From Bacteroidia bacterium (GTDB lineage Bacteria > Bacteroidota > Bacteroidia > J057): DNA of 64,000 nt. The notes beneath the pieces were generated by a model. That model was not told the origin of the DNA. It was given only the letters and a program-made list of their open reading frames with translations, and made no database searches. Positions 1-64,000 of the stretch are shown here, piece after piece. The stretch spans positions 62,001 to 126,000 of the forward strand of contig JAUIKF010000017.1 of assembly GCA_030430575.1 (NCBI GenBank), given 5' to 3'. Position numbers and translations under genes: made by a program. The number at the start of each line of letters is the position of its first letter. Position 1 is the stretch's first letter.

Positions 1-3000
1 CTGATTTGACTTCAGTAATTCCTGGCGTAGGCGATTTTTATATTCTTCTGCGGACAATTCCTCAGGGCTTTTTCGTTCATCTATCTGTGCTGTCTTGGAC
101 TCCCGCTTGTCATCTAAGTCACGCTCGCGGACAGCTTTATCTGAATAAAGTAACCTTGTGAGAATCTTCTGCTGGCGTTCCAAAGTCTTTTTAGTCAATT
201 GCCTATTCATCAATTCAGCCTCGGTCTCCTTCATATCTTGCATAATTTTGCCCATATCCCCGAGAGACTTACCGCCATCTTGCTGAATTTTATCATGCGC
301 TTCCTTCAATGCTTTGCGAATAGCTTCTTGTTGAGCAGCCATCTGCGCTAGCTTTTGAGGGTCTGTTCCCCCTGATCCGCCCTTGCCCATCATCTGCTGC
401 ATCTGCTGCATCTGCTGATTTAGCTGCTGCTGCTGCTTGCCTATCTGCTGCATACCCATTCCTTGCTGGCCTGGCTTAGGGCAACTGCCTTGACCTGCCA
501 TAGCGTTTTTCATCTGCTGCTGCATCTGCTTCATCACATCAGAAAGCATATTTGCCAGGTTATTAATGCTGGTCATGGATGTTTGCTGATGATACGTGAT
601 CATTGGGATCTGCTTATTCCGGAAGAAAGTTTGCGATTTTTTCATATTCTCTGTGATGATTTTACTCTCATCCATGACAAACTTTTGTATTTGGAAGACC
701 TTCTTTGCGAGAGATTCAAGACTATCTCTGACCATTGACATATCGTCTTGGAGCTTCTTTTGATTCTGGCTTTTGTCTTTCAACGCTGGATCACCATACT
801 TCAACTCTTTAACTTCATCTCTTAAGTCTTCCTGATCGAATGATAAGGTCAATAGGTTTTCGAGGAGCTCTCTCAGGTTTTCTAAGTTCTGCTGGTCCTG
901 TTGCATTTGCATTTGCATCTGCATACCTCCCAATGCATCAGACATTTCCTGAAGCTTTTTCTTCGCATTCTTCTGTGATTTAGAAGCTCCTTGTTGAGAC
1001 TTTTTAGCATCTTTTTTCTTTCCTCCACCACTTTGTTCAGAAGATTGTTTCATCTGTTCGGCAGCATCATTCATTTCCTTCTCAGCCTCTTCTCCCTTTT
1101 TCTCAAGATCCTTCATGCCTTCTTCATCTGGCGTTGAGGTATCTTCCTTCATTTCGCTCAACTCCTTGAGGTCCTCTTTGATCCCATCCATTTGCTTCTC
1201 TAGCTCTTCCTGACGGTCTCCCAATTTGTCCATCGCTTCACTGTCCTTAGGATCAGTTTCATCCGTTTTTTGATTGAGCAATTCCTGTTTTGCTTCCAGG
1301 TTTTCCAGCTTATTTTTGATCTCATCGATTTTCTGCTGCACCTCTAATTGCTTCAAGAGTTCGAGTGTACGCTCCAGGCTTTTTTGAATTTCCTCATCAT
1401 TCAACTCCATCTTTTCCATCTCATCGCGGATGTCTTCAGGATTGAGTTCTTCCATTTTATCCTGAAGTTCTTTCAGCATCTTTTCTAACTCTGGATTTTC
1501 AAGATCTTCCAAAAATTCATTAAGCTGTTCATACTTTTCCAGCGTCTCAGGCGAGATCATATCATTCTTTTCTAGCTCATCTTTTGTCTCTTCAAACTTC
1601 TCTTGCGCCTTCTCGATGTCATTCATCATCTGATTGTGTTCTTCAATCATCCGAGAAATCTCCTTCTTATCATCAAATGAAAGCTGCTTTTTGTCCAGCA
1701 ATTTTTCCTGAATTTTGCGGTATTCATTTTTCAGGTTATCAGCCTTCTTCTTTAGATTTTCTAATTCCTCTTTTACTTCATCTTGCTGTTTGCTGGTCTC
1801 AGCATACTTAGCATCTAGGGTAGGATAGACCACTTTGAAGGTAGCACTCGTGCTTGCCTTAGCACCAGATACGCCATCGTTGTCCCATACTTTGATATAG
1901 TATTCGAGTTCATCACCTTCGCGAAGTCCTAGTTCAGTGAGGTCAATATCATAGTTCAGGGGCTGAAGGAGCGTCTTAGATGAAATATTGAGGGGGAATG
2001 TTCTATATGCCTGAGACACTTCACTGGTACCACCAGACTTGGTAAATCGGTAGAATAGCGTCATTTTGGTGAATCCAAAATCGTCCGCAATCTCCAACTC
2101 TAGCGGCATACGTGTATCAAGGTCTACAAGAAAGTCACTATTAGGAGAGAAGACATAAATAGAAGGGTAGCGATCTTGCAATACATCAGCACGATATTTC
2201 ACCGTGTCGATATTAGAAATGTTATCAATAGAATTAAGAGAAATAAAATAATCTAAATCAGACATCAGACGCTTGCTTACCTGGTAGGAAGTATTGCTCT
2301 CCTTCGCTTTAAATGCTTCTTTGGCATCTCCTACAAAGTAGGCATCTTTGATATCACCTTGCGGGTCTACAGTCCACGTGACTACACTTCCTTTAATGGC
2401 TTTAAAGTCGCCGACATTGTTTTCCAGCGACTCTGTCTTAAGGCCAGTGTAGTTCGGATAATCAATCGTGACTTTGAAGTTTTTGATAAATGGTCGCTTC
2501 AACACACGAATTCCATATTCCTCAGATTTGCGTTCAGGGTTCCCAATAAAGAAGCTAAAGTCTTCTTTGATGTCTGAAAGGACATAGGTGAATTTGGTAT
2601 TGTTTTCCTTCTCCAGGTTATAGTCGAGGAACTGACTTTCGGAGTTTTTCTTCATATAAATGAAGAGGTCATTAGGCAGGGTACGGCCTTCAACTTCTAC
2701 ATTGAGTCTATACTCTTGTCCAGCTACTATTTGACTAGGAACTTCACTGATGATAATATCAAATGGTGGGGGGGGGGTATAAGGCGTATTGTAATTCTTC
2801 AAGTGCAGCATACTCGTCTTGAGCATGTCTCCATTGATCAAATAAGTACCCAAAAAGAATATCGCTGGAATCAATAAGAGGTAAAGATATTTCCTGTTCA
2901 CTTTGAAATTCACAGCTTTGCTGATCGGGACAGGAGCTACCTCGGCAGTCTTCTGATCTATTGCGGCAATAGCTAAGCTATTGTCTGAGCCATAGGAATT

Positions 3001-3345
3001 CTTGAGTTGAAGTAGATTGGTAAGCTTGTCATTAATATTGGGAAAATGTTGTCTGACAATATCCGCGATCTGAAAATCAGATATGGTATTTGACAAACTA
3101 AAGAGTTGGGCAAGTGGCCATAGAATCATATAACCAAGCGTTCCCAAAAAGATTGCCCCCAGTCCAAATACTATTCCCGTTCTCACACCAGGCGAAAATC
3201 CAAAGAGGCCTTCTCCCAATAAAACCACAAATAGAATAGAACTAATAAGCAGTGCAAGAATGAGTGAGCCTCTGATGATTTTGTCCGTATAATACTTCTT
3301 CCGAAAATCCTTCAGTTGCTTGTCGAGTTTCGTTTGTTGATTCAT
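1..3345 (-). CDS. DUF4175-type giant membrane/coiled-coil protein, 3' end cut by window edge
   Basis: The frame is open from an ATG at 3345 to position 1, at least 1115 codons, with no stop, so the C-terminus lies outside the window. Three hydrophobic segments lie at about residues 23-45, 56-80 and 145-165. A beta-rich periplasmic-like part (about 170-500) follows, then a long highly charged coiled coil (about 510-800). The last part is Met/Gln-rich, with MQMQMQMQQDQQ near 810 and QQMQQMQQMM near 970. This order matches the Bacteroidota DUF4175 family, whose biochemical role is unknown; an envelope scaffold is only a guess. Codon 190 begins a run of ten C (coding strand) that encodes a Pro run (TPPPPF); the frame is correct on both sides of it. 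Same strand as xth upstream (179-bp gap). Confidence 0.8.
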   Translation of the reverse strand, partial: MNQQTKLDKQLKDFRKKYYTDKIIRGSLILALLISSILFVVLLGEGLFGFSPGVRTGIVFGLGAIFLGTLGYMILWPLAQLFSLSNTISDFQIADIVRQHFPNINDKLTNLLQLKNSYGSDNSLAIAAIDQKTAEVAPVPISKAVNFKVNRKYLYLLLIPAIFFLGTYLINGDMLKTSMLHLKNYNTPYTPPPPFDIIISEVPSQIVAGQEYRLNVEVEGRTLPNDLFIYMKKNSESQFLDYNLEKENNTKFTYVLSDIKEDFSFFIGNPERKSEEYGIRVLKRPFIKNFKVTIDYPNYTGLKTESLENNVGDFKAIKGSVVTWTVDPQGDIKDAYFVGDAKEAFKAKESNTSYQVSKRLMSDLDYFISLNSIDNISNIDTVKYRADVLQDRYPSIYVFSPNSDFLVDLDTRMPLELEIADDFGFTKMTLFYRFTKSGGTSEVSQAYRTFPLNISSKTLLQPLNYDIDLTELGLREGDELEYYIKVWDNDGVSGAKASTSATFKVVYPTLDAKYAETSKQQDEVKEELENLKKKADNLKNEYRKIQEKLLDKKQLSFDDKKEISRMIEEHNQMMNDIEKAQEKFEETKDELEKNDMISPETLEKYEQLNEFLEDLENPELEKMLKELQDKMEELNPEDIRDEMEKMELNDEEIQKSLERTLELLKQLEVQQKIDEIKNKLENLEAKQELLNQKTDETDPKDSEAMDKLGDRQEELEKQMDGIKEDLKELSEMKEDTSTPDEEGMKDLEKKGEEAEKEMNDAAEQMKQSSEQSGGGKKKDAKKSQQGASKSQKNAKKKLQEMSDALGGMQMQMQMQQDQQNLENLRELLENLLTLSFDQEDLRDEVKELKYGDPALKDKSQNQKKLQDDMSMVRDSLESLAKKVFQIQKFVMDESKIITENMKKSQTFFRNKQIPMITYHQQTSMTSINNLANMLSDVMKQMQQQMKNAMAGQGSCPKPGQQGMGMQQIGKQQQQLNQQMQQMQQMMGKGGSGGTDPQKLAQMAAQQEAIRKALKEAHDKIQQDGGKSLGDMGKIMQDMKETEAELMNRQLTKKTLERQQKILTRLLYSDKAVRERDLDDKRESKTAQIDERKSPEELSAEEYKNRLRQELLKSNQ
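2768..2777 (-). repeat. 10-bp homopolymer (C10 on the coding strand) inside the DUF4175 gene
   Basis: Ten consecutive G on the + strand read as ten C in the coding strand, at codons 190-193. The tract sits just after the third membrane segment. Gain or loss of one base would frameshift the protein after about 190 residues. As given, the reading frame is intact before and after. Confidence 0.9.
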
Positions 3346-3524
3346 ATCGCTAAAAATTTTGCCCGGCTACCATTAACATATACTTAAACCTCTATTCTAC
3401 GCATTAGTATCTCCAATGGATACTATATGATCATGTAGGGTCTTAGTAGGTCAATACAACCTCTTACCCTAAAATCTATTTGGCATAAATGTTCCTATTT
3501 ACCCGTGCTACTATTTTATAATTT

Positions 3525-4295
3525 CTATAGGTCTACTACGACCTTAATCGGACAATGGTCCGAATGTACTATTTGATCCAATATATCTGCATCTACACAT
3601 TTCCCCGCCAAGGGTGTTGTGAGCATGTGATAGTCAATACGCCAGCCCTTATTATTTCCTCTAGCCCCTGCACGATAGGTCCACCATGAATAACGGTCGG
3701 TCGCATCAGGATGTATCTTCCGGAAGGAATCAACAAATCCTGATTCAAGAAATTTTGTTACCCATTCACGTTCATGTGGCAAGAATCCTGAGTTGTTTTT
3801 ATTGCTCACAGGATTGTGAATATCAACAGGCTTGTGACAGATGTTATAATCCCCTGATATAATCAGATTCGGAATCGTTTTTCGTAGCTCTGCTATATAC
3901 ACAAAAAACTCATCCAAAAATTGCTCTTTTATCGCTTGTCGTTCATCTCCACTAGATCCTGATGGAAAATACGCGGAGATCACCGAGTATCCATCAAAGT
4001 CTGCACGAATCACACGCCCCTCATAATCATATAATTCCAAGCCACATCCATATTCCACATGCCTGGGTTTTTCTTTACTAAAAATGGCCACGCCACTATA
4101 TCCTTTTTTCTGAGCTGAAAACCAATAAGCATGATAGCCTTCAGGATTTCGCGATGCTTCATCCAACTGGTCAGGCTGAGCCTTTGTTTCTTGAAGACAA
4201 ATAATGTCTGGCGATTCATCTTGAAGCCAGTCGTAAAATCCTTTACGTCCAGCAGCGCGAATGCCGTTAATATTGTAAGAAATTATCGATTTCAT
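3525..4295 (-). CDS. xth: Exodeoxyribonuclease III (AP endonuclease, ExoA/Xth family)
   Basis: A 256-residue EEP-superfamily nuclease, full length for the family. It cleaves DNA at abasic sites in base-excision repair and degrades 3' ends. Visible motifs are SYNINGIRAA at the N-terminus, LQETKAQ with the metal-binding Glu (about residue 34), SGDYNICHKPVDIHNP with the catalytic Asp/Asn pair (about 150) and SDHCPI near the C-terminus with the catalytic Asp-His. An upstream in-frame ATG at 4313 would add MRQYIS; 4295 is preferred because family members start with M-K-I/L-x-S-(Y/W)-N. Divergent from the DUF2147 gene. Confidence 0.95.
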   Translation of the reverse strand: MKSIISYNINGIRAAGRKGFYDWLQDESPDIICLQETKAQPDQLDEASRNPEGYHAYWFSAQKKGYSGVAIFSKEKPRHVEYGCGLELYDYEGRVIRADFDGYSVISAYFPSGSSGDERQAIKEQFLDEFFVYIAELRKTIPNLIISGDYNICHKPVDIHNPVSNKNNSGFLPHEREWVTKFLESGFVDSFRKIHPDATDRYSWWTYRAGARGNNKGWRIDYHMLTTPLAGKCVDADILDQIVHSDHCPIKVVVDL

Positions 4296-4395
4296 TGAGA
4301 TATACTGTCGCAATCTTAAAAGTATAAAACTTCCCCGTTTTATAAGGGGTTATTTTGAAAAAATCTCGACTTATACTTTCGTTCTAAGAACGACG

Positions 4396-4427
4396 TTGAC
4401 TGAACGACTCAAAAGTTCCTACTTTTG
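4396..4427 (+). promoter_or_regulatory. Bacteroidota-type promoter for the DUF2147 gene
   Basis: TACTTTTG at 4420-4427 fits the TAnnTTTG -7 box of the Bacteroidota primary sigma factor. TTG at 4396-4398 lies 21 bp upstream as a -33 candidate. A start site about 5 nt downstream would give a leader of roughly 35 nt before the ATG at 4467. Confidence 0.55.
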
Positions 4428-4466
4428 TTTTCGAGAACATTTAACCATTTAACCAAAAAGTATCTT

Positions 4467-4892
4467 ATGAGAATACTCACGATTATTTCTATGTTTCTAC
4501 TTTTTACAAGTATTTCTTTTGCCCAATCTCCTATCGGAAAATGGAGAACCATCGATGATGAGACCAATGAAAAGAAATCTATTGTAGAAATCTATGAGGA
4601 AAATGGAAAGCTCTATGCAAAAGTCATCCAGCTTTTTCGGGAACCAGATGAAGAGCAAAATCCATTGTGTGAAGAATGTAAAGGCGATCGCAAGGATCAG
4701 CCCATTCTCGGCATGATCATCATGTGGGACATGGAACAAGACGATGATGAATGGGAAGGCGAAATTTTAGATCCCGAAAATGGGAAAACGTATAGCTGCT
4801 TCATTGAATTAGAAGAAGCTAATAAACTAAAAGTACGTGGATATATCGGATTTTCCTTTATCGGAAGAACTCAATATTGGTATCGCCAATAG
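4467..4892 (+). CDS. DUF2147 family exported protein
   Basis: 141 residues beginning with a clear signal peptide (MRILTIISMFLLFTSISFAQ). The mature part starts SPIGKWRTIDDETNEKKSIVEIYEENG and contains GEILDPENGKTYSC and KVRGYIGFSFIGRTQYW. This is the small beta-barrel-like fold of the DUF2147 family, found in the periplasm of many Proteobacteria and Bacteroidota; no reaction is known. The ATG at 4467 is chosen over the one at 4425 because it starts the signal peptide directly and lies downstream of the -7 box. The gene converges on thiL with only one base between the two stop codons. Confidence 0.85.
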   Translation: MRILTIISMFLLFTSISFAQSPIGKWRTIDDETNEKKSIVEIYEENGKLYAKVIQLFREPDEEQNPLCEECKGDRKDQPILGMIIMWDMEQDDDEWEGEILDPENGKTYSCFIELEEANKLKVRGYIGFSFIGRTQYWYRQ

Positions 4893-4893
4893 C

Positions 4894-5940
4894 TTATTCT
4901 TCTCCTTTCTCGAAGTGGTCCCATCCCTGGGCATTGATATCTGCCACTTCCCCACTATCCAATGTCAATTGAATTTGCTTCGCATCATCGGTCATCCGGC
5001 CGATGATGTGCAAGCCATTCTCAGATTTAATTTTGTCATAATCTGATAATGGTACAGTGAAAATCAATTCATAATCTTCTCCCCCGTTTAACGCAAAGGT
5101 CGTTGGCCCTAATTCAAATTCTTCTCCTACACTGACCGTCTGATGATCGATCGGAATTTTATTGGCGTAAATGATTGCGCCCGTTTTGCTTTGACGGCAC
5201 AGGTGATTCAGTTCGCTAGCTAGCCCATCACTGATGTCCATCATGGAAGTCGGCTGTACCCCCAACTCTCTTAAACGAAGGATGACATCACCACGCGCAT
5301 CGGGCTTCAACTGCCGGCCAATGACATAGTCATAGTCTGTGAGATCGGGCTGCTCGTCAGGACGATCTTTAAAGGTGACTTTCTCACGCTCCAGGACGAG
5401 CAGCCCAGCATAGGCAGCACCGAGGTCTCCTGTTACACAAATCAAATCATTGGCCTTAGCACCTTTCCTGTAAACAATCTCATCTTCAAGTGCCTGCCCA
5501 AAGGCTGTCACAGAGATCACCAGACCTTGCTGAGAGCTCGTTGTATCTCCTCCTAGCAAATCCACTTGGTATTTCTCACACGCCAAGGCGACGCCTGCAT
5601 AGAGCTCTTCCACGGCCTCTACGGGAAAGCGGTTGCTCAATCCAAGGGAAATAGTAACCCCATAAGGCAGTGCATTCATCGCATAGATATCGCTGAGGTT
5701 CACTGCGACTGCCTTGAACCCCAAATGCCGCAGCGGCGCATATCCCAAATCAAAGTGGACATTTTCCAAGAGCATATCTGAAGTGAAGACCTGGACCTTT
5801 CCCTCTCCGCTACGCACGACAGCTGCATCATCGCCAATTCCTTTGGCGACTTGCGCGTGACGCAAAGAAAATTTTGCGGTGATTCGATCTATCAGACCAA
5901 ATTCGCCCAACTGTGAAATAGGAGTTAAATCAGAAGCCAT
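4894..5940 (-). CDS. thiL: Thiamine-monophosphate kinase
   Basis: 348 residues; phosphorylates thiamine monophosphate to thiamine diphosphate with ATP, the last step of cofactor synthesis. N-terminal GEFGLIDRI, then GIGDDAAVV (Mg/ATP-binding Asp pair, about residue 36), VNLSDIYAMNA, LLGGDTTSS, ICVTGDLGAAYAGL, MMDISDGLASEL and NGGEDYELIFTV. All are hallmark blocks of ThiL in the PurM-like ATP-binding superfamily, in order and at normal length. No other thiamine gene is adjacent. Its promoter must lie in the gene-free stretch that begins at 5941, which is also the origin candidate. Confidence 0.95.
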   Translation of the reverse strand: MASDLTPISQLGEFGLIDRITAKFSLRHAQVAKGIGDDAAVVRSGEGKVQVFTSDMLLENVHFDLGYAPLRHLGFKAVAVNLSDIYAMNALPYGVTISLGLSNRFPVEAVEELYAGVALACEKYQVDLLGGDTTSSQQGLVISVTAFGQALEDEIVYRKGAKANDLICVTGDLGAAYAGLLVLEREKVTFKDRPDEQPDLTDYDYVIGRQLKPDARGDVILRLRELGVQPTSMMDISDGLASELNHLCRQSKTGAIIYANKIPIDHQTVSVGEEFELGPTTFALNGGEDYELIFTVPLSDYDKIKSENGLHIIGRMTDDAKQIQLTLDSGEVADINAQGWDHFEKGEE

Positions 5941-6460
5941 AGAATATTTTCATTATTTTTTTTTCGAATCCGCGTTTCGCATAAGAAACCACTTTATTGA
6001 ATGACAAATTTCTTCTTTTTTTAATTAATAAAGAATAATACTATTAATGGTGCTGTGGATAAGCGGGAAAACTTCTTTTTCTAGGCCTTGATTTTAAGCT
6101 TACACACATTATTTGAGAATTAATCAACGCTACTTGACAGATATAAGCGCTTGATATCCAAATAGCTTTAGTGCTTTATCCACATATTCACATAGGTGTG
6201 GAAATCCTTTCAACGGAACAAAATAAATCGTCAATAAGTGTAAAAAGGTGTGAACAAATGGCGGATTATCCCCGATGCTTTTCCACACCCCTCAGGTTCC
6301 CCACAGATTGTGTACAAATATGGGCCCTTGTGGATAAGCTAATTTTTATTCACAGACGAAATCCACATTCTGTGTGAAAAAGTGTGGAAAATAAATGACT
6401 GATAATCAGCTATTTAGGGAAGTTATAATAAAAGATGTGGAAAAGCCCATCGGGCCTTGA
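5941..6460. other. Candidate chromosomal replication origin (DnaA-box cluster plus AT-rich stretch)
   Basis: A 520-bp gap with no credible gene. Exact DnaA boxes (TTATCCACA, or TTATNCACA, on either strand) occur at 6054-6062 (-), 6176-6184 (+), 6329-6337 (-) and 6346-6354 (+). One-mismatch copies lie at 6184-6192, 6249-6257, 6279-6287, 6309-6317, 6383-6391 and 6436-6444. On the left, 5941-6050 is very AT-rich with T runs and AATTAATAAAGAATAATA, a plausible unwinding element. This architecture is typical of bacterial oriC. In Bacteroidota the origin need not be beside dnaA, and no dnaA is in the window. Against it, gene orientation does not switch here. The sequence pattern is direct; the function is inferred. 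Confidence 0.6.
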
Positions 6461-7174
6461 CTAAATCGGTGCCTTTCTTATGAGGTAATCACATCGATAG
6501 TCAGCATAAGGGAGGTGAGCAGGTTGCTCGATGCGTTCTATTTGTGCACCGAGGGAGTGAGCGATCTGCTTCAGCGTTTTTTCGTTCCAAAATTTCCCCA
6601 TATCATCCTGCTGGATCAATCGCTTGAGATGATACTTAATTTTGGATTTGAGGGTAGGGTAAAAGGTATTAAAATACTTCTGTTCTGGAACATCTCCCAA
6701 TAAAAGGATGCCATCTTCCTTCAAAAAGTGAAGCATTGCTTTTAAGGCAGCTTTCCCTTTTGTTTGGGTATCGAAATACTGAAAGGAAAAATAGAGATTA
6801 ATCTTATCGAAACCTCCTTGGGGAGCAATAGTAGGAAAAGCAGGATCCTGAAGAAGTTTCGTGACATCTGCTAAGTGATAGCGGATATTGTCTTTGGAGG
6901 CATGTGCTTCAGCAAGGGCTATTTGTTCTGAAGAAATATCTACCCCCACTACTTGCTGGCAGTTGTCTGCCAAAGGAAAAGTCAACATGCCATTTCCACA
7001 ACACAAATCCAATAAATGATCAGAAGGCTGTAAATCAAGTAAGGAAGAAATACGAGCTGTAATAGCTTCAACAATTGGTGCTTGCACAGTTAGTCCTTTC
7101 CTAATCCTTCCCACTTGTGCTTGCGGATGTGAATTGAGAGTGGCCTGCTGATCCCAAAATCTTTTCCAATTCAC
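6461..7174 (-). CDS. Class I SAM-dependent methyltransferase, substrate unknown
   Basis: 237 residues. The SAM-binding motif I LLDLCCGNGMLTFPLA is at about 54-69, followed by VVGVDISSEQIALAEAHA (acidic residue binding the ribose), YHLADVTKLL and FDKINLYFSFQYF (motifs II-III). The fold is the Methyltransf_25/UbiE-like Rossmann type. The start codon overlaps the stop of the upstream tatD-family gene by 4 bp (7171-7174, ATGA), so the two are translationally coupled. Nothing identifies the substrate. Confidence 0.75.
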   Translation of the reverse strand: MNWKRFWDQQATLNSHPQAQVGRIRKGLTVQAPIVEAITARISSLLDLQPSDHLLDLCCGNGMLTFPLADNCQQVVGVDISSEQIALAEAHASKDNIRYHLADVTKLLQDPAFPTIAPQGGFDKINLYFSFQYFDTQTKGKAALKAMLHFLKEDGILLLGDVPEQKYFNTFYPTLKSKIKYHLKRLIQQDDMGKFWNEKTLKQIAHSLGAQIERIEQPAHLPYADYRCDYLIRKAPI

Positions 7175-7974
7175 AACACCGGATTTATGCGTGCCAACGG
7201 AAAAACTTCCAATGCATTTTGATTGGTAACAGCTGCAACCTCATCATAGGTTATTCCTTGAAGTTCAGCAACTTTCTCCGCAACATATCGGGTATAGCTA
7301 CTTTCATTTCGACGGGGCTTGTCCTTGCGATGGGGTTCTGGCGGCAAATAGGGACTATCGGTTTCCAAAACGATGTAGTCGAGGTCTACTTCACTCACCA
7401 TTGCTTGTACATCTTTTCGATACGTGACGATTCCCCCAATCCCTACTTTAAAAGTGCCTAGCGCTTTTATTTTTTCGAATTGAGCGATGTCTCCATCAAA
7501 GCAGTGAAAAATGCCAGTCAATCGTTCATCGTGGCGCGCTGCAATCATTTCAAACGTCTCATCAATGGCATTCCGTGCATGTAGGATGATGGGAAGTTGG
7601 CGTTCTTTCGCCCATTCGATTTGAATGCGAAGGGCTTCTTGCTGGATAGCAAGGGTGCTTTTATCCCAGTATAGGTCGAGACCTGTTTCACCAATGCCAT
7701 AGTAAGTGTGACTTGGATCGTCCAGGTACGATTTTATTTCCTGAAGTGTGGCTTCGAAGTCTGGCTTGACACTGGTGGGGTGCAATCCCATCATGGGAAA
7801 GAAAAAGTCCGGCGCCTTTGCCGTGAGTTGATGCATCGGTTCGATAGAGTCTATATCAATGTTGGGTAAAAAAACGGCTGATAGGACGTTTTTTGCACGA
7901 TGGATCACTTCATCGAGGTCAGGAGAGAATTTGCTCGAATATAAATGGGAATGGGTATCAATAATTTTGTTCAT
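7171..7974 (-). CDS. TatD family metal-dependent hydrolase (DNase-like)
   Basis: 267 residues, normal for TatD. Metal ligands are visible: IIDTHSHLY (H-x-H) at the N-terminus, IGETGLDLYWD with the bridging Glu (about 93), ILHARNA, FHCFDGD and the C-terminal ETDSPYL Asp. TatD proteins are 3'-5' exonucleases/deoxyribonucleases of the amidohydrolase superfamily. A -7-like box (TAATTTTG on the minus strand, 7980-7987) lies only about five bases upstream of the ATG, so the mRNA may be leaderless. Heads a two-gene unit with the methyltransferase. Confidence 0.9.
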   Translation of the reverse strand: MNKIIDTHSHLYSSKFSPDLDEVIHRAKNVLSAVFLPNIDIDSIEPMHQLTAKAPDFFFPMMGLHPTSVKPDFEATLQEIKSYLDDPSHTYYGIGETGLDLYWDKSTLAIQQEALRIQIEWAKERQLPIILHARNAIDETFEMIAARHDERLTGIFHCFDGDIAQFEKIKALGTFKVGIGGIVTYRKDVQAMVSEVDLDYIVLETDSPYLPPEPHRKDKPRRNESSYTRYVAEKVAELQGITYDEVAAVTNQNALEVFPLARINPVL

Positions 7975-7979
7975 TCATT

Positions 7980-7987
7980 CAAAATTA
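7980..7987 (-). promoter_or_regulatory. -7 promoter box immediately upstream of the TatD-family gene
   Basis: The minus strand reads TAATTTTG, an exact TAnnTTTG match whose last base is 5 bases before the start codon (7974). No convincing -33 TTTG was found at the expected distance, which weakens the call. Confidence 0.35.
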
Positions 7988-7992
7988 GCTAT

Positions 7993-8346
7993 TTATTCTG
8001 CGCCTAATTGAGCAATCACACGACTAGGATGTATATAAATGAGGAAAAATGCCAGGATGGGGATAATGATTAATCCAGCTATCAGAAAGATTCGCAAAAA
8101 CTTTTTGTCATAATTCCATCCCTTATGAGGGAGAAGGGAAACGAATCCGGTAATCATCGTGCTGAGTGCAAATGTCGCTCCCATTAATACCAATAAGGAC
8201 AGCAGCCAAATCCAAACGGTTTCTTTGAAAAAATAATAAGTCTGGGTTTTGTCAAAAGGCATCCATGCCACACTTCCAAGCAAGAGCAGACCGATATTAT
8301 AACGGAGCAAGCTCATGTTTTTTTTGAAGTAGGGACTTTGGGGCAT
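7993..8346 (-). CDS. Small hypothetical membrane protein
   Basis: 117 residues, or 107 if the internal Met in MSLLRYN is the true start. Three hydrophobic segments: RYNIGLLLLGSVAW, WIWLLSLLVLMGATFALS continuing into MITGFVSLLP, and FLRIFLIAGLIIIPILAFFLI. No catalytic motif; family not recognised. It lies between the TatD-family gene (18-bp gap) and the bPH/SHOCT-like gene, all on the minus strand. The upstream spacer 8347-8434 is A-rich with repeated AAATGAAAAT words. Confidence 0.6.
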   Translation of the reverse strand: MPQSPYFKKNMSLLRYNIGLLLLGSVAWMPFDKTQTYYFFKETVWIWLLSLLVLMGATFALSTMITGFVSLLPHKGWNYDKKFLRIFLIAGLIIIPILAFFLIYIHPSRVIAQLGAE

Positions 8347-8434
8347 AAAGAAAAATGAAAATGAAAGTAAAAATGAAAATATAAACTGATTATCAGTACT
8401 TTATAAGGCTTTAGTGCCAATTTATTTCTCCAAC

Positions 8435-9013
8435 CTATAGCCTAGAAAGAAGTTCTGTTTTTTTCTCTTCATAGTCCAACATAGAAATTTTCCCCTCATT
8501 ATAACGCTCATACAGCATGTCGATCGTACGCATCACTTCATCTCTGAGATTGAGCCAGTCAAGTTCTGTGGTGCTGAAGCCTTCATAGGTTTTTTCAACG
8601 ATGGCCTGCGTTGCTGGATCGTAATACATAAGGCCTTCAAAAATTTTTTTAAAATTATGCGCTACCTGCTCATTTTTTACCTTGAGTTCATGGGTGAGGT
8701 ATTGTCCTTTTTGATTAGTGGTAATGGTAAGCTTTCGCCCATCTTCTTCTACTTCTTTCACATCTTCCAATAAAAAGGCCCCATCATCATAATAACAGTG
8801 ATCATCCGTAAAGACGACCATTCTAGAACTAAACGTTCCTTCATCCAAATGCATCGCTACCACATCATTGGGACTGCTGATGCGCGTATCTTTCATGAGG
8901 GCCTTGCCCAATTTGACGGCGGGAAGTTTAGGGGCTTTGTACATACCCACTGACTCATCATGCGGAAATTTCTCCTTTAAAAAATCTCTATACATAGCGG
9001 CGCAATTTAGCAT
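8435..9013 (-). CDS. Hypothetical cytosolic protein with PH-like region and SHOCT-like C-terminus
   Basis: 192 residues; an alternative start at 8995 (MYRDFLKEKF) gives 186 and looks more natural because the first six residues follow directly on the coaD stop. Residues about 45-130 have the alternating beta pattern of a bacterial PH-like domain (VVAMHLDEGTFSSRMVVF, then YYDDGAFLLEDVKEV). The C-terminus, RYNEGKISMLDYEEKKTELL, resembles the SHOCT oligomerisation motif. Function unknown. Abuts coaD with no gap, so it is probably co-transcribed with coaD and rsmD. Confidence 0.65.
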   Translation of the reverse strand: MLNCAAMYRDFLKEKFPHDESVGMYKAPKLPAVKLGKALMKDTRISSPNDVVAMHLDEGTFSSRMVVFTDDHCYYDDGAFLLEDVKEVEEDGRKLTITTNQKGQYLTHELKVKNEQVAHNFKKIFEGLMYYDPATQAIVEKTYEGFSTTELDWLNLRDEVMRTIDMLYERYNEGKISMLDYEEKKTELLSRL

Positions 9014-9496
9014 TTAATCTTTGTACTTGCGCGAATGGATATACGCTACGATCTCTTCTGGCACGAGGCCTTCCAATTTCCCTTGATAACGGATAACTTC
9101 TCGTACGATCGTCGAAGAAATATGACTTGTCTCAGGATAGCTATGTAAGTAGACAGTATCGATGTCATCATTGAGATGGCGATTTATCAAGCTTGTAGGC
9201 TGTTCATAGCTGAGGTCGACATTGGAACGAATGCCTCGCAATAGAAAATTAGCCCCATTTTCTCGGGCAAAATCCACGGTAAGGCCCGTGTAGGAAGCTA
9301 CCTCGACCGAGTCAAAAGCGGCAAATGATCGCCGTAGCATTTCCATGCGCTCCTCGACAGTGAACAAATAAGATTTGTGGCTATTGATACCGATGGCGAC
9401 AATGACTTTGTCAAACATGCGCATGCCTCGATGAATGATCTCTTCGTGACCTTTGGTCACAGGGTCAAAAGAGCCAGGAAAAAGCGCGATTCTCAT
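9014..9496 (-). CDS. coaD: Phosphopantetheine adenylyltransferase
   Basis: 160 residues, standard length. Transfers AMP from ATP to 4'-phosphopantetheine to give dephospho-CoA, the fourth step of CoA synthesis. N-terminal ALFPGSFDPVTKGHEEII carries the nucleotidyltransferase (T/H)xGH motif. FLLRGIRSNVDLSYE and the C-terminal HISSTIVREVI (ISSTxVRE) are diagnostic for CoaD. It follows rsmD by 17 bp; an rsmD-coaD pair is common in bacteria. Confidence 0.96.
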   Translation of the reverse strand: MRIALFPGSFDPVTKGHEEIIHRGMRMFDKVIVAIGINSHKSYLFTVEERMEMLRRSFAAFDSVEVASYTGLTVDFARENGANFLLRGIRSNVDLSYEQPTSLINRHLNDDIDTVYLHSYPETSHISSTIVREVIRYQGKLEGLVPEEIVAYIHSRKYKD

Positions 9497-9513
9497 AAGG
9501 AGTTAGATGAATA

Positions 9514-10047
9514 TTAAAGGGAAAAAAAGCTAATGCTACTGTCTCCGTATTTTCGCGAAAATAAGAAGCCTTCTTGTTGGGAAAAGTCTTTTAAGTGATA
9601 GTGTTCCACGATGAGCATACCATCTGGTAATAAGAGATTTCTGGAAAAAATGCCCTCAATGATTTTTTCTTGCCCGTCCATGGCATAAGGGGGATCCATA
9701 AAAATGATGTCAAACTGCTCATTTCCCGATTGGATGTATTTTTTCACATCTCGCTTGATGGTCTGAAAATCCCGAAACTCCAATGCCACCAGTTGCTTCT
9801 TGAGAAAACCCAAACAGCCATGATGGGCGTCCACCGCAACAATCCGTTTGGCCCCCCTACTGATAAATTCTAAACTTATATTGCCGGTTCCTGAAAAAAG
9901 ATCCAAAACGGCCAATCCTTCAAAATCGAAGTAGTTGGTGAGGATATTGAATAAGGATTCCTTGGTCCTGTCAGTGGTTGGCCGAACAGGTAACCCTTTA
10001 GGAGGATGAATGGTTCGACCACGATATTTACCGGAGATGATGCGCAT
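9514..10047 (-). CDS. rsmD: 16S rRNA (guanine966-N2)-methyltransferase
   Basis: 177 residues. Starts MRIISGKYRGRTIHPPKG, followed by RPTTDRTKESLFNIL, both typical of RsmD. Motif I is VLDLFSGTGNISLEFISRG (about 46-64) and the catalytic tetrapeptide is DPPY in IIFMDPPYAM (about 118). Methylates G966 of 16S rRNA on the 30S subunit. First gene of a minus-strand unit with coaD, divergent from the barrel-like gene at 10133, with its own promoter in the 85-bp divergent gap. Confidence 0.95.
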   Translation of the reverse strand: MRIISGKYRGRTIHPPKGLPVRPTTDRTKESLFNILTNYFDFEGLAVLDLFSGTGNISLEFISRGAKRIVAVDAHHGCLGFLKKQLVALEFRDFQTIKRDVKKYIQSGNEQFDIIFMDPPYAMDGQEKIIEGIFSRNLLLPDGMLIVEHYHLKDFSQQEGFLFSRKYGDSSISFFSL

Positions 10048-10076
10048 GGACTGTCACAAAGGTCGTGGGATTCTGC

Positions 10077-10109
10077 CAAAAATAGCTATTTTTACGAGGA
10101 TGCTGCAAA
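10077..10109 (-). promoter_or_regulatory. Promoter for the rsmD-coaD unit
   Basis: On the minus strand TTTG (plus CAAA, 10106-10109) is followed after 21 bp by TATTTTTG (plus 10077-10084). This is a full match to the Bacteroidota TTTG-N19-21-TAnnTTTG promoter, placed 29 bp before the rsmD ATG. It is the best promoter seen in the window. Confidence 0.65.
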
Positions 10110-10132
10110 ACGATTATCAATTGTGACCTATT

Positions 10133-10753
10133 ATGAAAAAAATTACCAGCATACTGCTTTTATGGATTTGTATAGGGTCTTCGACCCTTTGTGCCCAGTC
10201 AGACAAGCTAATGCCGCATTTTGGCTTCATGTATGAAATCGTTAACCTCGATTCTGGCTCGCTAAGAGATATTTATCCTTTTTATACCTTACACCTGGGG
10301 ACGTATTATACCTTGGCGCACAAAAATGATTTTGTGAGTGTGGGAGTAGATGGGAGTGCGCACTTGGGTATTCAGTTTTTTGGTTCAAGTGTTAACTGGT
10401 TTGTACAGACGCCAGTCTTCCTCATGGGCCGTATCGGAGCCAATTCTACCTACTATAATGAACAGCAATTGGGCATTGGGCTGGGGATAGGTGCAACAGC
10501 GACCTATATGAATATGAAAGGCTTTTTTGACTTTCAGGGAAGAGATATTCCCTTTAGACCCCTATTTTTAAACCCATCTGTAATTTTAGAAGGCACTCTC
10601 AACACGCGAGGTGGACCTGTGACAGGCAGAATACATTTTTCTTTAGGCGGACCCACCAGGGATGGTGTTATTGTAGAAGAATTTCGTCGCTACTACGAAG
10701 CACGTAAGGTGAAATACACCAATTGGGGATTGGGACTGATTTATGCGTTTTGA
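10133..10753 (+). CDS. Exported envelope protein, probable outer-membrane beta-barrel (paralog A)
   Basis: 206 residues with a signal peptide (MKKITSILLLWICIGSSTLCAQ). The mature part alternates aromatic and glycine-rich strands, e.g. TLHLGTYYTLAHKNDFVSVGVDG, FLMGRIGANSTYYNEQQLGIGLGIG, and ends NWGLGLIYAF with a terminal Phe, as in outer-membrane barrels. It is clearly paralogous to the next gene: both share KNDF/HNDF-(V/L)SVGVD, WF(V/A)Q(T/V)PVFLMGRIGA and G(L/F)GLIY(A/G)F. Function unknown. Confidence 0.7.
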   Translation: MKKITSILLLWICIGSSTLCAQSDKLMPHFGFMYEIVNLDSGSLRDIYPFYTLHLGTYYTLAHKNDFVSVGVDGSAHLGIQFFGSSVNWFVQTPVFLMGRIGANSTYYNEQQLGIGLGIGATATYMNMKGFFDFQGRDIPFRPLFLNPSVILEGTLNTRGGPVTGRIHFSLGGPTRDGVIVEEFRRYYEARKVKYTNWGLGLIYAF

Positions 10754-10948
10754 AAATATTTTTGATGTGACAGTTGAAAATTTTTAAACGAGTGTCCCAC
10801 TTTTTTTACACCAAACCTTCTCCATCGAGCACGTATGATCATTGACTCAGCACAGAGCCAACTTTTGTTGGACTGGAAGTAGTTATTTTATCAAAAATCA
10901 TTGTATAGCGTTTTCTTAAATCTTAAACACACTAAACATACTCACGCC

Positions 10949-11575
10949 ATGAAAAAACAATTGTTAATTCTATCCTTCCTGACAGTTACGTCCTTCCAAC
11001 TTATCCATGCACAAATTTCAGATCGACTCGTCCCTCACTTGGGGTATATTTTTACCCAAGTAAATATGGAAGGAGTCGATGAAGTAGAAAATGGGAGCGC
11101 GAGTTATGCTTTTAACACAATCGGCATAGGCTCCTATGTTGTTCTCAAACACCATAATGATTTTCTCAGTGTAGGGGTAGACCCTAGCCTACAGTTTGGC
11201 CTGAATTTTTCCAATCAAGGCCGGCTCAACTGGTTTGCACAAGTCCCTGTCTTCCTCATGGGGCGAATCGGCGCAACCGCAACGCCTTATAATACCCAGA
11301 AGTTAGGATTAGGAGCTGGAATCGGCGTTATCAATTCCTATATGAATTATGAAGAAGTAAGAGGCTTATTGGAAACAAAACAATTTTTTGTGAATCCAGC
11401 GGCCATGGTCGAAGCGACCGTTTTGATGCGGGGGAGCACTCTTACAGGACGAGTGATGTTTTCGATATCTCCTAGTACGCATGAAGGAGATCTTTTTGAC
11501 CCCAATGGATTTTTCTTGCAAGATCGCCAGGCCAAGTTTGGAACATTTGGCTTCGGGCTGATTTATGGTTTTTAA
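10949..11575 (+). CDS. Exported envelope protein, probable outer-membrane beta-barrel (paralog B)
   Basis: 208 residues from the ATG at 10949, which begins the signal peptide MKKQLLILSFLTVTSFQLIHAQ; an upstream ATG at 10901 would put 16 hydrophilic residues in front and is rejected. Ends FGTFGFGLIYGF. Tandem duplicate of the 10133 gene, separated by 195 bp, with moderate divergence (shared SVGVDPS/SVGVDGS and PVFLMGRIGA blocks). The stop overlaps by 4 bp the stop of the convergent T9SS gene (11572-11575). Confidence 0.7.
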   Translation: MKKQLLILSFLTVTSFQLIHAQISDRLVPHLGYIFTQVNMEGVDEVENGSASYAFNTIGIGSYVVLKHHNDFLSVGVDPSLQFGLNFSNQGRLNWFAQVPVFLMGRIGATATPYNTQKLGLGAGIGVINSYMNYEEVRGLLETKQFFVNPAAMVEATVLMRGSTLTGRVMFSISPSTHEGDLFDPNGFFLQDRQAKFGTFGFGLIYGF

Positions 11576-14247
11576 TGATATACAGCTAATTTTTTCACCT
11601 GTGTAACCGTACCTATCTGAACCTTGCATAGGTAGATGCCGCTGGGAAGCCTGGAAGTATTCACTTCTATTCTATGGTTTCCTGGCGGTAGTGTTTTTGG
11701 GGGACAAATAAATGATTGTTGCTGGGCGTGAATATTCCAAATGGACACTTGAACAGGTTGCGGAGATGATAGGGAAAAATCTACGTTACAGGTGGTATGG
11801 GTAGGGTTAGGAAATAGGGTAAAGGATTGGCTTTCAGTTAATGGAGAGCTAATATCGGTGGTAGCACCTTCTGCGGCATAGAGCATGCCGATCCCTCCAT
11901 TGCCCAGGGCATTTTTTTTGCCTACGATATAAAAATCATCATCTGCTAGCATAAACTCAAAGCTTACAGCAATTTCAGCTTGGTTATTGGTCACAGATAC
12001 AGGAAACCAGTCTCTTGTCCAAGCGTGACGTCGCATAAGTCGAATTTCAGAAGTGCTTGTCACATAATTATACAATATCCAGCGGGTATCACCTTCAGCA
12101 AGTATGAGAGACAAAGGATTCCCAACAAAACTTCCCTGCGCTTTCAGAACAGATTGAATTCCCCAAAAACCTAATGTCGATTGTTCGGCAAGGAATATTT
12201 CTTCACTGATTGCATCTTGGAACGCAATACTCGGATGGGCGTCTTTTTTTCTGATTTTCAGGTCTAGGTGAGCAGGGTCATAGACAAGAGAGTCTGTGAT
12301 AAAGGAAACGGCCCAATCGCCCGATTCTCTACGCGCATATTTCAATCGATTACCATCTAATTGTTTATAGGCAAGGTGAAGCCGCCCAAGGCTATCTGCT
12401 TTCATAGATGGAAGGAGAAACCCTCCATTCATATTGATGTCAAGGTCCGTGATAGCCCAATTTCCAGATCCAAGCAAAGATTTTGCATAAGAGAGACTCC
12501 CATTGGATCTATCGATATAGCTGATATGAATAGAATCGTCTATGATTACGGACTGGGGAGATTCCGCCTGCCCCGTGCTATCCACCAACTCAGTATGCCA
12601 AATACTTCCATCAAATCGGGCAAGGTGAAATTCTCCAGTACTCCCGAGGACAAAAGTAACCACAGGCTGTTTATTAGCATCTAATGCTAATCCAGGCGTT
12701 TGGGCTTTTTGACCTGAAGGACCTATGGCTTCAAATTGCCAACTTCCGCTGACTTGGCTGCCATAATACAATTGATCCTCATTTTTTTCATCAAAAACGA
12801 TATGTAAACGATCTCCCCCAACTGAGGGGCGATCAACGACAGCGCTCAGAAATTGTCCGCGTTGATGACTTTGTGTAATGGTTTCATACCGCCAAGTATC
12901 ACCTAGACGGTGACGACTCGCCATGAGAAGTTGATCTCGGTCTGAGGCATAATATCCGACAAAAACGCTGTCTTCAACTACTGTACAGAGAAGCCGTGTA
13001 TTGGTCGCAACCCCTTGCCAAATGGTATCTGCAGACCAGTTACTTCCATTATCTTCAGAATACGTCATCACAATCTCTTCTGAATGTGTGTTATAATATG
13101 CGAGGTAAATGGAGTCATTTTCTACTACATCTAAGGCAAAAAAGGATCGGTGATATCCGTCCCTCGGGAGTGGAGAAAACTCATGGTGAAAAGGGGTATA
13201 AGTTCCTTTTCCAAGTGAGTCAAGATGAATCTGGGTATAGAAAAAATTGCGGTGAATTCCTGGTCTCCCATTTACTGGAACTGTAATGGTAAAATCCTGC
13301 CCATAAGCCTCAGAGATGCCATAAGCCAAATGTAATATGCTATCACCGATCAATTTTGCATCAGAAAAGTGAAATCCTTCCTCATACATAATCAACTCAT
13401 CTACTACTCGCACTGCAGAATCTATGGCTTCAATCGACCAAGAGGCCGTATTCGCAGCATCAGCTTGTAAAAGAAGCAGTTCATGGTTATACAGGGCATT
13501 AGTCACCAATAAGAGACTATCTCCTCTAGGGAGTATTTGACAAAATTCACCAAATCGGTCATCACTACTCCTTACGCAGTTAGTAGGTTTATTGCGATTT
13601 CGATAGCTCAGATTAGAAAATTGCCAAGATCCCATCCCACGGCGTTGAGCGATGTTTAAATCTAAACTGAATACATCAGGGACAGCGCCATTAAAAGGAG
13701 CTTTTGATCCACAATTAGAAGTATTAAAGATACTTCCATCAAAAAAAGAAATAAATGGCTGTCCTACACTATCAAAAGCAATGTCAAGGGAAAGCTCTAC
13801 ATAAGAATCTCGTGCATAGTCTGGCCCATACATGCCCAGAGTTGTATCTTGGACCACACTTTCATTGACCCAGTTTCCCGTCATATTATGTGCATACCTT
13901 AGGTACGCTAGGCCACTGATATTTTCATAATAGGCAATATGCACCTGATCATTGGCATCGAGCGTGATGGCTGATTTATATCCCGCACTATGAGTAGGGT
14001 CTACAGTTTCGATGGTCCATCCCCCCGTTGTTTTATCCCGAAACCCATACATCAGTCTGTCCTCATTTTGGTCCCAAAAAGATAAATGAAAATTGCCGTC
14101 GGCATCTACTACCATATCAGGATAAGCACCTGACTGATGTTGATCTGTGAGGATGTCTGTGTATTGCCAATTCAGGATTTGAGCAGAACTAAGGTTCCAG
14201 CAAAAACTGAAGACTAAAAAAAAATAAAATGTACTGATTCTAATCAT
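11572..14247 (-). CDS. T9SS type A sorting-domain exoprotein with beta-propeller-like repeats
   Basis: 891 residues. Signal peptide to about residue 22 (ending NLSSAQ). The body holds many repeated blade-like units of the form (D)xxQ/NxHIAYY or PxISFFD, e.g. NDQVHIAYYENISG, GQPFISFFDGS and GRLHLAYKQLDG, suggesting a beta-propeller. The last 80 residues are a type IX C-terminal signal: FTLFPNPTHTTCNVDF, VSIWNIHAQQ, LPSGIYLCKVQIG and KKLAVYH. Such proteins cross the outer membrane through the T9SS and are cleaved or anchored at the surface. The start overlaps the recJ stop by 8 bp (14240-14247), an odd coupling to a DNA repair gene. Confidence 0.85.
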   Translation of the reverse strand: MIRISTFYFFLVFSFCWNLSSAQILNWQYTDILTDQHQSGAYPDMVVDADGNFHLSFWDQNEDRLMYGFRDKTTGGWTIETVDPTHSAGYKSAITLDANDQVHIAYYENISGLAYLRYAHNMTGNWVNESVVQDTTLGMYGPDYARDSYVELSLDIAFDSVGQPFISFFDGSIFNTSNCGSKAPFNGAVPDVFSLDLNIAQRRGMGSWQFSNLSYRNRNKPTNCVRSSDDRFGEFCQILPRGDSLLLVTNALYNHELLLLQADAANTASWSIEAIDSAVRVVDELIMYEEGFHFSDAKLIGDSILHLAYGISEAYGQDFTITVPVNGRPGIHRNFFYTQIHLDSLGKGTYTPFHHEFSPLPRDGYHRSFFALDVVENDSIYLAYYNTHSEEIVMTYSEDNGSNWSADTIWQGVATNTRLLCTVVEDSVFVGYYASDRDQLLMASRHRLGDTWRYETITQSHQRGQFLSAVVDRPSVGGDRLHIVFDEKNEDQLYYGSQVSGSWQFEAIGPSGQKAQTPGLALDANKQPVVTFVLGSTGEFHLARFDGSIWHTELVDSTGQAESPQSVIIDDSIHISYIDRSNGSLSYAKSLLGSGNWAITDLDINMNGGFLLPSMKADSLGRLHLAYKQLDGNRLKYARRESGDWAVSFITDSLVYDPAHLDLKIRKKDAHPSIAFQDAISEEIFLAEQSTLGFWGIQSVLKAQGSFVGNPLSLILAEGDTRWILYNYVTSTSEIRLMRRHAWTRDWFPVSVTNNQAEIAVSFEFMLADDDFYIVGKKNALGNGGIGMLYAAEGATTDISSPLTESQSFTLFPNPTHTTCNVDFSLSSPQPVQVSIWNIHAQQQSFICPPKTLPPGNHRIEVNTSRLPSGIYLCKVQIGTVTQVKKLAVYH

Positions 14248-15973
14248 TGGGCAGTCGAAAATCTTTGAGTTTCAGGTCTATCGTTGTGCGATTGTTCCAG
14301 GTGTTGAAACTAGGTTGAAAAGCTATATCTAAATGTAGGGCATTAAGTTCTTTCCACTTCTGTGCCATATTGAATCCAATCGCACGAAAATGGTATCCCC
14401 CTTGTTTGAGGGTAAAACGTATGTGTACCCCTTTGAGGATGTCAGCGTCGGTGACTTCTACATTTTTAGCCATAAAAACGGGCCTCATGTTTTTAGGGCC
14501 AAAAGGCTCCATTCGATGAAGTAAACGGACTAGACGAGCATCTATTTGGGAAAAAGACAGTGGTCGGTCAATTGTGAGCGTAGGTGATTTTTGTTCAGGT
14601 AAAATCTGTGCAGCCACGGCTTTATCAAAAGCCCTGCAAAAATCGGGGAAAACTTCTTCTTTGAGCGTAAGTCCTGCCGCATATTTGTGTCCACCAAACT
14701 GAAGCAATAAGGGAGTACAGTGTTCCAATGCTTGATACAAATCAAATCCAGATACACTTCTAGCTGATCCTACTAACTTCCCACCTGACTGAGTCAGGAT
14801 AACGGTTGGGCGATAGTGTTGTTCGACAAGTCTTGATGCGACTATCCCAATCACCCCTTTATGCCAATCTTGGTGATAAAGAACAGTGGTACATTTTTGG
14901 GGGAAAGTCGCATCCCGAGCGATGATCTGTAAGGCTTCTTCTGTGATTTGCCGATCCAGTTCTTTGCGCGCATTATTGGCATCAAATAGCGCAGACGTAA
15001 GTTGTTGGTTGCCATTCTCAGTTCCCAATAGCACGGCAACGGCTTCTTTGGCATGGCCGAGACGGCCTGCAGCATTGATATGCGGACCAATAAAAAAAAC
15101 AAGGTCAGAAATATCCCAGCTTCTCTCACGATCAGAAAGATTCATGATGGCTTTGATGCCAGGTAAAGGGGATTCATGGAGTTTTTTGAGGCCGTGATAA
15201 GCGATAGTTCGGTTTTCCCCTTCCAACGGTACAATATCGCAGGCAATACTCAACGTCACTAAGTCCAAGTATTCGATTTTAGGGTCAAAATCGCCTTTGG
15301 GGGGCTTTGCCCCATTTTGAACCAAAACTTCATGCACAGCTTGGCTGAGTTTATATCCGATCCCACACCCTGTTAATTGCTTAAAGGGATAGGGGCAAGT
15401 GGAGCGCTTGGGGTCGAGAATGGCCAAGGCTGGAGGCAATACTTCTCCAGGTGTGTGGTGATCGCAGATGATGACGTCAATGCCTTTTTGATTGGCATAT
15501 TTGATTTTATCTACTGCCTTGATTCCACAATCCAAACTGATGAAAAGGCTTGCGCCTATTTTTTTTGCATAATCAATCCCCACATAGGAAATCCCATATC
15601 CCTCTGTATAGCGATCAGGTATGTAATAATCATAATTAAATCCCCAACTGTCCAGAAATCTGACCATCAATGTCACAGAGGTCGTTCCATCTACATCATA
15701 ATCGCCGTACACAAGAATTTTCTCATTTTTTTCCTTGGCTTCGGCGAGTCGATTGACTGCGAGGGCCATGTCTTGCATGAGAAGCGGATCGTGTAGTTGA
15801 GAGAGGTCAGGTGCAAAATAGGATTTTGAATGGGCAAAAGAGGTGATTCCACGCTGGGCCAGAATCTCAGCCAACGGAAGGGGAAAGTCTGATTTCTGGC
15901 TGAGGGACTCAGCCAGTTTTAATGCTACTTCTCGTGGAGGATCCGGACGGAGTTTCCAGTTCATTTGGTTCAT
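14240..15973 (-). CDS. recJ: Single-stranded-DNA-specific exonuclease RecJ
   Basis: 577 residues, the usual core length. DHH-family 5'-3' exonuclease acting on single-stranded DNA in recombination and mismatch repair. Catalytic blocks: VYGDYDVDGTTSVTLM (about 78-93), ISLDCGIKAV, IICDHHTPGE, GCGIGYKL, FFIGPHINAAGRLGHA, and the DHHA1 motif FGGHKYAAGL (about 452). Two Met are possible at the start (residues 1 and 4, 15973 or 15964). Its 3' end overlaps the T9SS exoprotein gene. Confidence 0.95.
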   Translation of the reverse strand: MNQMNWKLRPDPPREVALKLAESLSQKSDFPLPLAEILAQRGITSFAHSKSYFAPDLSQLHDPLLMQDMALAVNRLAEAKEKNEKILVYGDYDVDGTTSVTLMVRFLDSWGFNYDYYIPDRYTEGYGISYVGIDYAKKIGASLFISLDCGIKAVDKIKYANQKGIDVIICDHHTPGEVLPPALAILDPKRSTCPYPFKQLTGCGIGYKLSQAVHEVLVQNGAKPPKGDFDPKIEYLDLVTLSIACDIVPLEGENRTIAYHGLKKLHESPLPGIKAIMNLSDRERSWDISDLVFFIGPHINAAGRLGHAKEAVAVLLGTENGNQQLTSALFDANNARKELDRQITEEALQIIARDATFPQKCTTVLYHQDWHKGVIGIVASRLVEQHYRPTVILTQSGGKLVGSARSVSGFDLYQALEHCTPLLLQFGGHKYAAGLTLKEEVFPDFCRAFDKAVAAQILPEQKSPTLTIDRPLSFSQIDARLVRLLHRMEPFGPKNMRPVFMAKNVEVTDADILKGVHIRFTLKQGGYHFRAIGFNMAQKWKELNALHLDIAFQPSFNTWNNRTTIDLKLKDFRLPND

Positions 15974-16080
15974 AATGGCTTAGGGCTTTAGAAATGAAAT
16001 ACTTGTAGACAATTCTTTGTAAAAATACTGCCTTTCGCTCATATATGACGGACAAATGATGTTTAGCTCAGCAAAAAAAA

Positions 16081-16452
16081 TCAAGCTTCTCTTTTGATCT
16101 CGTAAGGAACAAATACAAATTGTTGTATTTCTGGCGTAATCACAAAGATACAAGCTCGTTCCAGTGGATCGCCATACGTCCGTTTAAATGAGAGGAGGCG
16201 TTCGCCCCGAACGATCCCTTTTCGTTGAAAATCTTCAAGGATAGAGGCATTAAAAAACCAATTGAGTTGGACCTCTTCACGGTCGAAAATGGGTTTGCCA
16301 AGATCAATAATCTCTTGGGCGGCGATAAATACAGGGTACTCAGAAATCCCTTCATTGATGACTGTTGCGACAATATGCTGCAAGGTCGGGCCTATTTCAG
16401 CAATGTCGTTTTGGAGGGATTCTAAAATTGGGGAGAGGTCGTGGTCTTCCAT
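16081..16452 (-). CDS. Conserved-looking hypothetical cytosolic protein
   Basis: 123 residues, no signal peptide or membrane segment. An N-terminal helix (DLSPILESLQNDIAEIGPTLQHIVATVI) is followed by a mixed alpha/beta part ending ACIFVITPEIQQFVFVPYEI. Family not recognised. It lies 32 bp downstream of rmuC on the same strand and 107 bp upstream of recJ, so it may share a transcript with these DNA-maintenance genes. Confidence 0.6.
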   Translation of the reverse strand: MEDHDLSPILESLQNDIAEIGPTLQHIVATVINEGISEYPVFIAAQEIIDLGKPIFDREEVQLNWFFNASILEDFQRKGIVRGERLLSFKRTYGDPLERACIFVITPEIQQFVFVPYEIKREA

Positions 16453-16484
16453 AAATAAAGAAAATCGGCAAATGAGGATTCAAG

Positions 16485-17810
16485 TTAGGGCTTTTTAAGG
16501 GAATCATTCATTTTTTTATGATTTTGGATACCCAGGTCCTTCAACTTTTCGGCTTTGCCGATCAGGTTACCACGTCCATCACGGAGTTTTCGCATGGCGT
16601 CGTCATGGGTTCGGGAGGCTTGATCGAGGTGTTTTCCGATTTTCTCCATTTCACCAATAAACCCTACAAATTTATCATACAGCAATCCCCCTTGACGGGC
16701 AATCTCTTGTGCATTTTGATTTTGGCGCTCAAGCTTCCAAATAGAAGCAACGGTCCTAAGGCAGGCGAGCAAAGTCGTAGGACTTACGATCACGATTCGC
16801 CGGTCCCAGGCATAGGTGAAAAGGTCAGGCTGGGCTTGAATCGCCAGGCTGAAAGCCCCTTCTATGGGCATAAATAATAGCACAAAATCAGGCGAATGGA
16901 TACCTTTCAAATCGTAGTAGTGCTTTTCCCCTAAGCCCTTGACATGTTGGGAGATCGAGTCCAAATGTTGCCGTAAAAAAGTGCCTTTTTCCCCTTCATC
17001 ATCTGTATCGATCATTCGCTCAAAAGCAGTCAAAGAAACCTTGGAATCGATGACGATATGCTTATCGTCAGGAAGCTTGACGAGGACATCAGGCTGTAGC
17101 TTTTTCCCTTGATCATTTTCCAGTCCCATTTCCTGCGCTTGGGTGACAAATTCTTCTCCTTCTCGAAGCCCACTGCTTTCCAACACACGGTTCAACACCA
17201 TTTCCCCCCAATTGCCTTGTTGCTTATTGTCCCCTTTGAGGGCACGAGTCAGGTTATTGGCTTCTTCGCTCATCTGCATATTGAGCTGGACAAGCTGAGC
17301 GATTTCCTTTTGAAGATGGAAACGCTCACGCGCTTCTTTTTCATAAGTGTTGGACACTTTTTCCTCAAAACTCACTAAACGCTCTTTCAAGGGTTCAAGC
17401 ATCTGGTCGAGTTGGGCTTTGTTATGCGCGCTGAGGGTTTGGGTATTTTGATGGAGAATGCGGTTGGCTAATAATTCGAAGTCTGCTTTGAATTTTTCTT
17501 GCAAATGATTGACCTCGACTTCGCGTTCTTTGATCCGAGAGGTCAGGTGTTTATAGTCGGCACTCATGTGGCTGAGGTCAGCAGTCAATTGAATAATTTG
17601 CTGCTCGCGCCGTTCATAAGCGAGTTGGGCTTCTTGCCTAGCTTTCAAATGCTCCGCTGATTGCTGGGCAGCTGCTTCGCTATGCGCTTGATATGTACTC
17701 AGTTGAGCGAGTTGTTTCTGGCGTTTTTGATTAAATATGACATAGACCAGCAAGCTGCCTGCCAATAGCCCTAGCACAATTCCGATAGTAATAGAAAGTG
17801 GGTCGATCAT
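16485..17810 (-). CDS. rmuC: DNA recombination protein RmuC
   Basis: 441 residues. N-terminal membrane anchor (ITIGIVLGLLAGSLLVYVIF), then a long coiled coil (about 35-190), then the RmuC core: GNWGEMVLNRVLESSGLREG (about 198), QPDVLVKLPDDKHIVIDSKVSL and RIVIVSPTTLLACLRTVASIW. The core is a PD-(D/E)xK-like nuclease domain (family knowledge). RmuC limits inversions at short inverted repeats. That is pertinent because this window is rich in imperfect inverted repeats, though a link is speculation. Confidence 0.93.
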   Translation of the reverse strand: MIDPLSITIGIVLGLLAGSLLVYVIFNQKRQKQLAQLSTYQAHSEAAAQQSAEHLKARQEAQLAYERREQQIIQLTADLSHMSADYKHLTSRIKEREVEVNHLQEKFKADFELLANRILHQNTQTLSAHNKAQLDQMLEPLKERLVSFEEKVSNTYEKEARERFHLQKEIAQLVQLNMQMSEEANNLTRALKGDNKQQGNWGEMVLNRVLESSGLREGEEFVTQAQEMGLENDQGKKLQPDVLVKLPDDKHIVIDSKVSLTAFERMIDTDDEGEKGTFLRQHLDSISQHVKGLGEKHYYDLKGIHSPDFVLLFMPIEGAFSLAIQAQPDLFTYAWDRRIVIVSPTTLLACLRTVASIWKLERQNQNAQEIARQGGLLYDKFVGFIGEMEKIGKHLDQASRTHDDAMRKLRDGRGNLIGKAEKLKDLGIQNHKKMNDSLKKP

Positions 17811-17864
17811 GAGGGAAATATACTAAAAAAATTAGGTTAAAACCGTCTGTATTAGATTTGCGTT

Positions 17865-17872
17865 TATCTTTG
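17865..17872 (+). promoter_or_regulatory. -7 promoter box for the thioredoxin-like gene
   Basis: TATCTTTG, an exact TAnnTTTG match 37 bp before the ATG at 17910. No TTTG is seen at the -33 distance. Confidence 0.45.
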
Positions 17873-17909
17873 TACCTTTCACCAATAGAAAACCAAGAAT
17901 ATAAAAACC

Positions 17910-18380
17910 ATGAAACACAGTTTGATTCTTTTAGCTTGCTTTGTGAGCTTGGCAGCTAGCAGTTTTGCGCAAAAAACAATGCCTGCCTTCGCCTTTACAG
18001 ATTTGGAGGGAAACTCTTTTACCCATGCTGATCTTCAACCAGGCTTGGCTACAATTTTTATCTTTTTTGACCCTTATTGTGATCATTGTGAACATCAAGC
18101 AGAAATGATTCAAGCGGCCGAAGCGGATTTTAAAAATGTGCAGATAGTGTTTGTAACTACGGAACCAGAAGTAGCGCCGACAGAGGCTTTTAGGGAAAAA
18201 ATGTTTGGTAATACGACGTTAGAGCATGTTCACTTTTTATTAGACACAGACTATATGTTTGATGCGTATTTTGATGGATATTATGAGGTGCCAAGTGTGC
18301 TGGTATATGATAAGGAAAAGAAGCATAAAAAAACCTTGAATAAAGAAACGCCAGCAGCGGATTTGCTTAAACATTTGTAA
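17910..18380 (+). CDS. Exported thioredoxin-fold protein with CxxC
   Basis: 156 residues. Signal peptide MKHSLILLACFVSLAASSFAQ, then a redoxin/TlpA-like fold: FAFTDLEGNSFTHADL, TIFIFFDPYCDHCEHQ with the CDHC active site (about residues 56-59), NVQIVFVTTEP and the cis-Pro region EVPSVLVYDKEK. A periplasmic thiol-disulfide role is likely; the partner is unknown. Followed 9 bp later by the yqeY-like gene. Confidence 0.85.
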   Translation: MKHSLILLACFVSLAASSFAQKTMPAFAFTDLEGNSFTHADLQPGLATIFIFFDPYCDHCEHQAEMIQAAEADFKNVQIVFVTTEPEVAPTEAFREKMFGNTTLEHVHFLLDTDYMFDAYFDGYYEVPSVLVYDKEKKHKKTLNKETPAADLLKHL

Positions 18381-18389
18381 TTTTGCCGG

Positions 18390-18845
18390 ATGAGCTTAAA
18401 AGATCAATTAAACCAAGAAATCAAAGCGGCCATGAAGGCCAAGGACCAAGCAGGTCTACGAACCATGCGTGCATTGAAGTCTGCGATCATGATCGTAGAA
18501 ACATCAGAAGGAAGAAAATCACCAGATCTATCTGCTGATGAAGAACTCAAATTGCTAATCTCTCAAGCCAAGCAGCGTCGAGATTCTCTGGACCAATTTC
18601 AAAAAAGTGGTCGAGATGACCTCGCCAAGATAGAGGCTGAAGAACTTGAAATCATCGAGCGATTTTTGCCCAAACAGTTATCTCCAGAAGAGCTGCGTAC
18701 GGAGGTAGAAAAGATCGTCGCAGAGACAGGTGCCAGCAGCATGCGTGACATGGGAAAGGTCATGGGACTGGCTTCCAAACGCTTCGCTGGCAAAGCAGAT
18801 GGCAAAGCCATCTCAGTGATTGTCAAAGAATTACTCGCCCAATAG
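18390..18845 (+). CDS. GatB/YqeY domain protein
   Basis: 151 residues, typical of free-standing YqeY. MSLKDQLNQEIKAAMKAKDQ, LRTMRALKSAIM, RRDSLDQFQKSGRDDLAKIEAEELEII and ERFLPKQLSPEEL are family blocks; the C-terminus (MRDMGKVMGLASKRFAGKADGK) matches the tRNA-binding tail domain of GatB. The role of stand-alone YqeY is unclear (tRNA-linked, by homology). A -7-like TAATTTTG sits at 18378-18385, four bases before the ATG. A strong terminator follows. Confidence 0.9.
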   Translation: MSLKDQLNQEIKAAMKAKDQAGLRTMRALKSAIMIVETSEGRKSPDLSADEELKLLISQAKQRRDSLDQFQKSGRDDLAKIEAEELEIIERFLPKQLSPEELRTEVEKIVAETGASSMRDMGKVMGLASKRFAGKADGKAISVIVKELLAQ

Positions 18846-18869
18846 GTAGTTTTTGTCTACCAAATGCTA

Positions 18870-18920
18870 GAATATGCCGTAAAGACGATTTGTCTTTACG
18901 GCATATTCTTTTTAATTTTA
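18870..18920 (+). terminator. Strong intrinsic terminator after the yqeY-like gene
   Basis: A perfect 17-bp stem (18870-18886 with 18892-18908) around a 5-nt loop, followed by TTTTTAATTTTA. It begins 25 bp after the stop codon. Confidence 0.9.
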
Positions 18921-19021
18921 TTGCCTATAAACCCCTAATAATCAAATGGAAAGATTAGGTAGGTGAAAGTAAAACTTGAACCTAAAACCTAGAATACAAA
19001 ACCTAAAACTCTTCTTTCATC

Positions 19022-19627
19022 ATGGAACCTACAGAAGCAATGTCCTTAAATATTTTTGACATTATTGTCCTGGGTATTGTAGGGTATGGAATGTTTCGAG
19101 GATATAAAAAAGGAATGCTTACTTCGGTAGTAGGCATTATCGGTATCGTTGCGGGGATTGTGCTGGGTGTCAATTTTAGCTATATCTTCAAAGATTTCTT
19201 TGCGCGTCATCTAGACATCGCCCCACAATATATTACCCTGATCAGTTTTGCCTTGGTATTTGTGATCGTTTTGATCATCATCACATTCGTTTTCCGATTT
19301 CTCGAAGACCTTCTGGCAAAACTCAACCTTGGCATTAACAATGCCTTAGGGGCATTAGTCGGCGGCTATTTTGCTGCCTTGGTGCTCAGCGTGGTGATCA
19401 TGATTCTCAGACCCATCAATGTACCATCCCAAACCAGTGTGAGCGATTCTCTCACCTATGGATACTTGAGAACATTTGCAGTTGACAATGCCAAAATGGC
19501 TGTCAAAGTCCTGCCACTCGCCAAAGATGCCCTCAAGCAACTGGATAGCTTGGTCAAAGACAAAGTCGGTCAACCACAGACGCCTTCACCTGTTCAAGAA
19601 TCGCCTAAGCCGACCCCTATCCGGTAG
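19022..19627 (+). CDS. CvpA family membrane protein
   Basis: 201 residues, or 195 from the second Met (MSLNIFDII, 19040). Four hydrophobic segments: IFDIIVLGIVGYGMFRGY, VVGIIGIVAGIVLGVNF, YITLISFALVFVIVLIIITFVF and LGALVGGYFAALVLSVVIMIL. The RGYKKGML motif after the first helix is characteristic of CvpA (colicin V production protein). In this group it is an inner-membrane protein of uncertain role. The upstream spacer carries repeated AACCTAAAACCTAGAA words. Confidence 0.85.
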   Translation: MEPTEAMSLNIFDIIVLGIVGYGMFRGYKKGMLTSVVGIIGIVAGIVLGVNFSYIFKDFFARHLDIAPQYITLISFALVFVIVLIIITFVFRFLEDLLAKLNLGINNALGALVGGYFAALVLSVVIMILRPINVPSQTSVSDSLTYGYLRTFAVDNAKMAVKVLPLAKDALKQLDSLVKDKVGQPQTPSPVQESPKPTPIR

Positions 19628-19820
19628 GCGACATCGGCACGATTCAAAAGTAAATAACCATTTTCACTTGCTCTTTTTCGCTGAGCCTGCGTCAAAAAAA
19701 TCTCAAATAGATTTACTATTCTTCAATTTCTTTTCCTTGGTTTATCAAAAAATAGCAGCGCGAAAATGTAGATTTAAGTTTTCATCGTGCCTTTTAGCAG
19801 AATTCTACTTATTTATACCA

Positions 19821-19855
19821 GCCAAGGAAACAATTCCTTGGCTTTTTTATTTTTG
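19821..19855 (+). terminator. Intrinsic terminator whose T-run also forms a -7 box, directly before pabA/trpG
   Basis: A perfect 9-bp stem GCCAAGGAA/TTCCTTGGC (19821-19829, 19834-19842) with a 4-nt loop and a T6 run. The T-run continues into TATTTTTG (19848-19855), an exact TAnnTTTG -7 box that ends nine bases before the ATG at 19865. Either it ends upstream transcription or it is an attenuator; the promoter would give an almost leaderless mRNA. Confidence 0.7.
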
Positions 19856-19864
19856 CATTACAAT

Positions 19865-20485
19865 ATGGCTTCAGTAGTAATCATCGATAATTACGACTCT
19901 TTTACCTACAACCTGGTTGACCTGGTCAGGCGGTTTACACGCCCATTGATATATCGCAATGATGAAATCACGGCTGAGGAAATTGCAGCCTTATCGCCAG
20001 CAGGCGTTTTGATCTCACCAGGCCCAGGTCGCCCCGTAGATAGTAATGTGTCTATGACCTTTGCCCAGAAATACCATACAAATATTCCGATTTTGGGCGT
20101 ATGCCTGGGCCATCAGTTATTGGGGCATATATTTGGGGTTGAAGTTGCATATGCAGCGAAACCCATGCATGGAAAATGCTCTTTGATTACACACAATGGA
20201 AAAGGAATTTTTGAAGGATTACAGAATCCTTTAGAAGTCATGCGCTATCATTCATTGATTTTGAAACAAGATAAGAGATGGCCTGAGGACTTAGAAGTGA
20301 CGGCTGAGACCTCTTCAGGAGAACTCATGGCCCTGCAACATAGAACGTTGCCGTTGACTGGATTGCAGTTTCATCCAGAGTCTATTTTGACACAAGGGGG
20401 AGAGCGAATGATTCAAAACTGGCTGATAAGCCTTGGAATGGATAAATCTATTCCACCTTTTTCCCCAACAAAGCACAGTTTTTAA
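19865..20485 (+). CDS. pabA: Anthranilate/aminodeoxychorismate synthase glutamine amidotransferase subunit (PabA/TrpG)
   Basis: 206 residues from the ATG at 19865; upstream in-frame codons run through a terminator hairpin and are not coding. Starts MASVVIIDNYDSFTYNLVDL, the family signature. SPGPGRPVD, GVCLGHQLLGHIFG with the nucleophilic Cys (about residue 80), MRYHSLIL and QFHPESILT (catalytic His-Glu) form the class I amidotransferase triad. It supplies ammonia from glutamine to chorismate. No trpE/pabB is adjacent, so folate versus tryptophan use cannot be decided; bifunctional use is common. Confidence 0.92.
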   Translation: MASVVIIDNYDSFTYNLVDLVRRFTRPLIYRNDEITAEEIAALSPAGVLISPGPGRPVDSNVSMTFAQKYHTNIPILGVCLGHQLLGHIFGVEVAYAAKPMHGKCSLITHNGKGIFEGLQNPLEVMRYHSLILKQDKRWPEDLEVTAETSSGELMALQHRTLPLTGLQFHPESILTQGGERMIQNWLISLGMDKSIPPFSPTKHSF

Positions 20486-20565
20486 TTATTATTTAATAGT
20501 TTGCATTCTTCGCGTTATAGACGAAATTTTTATCACATTTTTGCGGTTTTTAATCCTCTCCCATT

Positions 20566-21348
20566 ATGAAGATTAAGGTTAATAAAGAAAACGGGTTTAA
20601 ATACTTTGAAGAAGGTAGTGGCCCACCAATTGTCATTCTACATGGCTTATTTGGTGCATTGAGCAATTTTCGAGGAGTTATCAAAGAATTTGGTAAAAAG
20701 TACCGTGTGATTGTTCCATTAATGCCCATCTATGAGAAGAGTAAAGTGAAGACTTCTTTGGAAGGGTTGACAGAGTTTGTCCACGATTTTGTCAAGTTTA
20801 AAAAATTGGACAAATTTTCACTGCTCGGTAACTCTCTTGGAGGACATATCTCACTGATCTATAGCCTTGCCCACCCTAAGCGGATCAAGTCGTTGATCCT
20901 TACGGGAAGCTCTGGCCTATATGAATCAGGGATGGGAACTAGCTTTCCACGAAGAGGTTCTTATGAGTTTATCAAAGAGCGTGTTGCCTATACTTTTTAT
21001 TCTCCCAAAACCGCTACCAAAGAACTCGTCGATGAGGTTTATAAAGTAGTGAATGATAATTTGGCGGCATTGCGTATCCTGCGCTATGCGCGTTCGGCCC
21101 AGCGTCACAATATGCGTGAATTACTGGATGGCATCAAAGTGCCTACCTTGCTGATCTGGGGACTGAATGACAATATCACTCCACCCAGGGTGGCTCACGA
21201 ATTTGACCGACTGATCCCACATACAGAATTGCATTTTATCGATCAATGCGGCCACGCACCTATGATGGAGCAGGGAACACGCTTCAACCAAATCATGAAT
21301 GATTTTTTGGAAAAATATGCACCTGCCAAACCCCCGATTGAAGAATAG
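20566..21348 (+). CDS. Alpha/beta hydrolase
   Basis: 260 residues, no signal peptide. VILHGLFGALSNF (oxyanion region), the nucleophile elbow LGNSLGGHISL (Ser about 95), the acid in LIWGLNDNITPP and the His in CGHAPMMEQ complete the triad. It looks like the small esterase/BioH-type family; substrate unknown. First of four same-strand genes (with the CBS protein, BamA-like and nadK) with short spacing (18 bp, 3 bp, 4-bp overlap), most likely an operon. Confidence 0.88.
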   Translation: MKIKVNKENGFKYFEEGSGPPIVILHGLFGALSNFRGVIKEFGKKYRVIVPLMPIYEKSKVKTSLEGLTEFVHDFVKFKKLDKFSLLGNSLGGHISLIYSLAHPKRIKSLILTGSSGLYESGMGTSFPRRGSYEFIKERVAYTFYSPKTATKELVDEVYKVVNDNLAALRILRYARSAQRHNMRELLDGIKVPTLLIWGLNDNITPPRVAHEFDRLIPHTELHFIDQCGHAPMMEQGTRFNQIMNDFLEKYAPAKPPIEE

Positions 21349-21366
21349 GGAACAGAATATTTCTAC

Positions 21367-22032
21367 ATGGTAGCAAGAGAATTCATATCAGATAGTATCC
21401 CCCCGATCAAACCATCGGATACCATTACCTATGCCTTGGATTGGATGTATGAGTTTAAGCTTTCTCAGCTTCCCATCGTTCTTGATGGCAAATTTCAAGG
21501 AATCATTACTGAAAATGATTTATTGGATGCAGTAGACCCAGAGGCCAAGATTAGTGAGCTAAGGTATACAGGATGGGACAGTGCTTATGTGAATGTAAAT
21601 CAGCACATGTATGAGGTGATCAAAATGATGAGCGCTCTCCAATTAGAATTGCTTCCCGTTCTGGATAGTGAAATGAACTATATGGGATTGATTTCCCTCA
21701 AAGATGTGGTTCAGCACTTGGGGGGGCACTTTGCTATTCAGGAAGCGGGCGGAATTCTCGTCCTGGAAATTCCATCCAATAGCTATGTGCTTTCAGAAAT
21801 AGGGAGAATCGTAGAATCTGCAGATGCAAAGGTATTGAGTTTTTACCTCAATACTCATCCGGACGGTGGCGCCCTAGAGGTGACCCTCAAACTAAATGTT
21901 GAAGATCTGACTCGGGTCGTAGCGGCATTTGAACGCTTCAAGTATAAAGTCGTGAGAACCTTTCACCAATTCGATCGTACCGGCGACTATAAGCAAAACG
22001 TCGATGCACTCATGTTTTACCTAAATATGTAA
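21367..22032 (+). CDS. CBS-domain protein
   Basis: 221 residues. Two CBS repeats: residues about 6-60 (DTITYALDWMYEFKLSQLPIVLDGKFQGIITENDLL) and 70-125 (YEVIKMMSALQLELLPVLDSEMNYMGLISLKDVV). An ACT-like C-terminal half follows (GGILVLEIPSNSYVLSEIGRIVES, LEVTLKLNVEDLTRVVAAFERF). CBS pairs bind adenine nucleotides, so a sensor role is likely. In Bacteroidota such a gene commonly sits beside nadK, as here. Confidence 0.85.
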   Translation: MVAREFISDSIPPIKPSDTITYALDWMYEFKLSQLPIVLDGKFQGIITENDLLDAVDPEAKISELRYTGWDSAYVNVNQHMYEVIKMMSALQLELLPVLDSEMNYMGLISLKDVVQHLGGHFAIQEAGGILVLEIPSNSYVLSEIGRIVESADAKVLSFYLNTHPDGGALEVTLKLNVEDLTRVVAAFERFKYKVVRTFHQFDRTGDYKQNVDALMFYLNM

Positions 22033-22038
22033 CCTGTG

Positions 22039-23466
22039 ATGCGATTTGGGCATAGCATGGTATTCATGGCCCTCGCCTATGTCGCTGTTCATTGCTTGAG
22101 CCTGACACAGGTTCAGGCACAGGAAAAACGCCTGGTTCGCAATATCTCTATTATTGGCAATAAAAAAACGCGGGTGCCCTATATCCTGCGAGAGATGGAT
22201 TTTGCTGAAGGAGACAGCCTGGCCGTCGATGGGCTAGACCAGCGCCTGGAACAAAATCGGCAAAATATCTTTAACATAGAGCTTTTCAGTTCAGTCACCC
22301 TCGAGGCTGAAACCATCAATGAAGAGCTTTATATTATCATAGAAGTAAAAGAAAGATGGTATATCTGGCCTTATCCCTATTTGGGATTGGAGGAGCGAAA
22401 TACCTATGATCTTTTTAGTAATAAAAACCTTCACCGATTGGTCTATGGAGGGGGCATTATTTGGAATAATGTCAGTGGGAGAGATGATCGAATAGACTGC
22501 TATGTGCAGTTTGGGTTCTCCAAACGGGTAGAACTTGAGTTTATCCGCCCTGCTATTTGGTGGGAGCAGAATGCGGACTTGCTAGTGAACTTTCAGTATG
22601 TCACTGAACCAGAAATTATCTATGGGACAGATTCGGCAAAGGTGCAGTGGGGCGAAACGACTACGACGAATTTGAGGAGAAGAATAGAAGGAAAAATCGG
22701 ACTTAAAAAGCGATTCACTCCTAGAAGCGACCTGACGCTTCAAGTAGGCTATCACCATTTCCACTTTTCGGATAGTATCTATGTCCTGGCCCCTACCTTT
22801 ATCACCAGCGACATGGGCAACGAATATTATCCTGCAATATCACTAACGTTTGCCAATGATCAACGCGACTATAGGTCTTTTCCCCTCAATGGCTACAAAC
22901 TGCAACTCATGTTTCGACAGGCAGGCCTTCCAGGCTGGGGGACCACTTCCTTTAGCAAATTAGGTTTTTCTTGGTCGCAATATTTACCGTTGAGTACCCG
23001 ATGGAATCTAGGGTATGGTCTGCACAATATGATGACCATAGGAAAGCGTGTGCCATTTTTTGAAAAGAATTTTGTCGGAATCAAAACGCGTGAATTTGCT
23101 GGGTTAAGTTCCAATATTCGGGGATACCAGCGATATGCCATCGATGGAGGATTTGTGAACATGACCAAGTTGGAAGTGAAATTTGCACTTCTCCCTCTTC
23201 AAATTGTCAATATCAAGGCAATTCCATTTGATCGGTTTGACGAATTTCCCCTGGGCATCTACCTGACAGCCTTTAATGACATGGGCTTCGTCCACGATAA
23301 CTCCTTCAACAATGAGGATCCTTTTTTGAAAGATCAATTGCTGATGGGATATGGGATCGGCTTGAATATCATAGGCTTTTATGATAATTTGCTGAGAATC
23401 GAATATGCTCGGAATCACCTCCATGAAGGAGGCATTTACATCCACGGAAGCGTCTCAATCAAATGA
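22039..23466 (+). CDS. BamA/TamA-like outer-membrane protein with one POTRA domain
   Basis: 475 residues from the ATG at 22039 (a GTG lies one codon upstream). Signal peptide to about residue 28 (LTQVQAQ). A POTRA-like domain follows (LVRNISIIGNKKTRVPYILREMDFAEGD, then LEQNRQNIFNIELFSSVTLEAE). The rest is a beta-barrel of alternating amphipathic strands (LRIEYARN near the end). It is much shorter than BamA and has a single POTRA, so it is more likely a relative than the essential BamA. The start is 3 bp after the CBS gene stop and the end overlaps nadK by 4 bp. Confidence 0.8.
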   Translation: MRFGHSMVFMALAYVAVHCLSLTQVQAQEKRLVRNISIIGNKKTRVPYILREMDFAEGDSLAVDGLDQRLEQNRQNIFNIELFSSVTLEAETINEELYIIIEVKERWYIWPYPYLGLEERNTYDLFSNKNLHRLVYGGGIIWNNVSGRDDRIDCYVQFGFSKRVELEFIRPAIWWEQNADLLVNFQYVTEPEIIYGTDSAKVQWGETTTTNLRRRIEGKIGLKKRFTPRSDLTLQVGYHHFHFSDSIYVLAPTFITSDMGNEYYPAISLTFANDQRDYRSFPLNGYKLQLMFRQAGLPGWGTTSFSKLGFSWSQYLPLSTRWNLGYGLHNMMTIGKRVPFFEKNFVGIKTREFAGLSSNIRGYQRYAIDGGFVNMTKLEVKFALLPLQIVNIKAIPFDRFDEFPLGIYLTAFNDMGFVHDNSFNNEDPFLKDQLLMGYGIGLNIIGFYDNLLRIEYARNHLHEGGIYIHGSVSIK

Positions 23467-24350
23467 AAATAGCCATTTTCGGCCGTATTACTGACAACAC
23501 GGATCTCGCTGCCCTTACGAGCTTTTTTTCCTATTTGAAACAAAAGGCCATTCGCTTTTCCCTATACGAATGGTACCACAACCAACTGACAAAGGCTTAT
23601 CCCAATCTGTTGAAAGACATGACCTTTACCATTTTTTCCACTCGGGAGGAGGTGAGGGATTGTAAATTTATCTATTGCTTGGGAGGAGACGGGACTGTAC
23701 TAGAAGCGGTCCGCTTCACGGGACAATTGTCAAAACCCATTATGGGGATCAATTTTGGCCGATTGGGCTATCTGGCGAGTGCTAGCAAAGCCGAAATGTT
23801 GAAAGCAAGCGATGAATTGTTCAATGATATTTATAAGATAGATGAACGAGCGCTCCTCTCTGTCGCTTCCAATCCCCCTGGTATTTTTGGAAAAAATAAT
23901 TTTGGGATCAACGATTTGACGATTCACAAAAGTCGAACGAATGAAATGATCACCATTCATACCTATATCAATGGGGAGTTTCTGAATACCTATTGGGGAG
24001 ATGGACTCATCGTAGCGACGCCTACTGGCTCGACGGCTTATAGCCTATCCTGTGGAGGACCCATTATTTTCCCCAATTCTGGTGCACTAGTCATCACGCC
24101 GATCGCACCACACTCTTTGACTGTGCGACCAGTGATTATACCAGATGACTGGGTCGTTTCTTTTGAGATTGAATCACGGTCAGGTGAGGCCTTGGTAGCC
24201 CTCGACACACGCACAGAAAGTGTCCCTTCCAAAACAAGCATCGCCGTCAGGCGCGCAGACTTCAAAGCACGTTTGGTGCGTGTCTCCACTACAAAGTATG
24301 TGAACAACCTGCGCAAAAGCTTGATGTGGGGCAGTGATAATAGGAACTAG
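23463..24350 (+). CDS. nadK: NAD kinase
   Basis: 295 residues. Phosphorylates NAD to NADP. The diagnostic GGDGTVLEAVRF is at about 78-89, then GINFGRLGYLA, NDLTIHKSRTNEMITI, GDGLIVATPTGSTAYSLSCGGPI and PHSLTVRPVIIP. Complete and in standard order. The ATG overlaps the upstream stop (ATGA), indicating translational coupling. Confidence 0.96.
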   Translation: MKIAIFGRITDNTDLAALTSFFSYLKQKAIRFSLYEWYHNQLTKAYPNLLKDMTFTIFSTREEVRDCKFIYCLGGDGTVLEAVRFTGQLSKPIMGINFGRLGYLASASKAEMLKASDELFNDIYKIDERALLSVASNPPGIFGKNNFGINDLTIHKSRTNEMITIHTYINGEFLNTYWGDGLIVATPTGSTAYSLSCGGPIIFPNSGALVITPIAPHSLTVRPVIIPDDWVVSFEIESRSGEALVALDTRTESVPSKTSIAVRRADFKARLVRVSTTKYVNNLRKSLMWGSDNRN

Positions 24351-24493
24351 GGGAAAATCAAAAATTAAAATGAAAGTGAAAATTAAAATGAAAAGGTGAA
24401 TTGATGAGGCGTATTTTATTCAAAATTCATCCCTTCAATTGGCTCAGGGCCTTCATTCAAAATTCACCATTCAATCATTCAAAATTGATTCTC
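24351..24493. repeat. Low-complexity, partly inverted repeat between convergent genes
   Basis: The left part (24357-24400) is made of AAAATTAAAATGAAA words; the right part (24417-24490) of complementary ATTCAAAATT words. They form an imperfect inverted repeat between nadK and the convergent gene at 24494. It may act as a bidirectional terminator, though no G+C-rich stem with a T-run was found. Confidence 0.5.
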
Positions 24494-25225
24494 CTACCGG
24501 ACCTCCCCAATGATCACCCCAAAATTTCCGCCCCACTGTACCCAGTTCTGGCTCGGCAGATAGGTCTTGGAGACAAAGCCATCCAGGTATAGGGCGTTTT
24601 TGCAGCCTTTTTGTTGAAAATATGTGGCAAAGTCATAGAGATTGATTTTCTCTTTGGACATGGCAAATAAAAGATTGCCATCGGGAAGGACACCTACCCC
24701 ATTTCGGATATGGACATTCTTGGAGCCTTCAGTGAATTTGGGGTGGATATTCCCATCTATGACCAACATAGGTCCTGACTGAGTGGCATATTGGATGTTT
24801 GGGTGGGGAATGAAATCAGTTGTTTTACAAACGACAGCTTTCCCTTCATCTGTCAGGTAAAAAATGCCATTGGGCTGTAGGTAAAAGTTGCCGTAAGCGT
24901 TTTGGGTTTTATTGAGTTTCGATAGCGTGACGCCGCATTCGATATAAAGTCCTTGGGGAGCCAAGTTTTTCATATACATGCCGCCATTCATCGCAAAAAC
25001 GAGTTCCTTGCCTTCTGCTTTAAGGCTTGCTTTCAACATTTGAAAATTCTTATAGTTTTTGCCTGATTTATCCTTCCAGTATAAAGCAAGTGTTTTTTTG
25101 GCGGGATCAACTATGTGGCTCAGAATTCGAGATTCGTCGATTGCAGGTGCTTTTTTAGGATAGAAAGAAAGCGTATTAAAGCCAATAATGAGGATAAGTG
25201 GAATGATGAATGTTAAGTTTCTCAT
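24494..25225 (-). CDS. Phosphodiester glycosidase family (DUF2233/NAGPA-like) exported protein
   Basis: 243 residues with an N-terminal signal/anchor (LTFIIPLILIIGFNTLSF). Core blocks: FAMNGGMYMKNLAPQGLYIECG, TQSGPMLVIDGNIHP, HIRNGVGVLPDGNLLFAMS and NALYLDGFVSKTYLP. These match the NAGPA/DUF2233 fold (N-acetylglucosamine-1-phosphodiester glycosidase-like). The natural substrate in bacteria is not established. Convergent with nadK. Confidence 0.85.
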   Translation of the reverse strand: MRNLTFIIPLILIIGFNTLSFYPKKAPAIDESRILSHIVDPAKKTLALYWKDKSGKNYKNFQMLKASLKAEGKELVFAMNGGMYMKNLAPQGLYIECGVTLSKLNKTQNAYGNFYLQPNGIFYLTDEGKAVVCKTTDFIPHPNIQYATQSGPMLVIDGNIHPKFTEGSKNVHIRNGVGVLPDGNLLFAMSKEKINLYDFATYFQQKGCKNALYLDGFVSKTYLPSQNWVQWGGNFGVIIGEVR

Positions 25226-25230
25226 AAATA

Positions 25231-25417
25231 TTAGTCTACATATCCATCATACGAAATCGATACGAGTTTTTCTTCTAAAAAGGTAAATGTCCAGATTGAA
25301 GTGCGTTCCAAATCTCCAATTTGAATGCTTTCAGAGGTGAAATCAAAGTCGAATTGTTTAGCGAAACCCTCTTTATACAAAGATACAGAGAACTAGTAGC
25401 CAGATTCGATATTTCAT
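25231..25417 (-). pseudogene. Broken small gene: signal-peptide start and coding 3' part in different frames
   Basis: From the ATG at 25417 the minus strand reads MKYRIWLLVLCIFV and stops. A one-base shift opens a frame with protein-like composition (LYKEGFAKQFDFDF, then ERTSIWTFTFLEEKLVSISY, ending DGYVD) to a TAA at 25231-25233. The span is 187 bases, not a multiple of three, as expected for a frameshift. The start looks like a short signal peptide or lipoprotein leader. The intact product would be only about 62 residues, or a larger gene has also suffered an internal deletion. A sequencing error is the alternative. Family not recognised. Confidence 0.45.
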
Positions 25418-25499
25418 TAAACAAGAGATAATGAGTATATTCTAATTAGGTAAGTGAAAAAGGGATTTTAAGCTAAAAAACGAACGAAACCATACCCAA

Positions 25500-25507
25500 T
25501 AAATTTG
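25500..25507 (+). promoter_or_regulatory. -7 promoter box for the dienelactone hydrolase gene
   Basis: TAAATTTG, an exact TAnnTTTG match 52 bp before the ATG at 25560; no clear -33 element. Confidence 0.4.
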
Positions 25508-25559
25508 GAAACAAAAAACGCATTTTTTTAAACCCAATTATTAAAAACCATTTTAACCA

Positions 25560-26408
25560 ATGAAACACTTTTTTCTCCTTCTACTATTTTCCATCAGCAT
25601 CCTAGGCATTCAAGCCCAGTCTTGCTGTGAATCGAAAACAGCATCCACTACATCCGCCACAGCGGAGTTTGCCTCCCTGGCCAATGACGAAAACTTTCGC
25701 CAAGCCCATGCTGTGCCCAAAATCTTCAATTTGGCAGCGCCATTAGGTGAGACAATCACCTATGAGACACCTGATGGAAAGACTTCGTCTGCCTATATGA
25801 TCAAATCTGAGGAGGAAACGAACAACTACTTGTTTGTGATCCACGAATGGTGGGGGCTCAACGACTACGTCCGTGCAGAAGCTGAAAAACTCAGTGAAGC
25901 GCTCGGAAATGTCCACGTCATCGCTTTAGACATGTATGACGGCAAAGTCGCTACTTCCCGTGAAAATGCGCGTGCTTATATGCAAGGCGTACAGCGCGAA
26001 CGGGCAAAAGCTATAATCAATGGCGCGATTGCTTATGCAGGAGAGGATGCGCGTATCGGTACCATCGGCTGGTGCTTTGGCGGAGGTTGGTCCCTACAAG
26101 CGAGTTTATTGCTTGGAGATCAGGCCGCAGGCTGTGTGATCTATTACGGAATGCCCGAAAAAGATGTAGAAAAGCTAAAAACGCTGCAAACAGATGTGTT
26201 GGGCATTTTTGGGAAAAAAGATGGCTGGATCAATCCTAAAGTAGTAGCGGAATTTGAAGAAAATATGGAAGCTGCAGGCAAAAAATTGGATGCCCATATC
26301 TTTGATGCTGCGCATGCCTTTGCCAATCCGAGTCGCTCAATTTATGATGAAAAAGCAGCTTTGGAAGCTCATAAATTAACAGTTACTTTTCTTAAAGAAA
26401 GATTCTAG
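25560..26408 (+). CDS. Dienelactone hydrolase family protein, exported
   Basis: 282 residues with signal peptide MKHFFLLLLFSISILGIQAQ. The mature enzyme has the DLH fold: YLFVIHEWWGLNDYVRAEAEKL (about 95), VIALDMYDGK, IGTIGWCFGGGWSLQAS with a Cys nucleophile in GWCFGG (about 167), GIFGKKDGWINP (acid) and DAAHAFANPS (His). The Cys-Asp-His triad is that of dienelactone hydrolases. With an export signal, a role in aromatic degradation is unlikely; substrate unknown. Confidence 0.87.
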   Translation: MKHFFLLLLFSISILGIQAQSCCESKTASTTSATAEFASLANDENFRQAHAVPKIFNLAAPLGETITYETPDGKTSSAYMIKSEEETNNYLFVIHEWWGLNDYVRAEAEKLSEALGNVHVIALDMYDGKVATSRENARAYMQGVQRERAKAIINGAIAYAGEDARIGTIGWCFGGGWSLQASLLLGDQAAGCVIYYGMPEKDVEKLKTLQTDVLGIFGKKDGWINPKVVAEFEENMEAAGKKLDAHIFDAAHAFANPSRSIYDEKAALEAHKLTVTFLKERF

Positions 26409-26825
26409 CATTTTTTTCACTTTGATTTTAATTTTCATTTTGATTCCTCCCTGTGGTTTGGCTAGTTTTGTGACAAGCCCGCATAGATACGACGCTGTTT
26501 TTAAACTCAACAGTTTTTAAATTGGTGACCAGCTCAAAGTTTCTAGAACAGGCCTCACTTCATCTCTGATGAAGCCTCATTCGTGAGCCAGTGGAAGTTC
26601 GAAATTCTTTGGCCTCTCCATTTATGTCTTCTTGGGGGTTTTTAAACCTTCTTGTATTTGTGTGGGCCTTTTTTTTGTTTCAATGTGAAACAGCATTTTG
26701 TTCCAGAGCGAAACAATCTCTCCCCATCTTTATTTTTATTCCTAGATAACTGACTGACCATCAGCATGTTATGTCGATGGAATGCTTCTTGAATGAATGA
26801 TCTTTCATCCTGAAAGATTACCATT
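26409..26825. other. 417-bp intergenic stretch without a credible gene
   Basis: Starts with a TTTGATTTTAATTTTCATTTTGATT word run like those at 24.4 kb. A small hairpin GTTTCAATGTGAAAC lies near 26680. The only open frames have no family resemblance and are judged spurious. A short palindrome directly before the permease start is listed separately. Confidence 0.6.
26800..26818 (+). promoter_or_regulatory. 8-bp hairpin/operator-like palindrome just before the permease start
   Basis: ATCTTTCA-TCC-TGAAAGAT, a perfect 8-bp inverted repeat with a 3-base spacer, ending seven bases before the ATG at 26826. It could be an operator or an RNA hairpin over the ribosome-binding region. Confidence 0.4.
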
Positions 26826-29246
26826 ATGTTCAAGAACTACTTCAAAATTGCCATCCGCAATTTCCTCCGTTACAAAGGCTATACTGTCCTGAATCTCCTT
26901 GGCCTTGCCATAGGGATCGCCTCCAGCCTTCTCATTCTCGCCTATGTCACAGACGAGCTGAGCTATGATGATTTTCATCAAGATGCCGATCGCATCTATC
27001 GGGTCCAGTATGACTCCTACAGTACCGTAGGTGACCATCAATACAGCTGTGCTACGGCCTTTCCAGGCGTGGGCCCAGATATGAAAAAGACCTTTCCAGA
27101 AGTAGAGGCCTTTGCGCGGTTGTATCTGCGATATGGTGGAGGCGTAGTGCGCTATGAAGACAAGCATTTCCACGAAAACAATGTCTTCAATGTAGATCAA
27201 TCTTTTTTTGATATTTTTTCCTACGAACTGCTCGAAGGTGACCGTTCCAAGGTGCTTGAAAACCCCAATACGGCAGTTATCGAAGAGGAAACCGCTAGGA
27301 AATATTTTGGAGATGAAGATCCCATTGGCAAGCGAATCAAATTTGGGACAAATGAGGATTATGAAATCACGGGGATCATGCGCTCGCCTGAGAATTCCCA
27401 TTTGAAATTTACCCTTCTACTTTCCTATAAAACCCTATATCAATGGGGAGATGGGATGGAAGAAACGCTGGAGACCAATTGGGGATGGTATGACTTCTAT
27501 AACTATGTCCGCCTGGTGCCTGGAACGGATTATAAGGCGTTAGAGGCTAAGTTTCCTCAATTCATTCAAGATCACGATCCCGACGATGAATCCTATGCAG
27601 ATCGCACCAAGTTTTTCCTTCAGCCCCTTCAGGACATTCACCTGCATTCGGACCTCATTCAAGAAGCGCGCGTCAATGGAAATGGAACTTGGGTATATAT
27701 CCTCACCTTTGTAGCCCTTTTTATCTTGGTTGTCGCTTGGGTCAATTATATCAACCTCGCTACAGCCCGTGCATTGCAGCGAGCACTTGAGGTAGGTATC
27801 CGCAAGGTGGTTGGCGCAAGGCGTTTTCAGTTGATTCGACAATTCATCTTCGAATCTGTTCTTCTTAATTTTATTGCAGCAGGGCTTTCTCTGCTCCTAT
27901 TGGAGTTGGCCATTCCTTATTTCAACCAAATGACCGGCAAGGCAATAGGGTTGAGTATATTGAGTAATGGGAATTTTTGGTTGGGGCTGGCAGGGCTATT
28001 CCTTTTAGGTGCATTCCTTTCGGGACTATATCCCGCTTTTGTCCTGTCTTCCTTTAAGCCTGTAAGTGTGTTAAAAGGCCGTTTTACCCATTCTAAAGGC
28101 GGTGCAAGTTTGAGAAAGGTATTGGTCGTCATCCAATTTGTCTTTTCTGCTGCACTGATCGCCTGTACCATGATTGTCTATCAGCAGATTGAGTTTATGC
28201 GGAACCAAAATTTGGGTATTGATATTAACCAAACGGTCGTGATACATGGCCCAGGGGTGATAGCCAATGACTCTATTTATTCTGCTAGCCTGAGTACCTT
28301 TAAGCAAGAACTGGTAGGCCATACGGGGATTGATCAAGTGGCAGCCTCTACGGAAGTCCCAGGTAACCTCATTTATTGGACAAATGGCGCTCGGAATGCA
28401 CAAGATCCAGAAGGACCTCGGGTGATTCTTTATAAGGTTGGTATTGACTATGATTTCTTGGACGCTTTTGGAAATGAGATGCTGGCAGGGCGCAATTTTT
28501 CTAAAGAATATGGCACAGATAAAGATGCCATCATTTTGAATGAGCATGCCGTTCAAAAGCTGGCGTTGGGGACACCCGAAGAAGCTGTGGACAAATTTGT
28601 GCGCTCGGGCGGAGATTCCCTGCGTGTAATTGGGGTTATCGCCAATTATCATCAGGAAGGACTGAAACAGAATTTTCGGACCATTGGTTTCTTGCTTCGT
28701 CCCGATGCAGGGAGCTACTATTCTTTGAAAGTGAATACGAATAACCTGGGGGAAACCCTCGCCTTCGCAGAGCGACAATACAATGAGGCATTTCCCGAAA
28801 ATCCCTTCAATTACTTCTTCCTAGATGAGTTTTTTGACAAACAATACAAATCAGAAAAGGACTTTGGAAATGTATTCAGCTTTTTTGCAACGCTGGCTAT
28901 TCTCGTTGCTTGTCTAGGGCTAGTAGGCCTATCTGCTTTCTCTGCCAATCGTCGTACCAAAGAAGTGGGCATTCGAAAAGTGCTCGGCTCTTCTATTGGC
29001 AACATATTCTTGCTACTTTCTAAAGACTTCCTTCAACTAGTTCTTGTCGCCAACATCATTGCCGTTCCGTTGATCATCGTTGGGATGAATGATTGGCTAG
29101 CAGGATTTGCCTTTAGGATAAAACTCAATGGGCTTGTATTTTTGATCTCGGCAGCCCTTACCTTGCTGATTGCCCTGACAACGGTGAGTTTTCAAGCTTA
29201 CAGGGCCGCTTGTGCCAATCCTGTGAAGGCATTGAGAAGTGAATAA
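26826..29246 (+). CDS. ABC transporter permease, MacB/FtsX family
   Basis: 806 residues, the double-length FtsX type common in Bacteroidota. N-terminal anchor FKIAIRNFLRYKGYTVLNLLGLAIGIASSLLIL (about 6-40), a MacB periplasmic core (about 50-280), three helices with the FtsX signature (ALEVGIRKVVGARRFQLIRQF, about 330), a second periplasmic core (about 440-660), then the repeat FtsX domain (RTKEVGIRKVLGSSIGNIFLLL, about 715) and VKALRSE at the end. No ATPase gene is adjacent. Such permeases export peptides or lipids or transmit envelope stress; substrate unknown. Confidence 0.9.
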   Translation: MFKNYFKIAIRNFLRYKGYTVLNLLGLAIGIASSLLILAYVTDELSYDDFHQDADRIYRVQYDSYSTVGDHQYSCATAFPGVGPDMKKTFPEVEAFARLYLRYGGGVVRYEDKHFHENNVFNVDQSFFDIFSYELLEGDRSKVLENPNTAVIEEETARKYFGDEDPIGKRIKFGTNEDYEITGIMRSPENSHLKFTLLLSYKTLYQWGDGMEETLETNWGWYDFYNYVRLVPGTDYKALEAKFPQFIQDHDPDDESYADRTKFFLQPLQDIHLHSDLIQEARVNGNGTWVYILTFVALFILVVAWVNYINLATARALQRALEVGIRKVVGARRFQLIRQFIFESVLLNFIAAGLSLLLLELAIPYFNQMTGKAIGLSILSNGNFWLGLAGLFLLGAFLSGLYPAFVLSSFKPVSVLKGRFTHSKGGASLRKVLVVIQFVFSAALIACTMIVYQQIEFMRNQNLGIDINQTVVIHGPGVIANDSIYSASLSTFKQELVGHTGIDQVAASTEVPGNLIYWTNGARNAQDPEGPRVILYKVGIDYDFLDAFGNEMLAGRNFSKEYGTDKDAIILNEHAVQKLALGTPEEAVDKFVRSGGDSLRVIGVIANYHQEGLKQNFRTIGFLLRPDAGSYYSLKVNTNNLGETLAFAERQYNEAFPENPFNYFFLDEFFDKQYKSEKDFGNVFSFFATLAILVACLGLVGLSAFSANRRTKEVGIRKVLGSSIGNIFLLLSKDFLQLVLVANIIAVPLIIVGMNDWLAGFAFRIKLNGLVFLISAALTLLIALTTVSFQAYRAACANPVKALRSE

Positions 29247-29270
29247 TATAAGAGAATGAACAGTATAAAA

Positions 29271-29300
29271 AAAGCCATCCCAAACGGGATGGCTTTTTTA
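29271..29300. terminator. Bidirectional intrinsic terminator
   Basis: AAAGCCATCCC/GGGATGGCTTT, an 11-bp stem (29271-29281 with 29286-29296) and 4-nt loop, T-run after it on + and A-run before it (T-run on -). Placed between the permease (+) and atpG (-), so it serves both convergent units. Confidence 0.88.
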
Positions 29301-29320
29301 TTTAACTATAAATCTCTTGA

Positions 29321-30211
29321 TTAGTCTAATGCATCTGCCCCTGCTGCAATCTCAAGGATCTCCTTGGTGATTGTAGCCTGACGGGCTTTATTGTATTTAA
29401 GCCTGAGGTCACGAATGAGCTCGTTCGCATTTTCAGTTGCCGCGTCCATCGCTACCATCCTGGCCCCTTGTTCAGCAGCATTTGATTCAAGCAAAGCGCG
29501 GAAAAACTGTGTGCGCAAAGCCTTTGGAATCAAATCAGAAAGAATTTTCTCGCGATCTGGCTCAAAGATATACAATGCTTGTGGGGCACTGGTCGCAGCT
29601 TCATCTTGCTCTACAGCTACAGGCAGAAAATTTTCTACTTGACGCGTTTGAGCCATGACATTTTTAAATTCATTATATGCCAAATGCACTTTGTCGTATG
29701 TGCCTGCCTCAAAGCTTTCAAACACTTGGCTGATCACTTCATTTGCACGGTCAAAGGTAAGGTTGGAAAAGACATCGTAGTCTTCATGACTTCCTAGCAC
29801 ATTATACCCACGCTTTTTGTAAAACTCGTGTCCTTTCTTCCCGACACAGAGAAAATGGAGTTTGCCTGCTTCTTTTTCAGCGGCATATGTATCATCGACA
29901 AACTGGTTGATCTCCTTGATCAGGTTTGAGTTGAAAGGCCCGCAAAGACCACGGTTGGTCGTAACGACGATCATGAGGACATTTTCGACAGGGCGCTTCT
30001 CTACCAGCTTGCTGGGGATGTCAGAAGGATTGACCGCTGCGGTCACATGGTCCATGATCTCCTTCAGCTTCCCTGCATAAGGACGCAAGGCCAGCATGCG
30101 GTTTTGCGATTTTTTGAGCTTGGCAGCAGATACCATCTTCATGGCCTTAGTGACCTTTTGGGTACTCTGCACCCCTTTTATGCGAAGACGTATTTCCTTT
30201 AAATTTGCCAT
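29321..30211 (-). CDS. atpG: F1 ATP synthase gamma subunit
   Basis: 296 residues. N-terminal MANLKEIRLRIKGVQSTQKVTKAMKMVSAAKLKK and C-terminal ENANELIRDLRLKYNKARQATITKEILEIAAGADAL are the paired helices of the rotor shaft. The middle has VVTTNRGLCGPFNSNLI. Last gene of the operon; atpD and atpC do not follow, so the beta and epsilon subunits must be encoded elsewhere, a common arrangement in Bacteroidota. Separated from atpA by an 87-bp repeat-filled gap. Confidence 0.97.
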   Translation of the reverse strand: MANLKEIRLRIKGVQSTQKVTKAMKMVSAAKLKKSQNRMLALRPYAGKLKEIMDHVTAAVNPSDIPSKLVEKRPVENVLMIVVTTNRGLCGPFNSNLIKEINQFVDDTYAAEKEAGKLHFLCVGKKGHEFYKKRGYNVLGSHEDYDVFSNLTFDRANEVISQVFESFEAGTYDKVHLAYNEFKNVMAQTRQVENFLPVAVEQDEAATSAPQALYIFEPDREKILSDLIPKALRTQFFRALLESNAAEQGARMVAMDAATENANELIRDLRLKYNKARQATITKEILEIAAGADALD

Positions 30212-30224
30212 ATATCTTTTAAAC

Positions 30225-30294
30225 GTTTTAAGTTTAAGGTTCTAGGTTTAAGGTTCTCTTTTGACCTAGAACTTAAAACATAGAACCTAGAACT
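30225..30294. repeat. Imperfect inverted repeat filling the atpA-atpG gap
   Basis: Left arm 30225-30258 (words AAGTTTAAGGTTCTAGG) pairs with right arm 30265-30294 (CCTAGAACTTAAAAC and TAGAACCTAGAACTT). Aligned arms agree at most of 28 positions around a 6-base loop. It lies inside the operon, so it more likely affects mRNA processing or stability, or the relative yield of downstream atpG, than acts as a full terminator. Confidence 0.75.
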
Positions 30295-30298
30295 TGTC

Positions 30299-31876
<1,578 letters not shown>

Positions 31877-31888
31877 ATATCTTTACAG

Positions 31889-32449
31889 TTAAAACTTCTT
31901 TATATAGGTATTTTGAACAAATTCTTGTTTGATTTCTCTGAGCTTAGTGGAGACACTGCCATCAAATAGCTTGTCGCCAATGCTGAGGATAAATCCACCA
32001 ATCAGGCTAGGATCCACTTCGACGTCGATTTCAAAAGTGTCTCCTGTTTGCTTCTCGACAATTTTCTTGATTTCTGCTATTTGTGCTTCACTCATGGGTT
32101 CTGCACTTGTGAGCTTTCCGCGCTGAATGTGCTTCTCTGCATCATAAAGCACCAAAAATGCTTTGGCTACATTGTCGAGATAGCGTTCACGGCCTTTATG
32201 AACAATAATGTCCACTAGCATCTCAGTAATATCAGAGGAATATTTTCCTTTGAATAATTGATGGAGGATAGCTTCTTTTTTTGAAGACGCGATCAAGGGG
32301 CTGTTGAGCATTAGGACAAAATCACGGCTGCCTTCAGCCGTTTCGTGAATCATGCCCATATCTTCCCAAACCTGCTCCAGCACGTTTTTCTCCTTTGCCA
32401 AGTCAAAGAGGGATTTGGCGTATCGATAACCTATTCGATCTTCTACCAT
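31889..32449 (-). CDS. atpH: F1 ATP synthase delta subunit
   Basis: 186 residues. N-terminal RIGYRYAKSLFDLAKEKNVLEQVWEDM six-helix bundle and C-terminal DPSLIGGFILSIGDKLFDGSVSTKLREIKQEF are typical of delta/OSCP, which links F1 to the b-subunit stalk. Two bases separate it from atpF. Confidence 0.95.
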   Translation of the reverse strand: MVEDRIGYRYAKSLFDLAKEKNVLEQVWEDMGMIHETAEGSRDFVLMLNSPLIASSKKEAILHQLFKGKYSSDITEMLVDIIVHKGRERYLDNVAKAFLVLYDAEKHIQRGKLTSAEPMSEAQIAEIKKIVEKQTGDTFEIDVEVDPSLIGGFILSIGDKLFDGSVSTKLREIKQEFVQNTYIKKF

Positions 32450-32451
32450 GC

Positions 32452-32946
32452 CTAGTTATTGTTTAGCTCTGAAATCAACTGATCTGCGAGTGCTTGCTGC
32501 TGGTTGCGATCTGCAAATTGCTTGCGAAGGATCTTTTCAGCAATCTCTACTGCCAAGGCACCAGAAGTGACTTTAATTTCAGCGAGTGCTGCCTTTTTAT
32601 CTGCTTCGATCTCTTGTTTTGCTTTTTCAAGGACCTTAGTCGCTTCTTCGCCTGCTTTAGCTCTAGCCTCAGTGATGATCTGGTCCTTCATCTTATTGGC
32701 TTGCTTGAGGAGTTCATCCCGCTCTTTGCGAGCTTTCTGAAGCAATTCCTCATTTTTAGCCTGAAGCTTTGACATCTCGTCACGGGCTTTTTCAGCTTCA
32801 TCTAGTCGCCCTTTGATGGTTTCTTCACGTGTCTTAATCCCTTGAAGGATAGGTCCCCAAGCATATTTCTTAAGGATAAAGAAGAAGATCAAAAAGACGA
32901 CAACCGTCCAGAAAAATAAGCCAAATTCTATCTTAATGAGTTCCAT
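32452..32946 (-). CDS. atpF: F0 ATP synthase b subunit
   Basis: 164 residues: one N-terminal membrane helix (FGLFFWTVVVFLIFFFILKKYAWGPI) then a long charged helix (TREETIKGRLDEAEKARDEMSKLQAKNEELL and on), the peripheral stalk. Ends LADQLISELNNN. Between atpE and atpH in standard order. Confidence 0.95.
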   Translation of the reverse strand: MELIKIEFGLFFWTVVVFLIFFFILKKYAWGPILQGIKTREETIKGRLDEAEKARDEMSKLQAKNEELLQKARKERDELLKQANKMKDQIITEARAKAGEEATKVLEKAKQEIEADKKAALAEIKVTSGALAVEIAEKILRKQFADRNQQQALADQLISELNNN

Positions 32947-33035
32947 GTATAGCGCTTTTTTCTAAAAATTCGATTCTACTTAAAAGAGAAAATAAAAGGA
33001 AGTCGAGGCATTCCCTCGACTTTCCTTTTGAGTTG

Positions 33036-33281
<246 letters not shown>

Positions 33282-33311
33282 TTATATTAAAGAGTAAATA
33301 GGTTCAAAAAA

Positions 33312-33453
33312 ATCAAGTTCTAAGTTCTATGTTTTAGGTTCTGTGTTCTAAGCCGAGAACGCCTCAGGTTGTGAAAAGTTCAAGTGCAAACTCAAGTTCA
33401 AGTTCAATTAAGAAGCCATATTTGAGTTTGAACTTGAGGTTGAGTTTGTGCTT
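33312..33453. repeat. Word-repeat and imperfect inverted repeat in the atpB-atpE gap
   Basis: 33312-33352 is a run of AAGTTCTA/GGTTCTGTG words like those at 30.2 kb. 33382-33407 (AAGTGCAAACTCAAGTTCAA and on) pairs imperfectly with 33422-33453 (ending TTGAGTTTGTGCTT), with a six-base extra repeat in the right arm. The gap sits directly upstream of atpE, the subunit needed in many copies. Confidence 0.7.
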
Positions 33454-33458
33454 CTCCT

Positions 33459-34544
33459 TTAATGTGCATGCTCATGGTCATGGCTTTCGAGGGCCATGCC
33501 GATAAACACTGCTGTCAGCAGGGTAAAGATATACGCCTGTAGCCCTGCTACCAGGAATTCCAACAGCATCAAAATCGCTGGGAAAAGAATCGCAATCGGC
33601 GAAGCAGCAATTCCTGCCCATGCTAATTGTCCATTTTGTCCCAAAATAAAGATGAGTGCCACCAATGAAAGAATCATGAAGTGACCGCCCACGATATTCG
33701 CAAATAGACGAAGGGTCAAGGCAAATGGCTTAATAAATAGGCCCAAAATCTCCAATACGGTGATCAGTGGCCATAACCACCCTGGTACGCCAGGCATGGC
33801 AAATACGTGCTTCCAGTAATCTTTTGTACCGTTTACATTTGTCAAAATAAAAGTGAGCAGTGCCAAAGCCGTAGTGACGGTGATATTGCCCATGATATTG
33901 GAGTTGAATGGCATGAGGCCAAAGACATTGCTGAACCAGATGAAGAAAAAGAGGGTCAGCATATAAGGCAAGAAACCGTCGGTCCTTTCTTTAAGGTTAG
34001 GTGCGACGATATCATCTTTGACAAAAATCACGATAGGCTCAAACAGTGACTGGGCACCTTTTGGTGCGCGATTGGGGTCTTTTTTGTAGCGCTTGGCCAT
34101 AGACCCAAAAATCCACAACATCAGCAAGCTGATGAGGATCATTTGTACTACTGTTTTGGTAAGGGAAAAGTCGTAAACAGCAGGTCCATGATCGTGATCA
34201 CTTTCGCTACCTGCATGCCCTATATGGGCATGTCCGTGACTATCGACTTCGTATTTTCCGCTCGCACGCATCGCGTCCGTACTTGAATAAAATTCAAGGC
34301 CATGTTCACTGCTATATAAAATGCGTGGAAGGTGAATGGCTAGGTGCCCATAGATAGGATTTCCAGCGGAGTCTTCGCCTGTTTTGTATTCGGTGAGTTC
34401 CCAGTCATAAGAATCCAAAACGTGGTGCATCAAATGCTGCCCTACATTGAATTCTTTTCCCCCTTCTTCGGGGTTGCTAGCAAAGGCAAATTGGGTGCAA
34501 AATATTGCTAAAATGCTGACAATCAGTAACCTTTTGAGGCTCAT
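33459..34544 (-). CDS. atpB: F0 ATP synthase a subunit
   Basis: 361 residues, long because of a 120-residue N-terminal extension with a signal peptide (LLIVSILAIFCTQFAFA) and a His-rich stretch HGHAHIGHAGSESDHDHG, usual in Bacteroidota. The membrane part follows: LMLWIFGSMAKRY, PYMLTLFFFIWFSNVFGLMPF, KPFALTLRLFANIVGGHFMIL with the essential Arg (in LTLRLFANI, about 282), and LVAGLQAYIFTLLTAVFIGMAL. Forms the half-channels against the c-ring. Confidence 0.97.
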   Translation of the reverse strand: MSLKRLLIVSILAIFCTQFAFASNPEEGGKEFNVGQHLMHHVLDSYDWELTEYKTGEDSAGNPIYGHLAIHLPRILYSSEHGLEFYSSTDAMRASGKYEVDSHGHAHIGHAGSESDHDHGPAVYDFSLTKTVVQMILISLLMLWIFGSMAKRYKKDPNRAPKGAQSLFEPIVIFVKDDIVAPNLKERTDGFLPYMLTLFFFIWFSNVFGLMPFNSNIMGNITVTTALALLTFILTNVNGTKDYWKHVFAMPGVPGWLWPLITVLEILGLFIKPFALTLRLFANIVGGHFMILSLVALIFILGQNGQLAWAGIAASPIAILFPAILMLLEFLVAGLQAYIFTLLTAVFIGMALESHDHEHAH

Positions 34545-34550
34545 ACGCGC

Positions 34551-34958
34551 TTATTCTTTTGCTACTTCAGTACTTTCTGAATTTTCAGCGCGCAAGTTAC
34601 GATTTAAACTATAAACTTCAAATGAAGTGAAAACTAAATATGCGATTAAGAGGACTACGACATATTCATAAATGATACGTCTATCAATGAGTACCACCAC
34701 CAAGACAGATACAAGCCCTAATAGCATTTTTACGCCCATCCCCGCAGCTAGTGCACCCATAAATTTGCGTGTGTCTTTTTTGAGGCTTCGAGACACAAAC
34801 CAGTAGCCTACCGTTCCCATAAACATGCCTACCACGACGGCAGTGCCCATAGAAAGAAAACTATATTGGGGCAGGAGGAATTGACCAAAAATAAAGGCCA
34901 AGCCAACCATAATGGCGGCGATGAGGAGGGAGGTGAAAAAATATTTTGCGGTTTTCAC
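34551..34958 (-). CDS. Small four-helix membrane protein at the head of the atp operon
   Basis: 135 residues. Hydrophobic segments: YFFTSLLIAAIMVGLAFIFGQFLL, FLSMGTAVVVGMFMGTVGYWFV, ALAAGMGVKMLLGLVSVLVVVLI and YEYVVVLLIAYLVFTSFEVY. By position and topology (just upstream of atpB, 6-bp gap) it is likely an AtpI/UncI-type assembly factor helping c-ring formation, but similarity to AtpI could not be confirmed by eye. Confidence 0.75.
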   Translation of the reverse strand: MKTAKYFFTSLLIAAIMVGLAFIFGQFLLPQYSFLSMGTAVVVGMFMGTVGYWFVSRSLKKDTRKFMGALAAGMGVKMLLGLVSVLVVVLIDRRIIYEYVVVLLIAYLVFTSFEVYSLNRNLRAENSESTEVAKE

Positions 34959-35042
34959 TTTGGTGGAGTCAGTTTGGAGATGAATATGTGTGGCAAATAA
35001 CTAACAAGGAATAATAAAGGGAAAAGGGAAGAATCAATTGAG

Positions 35043-35050
35043 CAAATTTA
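35043..35050 (-). promoter_or_regulatory. Candidate -7 box of an atp operon promoter
   Basis: The minus strand reads TAAATTTG, matching TAnnTTTG, 85 bp upstream of the first long-gap gene (34958) inside the 227-bp spacer after the AtpZ-like gene. No -33 TTTG was found at the right distance. Confidence 0.35.
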
Positions 35051-35185
35051 ATTAAGAAATTACTTTTGAGTTCCCTTCGGCGGACTCAGGACAGGCCTTG
35101 TTTCTTGTTTAATATTTTTACTTAATCCTATGGATGGCTATAATAAATGCCCACTTTCTCTTTTTCTTATCAAGAAAAAATAGGG

Positions 35186-35380
35186 TCACTTGCGCATGAT
35201 GGATCTATACATTAGATACATAGCGACCAGTGCACCAAGTACGGCAAAGGTAATCATAAACCAGGGTTTTTCCATTTCCAACTGCTGATCCAACCAGTAG
35301 CCTGCCCCTAAAAACAGCAAAATGCAGGCAAGGATCTCAAATCCTATGCCTGCATATCTCATATAGTTTTTCATGGCCAA
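35186..35380 (-). CDS. AtpZ/AtpI-like small membrane protein
   Basis: 64 residues, two helices: GIGFEILACILLFLGAGYWLD and PWFMITFAVLGALVAMYLMYRSI. The YAGIGFE(I/M)-GxG(Y/W)-LD pattern is that of AtpZ/AtpI-related proteins encoded at the start of many atp operons, proposed to act in c-ring assembly or Mg2+ handling. It directly abuts the bactofilin gene (no gap), tying the cell-shape pair to the atp region. Confidence 0.8.
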   Translation of the reverse strand: MAMKNYMRYAGIGFEILACILLFLGAGYWLDQQLEMEKPWFMITFAVLGALVAMYLMYRSIMRK

Positions 35381-35920
35381 TTACTTGCCGTGTTTGCCTA
35401 CGGGTTGAGGCTTGCCAGCATTGGGTTGGCGATTTTGACCATTGCCATTTCCATTGCTAGCGACTTTTCCTTTGCTAGATGCTTTGGCCAGGAGATCATT
35501 GGCACGCTGAGGCGTTTTGGCAAGAACATCTTTCGCAGCATCAGCCATTTTGCTTGATCCGGTAAAGATGGCTCCCATCTGGACCACCAGTTTCTGGGTG
35601 AAAATATCTCCAGATATTTTGCCGGTTTTATCAATTTGTAGCAACTCACGGGTTACTACATTGCCTTTGATTTCGCCTTCTACGGTCGCGTTTCTTGCAT
35701 CCACGTGACCTTCAACATAACCAGTACTGGACACAATCAATTTCGAATTGCAGACAAGGGTGCCTATCACTTTACCTTCGATCCGCAGGTCGCCTTCCGC
35801 GTTGATATCACCAACGAGGACCGTGCCTTTAGAGATGGTATTTAGGCTTCGTACTTCATTCTTGTTATTAGATGAACTCATAGAATTAGTGGGGTTTGCA
35901 ACATTTTTATTCCCAAACAT
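35381..35920 (-). CDS. Bactofilin (polymer-forming cytoskeletal protein)
   Basis: 179 residues. The central region, about 25-130, is the bactofilin right-handed beta-helix: NTISKGTVLVGDINAEGDLRIEGKVIGTLVCNSKLIVSSTGYVEGHVDA and GEIKGNVVTRELLQIDKTGKISGDI. Tails are disordered (N-terminal Asn/Ser-rich; C-terminal GNGNGQNRQPNAGKPQP). Bactofilins form filaments under the inner membrane and position peptidoglycan enzymes. Immediately downstream (24 bp) of an M23 peptidase gene, the partner pairing known for bactofilins in Helicobacter and other bacteria. Confidence 0.93.
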   Translation of the reverse strand: MFGNKNVANPTNSMSSSNNKNEVRSLNTISKGTVLVGDINAEGDLRIEGKVIGTLVCNSKLIVSSTGYVEGHVDARNATVEGEIKGNVVTRELLQIDKTGKISGDIFTQKLVVQMGAIFTGSSKMADAAKDVLAKTPQRANDLLAKASSKGKVASNGNGNGQNRQPNAGKPQPVGKHGK

Positions 35921-35944
35921 ATTTGTTTTGGATTTGTAGGTTAA

Positions 35945-36850
35945 TCATTCAAAAGAAGCGTAATAATCAAGCGGGTCTACAGGCTTACCTTTGTACCAAA
36001 GTTCGAAATGTAGGTGAGGCCCTGTAGTGTTTTCACCAGAGTTACCGATCACCGCAATAGCTTCACCAGCTACGACGGGACTTCCTACTTTTTTAAGTAG
36101 GCGACTATTGTGTTTGTAAAAGGTTAAAACCCCCTTGGAGTTAGCTACACCTAGGACGTAGCCATCTTTATCTGCGTACTCAGCCAAGATGACAAAACCA
36201 TCTGTAGCGGCCAATACCAGTTCGTCTTTACCTGCAACAATATCTACGCCATAATGCTTCTGGGCAGCATTAAACTTTCTCACAATCAATCCACGGACTG
36301 GTACAAATAAGCTGAGTAGGTCTGTACTTTGTAAGTTTCCGTTTGAACCATTTTGAGAAAGGTAAACGACATTCAGTTTAGGAGACTCTGAGGAGCGATT
36401 ACTGGTACGAGTAATGGGAGTTTGAGCTTGTCTCGCCGTATAAGCTGGTCTCCGATTCCCATCAGCTGATTCAGCCGCATTTACTTGATCAGCGAGCGCC
36501 TCTGTACCTCCAATTCCACTAAAGACATTTTGGTATGCAGTCAACATGGAGTCGAGATAAATCAGCCGCTTATTTTGATCTTTGATGGTGAGAAGCATCT
36601 CCTTTTTCTCTTGCGCGTCTTTCTCAGTAATGCGGTACCCTGGGATCTGTTCGCGAATAGCACTTGTATTAAAAATCAATAAGGTAGTACCTCCAATAGC
36701 AATGACTAAAAATAATAAGGCCAACAAGTACACCGTTACGGGCTTGATCAAAAATTGACGCGTCTGGTATAGGGTCTCATCATCGATGAATGAGATGCGG
36801 TATTTACGGACTAGCTGCTGATAAAACAGCTGCATTTTCTTTTTTAACAT
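35945..36850 (-). CDS. Membrane-anchored M23 family peptidase
   Basis: 301 residues from the ATG at 36850 (MLKKKMQLFYQQ); upstream in-frame ATG at 36952 would add an implausible 34-residue tail across the divergent promoter. One membrane helix (VTVYLLALLFLVIAIGGTTLLIF, about 40-62), a coiled coil, then a LytM domain with HYGVDI (Zn His/Asp), NTTGPHLHFELWYKG (HxH) and PVDPLDYY. All zinc ligands are present, so an active peptidoglycan endopeptidase is expected. Pairs with the adjacent bactofilin. Confidence 0.92.
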   Translation of the reverse strand: MLKKKMQLFYQQLVRKYRISFIDDETLYQTRQFLIKPVTVYLLALLFLVIAIGGTTLLIFNTSAIREQIPGYRITEKDAQEKKEMLLTIKDQNKRLIYLDSMLTAYQNVFSGIGGTEALADQVNAAESADGNRRPAYTARQAQTPITRTSNRSSESPKLNVVYLSQNGSNGNLQSTDLLSLFVPVRGLIVRKFNAAQKHYGVDIVAGKDELVLAATDGFVILAEYADKDGYVLGVANSKGVLTFYKHNSRLLKKVGSPVVAGEAIAVIGNSGENTTGPHLHFELWYKGKPVDPLDYYASFE

Positions 36851-36914
36851 GGAAAAAATGATGTGTCTGGTTGGGGGAATAAAAATTGCCCTATTTTGAT
36901 CCGTTGAATATCGG

Positions 36915-36922
36915 TATATTTG
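36915..36922 (+). promoter_or_regulatory. Promoter -7 box for sprE/porW
   Basis: TATATTTG (TAnnTTTG) 35 bp before the ATG at 36958, with TTTG at 36895-36898, 16 bp upstream; the spacing is a little short. Confidence 0.5.
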
Positions 36923-36957
36923 TCCGACGTATTTACGCCTAAAAAAACCCAATATCT

Positions 36958-39690
36958 ATGGGCCAAAAACATCTTCAGATCAAAGTTAACCATTTTTCTC
37001 TAATTATTGTGCTCTTGCTGCTCTATTCGTGTGGCAAAGACCGCACGAATTTTATTGCCAAATCCTGGCATAATACGAACTCTTTCTTTAACGGCTATTA
37101 CAATGCCAATCTTCTGTTAAGGGAAACCGCAGCCCTCATCGATGAGCAATACAAGTATCCTGGAGACGATTTTTTTCAAATCGTTTATTATGGAACGGAA
37201 GAGCAGGTAAAAGCTTATGAAACAGACTTTGACGCTGTGATCGAAAAAAATGACATCGTCATGTATAAGCACCCCAACGGCAAATGGGTGGACGATTGTC
37301 GCTTTATGAATGGGAAAAGCCATTTCTACAAGCAGCGCTATGACCTTGCCATGGAGAATTTCGATTTCATGTTGGACAGTTTTCCTGAGTCAAAATTGAT
37401 TCCAGAAGTATATCTGTGGATTGCCAAAACGCATTACCATGCAGGAAGCTCTGTCTTGGCACAAGAAGTTTTAGAAACCCATATCTATCCCTATGACACG
37501 ATCGAATGGAGCAAGAAGGCGCGAATAGAATATTCACTATTTCTCAGCAGAATGGCGATGGATGAGGAGGATTATGCACGAGCAGCTGAATTGATAGAAG
37601 AGCAGGTGGATAATTACAGGCTGCGGCGAGATCGGTCCGAAGCATATTATCTGCTCGGACAGTTGTATGACGAACTAGGAGAGTTTTCTAAAGCCTTGGT
37701 TCATTTAGAACAAGTAGAGAAATTTAGTCAAGACTATGATTTGACCTTCAAGTCGAAAATTCGAATTGCGCGGTTGTATAATGAAAATCAGGACGATGAA
37801 GAGGTGGTTTATGATTTTTTGAGAAAACTCCTTAAGGATGAAAAAAACAAAGAATACCAGGACCAGATCTACTATGAGTATGGCTTATTAGAACTAAAAA
37901 AAGATAGCCTGGATAACGCTATCGACCAGTTCAAGGAATCCATCCTAACCAGCCAGAATAATCAGTACCAAAAGGCGCTTTCGAACTATCGAATAGGCAA
38001 AATATTTTTTGAAGAATACCTTCAGTATGATTCGGCACAAGTCTATTTTGATCAGGCTGCAGCAATCATTCCAGAAGACGCGAAGGATTATAAAGAAATC
38101 AAAAACATTGCTACAACACTTCGCAATTACGTCACCTATAAGACGACGATTGCTTATCAGGATAGTATGCTTTATTTGGCAACTCTGGACAAAGAAGAAC
38201 TGGAGAAAGTCGTGAAAAAGGTGATCGAAGAAGAAGAACGCAAACGCTTGGAAGAGGAGCGGAAGCGCAAAGAAAAAGAACGACTGCTCCAGCAACAGCA
38301 GCAGCAAGGTCAATTTGCAGGAGGACGGCAAAACAACTTCCTTAACTCTTTTGGGCAACGAAATTCCAATCAGTTGGGAGGAACCGCCTTTTATTTTGAC
38401 AATCCGACAGCAGTCACTTCAGGTATCCAGCAATTCCAGTCCAGGTGGGGGCAGCGCCGGAATGAAGATCATTGGCGGCGTGCCAAAAAATCTGCGACTT
38501 TTGCTAGCAATGAACCTGGTGCCGAAGGCGGAGATGGCGGTGATGGCGAGGGAGGAGTAGCTCAATCTACAGAAGTGGTAGACTCTGCCTTATTCAAAAA
38601 AGTAGGAGATAAGTACAAGTACTATAAAGATATCCCGAGAGACGAGGAGATGGTGGCCCATGCCAATGAACTCATCGAGGAGGCCCTCTACAAACTAGGA
38701 CAGCTCTATTCCCTCAATCTCGATGAGCCTGATTCTGCGATCAAAACCTTCGAGCTATTGCTCGATCGATACGATGACTCTGAGTACACATTGCGAGCAC
38801 GGTATGCGCTTTATCAATTGTATAATAATGCGGATAACCCGATTTCCAATGTGCATAAAAACTTCATTGTAAATGAGCATCCCAAATCAGTGTACGCCTA
38901 CTTGATTCTAGGCAAAGACCTCAATGATTTGAAGGAAGAACACGATGACTTCCGATATGCCTATACGGGCTTGTTCAGTGCCTATCGAGATCGGCAGTAT
39001 GAGACAGCCATCGGTTTTAGCGACTTCCTATTAGCGCAGTTTGGCACCGACAACCCTGAGCTAGACTATGCAGATCTGCATTATATTCGTGGGATGTCTT
39101 ATGGGTATTTGGGATTAGAAGATAGTCTTAGGAAAATTCTGACCTATGTGGTCACGACCTTCCCGGAGGCCGATGTAACGCCAATTGCTAAGCAAACATT
39201 GGGCTATCTTACCGGAGGCGTCCCCAAAACTGGGGCATCTACCAGTACCACCAATAAGCCGAAAGAAGCGGGGGGTGAGGGAAGTCTTTCTGATCCCAAT
39301 AACCCTCGTTATGAAGGGTTTGGCCAGCAACCGAAATCTAATGACAAGATCTTTGTTTTGTTGTATCTGGACAAAGAGAACATCACGAAGAATGATGCCA
39401 ACCGCAAAGTCTCTGACTTTAACCGTGCAAACTTTGGCGACTTGAACCTTAAGACTTTTACCTTCTTATACCAAGGTACCCATCTCCTGCCATATGTAAG
39501 TCAGTTCAAAACAGTGCCTCAGGCTGAAGGCTATATCACGAAGCTACTCTCAGACCCTGTCCAACGTGAATTGCTCACAGGCGAAAATGACCGTATTTTT
39601 TACATCGCCCACTCTAATTTCAAAGTGGCCTATGGAAGAAAACGGATGGAGGACTATATGCTGTTTTATGAGAATATTTTGAAGAAATAA
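36958..39690 (+). CDS. sprE: T9SS lipoprotein SprE/PorW
   Basis: 910 residues. Lipoprotein signal with lipobox LLLYSC (Cys25), then TNFIAKSWHNTNSFFNGYYNANLLL, the characteristic start of PorW/SprE. TPR-like helical repeats follow (about 100-420, and 565-740), split by a highly charged helix and Gln-rich linker (ERKRLEEERKRKEKERLL then QQQQQQ, about 425-455). A C-terminal SPOR-like domain ends the protein (KIFVLLYLDKENITKNDANRKVSDFN). SprE/PorW is needed for type IX secretion and gliding, acting between the PorLM motor and the outer membrane. It fits the T9SS cargo in this window. Confidence 0.88.
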   Translation: MGQKHLQIKVNHFSLIIVLLLLYSCGKDRTNFIAKSWHNTNSFFNGYYNANLLLRETAALIDEQYKYPGDDFFQIVYYGTEEQVKAYETDFDAVIEKNDIVMYKHPNGKWVDDCRFMNGKSHFYKQRYDLAMENFDFMLDSFPESKLIPEVYLWIAKTHYHAGSSVLAQEVLETHIYPYDTIEWSKKARIEYSLFLSRMAMDEEDYARAAELIEEQVDNYRLRRDRSEAYYLLGQLYDELGEFSKALVHLEQVEKFSQDYDLTFKSKIRIARLYNENQDDEEVVYDFLRKLLKDEKNKEYQDQIYYEYGLLELKKDSLDNAIDQFKESILTSQNNQYQKALSNYRIGKIFFEEYLQYDSAQVYFDQAAAIIPEDAKDYKEIKNIATTLRNYVTYKTTIAYQDSMLYLATLDKEELEKVVKKVIEEEERKRLEEERKRKEKERLLQQQQQQGQFAGGRQNNFLNSFGQRNSNQLGGTAFYFDNPTAVTSGIQQFQSRWGQRRNEDHWRRAKKSATFASNEPGAEGGDGGDGEGGVAQSTEVVDSALFKKVGDKYKYYKDIPRDEEMVAHANELIEEALYKLGQLYSLNLDEPDSAIKTFELLLDRYDDSEYTLRARYALYQLYNNADNPISNVHKNFIVNEHPKSVYAYLILGKDLNDLKEEHDDFRYAYTGLFSAYRDRQYETAIGFSDFLLAQFGTDNPELDYADLHYIRGMSYGYLGLEDSLRKILTYVVTTFPEADVTPIAKQTLGYLTGGVPKTGASTSTTNKPKEAGGEGSLSDPNNPRYEGFGQQPKSNDKIFVLLYLDKENITKNDANRKVSDFNRANFGDLNLKTFTFLYQGTHLLPYVSQFKTVPQAEGYITKLLSDPVQRELLTGENDRIFYIAHSNFKVAYGRKRMEDYMLFYENILKK

Positions 39691-39740
39691 AGGATGATTT
39701 TTTTTGTTATATTTAAACTCATAACAAATTATTTCAGATC

Positions 39741-39971
39741 ATGATAGTAACATCTGCAGTCGATGAAATCATCACCTTTATTGCTGGTGAAAACCCTGCT
39801 CGGGTGTTAAATTTTAAAGCTTCTGAGGAAACAAAAAGAAGAGTCTTTGAGCTAATTGATAAATCAAAAATTGCTGCTTTAGAAGAAAAAGATCAGGCAG
39901 AGTTGAATCATTACTTGCTACTTGAACATCTTATGAGGTTAGCAAAAATAAAGGCTTATCAAATCGCATAG
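39741..39971 (+). CDS. Small helical protein, possible orphan of an HNH-nuclease-linked family
   Basis: 76 residues. The pattern (P)ARVLNFKASEETKRRVFELIDKSK, then EKDQAELNHYLLLEHLMRLAKIKA resembles small proteins often encoded next to HNH endonucleases (E-L-xxYLxLEHLxRxxKAxA). No HNH gene follows: the next 70 bases run into a terminator. A stand-alone remnant or a small regulator are both possible; this is recall of a pattern, not a confirmed match. Confidence 0.6.
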   Translation: MIVTSAVDEIITFIAGENPARVLNFKASEETKRRVFELIDKSKIAALEEKDQAELNHYLLLEHLMRLAKIKAYQIA

Positions 39972-40041
39972 AGGAACGGCAAGTTTTAGTTGAGATGGGC
40001 CTTTATCCTCCCCCAGATGATTTATATTCTCATATTAATAA

Positions 40042-40079
40042 TTAAAGACCTGCTGACAGCAGGTCTTTAACCTTTTTTA
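40042..40079 (+). terminator. Intrinsic terminator
   Basis: TTAAAGACCTGCT/AGCAGGTCTTTAA, a perfect 13-bp stem with a 3-nt loop (40042-40070) followed by CCTTTTTTA. It ends the small gene at 39741-39971. Confidence 0.88.
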
Positions 40080-40440
40080 GAATCATAGCTGAAGTCGTTT
40101 TAAGTCAACGTTCAGTGAAAAACAAACCTCTTGATTTGTTTGGAGGAATTATTCTCCAATATCCTGTTAGGCGGGAATTCCCCGGCAGGCTGGGAGCGGT
40201 GTAGACTAGTTCATTTCCTCAAATACGATTAACCGAGCAATCAATTCCTATCCGCGAATGGCGTAGGTTCATTCTGAGGGTAGACAAAGTGACTTTGATT
40301 ACCTTCCCCAAACAGCTACGCTCCCAACTACTCCGCTTACTCGGTCATTATTCTCTCCCTACTCAGAATTGCAGAAGTTTGCGCTCAAATATGGTCCACG
40401 TGACCTTTCGCTAATTCCCTCTCATTCATAATTGAAAAAT
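40080..40440. other. 360-bp gap with several helices, possible structured RNA
   Basis: No reading frame looks coding. Complementary segments are frequent: AACAAA/TTTGTT (40121-40140), TGGAG/CTCCA (40141-40158), a closing helix TGGGAGC + GTAG with CTAC + GCTCCCA (40191-40204 with 40316-40326), and inside it GGTA-CAAAG/CTTTG-TACC (40279-40303). It matches none of the RNAs looked for by eye (RNase P, tmRNA, SRP RNA, cobalamin riboswitch). It could also be decayed coding DNA. Confidence 0.3.
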
Positions 40441-40446
40441 ATATGG

Positions 40447-40454
40447 TAACTTTG
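40447..40454 (+). promoter_or_regulatory. -7 promoter box for the class A PBP gene
   Basis: TAACTTTG, an exact TAnnTTTG match. It lies just downstream of the first in-frame ATG (40443), so that ATG cannot be the start; this supports 40509. Confidence 0.5.
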
Positions 40455-40508
40455 TTCAAACACTTTCGCAGCCTCCTCGCCAAGTTGACCGTATCGATAT
40501 CTCAAACT

Positions 40509-42923
40509 ATGAGCGAATCTCCTTTGCAAGATCCCACCAATCAACCTGAAAATCCTGGATCTGAAGCTAAAGAACCCATTCAGGATAAGCAGAATCAGGC
40601 AGGTCCTCCGTCAGAGAATCCTGTAACGCCTACGGTAGAGGCAACAAAGCCTGTCGAGGCCAGTCCCAAAGAAGCAGTGCCTCCTCCATCGTCCCCTGCT
40701 CAGAAGAATTTTAAGCTCCAGCGCAAGTTGGTGATAGGAGTGGCTATCGCCATATTGGTATTTGTCTTGGGAGCATTTGTCTTTGCAGCTCGTAACTTAC
40801 CGTCCCTTGCTGAAATCGAGAACCCCAAGGCTGACCTCTCTACGCAGGTCTTTTCGGCGGATGGGGAAGTATTGCAAAATTTCTACTCCGACCAAGACCG
40901 TATCACGGTAGAACTTAATGAGATCTCTCCCAACCTGATCAATGCTTTGATTGCAACGGAGGATGCCCGTTTTTATGGGCATGCAGGGGTAGACCCTGTC
41001 GCACCTTTTGCTATCATGAAGGACGTACTTACGTCACAAGGCGTTCGGGGAGGGAGTACAATTACCCAGCAGCTTGCCCGAAATTTGTATAATAAAAAAG
41101 TGGGAAAAGACCGTAGTCTCACACGGAAGCTAAAGGAGATGATTGTATCGTGGATTATTGAACGAAAATTCACGAAGCAGGAAATCCTCGCTGGGTACCT
41201 CAATACAGTCAATATTTATGGGAGCTCTTATGGGATAGAAATGGCTTGTCAAAGCCTTTTTAATAAAAGCGCACGAAAAGTGACCATAGAAGAAGCTGCA
41301 TTGATCGTAGGGATGCTCAAAGGGCAAGGCTTATTCAATCCTTATACAAAACCTGAAAATGCGACAAATCGCAGAAATACCGTCATCAACTTAATGGTAC
41401 AACATGAGATCCTAAACCCAGATAGCATCGATGTTGACTCGATTAAAGAGATTCCTCTTTCTGACTATGTAGTCGCAAAACAAGGCCAGAGTCACGTTCG
41501 GGGACTTGCACCTTATTTCCGCGAGCATGTACGCAATTACCTCAAAGGATGGTGCAAAGACAATGGACATGATTTATATACAGATGGATTAAGAGTCTAC
41601 ACGACCATCGATTCACGTATGCAACGCCATGCGGAAAAAGCGGTGGAGGAGCATTTATCAGGGCTCCAAAAGGATTTTGATAAACACATCAAAGGAAAAG
41701 AACCCTACAAAAAAGACCCTTCTATCATTACTCGCCTTCAGCGTCAGTCCTATCGCTATCTTTCAGCCAAAAAAGCCAAAAAGACAGCAACAGAAATAGC
41801 AGAAGAGTTTGATACTCCTCGAAAGATGTCCATTTTTACTTGGGAGGGGGAAGTCGATACGACGATGACACCGATGGATTCGTTGAAGCACTATTCGAAA
41901 TTCTTAGAGGTGGGAATGGTATCTATTGACCCTACCAATGGACAAGTCAAAGCATGGGTTGGCGGGATCAATTATAAACATTTCAAATATGACCATGTGG
42001 CGAAAGGTACGCGGCAGGTAGGTTCTACCTTCAAGCCATTTTTCTACGCGACCCTTATCAACGAAAAACCTGAATACGAACCTTGTACGCCTGTTCTCAA
42101 TCAGCGCGTCCAATTTCTCTTGCCCGATGGCAAATATTGGGAACCCAAAAACTCTGATGGTTCACAAGGAGGAAAAGTTACGTTAAGGAGAGGACTAGCG
42201 ACGTCAGCGAACTTGGTGACCGCCCAGCTATTGCAAAGATTGATGCAGGATGGGGTGGGGGTCAATGAGGTAGTGAAACTGGCCCAAAAAATGGGGATCA
42301 AGAGTTTTATCGACCCTGTCCCTTCATTGATTCTGGGTACTGCGGACCTCAATGTGATGGAGCTGACCAGTGCCTATACTACGTTTGCCAATAAAGGTAC
42401 TCGTGCAGAGCCCGTATTTATTACCCGTATCGAAGACCGAAATGGTAATGTCTTGGCAGAGTTCAGTGGAAAAACCCGTAAAGTAATGCCAGAGAATGAG
42501 GCATATACCATGGTAGAGTTGCTCAAAGGAGTTGTAGACGAACCAGGAGGTACGGCGGGCCGCCTTCGCTTCCGCTACAAATTCACCAATGAAATTGGCG
42601 GAAAGACAGGCACTACCCAGAACCAATCCGACGGATGGTTTATGGGAATAACCCCGAATCTCGTTACGGGCGTATGGGTAGGCTGCGCGGAGCGCCAGAT
42701 GCGCTTCCGTTCTATCAGACTAGGGCAGGGAGCGAATATGGCATTGCCTATCTGGGGACTTTATATGCAAGATGTCTATGCCGATGAAGAAATCGGATTG
42801 CCTCAGGATCGCTTTGAGCGGCCTGAAGGATTCGAAGTGGACTTTAGTTGTGAGGTGGCAGAAGAAGGAGAAGAAGTTGAACTTAATCCCCCCAATGTGA
42901 ACGAATTGGAGAAATATGATTAA
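40509..42923 (+). CDS. Class A penicillin-binding protein (PBP1A-type)
   Basis: 804 residues from the ATG at 40509 (MSESPLQDP), chosen because a -7 box lies at 40447-40454. A Pro/Glu-rich cytoplasmic tail, one membrane helix (LVIGVAIAILVFVLGAFVFAA, about 75-95), then the GT51 domain with ATEDARFYGHAGVDP (catalytic Glu) and RGGSTITQQLARNLY. The transpeptidase domain has GSTFKPF (SxxK, about 520), SAN (SxN) and KTGTT. Polymerises and cross-links peptidoglycan. Ends in an acidic tail (EEGEEVELNPPNVNELEKYD). Confidence 0.95.
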   Translation: MSESPLQDPTNQPENPGSEAKEPIQDKQNQAGPPSENPVTPTVEATKPVEASPKEAVPPPSSPAQKNFKLQRKLVIGVAIAILVFVLGAFVFAARNLPSLAEIENPKADLSTQVFSADGEVLQNFYSDQDRITVELNEISPNLINALIATEDARFYGHAGVDPVAPFAIMKDVLTSQGVRGGSTITQQLARNLYNKKVGKDRSLTRKLKEMIVSWIIERKFTKQEILAGYLNTVNIYGSSYGIEMACQSLFNKSARKVTIEEAALIVGMLKGQGLFNPYTKPENATNRRNTVINLMVQHEILNPDSIDVDSIKEIPLSDYVVAKQGQSHVRGLAPYFREHVRNYLKGWCKDNGHDLYTDGLRVYTTIDSRMQRHAEKAVEEHLSGLQKDFDKHIKGKEPYKKDPSIITRLQRQSYRYLSAKKAKKTATEIAEEFDTPRKMSIFTWEGEVDTTMTPMDSLKHYSKFLEVGMVSIDPTNGQVKAWVGGINYKHFKYDHVAKGTRQVGSTFKPFFYATLINEKPEYEPCTPVLNQRVQFLLPDGKYWEPKNSDGSQGGKVTLRRGLATSANLVTAQLLQRLMQDGVGVNEVVKLAQKMGIKSFIDPVPSLILGTADLNVMELTSAYTTFANKGTRAEPVFITRIEDRNGNVLAEFSGKTRKVMPENEAYTMVELLKGVVDEPGGTAGRLRFRYKFTNEIGGKTGTTQNQSDGWFMGITPNLVTGVWVGCAERQMRFRSIRLGQGANMALPIWGLYMQDVYADEEIGLPQDRFERPEGFEVDFSCEVAEEGEEVELNPPNVNELEKYD

Positions 42924-42990
42924 TATCCAAAAGATCTCGAAGATTTTATCACTAATACTGGCTTAAAGCTTCAAGGTCTGCATGATGAAT

Positions 42991-43013
42991 AGCAGCGCAA
43001 ATTTTGCGCTGCT
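42991..43013. terminator. Hairpin between convergent genes, possible terminator
   Basis: AGCAGCGCAAA/TTTGCGCTGCT, 11 complementary bases with a one-base centre, overlapping the last bases of the DUF3829-like gene. It lacks a clear T-run on the minus side. Confidence 0.4.
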
Positions 43014-44049
43014 ATTTGCTTTTAGGAGGTATTACCTTCAACCAATGGAGCCCATCAGGATTAGCAGAATTGTAAGCAGATACAAGTTGATTATAACTAT
43101 TTACTAAGCGGCCTTGGCTGCCCTCTACCATCCAGGCACCATTGCCTTGAAGAAGCAAGGCTTCGCTTTGAGAGAATGCCTGCTGGTCTCGTGCACGGCG
43201 CATGACCTCCTTGGCGGATTTGATGAAGTCTTTGGCAGGGTCCTCTGCATAGCCTAGGGTATTGGAGGGAGTCATCTCCCCTAATTTATCCCAAGCACCT
43301 TGTGCTTTTTCAATACCATCTGAAAGGTTTGCGGCATCTAGGGAGAACAATTCCTCCGAAATCGCTTGTTCCAGTAGCGCTGTTGTCAAATCCATTGATC
43401 GCATTCCCTGAGCAAAAAGTCTTGTTTCTTCCGTATCGGCTTCCGCTAATAGGGCTTCTTTCCGCTCGCCCTGGTAATGGGCCAAGCGAGCCCTCAACTT
43501 TTTCTCCGCAATAAAATAGGCCTCAAAACTTTCCACCAATCCAGGATGTAATGTCTTCCCCGTAGCCATGCCATCATCAAGGTAGTCCTTTTGATCATAA
43601 TAGTCCTTAGCCCCTCGTACCAACTCAACCAAGGATAGCAGGGAGGTGATATAAGCATCCCCAGCCTGTTCCAGTTCTGGTAATTGTGGAGACTGTGTTT
43701 TCACTTTCTCAAACCGAGCTTTGATCGGTTCTAGCTCATACAGTTCGTAGAGGCCATATATATGGCGTTCTTTTCCCGTAGGCCCCGTTTCTATATCCAC
43801 CCATGAATCATACCGAGCATAACTCTCATGCGCCCGTAGGGCCATACGATTAATCCCAAATGTATAGGCATTTAACTTTTCTGTTACAGGTACTTCTGTT
43901 GACTTTTTAGGTGCCTGGACAGTGATATGCGGACTTTCTGGATCTGGATTGATTTCTAGGTTGCCATTTTTTATTGCGAATAAAATAATGCCTACTAAGA
44001 TGACGCCTGCAAATAGGAAATTTCTGATGGGGGAGCTACTGTATTTCAT
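43012..44049 (-). CDS. DUF3829 (YiiG)-like exported or anchored protein
   Basis: 345 residues from the ATG at 44049 (MKYSSSPIRN); upstream Met at 44100 lies in the inverted repeat and is rejected. One N-terminal hydrophobic segment (FLFAGVILVGIILFAI). The rest is helical and soluble with DYYDQKDYLDDGMATGKTLHPGLVESFEAYFIAEKKLRARL, a block I associate with the DUF3829/YiiG family. Function unknown. Follows the CotH-type gene on the same strand, past a terminator-like element. Confidence 0.75.
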   Translation of the reverse strand: MKYSSSPIRNFLFAGVILVGIILFAIKNGNLEINPDPESPHITVQAPKKSTEVPVTEKLNAYTFGINRMALRAHESYARYDSWVDIETGPTGKERHIYGLYELYELEPIKARFEKVKTQSPQLPELEQAGDAYITSLLSLVELVRGAKDYYDQKDYLDDGMATGKTLHPGLVESFEAYFIAEKKLRARLAHYQGERKEALLAEADTEETRLFAQGMRSMDLTTALLEQAISEELFSLDAANLSDGIEKAQGAWDKLGEMTPSNTLGYAEDPAKDFIKSAKEVMRRARDQQAFSQSEALLLQGNGAWMVEGSQGRLVNSYNQLVSAYNSANPDGLHWLKVIPPKSK

Positions 44050-44067
44050 ATCAGATAGATAATAAAA

Positions 44068-44143
44068 AAAGATCAAATTCAAGTACAAACTCACATACAA
44101 TCTCTCTTCTTGAATATGAGTTTGTGCTTGAAACTTGATCTTT
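44068..44143 (-). terminator. Long imperfect inverted repeat with T-run, terminator-like, downstream of the CotH gene
   Basis: Arms 44068-44096 and 44114-44143 match at about 26 of 29-30 positions (AAAGATCAAATTCAAGTACAAACTC against GAGTTTGTGCTTGAAACTTGATCTTT). On the minus strand the hairpin is followed by TTTTTTTATT. It shares the words CAAACTC and GAGTTTGTGCTTG with the element at 33.4 kb. Confidence 0.75.
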
Positions 44144-44167
44144 CTAAGGGTAATCCGCGCCTTTTTG

Positions 44168-46537
44168 TTAGTGCGTAATCAGCACATTCTTCGCCGTACG
44201 ATCCACCCGCACGACATAAATGCCTGTAGGCCAGTTTGACACATTTACTTGAATATTATTCCGAATCTCACCTTTCCAGACACGCTGTGCCAGGGAATTA
44301 TAAATCTCTACGGTCTTGCCGATATTGATTCCTTCCAAAGCGATATGAAGTGTATGTTGGGCAGGATTTGGATAGATACTAAGAGGCAATTCTTCAAAAG
44401 TAGGCCCTATGGCTGTTGGGTTGACATTGTTATTCGAAAAGGTAGGACCTTGAATGACAAAATTGCCCGTACCATTGGGGACCCGTGCATAGCCCATATC
44501 TGTTGTCTGCTGACCAAACATGACCTCATCTACGACCATGGTGTCAGGATCTAGCAAAATGACGGTTTCTCCACTTGCAGACAGCTTGAAATTGGCGTGC
44601 AGATCACCTTGTGAGCCGTCTTCATCGGCCCAGATGATCAGGTAGCCATTGGCGGGTACGATGGTGCCTACAGGAATGGTCCATTTGGTGAGGTTATCAG
44701 ATTTATCAGTCAGGAAAAAGCCACTGATGTCCTCATCTTGGCTGCTTTTATTATACAATTCAATCCAGTCATCGAATTCCCCCGCGCTATCCATTACGGT
44801 GGTAGAATTGGAAGCCATAAGCTCATTGATGACCACAGAACTAGCAGAACTCGCCCTACGTGCCACTTGGTAGACGTAAATGTCATGCTCTGCTCCAGGA
44901 GGGGAATAGGTCGCTGTCTTAAGCGTATTGCCAGCAATGGCCTCTATGTAATAGCGCACATAGGTGCCTGCACCAAAACCAGGAATGGTTGCTCCATAGA
45001 CACCGTCTCCTGCGGCCCCATCATCGTGCATGCCATCGTCAAACATCTCTGTTTTTTCAAATTGCCCTACAAACCCTGTCCCGTAGTACAAATTGATTTC
45101 CCCTACGCCTAATGCTCCTGAAATAGCCGCCGAAATCGAAGTCGTCTGTCCGCTAATAGGTGGTTCAAAGGCTACACCATTGGTTGCGTATTCCACTGTG
45201 CTGATGTCCAGTCCTGTGACATTTACCTCAGCATGATTTAGCAGATAAGTTCTTCGATTATTGATAAAGGTTTTTATATCCTCTACTTCATCCACAAATT
45301 CATTATAGGTGTAAATGGCCTTGGGGTCATTTTGCACTAAACTAGCAATCATGGCTACATAGCCGTTGATGGTCGCGGTGATCTCACTTTGAACCATGTG
45401 TTCATTCAGGATGGTACGCATATGTGCCAAATACCGCTGACGAAAAGCCGGGACCGCAAATAGACGGTTCATCAAAGGGAAACGCGCATCATTTTCATTA
45501 TAAAAAGGATCCCAATTGGTCCTACTTAAATTCATACAGCTATTGCCGTCATACTCCAAGGGAACCAAACGATCGGTCTCAGGCTCCCAATAGACATAAT
45601 AGTCCATTCCGCCTTTCCAGACATAGCTATCATCATCTGTGAAAATAATTTCATGGGCCAGGAACCATAGTGCCTTGTCTACATCGATGTATTTATGGAG
45701 AGAATCTTCTAACATGAAAATCGGAAGATTATTGAGCTTATCCGTTCCACGGATGAGGTCTTCCCAAGGATTGGCCTTAGACGTTTTTTTTAAGGTATAA
45801 TAATCATCATAATCGGTCGAGTCGGGGCCATTGTAGTTGAGAGTGGAAAATCCCGTCCCAAATACGCCTCCACCGCCAGGGCCGCCGCCGCCTGGCCCAC
45901 CGAGTGCCCCAGGCTTGAGGGCTCTCCAGCGCGTACCGTCGCTGCTCATAAACCACTCGCGGAGATATTCCCCATTCAGTTGTTGGACATTGGCATAAGG
46001 TCCCCAATTCTGGCCGTTAATCTTTAAGGTCGCATAATTGGACTTGAGGCCCGGCGTGTAATTACGGCCGATGTGATTGTAAAGTACTTCTCTCACAAAT
46101 GAAGGATCTTCATACCCACAGTTGAGGTTGAGGGTCTCATATCCCATAACATCTTGAGTGGGCCGAAGCCAGTCCATCGTGATATTAAAGGATTTTTTGT
46201 CTGTATTATTCCGGAAATAAGAGGTCGCTCCTTTGAACCGAACGCCTACACTGTCATAGTCCACCCCATCGATCTTCATATGGGCGAGCAAGTCAGTTCC
46301 ACTATTATAATTGGCAGTTAGGGTGTTCCAGTAATTGGCTTGCGGAAAGGTAATCTCAATCGCATGAAGGGCGGATTCTTCATAGAATCCCGTGGTAGCT
46401 TCGCCTCCAGATAAGAGCATTCGCCCATCTGGTGAGAACCGCATTTCGTCAGGAAGTGATTGAGCACTTAGTACTGATATCGTCGTGAGAAGAATGAAAA
46501 AGTGATGAAGTAAGGTGTTGAAAAAGAATCGATTCAT
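44168..46537 (-). CDS. CotH kinase-like protein with lamin-tail domain and T9SS sorting domain
   Basis: 789 residues. Signal peptide to about 26 (SVLSAQ). The CotH domain (about 45-400) has HAIEITFPQANYWNTL, VGVRFKGATSYF, WFLAHEIIFTDDDSYVWKGG and the active-site LVPLEYDGNSCMNLSRTNWDP. A Gly-rich insert GGPGGGGPGGGG sits near 213-224. A lamin-tail domain (about 565-680) follows: VVINELMASNSTTVMDSAGEFDDWIELYN. The end is a type A sorting signal: LSIYPNPAQHTLHI, VEIYNSLAQRVW and WPTGIYVVRVD. CotH proteins phosphorylate spore-coat proteins in Bacillus; the target here is unknown. Confidence 0.9.
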   Translation of the reverse strand: MNRFFFNTLLHHFFILLTTISVLSAQSLPDEMRFSPDGRMLLSGGEATTGFYEESALHAIEITFPQANYWNTLTANYNSGTDLLAHMKIDGVDYDSVGVRFKGATSYFRNNTDKKSFNITMDWLRPTQDVMGYETLNLNCGYEDPSFVREVLYNHIGRNYTPGLKSNYATLKINGQNWGPYANVQQLNGEYLREWFMSSDGTRWRALKPGALGGPGGGGPGGGGVFGTGFSTLNYNGPDSTDYDDYYTLKKTSKANPWEDLIRGTDKLNNLPIFMLEDSLHKYIDVDKALWFLAHEIIFTDDDSYVWKGGMDYYVYWEPETDRLVPLEYDGNSCMNLSRTNWDPFYNENDARFPLMNRLFAVPAFRQRYLAHMRTILNEHMVQSEITATINGYVAMIASLVQNDPKAIYTYNEFVDEVEDIKTFINNRRTYLLNHAEVNVTGLDISTVEYATNGVAFEPPISGQTTSISAAISGALGVGEINLYYGTGFVGQFEKTEMFDDGMHDDGAAGDGVYGATIPGFGAGTYVRYYIEAIAGNTLKTATYSPPGAEHDIYVYQVARRASSASSVVINELMASNSTTVMDSAGEFDDWIELYNKSSQDEDISGFFLTDKSDNLTKWTIPVGTIVPANGYLIIWADEDGSQGDLHANFKLSASGETVILLDPDTMVVDEVMFGQQTTDMGYARVPNGTGNFVIQGPTFSNNNVNPTAIGPTFEELPLSIYPNPAQHTLHIALEGINIGKTVEIYNSLAQRVWKGEIRNNIQVNVSNWPTGIYVVRVDRTAKNVLITH

Positions 46538-46699
46538 AAGTAGATGATAAGAAGATTAAATTCTTGATGATGAGTGTGTTAATGAATGTTAGATGCACCT
46601 AACACGAAAAAACTTGTGCTAGCAATTTAAATAAAGACAAGTTCAACTAAATATCTCTTACCCCAATCAATAAATCTTCGGTGTTTTTTTTCAAAATTA

Positions 46700-49600
46700 T
46701 TACCTGATCACTGTCACCGTCCCTGACATCGTCTTTTTTGCCTCCAATTTATTCTTCAACCCCGTATAGACAGCTGTCCATACATACACCCCTTCCGGCA
46801 CATGTTGCCCACCTTTTCTTCCATCCCATGCATCATCAAAATTGTCACTTTCGAATACGAGCGTTCCCCATCGGTCAAAAATCTTGAGCTGGACGGAGCG
46901 CAATTCGCAATCATAAAACGCATGGAATAAGTCGTTTTTTCCATCGTCATTGGGGCTAAAGGCACTGGGGAGATAGACGGTACAAGAACAGTCTGTATCA
47001 CTGATCGTGATCGTGTCAGCTACAGTCCCACAACTATTGGTTACTTCTACCGCGTAAATACCTGCTTCCTCGGCCGTGAATGTGGGTTCTATCCGACCAT
47101 TATGCCAACGATAAAATGCCCTTTCAGGAAGCGTCGCATCTAGATAGATGGGTTCTTCCTGGCACCGAACTGTGTCAGGACCGAGGTCCACGATAAGAGG
47201 CTCTTCAAACGTCAGTTTGATGGCATCCCTACTCGATCCACAGCGATTGCGGACCGTCACAAAGTATGTCAAGGATTCTGTAATCAACCGGTTGGGTTCG
47301 CGCCAGCCGTCGGCCCAACTATAGCTGTTGGGAGCTGTAGGGGTGCTGGCCACTGTCGCATCAAGGAAGACGGTATCGCCTGTACAGACAAAGTCATCTA
47401 GGCCTAAATTTGGATCAGGTGGCGGCATGTCAAAAATGACAGCTAGCTCATCTCTTCCCGTCCCACAACTATTGGTCACTTCTACCCAATAATTCCCTGA
47501 CTGATCGACGACATTCACAGGGTTGGTCCAGCCGTCTTGCCAGAGGTAAGTGGATCGCTCGTGAAACATATTAAAGGTCAATTTTTCCCCTTCACACAGC
47601 GAAGAATCTGGCCCTAGGTCTGGGGTAGGGATGACATCAATAAATAATTGCATGCTTCCATGTTCCATCCCACATTCGTTGCTGGTTTCTACCCAATAGG
47701 TACCCGCTTTTTGGATGGTGAGCGTTGGACCTACGCTGCTGTCTGACCAGAGGTAATTCACATTGAGGGCAGTTACGTCTAGGGTAATTTGCTGGCCTTC
47801 ACAAATGGCGGTGTCAGGCCCGAGGTCAATCGGCAGGGGAGAGGTCTCTTCATATACAAATACGGAGTCCCGTGCTGTGCCACAGGCATTGCCTACTTCT
47901 ACCCAATAAAGCCCATTGGTGTGAATCGTGCGAATAGAATCCACCGATCCGTCACGCCAGTTATAGGTATACCCTGGCGAAAAGATATTGAGGGTAAGCG
48001 AATCGTCATTGCAAAGCAACGTATCTTCCCCCAACTCTACCACCGGTAGCAACTCGGCAAAAACAACCACCGTATCCGGCGTCGTCCCACAGCGATTGGT
48101 GGCTTGGCCGATATAAGTGCCGGGAGATTTGATGGTATAAAGGGGTTGGGCAGGTCCGCCTATCCACTGATAGCTTAGCGTATTGGGGGTGGTGAGGTCT
48201 AGGGTAATGCTATCTCCTGGACAAAGGGGCAAATTAGTAGTTAAATCAGGTTTGGGAAGGGAATCATAGCTGAGTAAAATTGAATCGGAAATGGTTTCGC
48301 ACATATTCATGGCTACACAGGTAATCATACCTGATTGACTGGCGGCATAGGATGGATTTACCACCCCTCCAGGCCAAGTATAAGTAGCCAGGGCGCCTGT
48401 TTGGAAGACATTATAGCTAAGTAAAGCTCCTGGACACAGGCTTGTATCTGCTGGCCCTAAATCCAGTATGAGTGAAGGCAATACTGTTACATTGATGGCA
48501 TCAAAGCTGGTTCCACACCCATTGGTGAGAGTTACGCTATATGTGCCCGAGGTTCGTGCTACGATAGCCGAATCCGAGCTTATGGGATTCCAGGCGTAAG
48601 TGACAGCAGGCTGTGTCGCATCGAGCAAGAGCGTATCTCCTGGACAGAGGATGGTATCTGGACCGAGATTCACGGGTATGGGCGAATTGCCAAAGGTGAC
48701 CACAATGCTGTCAATGGTGATTCCACAATAATTGCTTACCTGGACCCAGAAGGTATCTGAGGTCATCGCAGTGAAGGTCGCATTCGTGCTGCCATCCTGC
48801 CAGAGGTATGTGGTGCCTGGCATCGTTTGGCTGGCAAAAGTAGCATCGAGCTGCAAGCTGCCGACATTACAGACCAAGGTATCTGGTCCAAGATTGACTA
48901 CTGGTAACAATTCATAATCGATCAAAATAGAGTCCCTCATGGCTCCGCAAGCATTGGTGATCTCTGCCCAATAGGTTCCGGGGGTTTTGACCGAAAATGT
49001 AGGCAAAGTATCTCCATTTTGCCATAAATACCCAACCCCTGCCCGACTCAAATCATATAACAAACTATCATTTCCGCACATAATCGTGTCCACTCCTAGA
49101 TCCACCAATAGGCTTGCGCTATCCCCTACCGTGACCGTCACAGAATCGTAAATGATCTGCCCACATGGATCTTTGATCGCGGCGATGTAGGTTGTTGTCG
49201 TATCTGGAAACGCCAACGGGTTGGAGACAGAATCATCGCTCAAGCCGATGCTAGGCGACCAAAAGACGGAGTCTGCCGAACCTACGTCCAACTGGACAGT
49301 GTCTCCCAGACAGATGGCCGTATCTTGTAGGGCTTGGGTAAAAGAAATATAGTTGAGGCAAAAACGATGTTCATTGGTGGCGGCGCCAGTGGCGGCAGTG
49401 AATCCCCAGAATACGCGGGGATTGTTGTTGAAAATATTGGCGATGATGTTGCCAGTATAGCTGAGACGGAGGGCGCAGTCAAAAAATACGCGCAATGTGT
49501 AATTCGTAGTGTCCCAAGTGATGCGGAGTGTATGAAAATTGCAGTCTTCCACATTGCCGCTATTGGCGAGGACAGGCACAGGACCTGCCAGGTTGTTCGT

Positions 49601-50029
49601 GGTAGAACCATGGTTCACATTCCCATTGGACTGGATAGCGATGTGATCTGCGACTGGGTCACCATTATTCCCATTTCGGTATGTGTCAAATTCTATCGCC
49701 ACAGATGGCGTAATGCCTTGATACCCAAGCCCTCCCCCCAAACTGCCCACACTGGTGCTCACCTGTTGCAAGACGAAGGCCATGCCGTCCGCGCCGCCAT
49801 TGCTACACCCCAAAAAGATGTCAAAATACAGGTCAAAAGGCTTGCTAATGTCCACCTGGTTGAGGTACCAAACAGAGCCTGACTGGCTCGTCAGGTTGGG
49901 GGTGATGCGAAAGCAGTCATTACCCTGACTGATCGCAGAGCCATTGACTTGATATTGTGCGTGAAGTAGGGGAAAACTGAGAAGCCAGAAAAGTAGCAGT
50001 AAGGATAAAGTTCTCTTCATAAGCGACAA
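46700..50029 (-). CDS. Giant surface protein: L-type lectin, 11 Ig-like repeats, gliding-type C-terminal domain
   Basis: 1109 residues. Signal peptide to about 24 (LLHAQ). An L-type lectin-like domain (about 27-232) includes DGMAFVLQQ, VAIEFDTYRNG and HTLRITWDTTNYTLRVFFDC. Eleven repeats of about 67-75 residues follow, pattern DLGPDTxLCxGDxLxLDxT, YxWxDGS, GTYWVEVTNxCGxxxDS; each has one early and one late Cys (disulfide expected). The first repeat is the most divergent. The end (about 1020-1109) is the gliding-motility C-terminal domain: YLPSAFSPNDDGKNDLF, LKIFDRWGTLVFES, GVYVWTAVYTG, a type B T9SS signal. Probably an adhesin; ligand unknown. Confidence 0.9.
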   Translation of the reverse strand: MSLMKRTLSLLLLFWLLSFPLLHAQYQVNGSAISQGNDCFRITPNLTSQSGSVWYLNQVDISKPFDLYFDIFLGCSNGGADGMAFVLQQVSTSVGSLGGGLGYQGITPSVAIEFDTYRNGNNGDPVADHIAIQSNGNVNHGSTTNNLAGPVPVLANSGNVEDCNFHTLRITWDTTNYTLRVFFDCALRLSYTGNIIANIFNNNPRVFWGFTAATGAATNEHRFCLNYISFTQALQDTAICLGDTVQLDVGSADSVFWSPSIGLSDDSVSNPLAFPDTTTTYIAAIKDPCGQIIYDSVTVTVGDSASLLVDLGVDTIMCGNDSLLYDLSRAGVGYLWQNGDTLPTFSVKTPGTYWAEITNACGAMRDSILIDYELLPVVNLGPDTLVCNVGSLQLDATFASQTMPGTTYLWQDGSTNATFTAMTSDTFWVQVSNYCGITIDSIVVTFGNSPIPVNLGPDTILCPGDTLLLDATQPAVTYAWNPISSDSAIVARTSGTYSVTLTNGCGTSFDAINVTVLPSLILDLGPADTSLCPGALLSYNVFQTGALATYTWPGGVVNPSYAASQSGMITCVAMNMCETISDSILLSYDSLPKPDLTTNLPLCPGDSITLDLTTPNTLSYQWIGGPAQPLYTIKSPGTYIGQATNRCGTTPDTVVVFAELLPVVELGEDTLLCNDDSLTLNIFSPGYTYNWRDGSVDSIRTIHTNGLYWVEVGNACGTARDSVFVYEETSPLPIDLGPDTAICEGQQITLDVTALNVNYLWSDSSVGPTLTIQKAGTYWVETSNECGMEHGSMQLFIDVIPTPDLGPDSSLCEGEKLTFNMFHERSTYLWQDGWTNPVNVVDQSGNYWVEVTNSCGTGRDELAVIFDMPPPDPNLGLDDFVCTGDTVFLDATVASTPTAPNSYSWADGWREPNRLITESLTYFVTVRNRCGSSRDAIKLTFEEPLIVDLGPDTVRCQEEPIYLDATLPERAFYRWHNGRIEPTFTAEEAGIYAVEVTNSCGTVADTITISDTDCSCTVYLPSAFSPNDDGKNDLFHAFYDCELRSVQLKIFDRWGTLVFESDNFDDAWDGRKGGQHVPEGVYVWTAVYTGLKNKLEAKKTMSGTVTVIR

Positions 50030-50079
50030 ATATTGAATGAAGGCATACGGAATGTTGAATTTAGCTAATTATTACTCAA

Positions 50080-53031
50080 TTATCTATACACTTCCAACCG
50101 TTTCATCATCGCAGGCCCTGGGGCCAAAGGCAATTTTCCAATGGCCTTGAATTGGCGTTTAACCTCTTTTTTGTCTCCTCTCGCTTTTAGTAAACCGATA
50201 AGCTTCTCTCTAGACCTCATGTCATACGGGTGCATGCTCAATGCTTCTTGATAAAAACTGATTGCTGAGGGAAAATCAGCTTCCCCTTCTGCGATTAGGC
50301 CAAGGCAGAAGTCCCTTTTTGCTTGTTCGATATCTGATTCGGGTTTTATCCGACCCAGTTTGGTTTTGGCTTGCTCATATTTCTTGAGGTGAATAAGGGT
50401 TTCAACCCCTACAAAAGGTCTATTTCGACGACCCGTTCCTTGTTCGAGGTAGGAAATTGCCTCGGATTCATTTCCAAGTTTTGCTTGGTAAAAAGCGATG
50501 GTTGTGGCGTAATCCTTTCGCCCATTGCCTGTCGCCGCTAGGAGGCGATGTGCTGGAAGCAAGATGTCCAGTGCACGTTCGTAGTCACCTGTAAAAGCGA
50601 CAGCATCAGCATATTGAAGGCGCAGTTGATAGTTCTGTGGATATTGAGGGACTGTCTGCTCAAAAAAGGCGATAGCGCTATCTACATAGCCGATTTCGGT
50701 GCGCAAACTGTGGGCAAATGCCAAGGCACTTACTTTGACATCGCGCAAATAGGTGGAATAAGTACTAGCCGTAGCAGCATAGGATTCTGCCAGAGAAATG
50801 GCCGATGCATACTTGCCTTCTTCCTTCAAATAGGTCCGCAAGTCCTCTTGGATACCTGCCTTTTCTTGGTCATCTTGCTCCAATGCATAAGCAATTCGAT
50901 AAAATACTTCCGGCAGCCACATGACCTCTTTTTCTGTTGACAGATACTTCGAAAAAATAGGCTGCATACGCTCCAGGTCTATGGCCGTGGCAAACTCAGC
51001 TGTCTCACTGAGTTCTGCATAAGTCAGGTAAATCGGGGCATAATCGGGGGCCATTTGTATTGCTTTCCACAATACACTATCTGCCTGAGCAAAACGATGC
51101 CTCCGCACCAAGGCCCGGGCATACGTCAAATAAGCGGGCAAATAGGCTTTATCCCACATCAAAGAGGTATCTAATCTCGCTAACGTCAAGGCTGATGCAA
51201 ACCCCATCCTCAGCCCGTTGTCCGCCAAATTCACATAGACTTGCGCCCAGTTGCTGGCCATGGCGCTATCATCACCCGAGAGGTAAGCTTGCTGACGATG
51301 GACCAAGCTGTCCAAAAAACCATAAAGCCGAGGGTCTTTCTCCATCAATTCCGTCTTGATATTCACGGCCTTGTGGTTGAGGGGATGCACTTTTACAGGC
51401 GCAAAATAGGCCGTATAGGTTTGGGCGAGGTATTCGTGCTCGTTATTGGCAGAGTAATAGTCAAGGGTTAAGTCATGTTTCATCGCATTGGCATACAAAG
51501 CACGTACGCGCCGCTTTTCCCAGTCTGTGAAGACTTGCATATGGAAGAGATGGACATATTCATGGAGGGTCACATTTCGCTCCAGATGTGCACCACGCTC
51601 GACATATTCTATGCCGGTAGCTCCACTCCCTACCCCACGGATGTCCATCCATTGGCGATTGTCAAAGGTGGTATTTCCACGGAAATAGGGGTTTCGCATA
51701 GCTGTGGCGAGGTCGGTGTGCAAGGGAGGAATGACAAATTTACGCCCAAGTTTGTTGAGGAAGGGGATATAAACACGGCCCGCGTGAAGTTGCTGCCAGA
51801 TCATTTTCTGGACGCGATCTCCTGGGTAGTAGGTCATATCAGGAAAAAGTGCCAGGAAGGCTGCTTGATCGCTAGGAGAAATTTCTGTTGAAGCGATCAC
51901 TTGTTCCAAGCTATCCGTCGCTCCCAGGTAGCGAATCTGCTTTTGCTTGATGACAGCTGCCAGCGCATTATGGGCTGGGCCATAATGATCTTTTTTGCCC
52001 AAAATCCCTTGAAAGACGGCTTGTGATTCATCCAGGCGGATCGCCTCATCGATGTCATAAGCCATATACCAGGCAGAGCCTTGCAACATGGCCGGGAGGA
52101 CGGAGTTGGGGTATTTTTCCTGAATTTTTTCTGCAAAATCGAGCGCTTCTTGAATCTTGTTTTGTGAAATAAATGCTTCTGCGGGGGCAAGGGCATCGTC
52201 GATTTCCGTTTCCTGTGGATCGAGATAATCCTGATAGGTAAGGTGGGTATGGCCATTGCCCCAATGCCAGTGGGTGAGGAAATGGAGCGGATTCAGCTCC
52301 AAGGCCAGTTCCCATTGCAAGGCCATGTCTGACAACTGAGTAGCGTCCACACGCCGCCAGATGGCGTAGCCATAATAGAATCGCGCATCGGTGTCGAAAG
52401 GATTCAGGCGCAATGACGCTTGAAGGGCGGTTTCTGCGGCTTCTTTGTCTCTCAACCATAGATGAGTCTCCGCTTCTAGCAAATGGGCTTTAGCTGAATG
52501 GGGGACCTGTTGTTGAAAGGTATGGGCAAATGAAAGGGCCTCATGATACGCCTTTCTCAATATCATCAATCGTCCGTGCTGATACAAGGTCAATTCATGG
52601 TCAGGATGTGCTGCCAATAATTGATCTACAATCGATTGTGCACCCGCTAAGTCCCAGGCTTGGATGGCCAATTGGGCTTGCAACAATTGATAATCTGGGT
52701 GAGCGGATGTGTGTTCGAGAAGGGGAGTAAGCAGCGATTCTGCCAGTTTGTATTCATGTTGAAGAAAAGCGAACCTGGCTTTGACGAATTGCAAGGCTGG
52801 GGTGGCTGTTTCGCTTTTTTTGAGCAGGCGCTCTACGTCTTCCCAAAGCCCTAATCGGATCAATTGATGGAGCTTGTCATCAATCGGAGAAGTGCTGTCT
52901 GCAAGAGCGGCTTGCCGCCATTCATTTAACTGCCGAGCCGCGGCGGAGGTATTGTCAGGAGAGATGGATTGTTGCGCTGAAACAGCGGAAAAGAGGAGAA
53001 TAGATAGAATAAAAAGTACAATGGGTTTCAT
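50080..53031 (-). CDS. Exported TPR protein with HExxH metallopeptidase-like core
   Basis: 983 residues. Signal peptide MKPIVLFILSILLFSAVSAQ. TPR-like helical repeats flank a central domain on both sides. At residues 490-494 lies HEYVH in RNVTLHEYVHLFHMQVF, a zinc HExxH motif; EHEYLAQTYTAYF about 45 residues later offers the downstream Glu ligand of gluzincins (peptidase MA-like). Residue numbers are from the reading frame; the family is inferred. It follows the anti-sigma-like gene by 22 bp on the same strand, so it is likely co-regulated. Confidence 0.75.
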   Translation of the reverse strand: MKPIVLFILSILLFSAVSAQQSISPDNTSAAARQLNEWRQAALADSTSPIDDKLHQLIRLGLWEDVERLLKKSETATPALQFVKARFAFLQHEYKLAESLLTPLLEHTSAHPDYQLLQAQLAIQAWDLAGAQSIVDQLLAAHPDHELTLYQHGRLMILRKAYHEALSFAHTFQQQVPHSAKAHLLEAETHLWLRDKEAAETALQASLRLNPFDTDARFYYGYAIWRRVDATQLSDMALQWELALELNPLHFLTHWHWGNGHTHLTYQDYLDPQETEIDDALAPAEAFISQNKIQEALDFAEKIQEKYPNSVLPAMLQGSAWYMAYDIDEAIRLDESQAVFQGILGKKDHYGPAHNALAAVIKQKQIRYLGATDSLEQVIASTEISPSDQAAFLALFPDMTYYPGDRVQKMIWQQLHAGRVYIPFLNKLGRKFVIPPLHTDLATAMRNPYFRGNTTFDNRQWMDIRGVGSGATGIEYVERGAHLERNVTLHEYVHLFHMQVFTDWEKRRVRALYANAMKHDLTLDYYSANNEHEYLAQTYTAYFAPVKVHPLNHKAVNIKTELMEKDPRLYGFLDSLVHRQQAYLSGDDSAMASNWAQVYVNLADNGLRMGFASALTLARLDTSLMWDKAYLPAYLTYARALVRRHRFAQADSVLWKAIQMAPDYAPIYLTYAELSETAEFATAIDLERMQPIFSKYLSTEKEVMWLPEVFYRIAYALEQDDQEKAGIQEDLRTYLKEEGKYASAISLAESYAATASTYSTYLRDVKVSALAFAHSLRTEIGYVDSAIAFFEQTVPQYPQNYQLRLQYADAVAFTGDYERALDILLPAHRLLAATGNGRKDYATTIAFYQAKLGNESEAISYLEQGTGRRNRPFVGVETLIHLKKYEQAKTKLGRIKPESDIEQAKRDFCLGLIAEGEADFPSAISFYQEALSMHPYDMRSREKLIGLLKARGDKKEVKRQFKAIGKLPLAPGPAMMKRLEVYR

Positions 53032-53053
53032 GGCTAAAAGATAGCCAAAAAAC

Positions 53054-53803
53054 CTACAAGCTGTTCAACACTTGCTTTGCTTTCAATTGATAAAAGTGTC
53101 CTTTTTGTGTACTGATGTTTTGGAAGGCTTTTTTGCCCGCTTCTATATTCCCTTCATCAAGCATAACAAGGGCCAGGTACCATTCGGCCGCTTGCGTATA
53201 TCGACTCTGCGATTTGGCCACAATATCTAATGATTTTTTAGCCAAGTCATACTCTTTCATCTCTATATGAGAAATGCCCTTGTAGAGCTGAAAGAGGGAA
53301 ATGTCAGGTGCCTGAGCGATCAAACTATCTAGACGGAGTACGGTTTCTGGATAGTTTTGGTCCTTATAAAAGGTCATCGCACGGTTGGCGAGGGACTGGT
53401 CATAGGTGTCATCTCCATCTCCCATAACCGTGAGCTCGTCAGGATAAGGGCTGAAATTTTGGGCAAATAATTGGGAAGGGTCAGTGGCTTGGTTTTTTAT
53501 TTCTACAAAATAAACGGCTAATAATAAGGCAATAGCAGCAGCAGCTACACTAGCGAATCGCACCCATTGTGGGCGCATCACTCGCCCCCGCTTGCTCGTC
53601 TGTTGTAGGCTGGCTTCCCAGCTCGCGACTTTCGCTTCAAAAGCGTTTCGCCCCGCTAGGTCTATGCCGTCTATTAAATCTCGAACTGATTGCACCTCAG
53701 TCGCCAAATCAGGGTCTGATTGCATTTGTCGTTCAAATGCTACTGCATCTTGCGCGTTGAGGGTACCTGTGAGGTACTGTTCGATGTGTATAAGCTTCTC
53801 CAT
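53054..53803 (-). CDS. Anti-sigma-factor-like membrane protein with TPR C-terminus
   Basis: 249 residues. The N-terminus (IEQYLTGTLNAQDAVAFERQMQSDPDLATEVQSVRDLIDGI) is the helical pattern of Bacteroidota anti-sigma-like proteins and lacks zinc-finger Cys/His. One membrane helix (FASVAAAAIALLLAVYFVEI, about 82-101), then TPR units (AMTFYKDQNYPETVLRLDSL, LYKGISHIEMKEYDLAKKSL). Encoded downstream of a sigma factor gene across a 213-bp gap. It likely holds that sigma factor at the membrane, by analogy. Confidence 0.75.
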   Translation of the reverse strand: MEKLIHIEQYLTGTLNAQDAVAFERQMQSDPDLATEVQSVRDLIDGIDLAGRNAFEAKVASWEASLQQTSKRGRVMRPQWVRFASVAAAAIALLLAVYFVEIKNQATDPSQLFAQNFSPYPDELTVMGDGDDTYDQSLANRAMTFYKDQNYPETVLRLDSLIAQAPDISLFQLYKGISHIEMKEYDLAKKSLDIVAKSQSRYTQAAEWYLALVMLDEGNIEAGKKAFQNISTQKGHFYQLKAKQVLNSL

Positions 53804-53840
53804 GTCTCGTGTTGTTGTTTAAATCGGATGAACATATAAG

Positions 53841-53941
53841 ATTATTGATTATAAATTGATTGATTATTGATTGGCACCGTCTAAAAAAGTGATTGAGTCT
53901 TTGCTTTCAATTAATAATCAGTCAATCAATGAATTAATAAT
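53841..53941. repeat. Imperfect inverted repeat between sigma and anti-sigma-like genes
   Basis: Arms 53841-53873 (ATTATTGATTATAAATTGATTG and on) and 53908-53941 (CAATTAATAATCAGTCAATCAA and on) are largely complementary, with a 34-base loop. The words recur at 54.64, 56.67 and 56.93 kb. Confidence 0.75.
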
Positions 53942-54016
53942 TCTGTATTGTGTTTGGCCATGAACATTTCGTCAGAAGATTATGGAAATATTTGTGACGA
54001 AACAGACATCATTGGC

Positions 54017-54604
54017 TTAAAACACATCATCCGAATCAATGCCTTCTCCTGCTACATTTTTCTTCAGTTTTTGGAGGCATTCGTACTTTTTCTTTTTCGC
54101 CACGGTGTCATTTTTATAGGACATTTCGTTGGCGATAGCTTCCATCGAGAACTTTCGAAAATAGTATAGCGTGAGGATTTGGCGGCATTTGTCTCCGAGC
54201 TTGTTGAGGAGCCTTGCTACCAACTGTTGCTGGTGGGAGGCACTCTCTTTGTCCAGATAACTCGTATCTAGTGCCTGTGCTTCGGGGACTTCTTCAAGCC
54301 CAAGTCCGCGCTTGTTTCGTTCGCGAAATAATTCCAAAAAGACCTTCTTGCCGATCCCTATCAGGTAGGTAGGTAAGCTGCTGGACAGGGTTTCAAGTTT
54401 GCCATCTCTGATATTGTAATATAAGATGGTAAAGGCTTTTTGGTACACCTCTCCAACCTCTGCTTCCGAGCAGCGATAATGCTTATAAGCCCATCGAAAA
54501 AATGCGGGTCGAAATTCCTTGTAGAGCAATTGAAGGACTTTCTCATCGCCAGTTCTGATGTCAGCAATCAACGCTTGCCATTCTGGTAGAGATCGTTTGG
54601 TCAT
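54017..54604 (-). CDS. Sigma-70 family RNA polymerase sigma factor (ECF-like)
   Basis: 195 residues. Region 2: LQLLYKEFRPAFFRWAYKHYRCSEAEVGEVYQKAFTILY (about 20-60); region 4: LGDKCRQILTLYYFRKFSMEAIANEMSYKNDTVAKKKKYECLQKLKK (about 133-180) with the helix-turn-helix. No region 1 or 3, as in ECF-type factors. Heads a set with the anti-sigma-like protein, the TPR peptidase and possibly the surface proteins. Its own regulon is unknown. Confidence 0.88.
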   Translation of the reverse strand: MTKRSLPEWQALIADIRTGDEKVLQLLYKEFRPAFFRWAYKHYRCSEAEVGEVYQKAFTILYYNIRDGKLETLSSSLPTYLIGIGKKVFLELFRERNKRGLGLEEVPEAQALDTSYLDKESASHQQQLVARLLNKLGDKCRQILTLYYFRKFSMEAIANEMSYKNDTVAKKKKYECLQKLKKNVAGEGIDSDDVF

Positions 54605-54642
54605 TGATGTATACAGGTAAGAAAAAGTAACCGAAGGGGGAA

Positions 54643-54720
54643 AGATTATTGATTCGTGGTGTAATCAATACATCACATCAATGCGTGAAATTAATAATCA
54701 TTCAATCAATAATTAATAAT
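54643..54720. repeat. Repeat element that runs into the 3' end of ribH
   Basis: GATTATTGATTCG at the left and AATAATCATTCAATCAATAATTAATAAT at the right form part of the same word family as 53.84 kb. The right end covers the last codons of ribH (54706-54720 code for IINY and stop), so the element apparently grew into the gene and supplies its C-terminus. Confidence 0.6.
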
Positions 54721-55200
54721 TCTTTTCAGGTCCAGCATTTCTAATAAAGCAACGGCAGCTTCCTCGCCTTTATTTCCATACTTGCCTCCTGCACGGTCAA
54801 GCGCCTGCTGTTGGGTGTCAGGGGTGAGTACGCCAAAAATGACGGGCTTATGGTAGGTGGTATTCACGCGCATGATGCCTTGGGCGACGGCATCACAGAT
54901 AAAATCGAAATGGCGGGTCTCTCCCTGAATGACACATCCTAGGGCAATCACGCCGTCTAGGGTAGGCTGATGGTGGAGCAGCATGTCTGCTGCGGGAGGT
55001 AGTTCATAGGAGCCAGGTACATCGTATCGAGCGATATGTGTGACACCAGCTGCTTGTAAAACCGCAAAGGCACCCTGATAGAGTGCCTCTGTGATGGAAT
55101 CATTCCATTTGCTGACGACGATAGCTACGCTTGCCTGACTGTGATCGCCTCCAGCCGTATATTTAATATCAGATAAATCGTGTCCTTGGCTATCACTCAT
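54706..55200 (-). CDS. ribH: 6,7-dimethyl-8-ribityllumazine synthase
   Basis: 164 residues. Condenses 5-amino-6-ribitylaminouracil with dihydroxybutanone phosphate in riboflavin synthesis. Motifs: VAIVVSKWNDSITEALYQGA (about 27-46), VPGSYELP, GVIALGCVIQGETRHFDFICDAVAQG and KPVIFGVLTPDTQQQALDRAGG. The C-terminal IINY plus stop is encoded by an intergenic repeat. No other rib genes adjacent. Its ATG overlaps the upstream TPR gene by 4 bp. Confidence 0.96.
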   Translation of the reverse strand: MSDSQGHDLSDIKYTAGGDHSQASVAIVVSKWNDSITEALYQGAFAVLQAAGVTHIARYDVPGSYELPPAADMLLHHQPTLDGVIALGCVIQGETRHFDFICDAVAQGIMRVNTTYHKPVIFGVLTPDTQQQALDRAGGKYGNKGEEAAVALLEMLDLKRIINY

Positions 55201-55907
55201 GGAGATACCCTACCGATATATTTGTCAATGGTTTGCCCTTCAGTACTGGTAGGAAAATCTTCCTTGATACGGGAAAAAGCTTTAAGTGCTTTCTCCTTAT
55301 TTCCTGCTAATTCATATGCTTGGCCAGCATGTAGTAAAGCAAATGGAGTGGTTTGGTCATTATCCTTGACAGCATTGGCTGCTTTCTCAAAATAGCTTGC
55401 AGCTGTTTCCAGGTCTTCCTGTTCTTCATGTGCAAAGCCTAAAGACATATAGGCACCGACACTCATCATATTGTCGCCTTTGTCGACATCTTTTAAGTAG
55501 TCAATGGCCTGCGCAGCATCTCCTTGCTTAAGGTAAATCACCCCTGCATAGTAACGAGCTCTATTGGCACTAGACGTACCGTCATACTCACTGATAATAT
55601 CTAAGAATCCCATAGACCGAGGGCTAAGGGTATCTCCTTCAAGCGCAAACTGATAGTTCTCTGCTTCAAAATAATAAACGGCTTGGTACATGTCTGCCCC
55701 AGCACGATTATCTTTTCTACTCTGCAAAAAATTCCACCCGCCGATCCCTATGGCTATCAGAAGGATCGCTGCCGCTACACCAAGAAGGATGTTCTTGTTC
55801 TGTGCAAGTGTTTCTTGAATCGAGCTAGAACCTTCACCACTTTCGAGGCGTTCTTCTCTTTCAATCTCCTCTTCACGAGCTTTAAGTTTCTTTCCTATTT
55901 TTTCCAT
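55197..55907 (-). CDS. Membrane-anchored TPR protein (YfgM-like)
   Basis: 236 residues. A charged N-terminus (MEKIGKKLKAREEEIEREER) is followed by one membrane helix (NKNILLGVAAAILLIAIGIGGW, about 38-59). Then TPR units: QAVYYFEAENYQFALEG, RYYAGVIYLKQGDAAQAIDYLKD, GFAHEEQEDLETAASYFEKAA, HAGQAYELAGNKEKALKAFSRI. The layout resembles YfgM, a chaperone-linked protein of the inner-membrane translocon. Overlaps ribH by 4 bp. Confidence 0.8.
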   Translation of the reverse strand: MEKIGKKLKAREEEIEREERLESGEGSSSIQETLAQNKNILLGVAAAILLIAIGIGGWNFLQSRKDNRAGADMYQAVYYFEAENYQFALEGDTLSPRSMGFLDIISEYDGTSSANRARYYAGVIYLKQGDAAQAIDYLKDVDKGDNMMSVGAYMSLGFAHEEQEDLETAASYFEKAANAVKDNDQTTPFALLHAGQAYELAGNKEKALKAFSRIKEDFPTSTEGQTIDKYIGRVSP

Positions 55908-56023
55908 TTTGGATTGTTCTATTCTAAATCAGACTGCAAAAAAAGCAAAAGCTGATTTAACAAACAAAACTTTTCATACAAAGAAGTAGCAGCAGCATGT
56001 TCATTTTCAGTACATTTGTCCTC

Positions 56024-56593
56024 ATGAGCCATTGTAGGCAGATCATATTTCTCCTTTTAATAGGACTGGTAGCTTGTAGCAATCCAGAAGAAGACCGTGC
56101 GGGTCTTCCTGCCACGGTTGATGATGGCATCCGAAGTGAGGCTTTTGGATTAGAGTATCTATTTTCAGATTCACTCAGTTTGCGTGCCAAGCTCAGTGCT
56201 GCCCACCAAATCGAGCGACTGGAAGGAGAAGAGGAGAAAAAAAAGGAGAATAAAGAGATCGTGATCTATTTGGATGGTGGGGTGAAGATCGATTTTTACA
56301 ATAATTTTGGTACCTCACATAGCAAGATCACATCAGAACGAGGCATTTATAGAAAAGATAAAAACCTGGCAGAACTCAAAGGAAATGTGGTCCTCACCAA
56401 TGCCAAAGGAGAGAAGTTGGAAACGGAACAGCTTTTTTGGGACGAAAAGAAGGATCAGGTGTATACAGATGAATATGTTCGAATCTATACTGATGGGAAA
56501 ATTATTGAAGGGAAAAAGGGCATGATCTCTAATACTTCCTTTACAGAATATGAGATTAAAGGGGTGACGGGAGAGTTTGAATATGTGGAGTGA
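56024..56593 (+). CDS. lptC: LPS export ABC transporter periplasmic protein LptC
   Basis: 189 residues from the ATG at 56024 (MSHCRQIIFLLLIGL); an upstream Met at 55997 is possible. Lipoprotein-like leader with Cys18 in LVACSNPEED. The OstA/LptC beta-jellyroll follows: GVKIDFYNNFGTSHSKITSERGIYRKDKNLAELKGNVVLTN and KLETEQLFWDEKKDQVYTDEYVRIYTDGKIIEGKKGM, the classic LptC/OstA repeat. Passes lipopolysaccharide from LptBFG toward LptA. Divergent from the YfgM-like gene; followed by a 54-bp palindrome. Confidence 0.9.
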   Translation: MSHCRQIIFLLLIGLVACSNPEEDRAGLPATVDDGIRSEAFGLEYLFSDSLSLRAKLSAAHQIERLEGEEEKKKENKEIVIYLDGGVKIDFYNNFGTSHSKITSERGIYRKDKNLAELKGNVVLTNAKGEKLETEQLFWDEKKDQVYTDEYVRIYTDGKIIEGKKGMISNTSFTEYEIKGVTGEFEYVE

Positions 56594-56594
56594 T

Positions 56595-56648
56595 TTTTTT
56601 TCTTGAGGTAGGGTCAGGACATGTCCTGACCCTACCTCAAGAAAAAAA
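56595..56648. repeat. Perfect 54-bp palindrome
   Basis: Every base from 56595 to 56621 pairs with its mirror in 56622-56648; the centre is GGACATGTCC and the ends are T-run/A-run. It starts two bases after the lptC stop. There is no T-run after the hairpin, so it is not a standard terminator, but a hairpin RNA or cruciform is expected. Confidence 0.97.
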
Positions 56649-56707
56649 TGATAACAATCTTTGATTGGAATAATTATTAATCTATCAATCAATAATCGGG
56701 ATTCCTT

Positions 56708-56926
56708 ATGCGCTATTTCGAATACATATGGCTAGCCTCTATTTGTTTCTTGATGATTTATTTGGTCAAGGAATTTGAACATTTGAAGACGCTTAATGTC
56801 GTTGCCATTGTCATAGGGATATTTATTTCTAGCTATATGTATACCTATCGCCGGGGGCGGCGCATCAAGGAAGAGCAACGTCTGCGCAAGGAGGTGGAGC
56901 AAATTGAAAAGGAGCTAGAAGACTGA
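56708..56926 (+). CDS. Small two-helix membrane protein
   Basis: 72 residues: YIWLASICFLMIYLVKEF and LNVVAIVIGIFISSYMYTYRRG, then a charged helix RIKEEQRLRKEVEQIEKELED. No known family. It sits between lptC and the CNNM gene, all on the + strand, and the flanking gaps hold ATTATTAAT-type words. Confidence 0.65.
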   Translation: MRYFEYIWLASICFLMIYLVKEFEHLKTLNVVAIVIGIFISSYMYTYRRGRRIKEEQRLRKEVEQIEKELED

Positions 56927-56950
56927 AAATTATTAATCAATAATTAAATA

Positions 56951-58249
56951 ATGGTAACGGCACTATTGGTTGCCTTTTTGATGTTGGCACTTTCGTTTTA
57001 TTATTCTGGCGTAGAGATCGCTTTTCTCTCCGCCAGTCCATTAAAAATTGAACTCAAAAAGAAACAAGGTTCCTGGGTAGCTAAAAAGCTTTCCTGGCTA
57101 AAAAATGAAACCTCGACGGTTCACCCAGCCATTCTAATTGGGAATACCATAGCCTTGGTGATCTTTACGTATCAGGTCGAAGGCATTATCGGCCCTAGTC
57201 TTGACGAATGGTTTGCGTCTTGGACAGGGAGTTGGCAGCAAGCAGTTACCCTTCAGGAAGTGATTCGCTTTTTGATCCTTACAGGACTAGGAACCCTCAT
57301 CATCCTGGTTTTTGCTGAATATATCCCCAAGGCCATTTTTAAGCGGACGGCAGACCAGATTATTTTCCCCTCTACCTATCTACTGGTCGTTTCCTACATC
57401 ATCTTTTATCCACTCGTATGGCTGATCAATGTGATTGCCCGGGTCATCTTGCGCTACCTATTGGGTATCCGCCAAACAGATGAGACCTATGTCATGAGCA
57501 AACAAGACCTGGACATATATATCCGTCAGGTGGTCGCCAGTAGTGACGAGCCAGAAGTCTCAGAAATCAATTCGATGCTGACCAATGCCATGGAGTTTCG
57601 CGATACCAAAGCGAGAGACTTTATGATTCCACGCACCAAAATTGAAGCAGTGTCTTTAGATGCTACTTTGGAGGAATTGATGGCTTCTTTTATAGAGACG
57701 CAACTCTCGAAACTCATCGTCTATGGGGAAAGCCTGGACGATGTCCAGGGGTTTGTGCATTCTCGTAGCATGTTTGAGCAGCCGGACTCTATGGCAGATA
57801 TCGTCCAGGAGGTCTTGATTGTGCCAGAAACCATGCCGGCGGATATGTTGTTGGTGGAGTTCAATGAAAATAAAAAGACGGTCGCAATTGTGGTGGATGA
57901 ATTTGGGGGGACGTCGGGCCTGATTACGATGGAGGACTTGCTGGAGGAAGTATTTGGAGAAATAGAGGATGAATACGATGTACAGGAAGTGGAAGAAGAT
58001 ATGGAGGTAAGAAAAAATGCAGATGGAAGTATGGTTTTGGGAGCCCGCCAAGAAATCAATGACCTCAATGAATCACAAGGCTTAGAACTGCCCGAAGATG
58101 AGTATTATTCTACCCTTGGAGGCCTATTCACTTACTTTGCCGAAGATATCCCTAAGCAAGGAGAGCACATCATTGTAGGACCTTACCAGCTGACAGCCAT
58201 GAAAGTCACCCTAAAACGCATTATTTTGGTGCATCTGAAGCGTGTATGA
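56951..58249 (+). CDS. CNNM/CorC (HlyC-CorC) family transport or gliding-associated membrane protein
   Basis: 432 residues. A DUF21/CNNM domain with four hydrophobic segments (about 2-20, 62-82, 97-120, 135-160), two CBS motifs (about 205-320, LEELMASFIETQLSKLIVYGE and TVAIVVDEFGGTSGLITMEDLLEEVFG), then a CorC_HlyC domain (DGSMVLGARQEINDLNESQGLELPEDEYYSTLGGLF). This family includes Mg/Co efflux proteins and the Flavobacterium gliding protein GldE; which role applies is open. Confidence 0.87.
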   Translation: MVTALLVAFLMLALSFYYSGVEIAFLSASPLKIELKKKQGSWVAKKLSWLKNETSTVHPAILIGNTIALVIFTYQVEGIIGPSLDEWFASWTGSWQQAVTLQEVIRFLILTGLGTLIILVFAEYIPKAIFKRTADQIIFPSTYLLVVSYIIFYPLVWLINVIARVILRYLLGIRQTDETYVMSKQDLDIYIRQVVASSDEPEVSEINSMLTNAMEFRDTKARDFMIPRTKIEAVSLDATLEELMASFIETQLSKLIVYGESLDDVQGFVHSRSMFEQPDSMADIVQEVLIVPETMPADMLLVEFNENKKTVAIVVDEFGGTSGLITMEDLLEEVFGEIEDEYDVQEVEEDMEVRKNADGSMVLGARQEINDLNESQGLELPEDEYYSTLGGLFTYFAEDIPKQGEHIIVGPYQLTAMKVTLKRIILVHLKRV

Positions 58250-58333
58250 TTTTGATATTAAGGGGATAAGCGCGTAATTTGCTGCGCCTAATTTTAGGAT
58301 AGGACTACATTATATTTAAACGAATACTATATC

Positions 58334-60427
58334 ATGTCTGTAATGAGTAGGATTCGCAACAACCTGCCGCTAGTTGCGGTGGTTATTGCGATAGCAATTT
58401 TAGCTTTTACTGTCAGTGACTTTCTCAACCAATTCTTTAGTGGAAGCCGAGCGCCTGAAGACGCTGGCGTGATCGCGGGAAGAGTGATCAGTGCACAAGA
58501 CTTCCAGACCCGTTACCAAAATGCCTTGGCTAGTGCCAAAGCCCAATCGCCTAACGGCATCATCCCTGACCAGCAAGAACTCCAGATTCTGGACCAAACC
58601 TGGAATCAACTGGTGACGGAGATTGTCTATGGAGATGAGTTGGATAAGGTCGGCCTGAATGTGACCGGGGCAGAGCTTGTTGACATTTTTACGGGTAAAA
58701 ATATGTCTGACTTTGTGAAGAATAAGTATCAGGCAGCTGTAGAGCAAAACCTCCAAAAGCCCTTTAATGGGGCTTCTATGAAGGAGTTTATTCAACTCAT
58801 TCAGGACCAAGGTACCCCAGAATACAAGCAGGACCTCAAGGAGTTTGAAAAAGCACTCAAAGAGTACACGGCACAGGAGCACTACCGTAAGATGGTCAAG
58901 GCTAGCTATACGAGCTCTTCTGCTTTGGCACGTCAGCGCTTCATCGACAATAACCATAGCGCGGATGTCTCCTTCATGGCTGTCAACTATTCTGCCGTGC
59001 CAGATAGCCTCATCGAGGTAGATGATAGTGATTATAAAGCATTTTTGAAGGAAAATGCGCACCGCTTCAAGCAAGAGGAATCTACTTCTATTCGCTTTGT
59101 ACGGTTTGACATCACGCCAAGTGCAGCTGATACTGCCGAGGTGAAAGCTGAAGCAGAGCGTTGGAAAAAGACTTTTGCCAGCGTGCCTAACGACTCTACC
59201 TGGACGCTGCGCAAGTCGAGTGTGCCATTTATTCCTGGCCAATTCGCTCCAATGTCTGATCTGCCTGCCAATGTTCAGGAAAATGTCCTCAATATGGCAG
59301 ACAAAGAAGTCATCGGCCCATTCTTGGAAGGAGATAAATTCAAGCTATACAAGCTTGTGAGTTCACAGGTGTCAGAAGATGATACTTGGGCACAGGTAAA
59401 AGTAGCCACTTTCCCTAAAGGGCAAACTCCTGAAGATTCCATTAAAAACCGCGAAGATGCGCTAGCTGGCCTCCGCACAGCCCGTAGCCAAAGCATGGAC
59501 TCCCTTAGTAATGCATTTGATAGAGGCTGGTATCGAAAAGGTTCTTTTGGAGAAGACTTTGATGAGCAAGTTGCAAATGCTTCTGTCGGAAGCATTATTG
59601 GCCCAATCGCAGACGCCCGCGGCTTTCATGTAGTTCAAGTCTTGAATAAGACCAATAAGCAATTCTCTGTTGCACAAGTAGAGCGTGAGCTTTTCTATAG
59701 TGACAAAACACTCAATGAGGCCGATGATAAAGCGGCATTGTTCGCGGCCAAAGCAATGGACTTGAACAATATTGAAGCGGCAGCTTCTGAAGAAGGAATA
59801 GCCAGTTATCCTAGCGGCGCCCTTACAGGTACTTCTAAGAGCCTTACAGGACTGAACGAAGGAGTTCGCAAGATTATCTTGTGGGCCTTAAAATCGGATG
59901 TAGGCGCTTTCTCAGAAATTTTCAAAGCTGGTGACAGCTTTGTCCTAGCGCAGGTTACTGAAAAGCGTTCTGAAGGCACCCAGTCTGTCGACGCTGTGCG
60001 TGCGTCGATTGCAACAGAAGTCTTGAATAAGAAGAAGGCAGAATTTATTATTAGTAAAATTAAAGGCCTTAGTGTCAATAATGACCTAGCGGCAATGACA
60101 ACTGAATATGGCACAGGTGCTTATACTGATACGGAAGCAGCTGTTACATTCAATGGTGCATTGAACAAAATAGGGCAAGATCCATTTATCCAAGGCTATA
60201 TTGCTGGAATGGAAGAAGGCACTGTCAGCCCGCCGCTTGAAGGCGTAAATGGTGTATATGTACTCCAAGTCACCAAAAAGAATGGTGCTGAGCCTACACC
60301 AGAAGACCTCCCCACTCAAAAGAGTGCAGACGTGATTTCTGGTACAAGTGCGATGGAAGCTAAAATCGACCAAGGGCTTCGTGAAGTCATCGACATCAAA
60401 GACTTGCGCTGGAAAGCAGGTTTCTAA
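58334..60427 (+). CDS. PpiD/SurA-type peptidyl-prolyl isomerase foldase
   Basis: 697 residues. One N-terminal membrane helix (NNLPLVAVVIAIAILAFTVSDFL, about 9-31) and a SurA_N-like helical part (GVIAGRVISAQDFQTRYQNALASAK). A parvulin-like domain at about 340-440 ends in GSIIGPIADARGFHVVQVLNK; a second weaker one near the C-terminus has EGTVSPPLEGVNGVYVLQVTKK. It is anchored and periplasmic, assisting outer-membrane or secreted-protein folding. It suits the many barrel and T9SS proteins here. Confidence 0.9.
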   Translation: MSVMSRIRNNLPLVAVVIAIAILAFTVSDFLNQFFSGSRAPEDAGVIAGRVISAQDFQTRYQNALASAKAQSPNGIIPDQQELQILDQTWNQLVTEIVYGDELDKVGLNVTGAELVDIFTGKNMSDFVKNKYQAAVEQNLQKPFNGASMKEFIQLIQDQGTPEYKQDLKEFEKALKEYTAQEHYRKMVKASYTSSSALARQRFIDNNHSADVSFMAVNYSAVPDSLIEVDDSDYKAFLKENAHRFKQEESTSIRFVRFDITPSAADTAEVKAEAERWKKTFASVPNDSTWTLRKSSVPFIPGQFAPMSDLPANVQENVLNMADKEVIGPFLEGDKFKLYKLVSSQVSEDDTWAQVKVATFPKGQTPEDSIKNREDALAGLRTARSQSMDSLSNAFDRGWYRKGSFGEDFDEQVANASVGSIIGPIADARGFHVVQVLNKTNKQFSVAQVERELFYSDKTLNEADDKAALFAAKAMDLNNIEAAASEEGIASYPSGALTGTSKSLTGLNEGVRKIILWALKSDVGAFSEIFKAGDSFVLAQVTEKRSEGTQSVDAVRASIATEVLNKKKAEFIISKIKGLSVNNDLAAMTTEYGTGAYTDTEAAVTFNGALNKIGQDPFIQGYIAGMEEGTVSPPLEGVNGVYVLQVTKKNGAEPTPEDLPTQKSADVISGTSAMEAKIDQGLREVIDIKDLRWKAGF

Positions 60428-60477
60428 ATGCAATCCCCTGCTGGTGAATGGATAAAATCAGCAGCACCATCATATAA

Positions 60478-60508
60478 AAGTCACTTCTTTTGGAGTGGCT
60501 TTTTTTTT
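60478..60508 (+). terminator. Intrinsic terminator after the PpiD-like gene
   Basis: AAGTCACTTC/GGAGTGGCTT, a 10-bp stem with two G-T pairs, loop TTTT, then a T9 run. The next gene starts 33 bp later, so its promoter must lie in or just after the terminator. Confidence 0.88.
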
Positions 60509-60540
60509 GTACTTTTAATTTGCTTGAAGTACAAATCCTT

Positions 60541-63324
60541 ATGAGAAGACGTCTCACCGCAGTCGTTCTAAGCCTATTTTTGTATGGGCTGATGCCCCTT
60601 TATGGACAGCAGCTCGATACAGCATCATTAGTAGCTGACATCACCACTGCCAATCGATGGATCAAGTCCAATGATCCCAGACGAGCTGCCATTTCCCTTG
60701 AACAACTGATCAAAAAAATCCCTCACGATTCCCGATGGGCGGACTCTGTCCTGTACCGAGTTCATCGCCGACTAGGCGTTGCCTATAGAGACATGGGAGC
60801 CATAGATCAAGCCTTTGACCGATTGGATAGTGCTGTAGCCTATGCCTCCAAGATATGGGGTTCAGCCCACCATCGGGTGGCTTTTCTGTATGGACAACAA
60901 GGGAATGTGTATTATTCCATGGGGGACTATGAGAATGCACGATTATTTTACCAAAAAGACCTAGATACAGAACTGGCTACGGGTGAACCACGTGATCGAG
61001 ATGTGGGCATCGCGCATTACAACCTGGCCAATGCGCATTTTGGATTATTGGAGTATGCTGAAGCAGAGCACCATTATCAAAAGGCCTTGCCCCTTTGGAA
61101 AACCCATTTTGGGCCTGACCATGAAATGCTGCGCTGGATATATAATAGCTTGGGGACGATCTATTGGGAGCGAGAAATGGCAGCGGAGGCGGTGGAATAT
61201 TACCAATTGGCGATGGAGATTGAGATGAAAAAGCAACCCACAAAAAGCCCTATTTCCCAAACCCTCAAACAAGGGGAAGATAGCCTTCAGGCGGGCAAGT
61301 ATAAACAGGCCTTGACCTATTACTTTTCTGAGCTGGAAGCCAGGAAGCAGACATTTGGTGCCAATCATCCCCTCACGGCTGGGTGTTACAACTATATTGC
61401 CCACGCTTATTTTCGCCAAAAGGACTATCAGACAGCCCTGAAATACTACCACGAGGCGGTCATGATGTATGTCGGCGGATTTTCCGACACCAATGTCTAC
61501 GCCTATCCTGATACCTTTTTACAAGTCCCATCTGGGCCTTATTTATTTGAAGCATTGATGGGAAAAGCCGAGGCTTTTGCCCAACGCTACTCGCTGAACC
61601 GACACCAGCGAGAACTGGAAAGTGCCTATAGACACTGTATCCTAGCAACAGAAGTGATCGACGATTTCCGATTATCTGATAAGGCAGAAAGAACAAAAGC
61701 ACGCTGGAATAGCAAGGTGAAACCGACGTACCTCTTAGGGATAGAAATGGCTTACCAACTCTATCAACTTACAGGAGATGAAGTATACAAATCTCAAGCG
61801 TTTGTGTTTGCTGAAAAGAGCAAAGCTTTTTTGCTCTTAACTTCTCAACGCCATCACCAGGCGATTCACTATGCGGGGGTTCCACAGTCCTTGATTGAGC
61901 GGGAACGTGTGTTGAAAGAGAAGATCGCACAGCATGAGCAGTTTATTTTTATGGAGGAACAGCAATGTCGCGAGGCAGATACGCTGCAAGTAAAATTGAT
62001 CAACGCCGCTGTATTTGACCTCAAACGAGAATTAAATATCCTAGCAGAAGACCTCGCTCAACAGTACCCAGCCTACTATCGCCTCAAATATCAGCGAAAT
62101 GTGATTTCTCCCCATGCCGTCCAGAAACGCTTGTTGAAAGATGAAAAAAGTGCTTTGCTGGCATATATCTTAGCTCCCAAGAAACTGTATCTTTTTGCCA
62201 TTACCCCATCCCATATAGAGCTTTATCAGTCAGCCATTAACGAATCATTTCATGAATCACTAGAAGCGCTGCAAGCCACACTTTCAGATATTGGCTTGAG
62301 CCAAAGAGCTCCTCAGGTAGCCTTTGAGACCTACACAGAGACTTCCGCTCAGTTGTATCAATTGCTGCTGGGGCCTGCCGAAGACTTATTATTAGCAGAT
62401 GGAATCGAGCGAATTGTGGTGATTCCCGATGGGGGATTGAGTTATGTCCCATTTGGCGTATTATTGACGAGAAACGTGACAGGAAGCCAGCGCGACTATG
62501 CAAGATTGCCTTACCTCCTGCATACGTACACCCTCAGCTACGCGCATTCTGCCACGCTCTTAGATGAACAGCGATCTCCCCAGGCAGCTACCCTCAGCTA
62601 CCTTGGTGTAGCACCGGAGTATGGGTCTGCGTCCCCTGGCATTGCTCAAAGTCGTTCATCTCTTGCGGCCTTGACCTATAATATGGAAGAAGTGTCTTTG
62701 GGAAAAAACGTATGGGGCGGCAAAACCCTGACGGCCCAAAAAGCCACCGAGGCTTATTTCAAACAGCAAGCTGCTTCCGCCACAATCCTTCACCTAGCCA
62801 TGCACACCAGCATTAACGATAGCGCACCTCAATATTCGCAATTGCGGTTCTATGAGAATAGTGATAGCCTAGAAGATGGGATGCTCCACACCTATGAGCT
62901 ATACACCCTCGAACTCAATGCTTCTCTGGCGGTACTCAGTGCATGCAATACAGGGACAGGAAAATTGCAAGAAGGCGAAGGCGTACTCAGCCTGGCAAGA
63001 GGCTTCAGCTATGCGGGATGCCCAAGTATCGCCATGAGTCTTTGGCAAATCGATGACCAAGCGACCGCTCAGGTGATCGGCGATTTTTTTGCCTCATTGG
63101 CGAAAAGTGAATCGAAGGACCAGGCCCTTTGTGATGCAAAGAAGGCATATTTGGCCCAAGCAGACCCTGCGCGGGCACACCCCTACTATTGGGCTGGGAT
63201 GACGTTGATTGGGGATCGGTCGCCTATTGCGATGACCCAGAGTGTTGGGTGGATGTGGACTTTGTTGGTGCTAGTAGTCGTTGGGGGAGGTTTTTGGGGA
63301 TGGAGGAAAAGTAAAAACAAGTAA
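60541..63324 (+). CDS. TPR-CHAT domain protein (caspase-like protease fold)
   Basis: 927 residues from the ATG at 60541 (MRRRLTAVVLSLFLYGL); an earlier ATG at 60490 lies inside the terminator. Signal peptide to about 24, TPR units (about 65-350, e.g. AHYNLANAHFGLLEYAEAEHHYQKALPL), a helical linker, then a CHAT domain (about 610-890): IVVIPDGGLSYVPFG, HLAMHTSINDSAP with His755 and LAVLSACNTGTGKLQEGEGVLSLARGF with Cys802, the caspase-type dyad. A C-terminal helix (WMWTLLVLVVVGGGFWGW) anchors it. Substrate unknown. Confidence 0.92.
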   Translation: MRRRLTAVVLSLFLYGLMPLYGQQLDTASLVADITTANRWIKSNDPRRAAISLEQLIKKIPHDSRWADSVLYRVHRRLGVAYRDMGAIDQAFDRLDSAVAYASKIWGSAHHRVAFLYGQQGNVYYSMGDYENARLFYQKDLDTELATGEPRDRDVGIAHYNLANAHFGLLEYAEAEHHYQKALPLWKTHFGPDHEMLRWIYNSLGTIYWEREMAAEAVEYYQLAMEIEMKKQPTKSPISQTLKQGEDSLQAGKYKQALTYYFSELEARKQTFGANHPLTAGCYNYIAHAYFRQKDYQTALKYYHEAVMMYVGGFSDTNVYAYPDTFLQVPSGPYLFEALMGKAEAFAQRYSLNRHQRELESAYRHCILATEVIDDFRLSDKAERTKARWNSKVKPTYLLGIEMAYQLYQLTGDEVYKSQAFVFAEKSKAFLLLTSQRHHQAIHYAGVPQSLIERERVLKEKIAQHEQFIFMEEQQCREADTLQVKLINAAVFDLKRELNILAEDLAQQYPAYYRLKYQRNVISPHAVQKRLLKDEKSALLAYILAPKKLYLFAITPSHIELYQSAINESFHESLEALQATLSDIGLSQRAPQVAFETYTETSAQLYQLLLGPAEDLLLADGIERIVVIPDGGLSYVPFGVLLTRNVTGSQRDYARLPYLLHTYTLSYAHSATLLDEQRSPQAATLSYLGVAPEYGSASPGIAQSRSSLAALTYNMEEVSLGKNVWGGKTLTAQKATEAYFKQQAASATILHLAMHTSINDSAPQYSQLRFYENSDSLEDGMLHTYELYTLELNASLAVLSACNTGTGKLQEGEGVLSLARGFSYAGCPSIAMSLWQIDDQATAQVIGDFFASLAKSESKDQALCDAKKAYLAQADPARAHPYYWAGMTLIGDRSPIAMTQSVGWMWTLLVLVVVGGGFWGWRKSKNK

Positions 63325-63329
63325 TAATA

Positions 63330-63373
63330 AACAAGGAAGTACAAAGGTTTTTATCCCATCAAAAATCCTTGTT
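63330..63373. terminator. Imperfect hairpin between convergent genes, possible bidirectional terminator
   Basis: AACAAGGA (63330-63337) pairs with TCCTTGTT (63366-63373); an inner GGTTTTT/AAAAATCC pairing is an alternative. Lies between the TPR-CHAT gene and the LytTR regulator. Confidence 0.35.
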
Positions 63374-63398
63374 CCGCAATCTTTATTCTCCAATCTAC

Positions 63399-64000
63399 CT
63401 ATCCCATAAATTTTTGCAAGAAACCTTCTTTTTTGCTGTCGGATACGGGGAGTTCCATCCCGTCGCCTAATAAGACAATTCCGCCTTTTTTGCGGCGTTT
63501 GTATTCCTTGATTTGTGCGAGATTGACGAGGTGAGATTGGTGAATTCGAAAAAAACCGTTGTCGGCGAGTAGTTCTTCGTAGACTTTGAGGGTTTTGGAA
63601 ATAGTCACCTTTCGCTTGTCTGTAAGGAAAAAGTGGGTATAGTTTCGATCTGCTTCGCAGCGCACGACATTTTTTACTTCTACCACCACAAACCCCTCCA
63701 ACGTTGGCAAGACAATTCGCCCAAACTGCGCGTTGAGCGTTTCTTTAAAGATCGCCATTTGCATGTCGTGCTTGGGAGTGTCACGCTGCTGCCCCACTTT
63801 TTCCACCGCCCCCACCAATTCATCTATGTCTATGGGCTTCAGCAAATAGTCGATGGCAGAGAAGCGAATTGCCTTGATGGCGTACTCATCGTGAGCCGTC
63901 ACGAAAATGACGTCAAAATTGATTTCTGGCAATTGTTGCAAGATATCGAAGCCACTGCCTGGCGTAAGGCGCACATCGAGAAAGACCAAATCCGGATCAT
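63399..64000 (-). CDS. LytTR-family response regulator, 5' end cut by window edge
   Basis: At least 200 residues; the frame is open through the right edge, so the N-terminal part of the receiver is missing. Receiver remnants: DPDLVFLDVRLTPGSGFDIL with the phospho-acceptor Asp, IFVTAHDEYAIKAI (Thr) and YLLKPIDIDELV (Lys). The LytTR DNA-binding domain follows (about 100-200): VVRCEADRNYTHFFL, FFRIHQSHLVNLAQIKEYKRRKKGGIVLLGDGMELPVS. Typically paired with a membrane histidine kinase, which would lie beyond the edge. Confidence 0.93.
   Translation of the reverse strand, partial: DPDLVFLDVRLTPGSGFDILQQLPEINFDVIFVTAHDEYAIKAIRFSAIDYLLKPIDIDELVGAVEKVGQQRDTPKHDMQMAIFKETLNAQFGRIVLPTLEGFVVVEVKNVVRCEADRNYTHFFLTDKRKVTISKTLKVYEELLADNGFFRIHQSHLVNLAQIKEYKRRKKGGIVLLGDGMELPVSDSKKEGFLQKFMG

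Follow-up and report, generated by a model that had tools for sequence, protein, structure and literature searches.

A probable chromosomal replication origin beside thiL and apart from dnaA in a Bacteroidota bacterium

Results

The DNA analysed is a 64-kb window, itself part of a 135,323-bp contig (C24); the assembly totals 8.16 Mb and consists of 127 contigs. The region under study is a 520-bp gap (positions 5941–6460 of the window) bounded on the left by thiL, which encodes thiamine-phosphate kinase (4894–5940, minus strand; TIGR01379 score of 315 bits for a cut-off of 184), and on the right by a gene for a class I SAM methyltransferase (6461–7174, minus strand; PF13847). An earlier note on this DNA had singled out the gap as a candidate chromosomal origin and described it as devoid of genes. 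Indeed, none of its open reading frames exceeds 68 codons, and an Rfam search of positions 5941–6460 returned no match, which speaks against a riboswitch or another RNA inside the gap. The same note had listed two points as counter-evidence, and both observations hold. Gene orientation does not change at the gap, thiL and the methyltransferase gene being both on the minus strand; divergent genes are absent at many replication origins. Likewise, the atp genes on the right were said to run head-on to replication, and this is the case of atpA (ATP synthase alpha subunit; 30299–31876, minus strand), which lies about 24 kb to the right of the gap and would face the departing fork. In the near-complete relatives G003 and G005, atpA is co-directional with the fork, and it sits on another contig in G001 and G007. 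The head-on arrangement is therefore not common to relatives, and we take it for a local rearrangement in the window genome.

The gap contains seven sites that match the DnaA box TTATCCACA with at most one mismatch, and these sites span 391 bp. Three of them are exact (6054–6062, minus strand; 6176–6184, plus strand; 6329–6337, minus strand), the first belonging to the conserved core described below and adjoining the probable unwinding stretch. The four others have one mismatch: TTTTCCACA at 6279–6287 (plus strand), 6383–6391 (minus strand) and 6436–6444 (minus strand), and TTATTCACA at 6346–6354 (plus strand). The box cluster noticed earlier within about 400 bp is thus real, even if its inventory has to be amended: the boxes at 6054, 6176 and 6329 are exact as announced, the supposed fourth exact box (6346–6354, plus strand) is the one-mismatch copy TTATTCACA, and there are only four one-mismatch copies (6279, 6346, 6383 and 6436) instead of at least six. 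When two mismatches to TTATCCACA are tolerated, the number of sites in the gap rises to 17. Outside the gap, the 64-kb window holds no exact box and 12 one-mismatch sites. As a chance model, we used 300 first-order (dinucleotide) Markov sequences with the composition of the gap; per 520 bp, they contained on average 0.01 exact sites and 0.13 sites at up to one mismatch, with maxima of 1 and 2, respectively, versus 3 and 7 in the gap. The cluster is far above chance. Across the whole genome (8.16 Mb), TTATCCACA occurs 87 times in its exact form, versus 73 times for the reversed control pattern, which indicates that the word is hardly enriched overall and yet clustered at the gap. A second cluster, upstream of a parA-like gene on contig C28 (see Discussion), is denser in exact boxes.

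The boxes are flanked by the very AT-rich stretch that had been reported beside them. Positions 5994–6047 are 87% AT, a value reached by 0.3% of the 54-bp stretches taken from the 1200 bp that precede thiL, and this composition makes the segment a probable unwinding element. Its right-hand part (6027–6047) reads, on the minus strand, as seven consecutive T-centred triplets that resemble DnaA-trios (TTA ATA GTA TTA TTC TTT ATT), and a six-base spacer, GCACCA (6048–6053, minus strand), stands between these triplets and the exact box at 6054–6062; the orientation of the triplets relative to the box was taken from the description in PMC8235120. A run of seven triplets has a P value of 0.005 under mononucleotide shuffling. 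Among 136 control boxes located on three contigs, 16 were accompanied by at least four triplets and one by at least seven. Judged from its sequence, segment 6027–6062 is a putative basal unwinding site, composed of an exact box, a 6-nt spacer and seven triplets, under a rule that is a loose one.

We then consider the thiL locus in relatives. A ThiL protein search against 40 genomes, own genome included, gave a strong match in 38, and the loci were drawn from the best 30 of these 38, i.e. from the window genome and 29 relatives, eight matching relatives being left out. A cluster was defined as four or more sites, each with at most one mismatch, in 500 bp of the sequence that precedes thiL. Among these best 30 of 38 loci, box clusters are present in nine of the 12 genomes of the family, own genome included (8 of 11 when only the same-family relatives are counted), with four to ten such sites per 500 bp. 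The three exceptions (G009, G011 and G012), which all belong to one genus, have no cluster in the 1.5 kb that precede thiL. Note that G009 carries three exact boxes in 76 bp on contig C199 (54721–54796), possibly its moved origin. At the order or class level, a cluster was found in one of the 18 relatives from the best 30 of 38 loci; this genome, G015, has five sites, in a sequence that looks to the eye like the core of G005 but lacks T-centred triplets. A distant control comprised at least 80 loci, at most 59% identical and nearly all bearing the title of a Bacteroidota group: the sequence upstream of thiL was at least 1000 bp long in 77 of the 80 listed loci (the three others were dropped), and, among the matches listed, none of these 77 displays a cluster.

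The place beside thiL is hence conserved in most family genomes examined. Since the ORF opposite thiL across the gap varies among relatives, thiL is the shared marker of the gap. In G001, a 157-codon ORF separates thiL from the boxes. Conservation of the thiL–methyltransferase gap, suggested earlier as a check, therefore applies to one side: the box cluster adjoins thiL in 8 of 11 family relatives, while the methyltransferase flank differs.

The layout of the core was compared in the nine family genomes with a cluster, the core site having been chosen partly by eye or under looser rules in six of the nine. The G001 core consists of an exact box, a GCTCCA spacer and seven triplets, and that of G003 of an exact box, a GGACCA spacer and four triplets (TTA CTA CTA CTG). 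On the box strand, CTA accounts for none of the seven triplets in the window genome, one in G001 and two in G003. The layout is kept with a poorer box in G002 (AAATCCACA, two mismatches, followed by a GCCCCA spacer and four triplets) and in G004 (ATTTCCACA, two mismatches, followed by a GACCCA spacer and six triplets). It is also kept in G006, where seven triplets adjoin two imperfect boxes. The cores of G005, G007 and G008 have triplet runs of only three. G000, G001 and G003 are the three genomes for which we claim the putative layout together with an exact box.

Cumulative GC skew was computed from joined stretches of contig C24. Its minimum falls inside the gap, at contig position 68,304 (window position 6304); the predicted coincidence of the skew minimum with the gap is thus confirmed at the scale of this 135-kb contig. 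Because raw skew tracks gene orientation, we also examined fourfold-degenerate sites, averaging plus-strand and minus-strand genes, with the longest non-overlapping ORFs of at least 120 codons as gene models. The orientation-corrected skew is −0.073 to the left of the gap and +0.039 to the right, a difference that was equalled in none of 5000 gene permutations. When the contig was cut every 1 kb, from 15 kb after its start to 15 kb before its end, the cuts with the highest corrected-skew difference were those at 67 and 68 kb, both of which divide the genes at the gap. Without this correction, the cumulative curve of fourfold-degenerate sites reaches its lowest point at 59,299, which is 9 kb left of the gap.

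The near-complete relatives G003 and G005 extend this analysis, by sampling, to the chromosome scale. In G003, the skew minimum within 200 kb lies at 3,787,707, about 0.3 kb from thiL (3,788,003) and some 290 bp away from the core box (3,787,413–3,787,421); in G005, it lies at 6,767,914, 1.5 kb from thiL (6,769,422) and past the first ORF on this side. In three genomes, accordingly, the thiL gap has a skew switch and a box cluster no more than 1.5 kb apart. Chromosome-wide skew was sampled in 20 stretches of 20 kb per chromosome. The raw skew has the sign that an origin at the thiL gap would give in 20 of 20 stretches for G003 and in 17 of 20 for G005 (the sign being wrong in the other three), with the arms of G005 set using the skew maximum near dnaA and two of its 20 stretches adjoining the gap. 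The leading strand carries 67% of the sampled coding bases in G003 and 48% in G005; gene orientation therefore supports the origin in G003 and is silent in G005. In both sets of stretches, which exclude G003:3,575,178–3,575,530 and the parA regions of both genomes, boxes are densest at the gap, with 8 sites per 500 bp in G003 (versus at most 4 elsewhere) and 4 sites per 500 bp in G005 (versus at most 3 elsewhere). The excluded G003 region (C1:3575178–3575530), 212 kb from the candidate oriC, contains three exact boxes in 353 bp and is a denser group of exact boxes.

In the window genome, dnaA is on contig C15, apart from the contig that carries the gap. The dnaA locus was rejected as an origin, as no exact box occurs in the surrounding 20 kb and no skew switch is seen (corrected skew of +0.011 and +0.024, permutation value 0.40; the skew is weak). 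In G003, dnaA is at C1:427–912 of 7,538,910 bp, 3.8 Mb from the gap; in G005, it is at C1:2671409–2671894 of 8,164,022 bp, 4.1 Mb from the gap (near 6,769,300). In both genomes, dnaA is thus about half a chromosome away from the gap. Skew maxima were sought only within about 420–440 kb around dnaA. If the contigs are closed circles, they lie 21 kb from dnaA in G003 (7,518,413) and 33 kb from dnaA in G005 (2,638,057), the latter maximum not being sharp because the curve is flat over about 200 kb. The wider samples of the two chromosomes agree with the location of this sign turn, and the skew maximum is likely to be the terminus in G003 and G005. Searches with consensus sequences gave, for dif, one match in the own genome, two in G005 (both away from the skew maximum) and none in three other genomes, and, for parS with at most one mismatch, no match in five genomes.

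Other groups of boxes exist in the window genome. Contig C109 has a pair of exact DnaA boxes. Contig C21 (L034 7382–7637) has four boxes at up to one mismatch, two of them exact, between two ORFs that read like the subunits of ribonucleotide reductase, the large subunit bearing an intein-like insertion. The C21 cluster was set aside as presumably regulatory.

Discussion

At the gap upstream of thiL, DnaA boxes, an AT-rich element and a triplet layout lie side by side and recur in relatives, and strand composition switches at the same place. We conclude that positions 5941–6460 are very probably the chromosomal oriC of a Bacteroidota bacterium; the origin reading put forward in the earlier note is supported by the skew minimum of C24, by the thiL-side clusters in relatives and by the skew of G003 and G005. 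From these features we infer that DnaA binds the gap, unwinds it and fires replication there. DnaA, supplied by the distant dnaA gene on another contig, would fill the exact boxes first and the weaker boxes next. A DnaA filament would then grow leftwards from the box at 6054–6062 across the triplets at 6027–6047 and open the AT-rich stretch adjoining thiL (5994–6047), and the opened stretch would admit helicase loading for two forks. Several observations go against the oriC reading: G005 combines 48% leading-strand coding with 4 boxes per 500 bp and three core triplets, atpA is head-on, three genomes of one genus lack the thiL cluster, and denser groups of exact boxes exist elsewhere.

A rival reading takes the gap for a site of DnaA titration or regulation, comparable to datA or to DnaA-controlled promoters, and places the origin elsewhere, e.g. 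at the parA cluster on contig C28. Just upstream of the parA-like gene, the box region C28:41891–41951 (L033 9891–9951) has three exact DnaA boxes, packed in 39 bp (41891–41929) and hence denser than those of the gap; moreover, parA is preceded by at least one box (at most one mismatch) within 500 bp in all ten genomes where it was found, own genome included, out of 12 searched. Yet the corrected skew keeps its sign across the C28 cluster (+0.049 on one side, +0.056 on the other; permutation value 0.40), on which ground it was rejected as an origin, and parA is 2.7 Mb (G003) and about 2.3 Mb (G005) away from the skew minimum, if the contigs are circular, whereas the thiL gap has both the switch and the boxes in three genomes. 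The finding that the earlier note had named as fatal to its proposal, a skew minimum elsewhere together with a denser box cluster, was thus not obtained at C28, where the denser cluster is devoid of a skew switch. We consider it very improbable that the gap merely titrates DnaA or serves regulation. As for the boxes upstream of parA, their position suggests that DnaA may control parA or that they may form a DnaA reservoir.

A fortuitous cluster in the AT-rich promoter region of thiL is scarcely credible. The gap is 65% AT, lies upstream of thiL and contains one promoter-like match, fewer than shuffles give; set against this, the Markov maximum is 2 sites at up to one mismatch whereas the gap has 7, clusters recur beside thiL in relatives, the gap has no Rfam match, and conservation is accompanied by a skew switch. 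It would be just as surprising if the gap were the terminus and dnaA the origin, with the strand bias reversed. Such an inversion would agree with the roughly half a chromosome that lies between dnaA and the gap in G003 and G005, and G005 has no gene-orientation bias that would fix the direction. However, it is the gap that has the boxes and the AT-rich core, the stretches around dnaA not exceeding 2 (G003) or 3 (G005) sites per 500 bp; moreover, 67% of the sampled coding bases of G003 run away from the gap, and an excess of G on the leading strand is, according to PMC8941118, the usual rule.

With the gap as oriC, dnaA is near the likely terminus, opposite oriC, in G003 and G005, an arrangement that is less expected than a mere separation of oriC and dnaA. 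A tentative and rather speculative explanation is that the family keeps dnaA at the terminus, where it would be copied last and its dosage would rise only at the end of a round, which could link initiation to completion. Searches of open PubMed Central papers brought up no title or opening of an abstract that deals with the origin of this family or with its dnaA at the terminus. If general, the location of dnaA near the likely terminus, seen in two relatives, would provide a natural test of the effect of dnaA dosage on the timing of initiation. In practical terms, the origin has been placed to within a few hundred bases despite an assembly in 127 pieces, and thiL, not dnaA, adjoins it in most family genomes examined. 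Knowing its position helps in estimating growth rates from read depth and in choosing the zero point of genomes.

An oriC far from dnaA is already in print for Bacteroidetes (PMC4755523), as the earlier note had assumed for Bacteroidota, and in this respect the gap is an ordinary kind of site. The predicted oriC of Prevotella intermedia OMA14 is away from dnaA, a situation described there as common in Bacteroidetes according to DoriC, and it resembles the gap in that several DnaA boxes coincide with a GC-skew transition, apart from dnaA (PMC4755523). OMA14 differs in that it belongs to another lineage and that its oriC and dnaA are about 0.78 Mb apart on a chromosome of 2.28 Mb, dnaA not being opposite (PMC4755523). 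Ori-Finder relies on features similar to those used here (PMC10225481). The basal unwinding system, known from Bacillus subtilis and numerous other bacteria, is described as a DnaA box followed, after no more than 16 nt, by three or more triplets that share a conserved central base, CTA (3′-GAT-5′) being the commonest (PMC8287927). The putative unwinding module of the gap likewise has a DnaA box, a short spacer and triplets with a central T; in contrast, its triplets are TTA, ATA or GTA instead of CTA, and its neighbour is thiL. Finally, the order of elements in the unwinding region of Helicobacter pylori, namely a box, a GC-rich spacer, triplets and an AT-rich region, is that seen in the gap, whereas the H. 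pylori oriC is bipartite and has other box sequences (PMC8235120).
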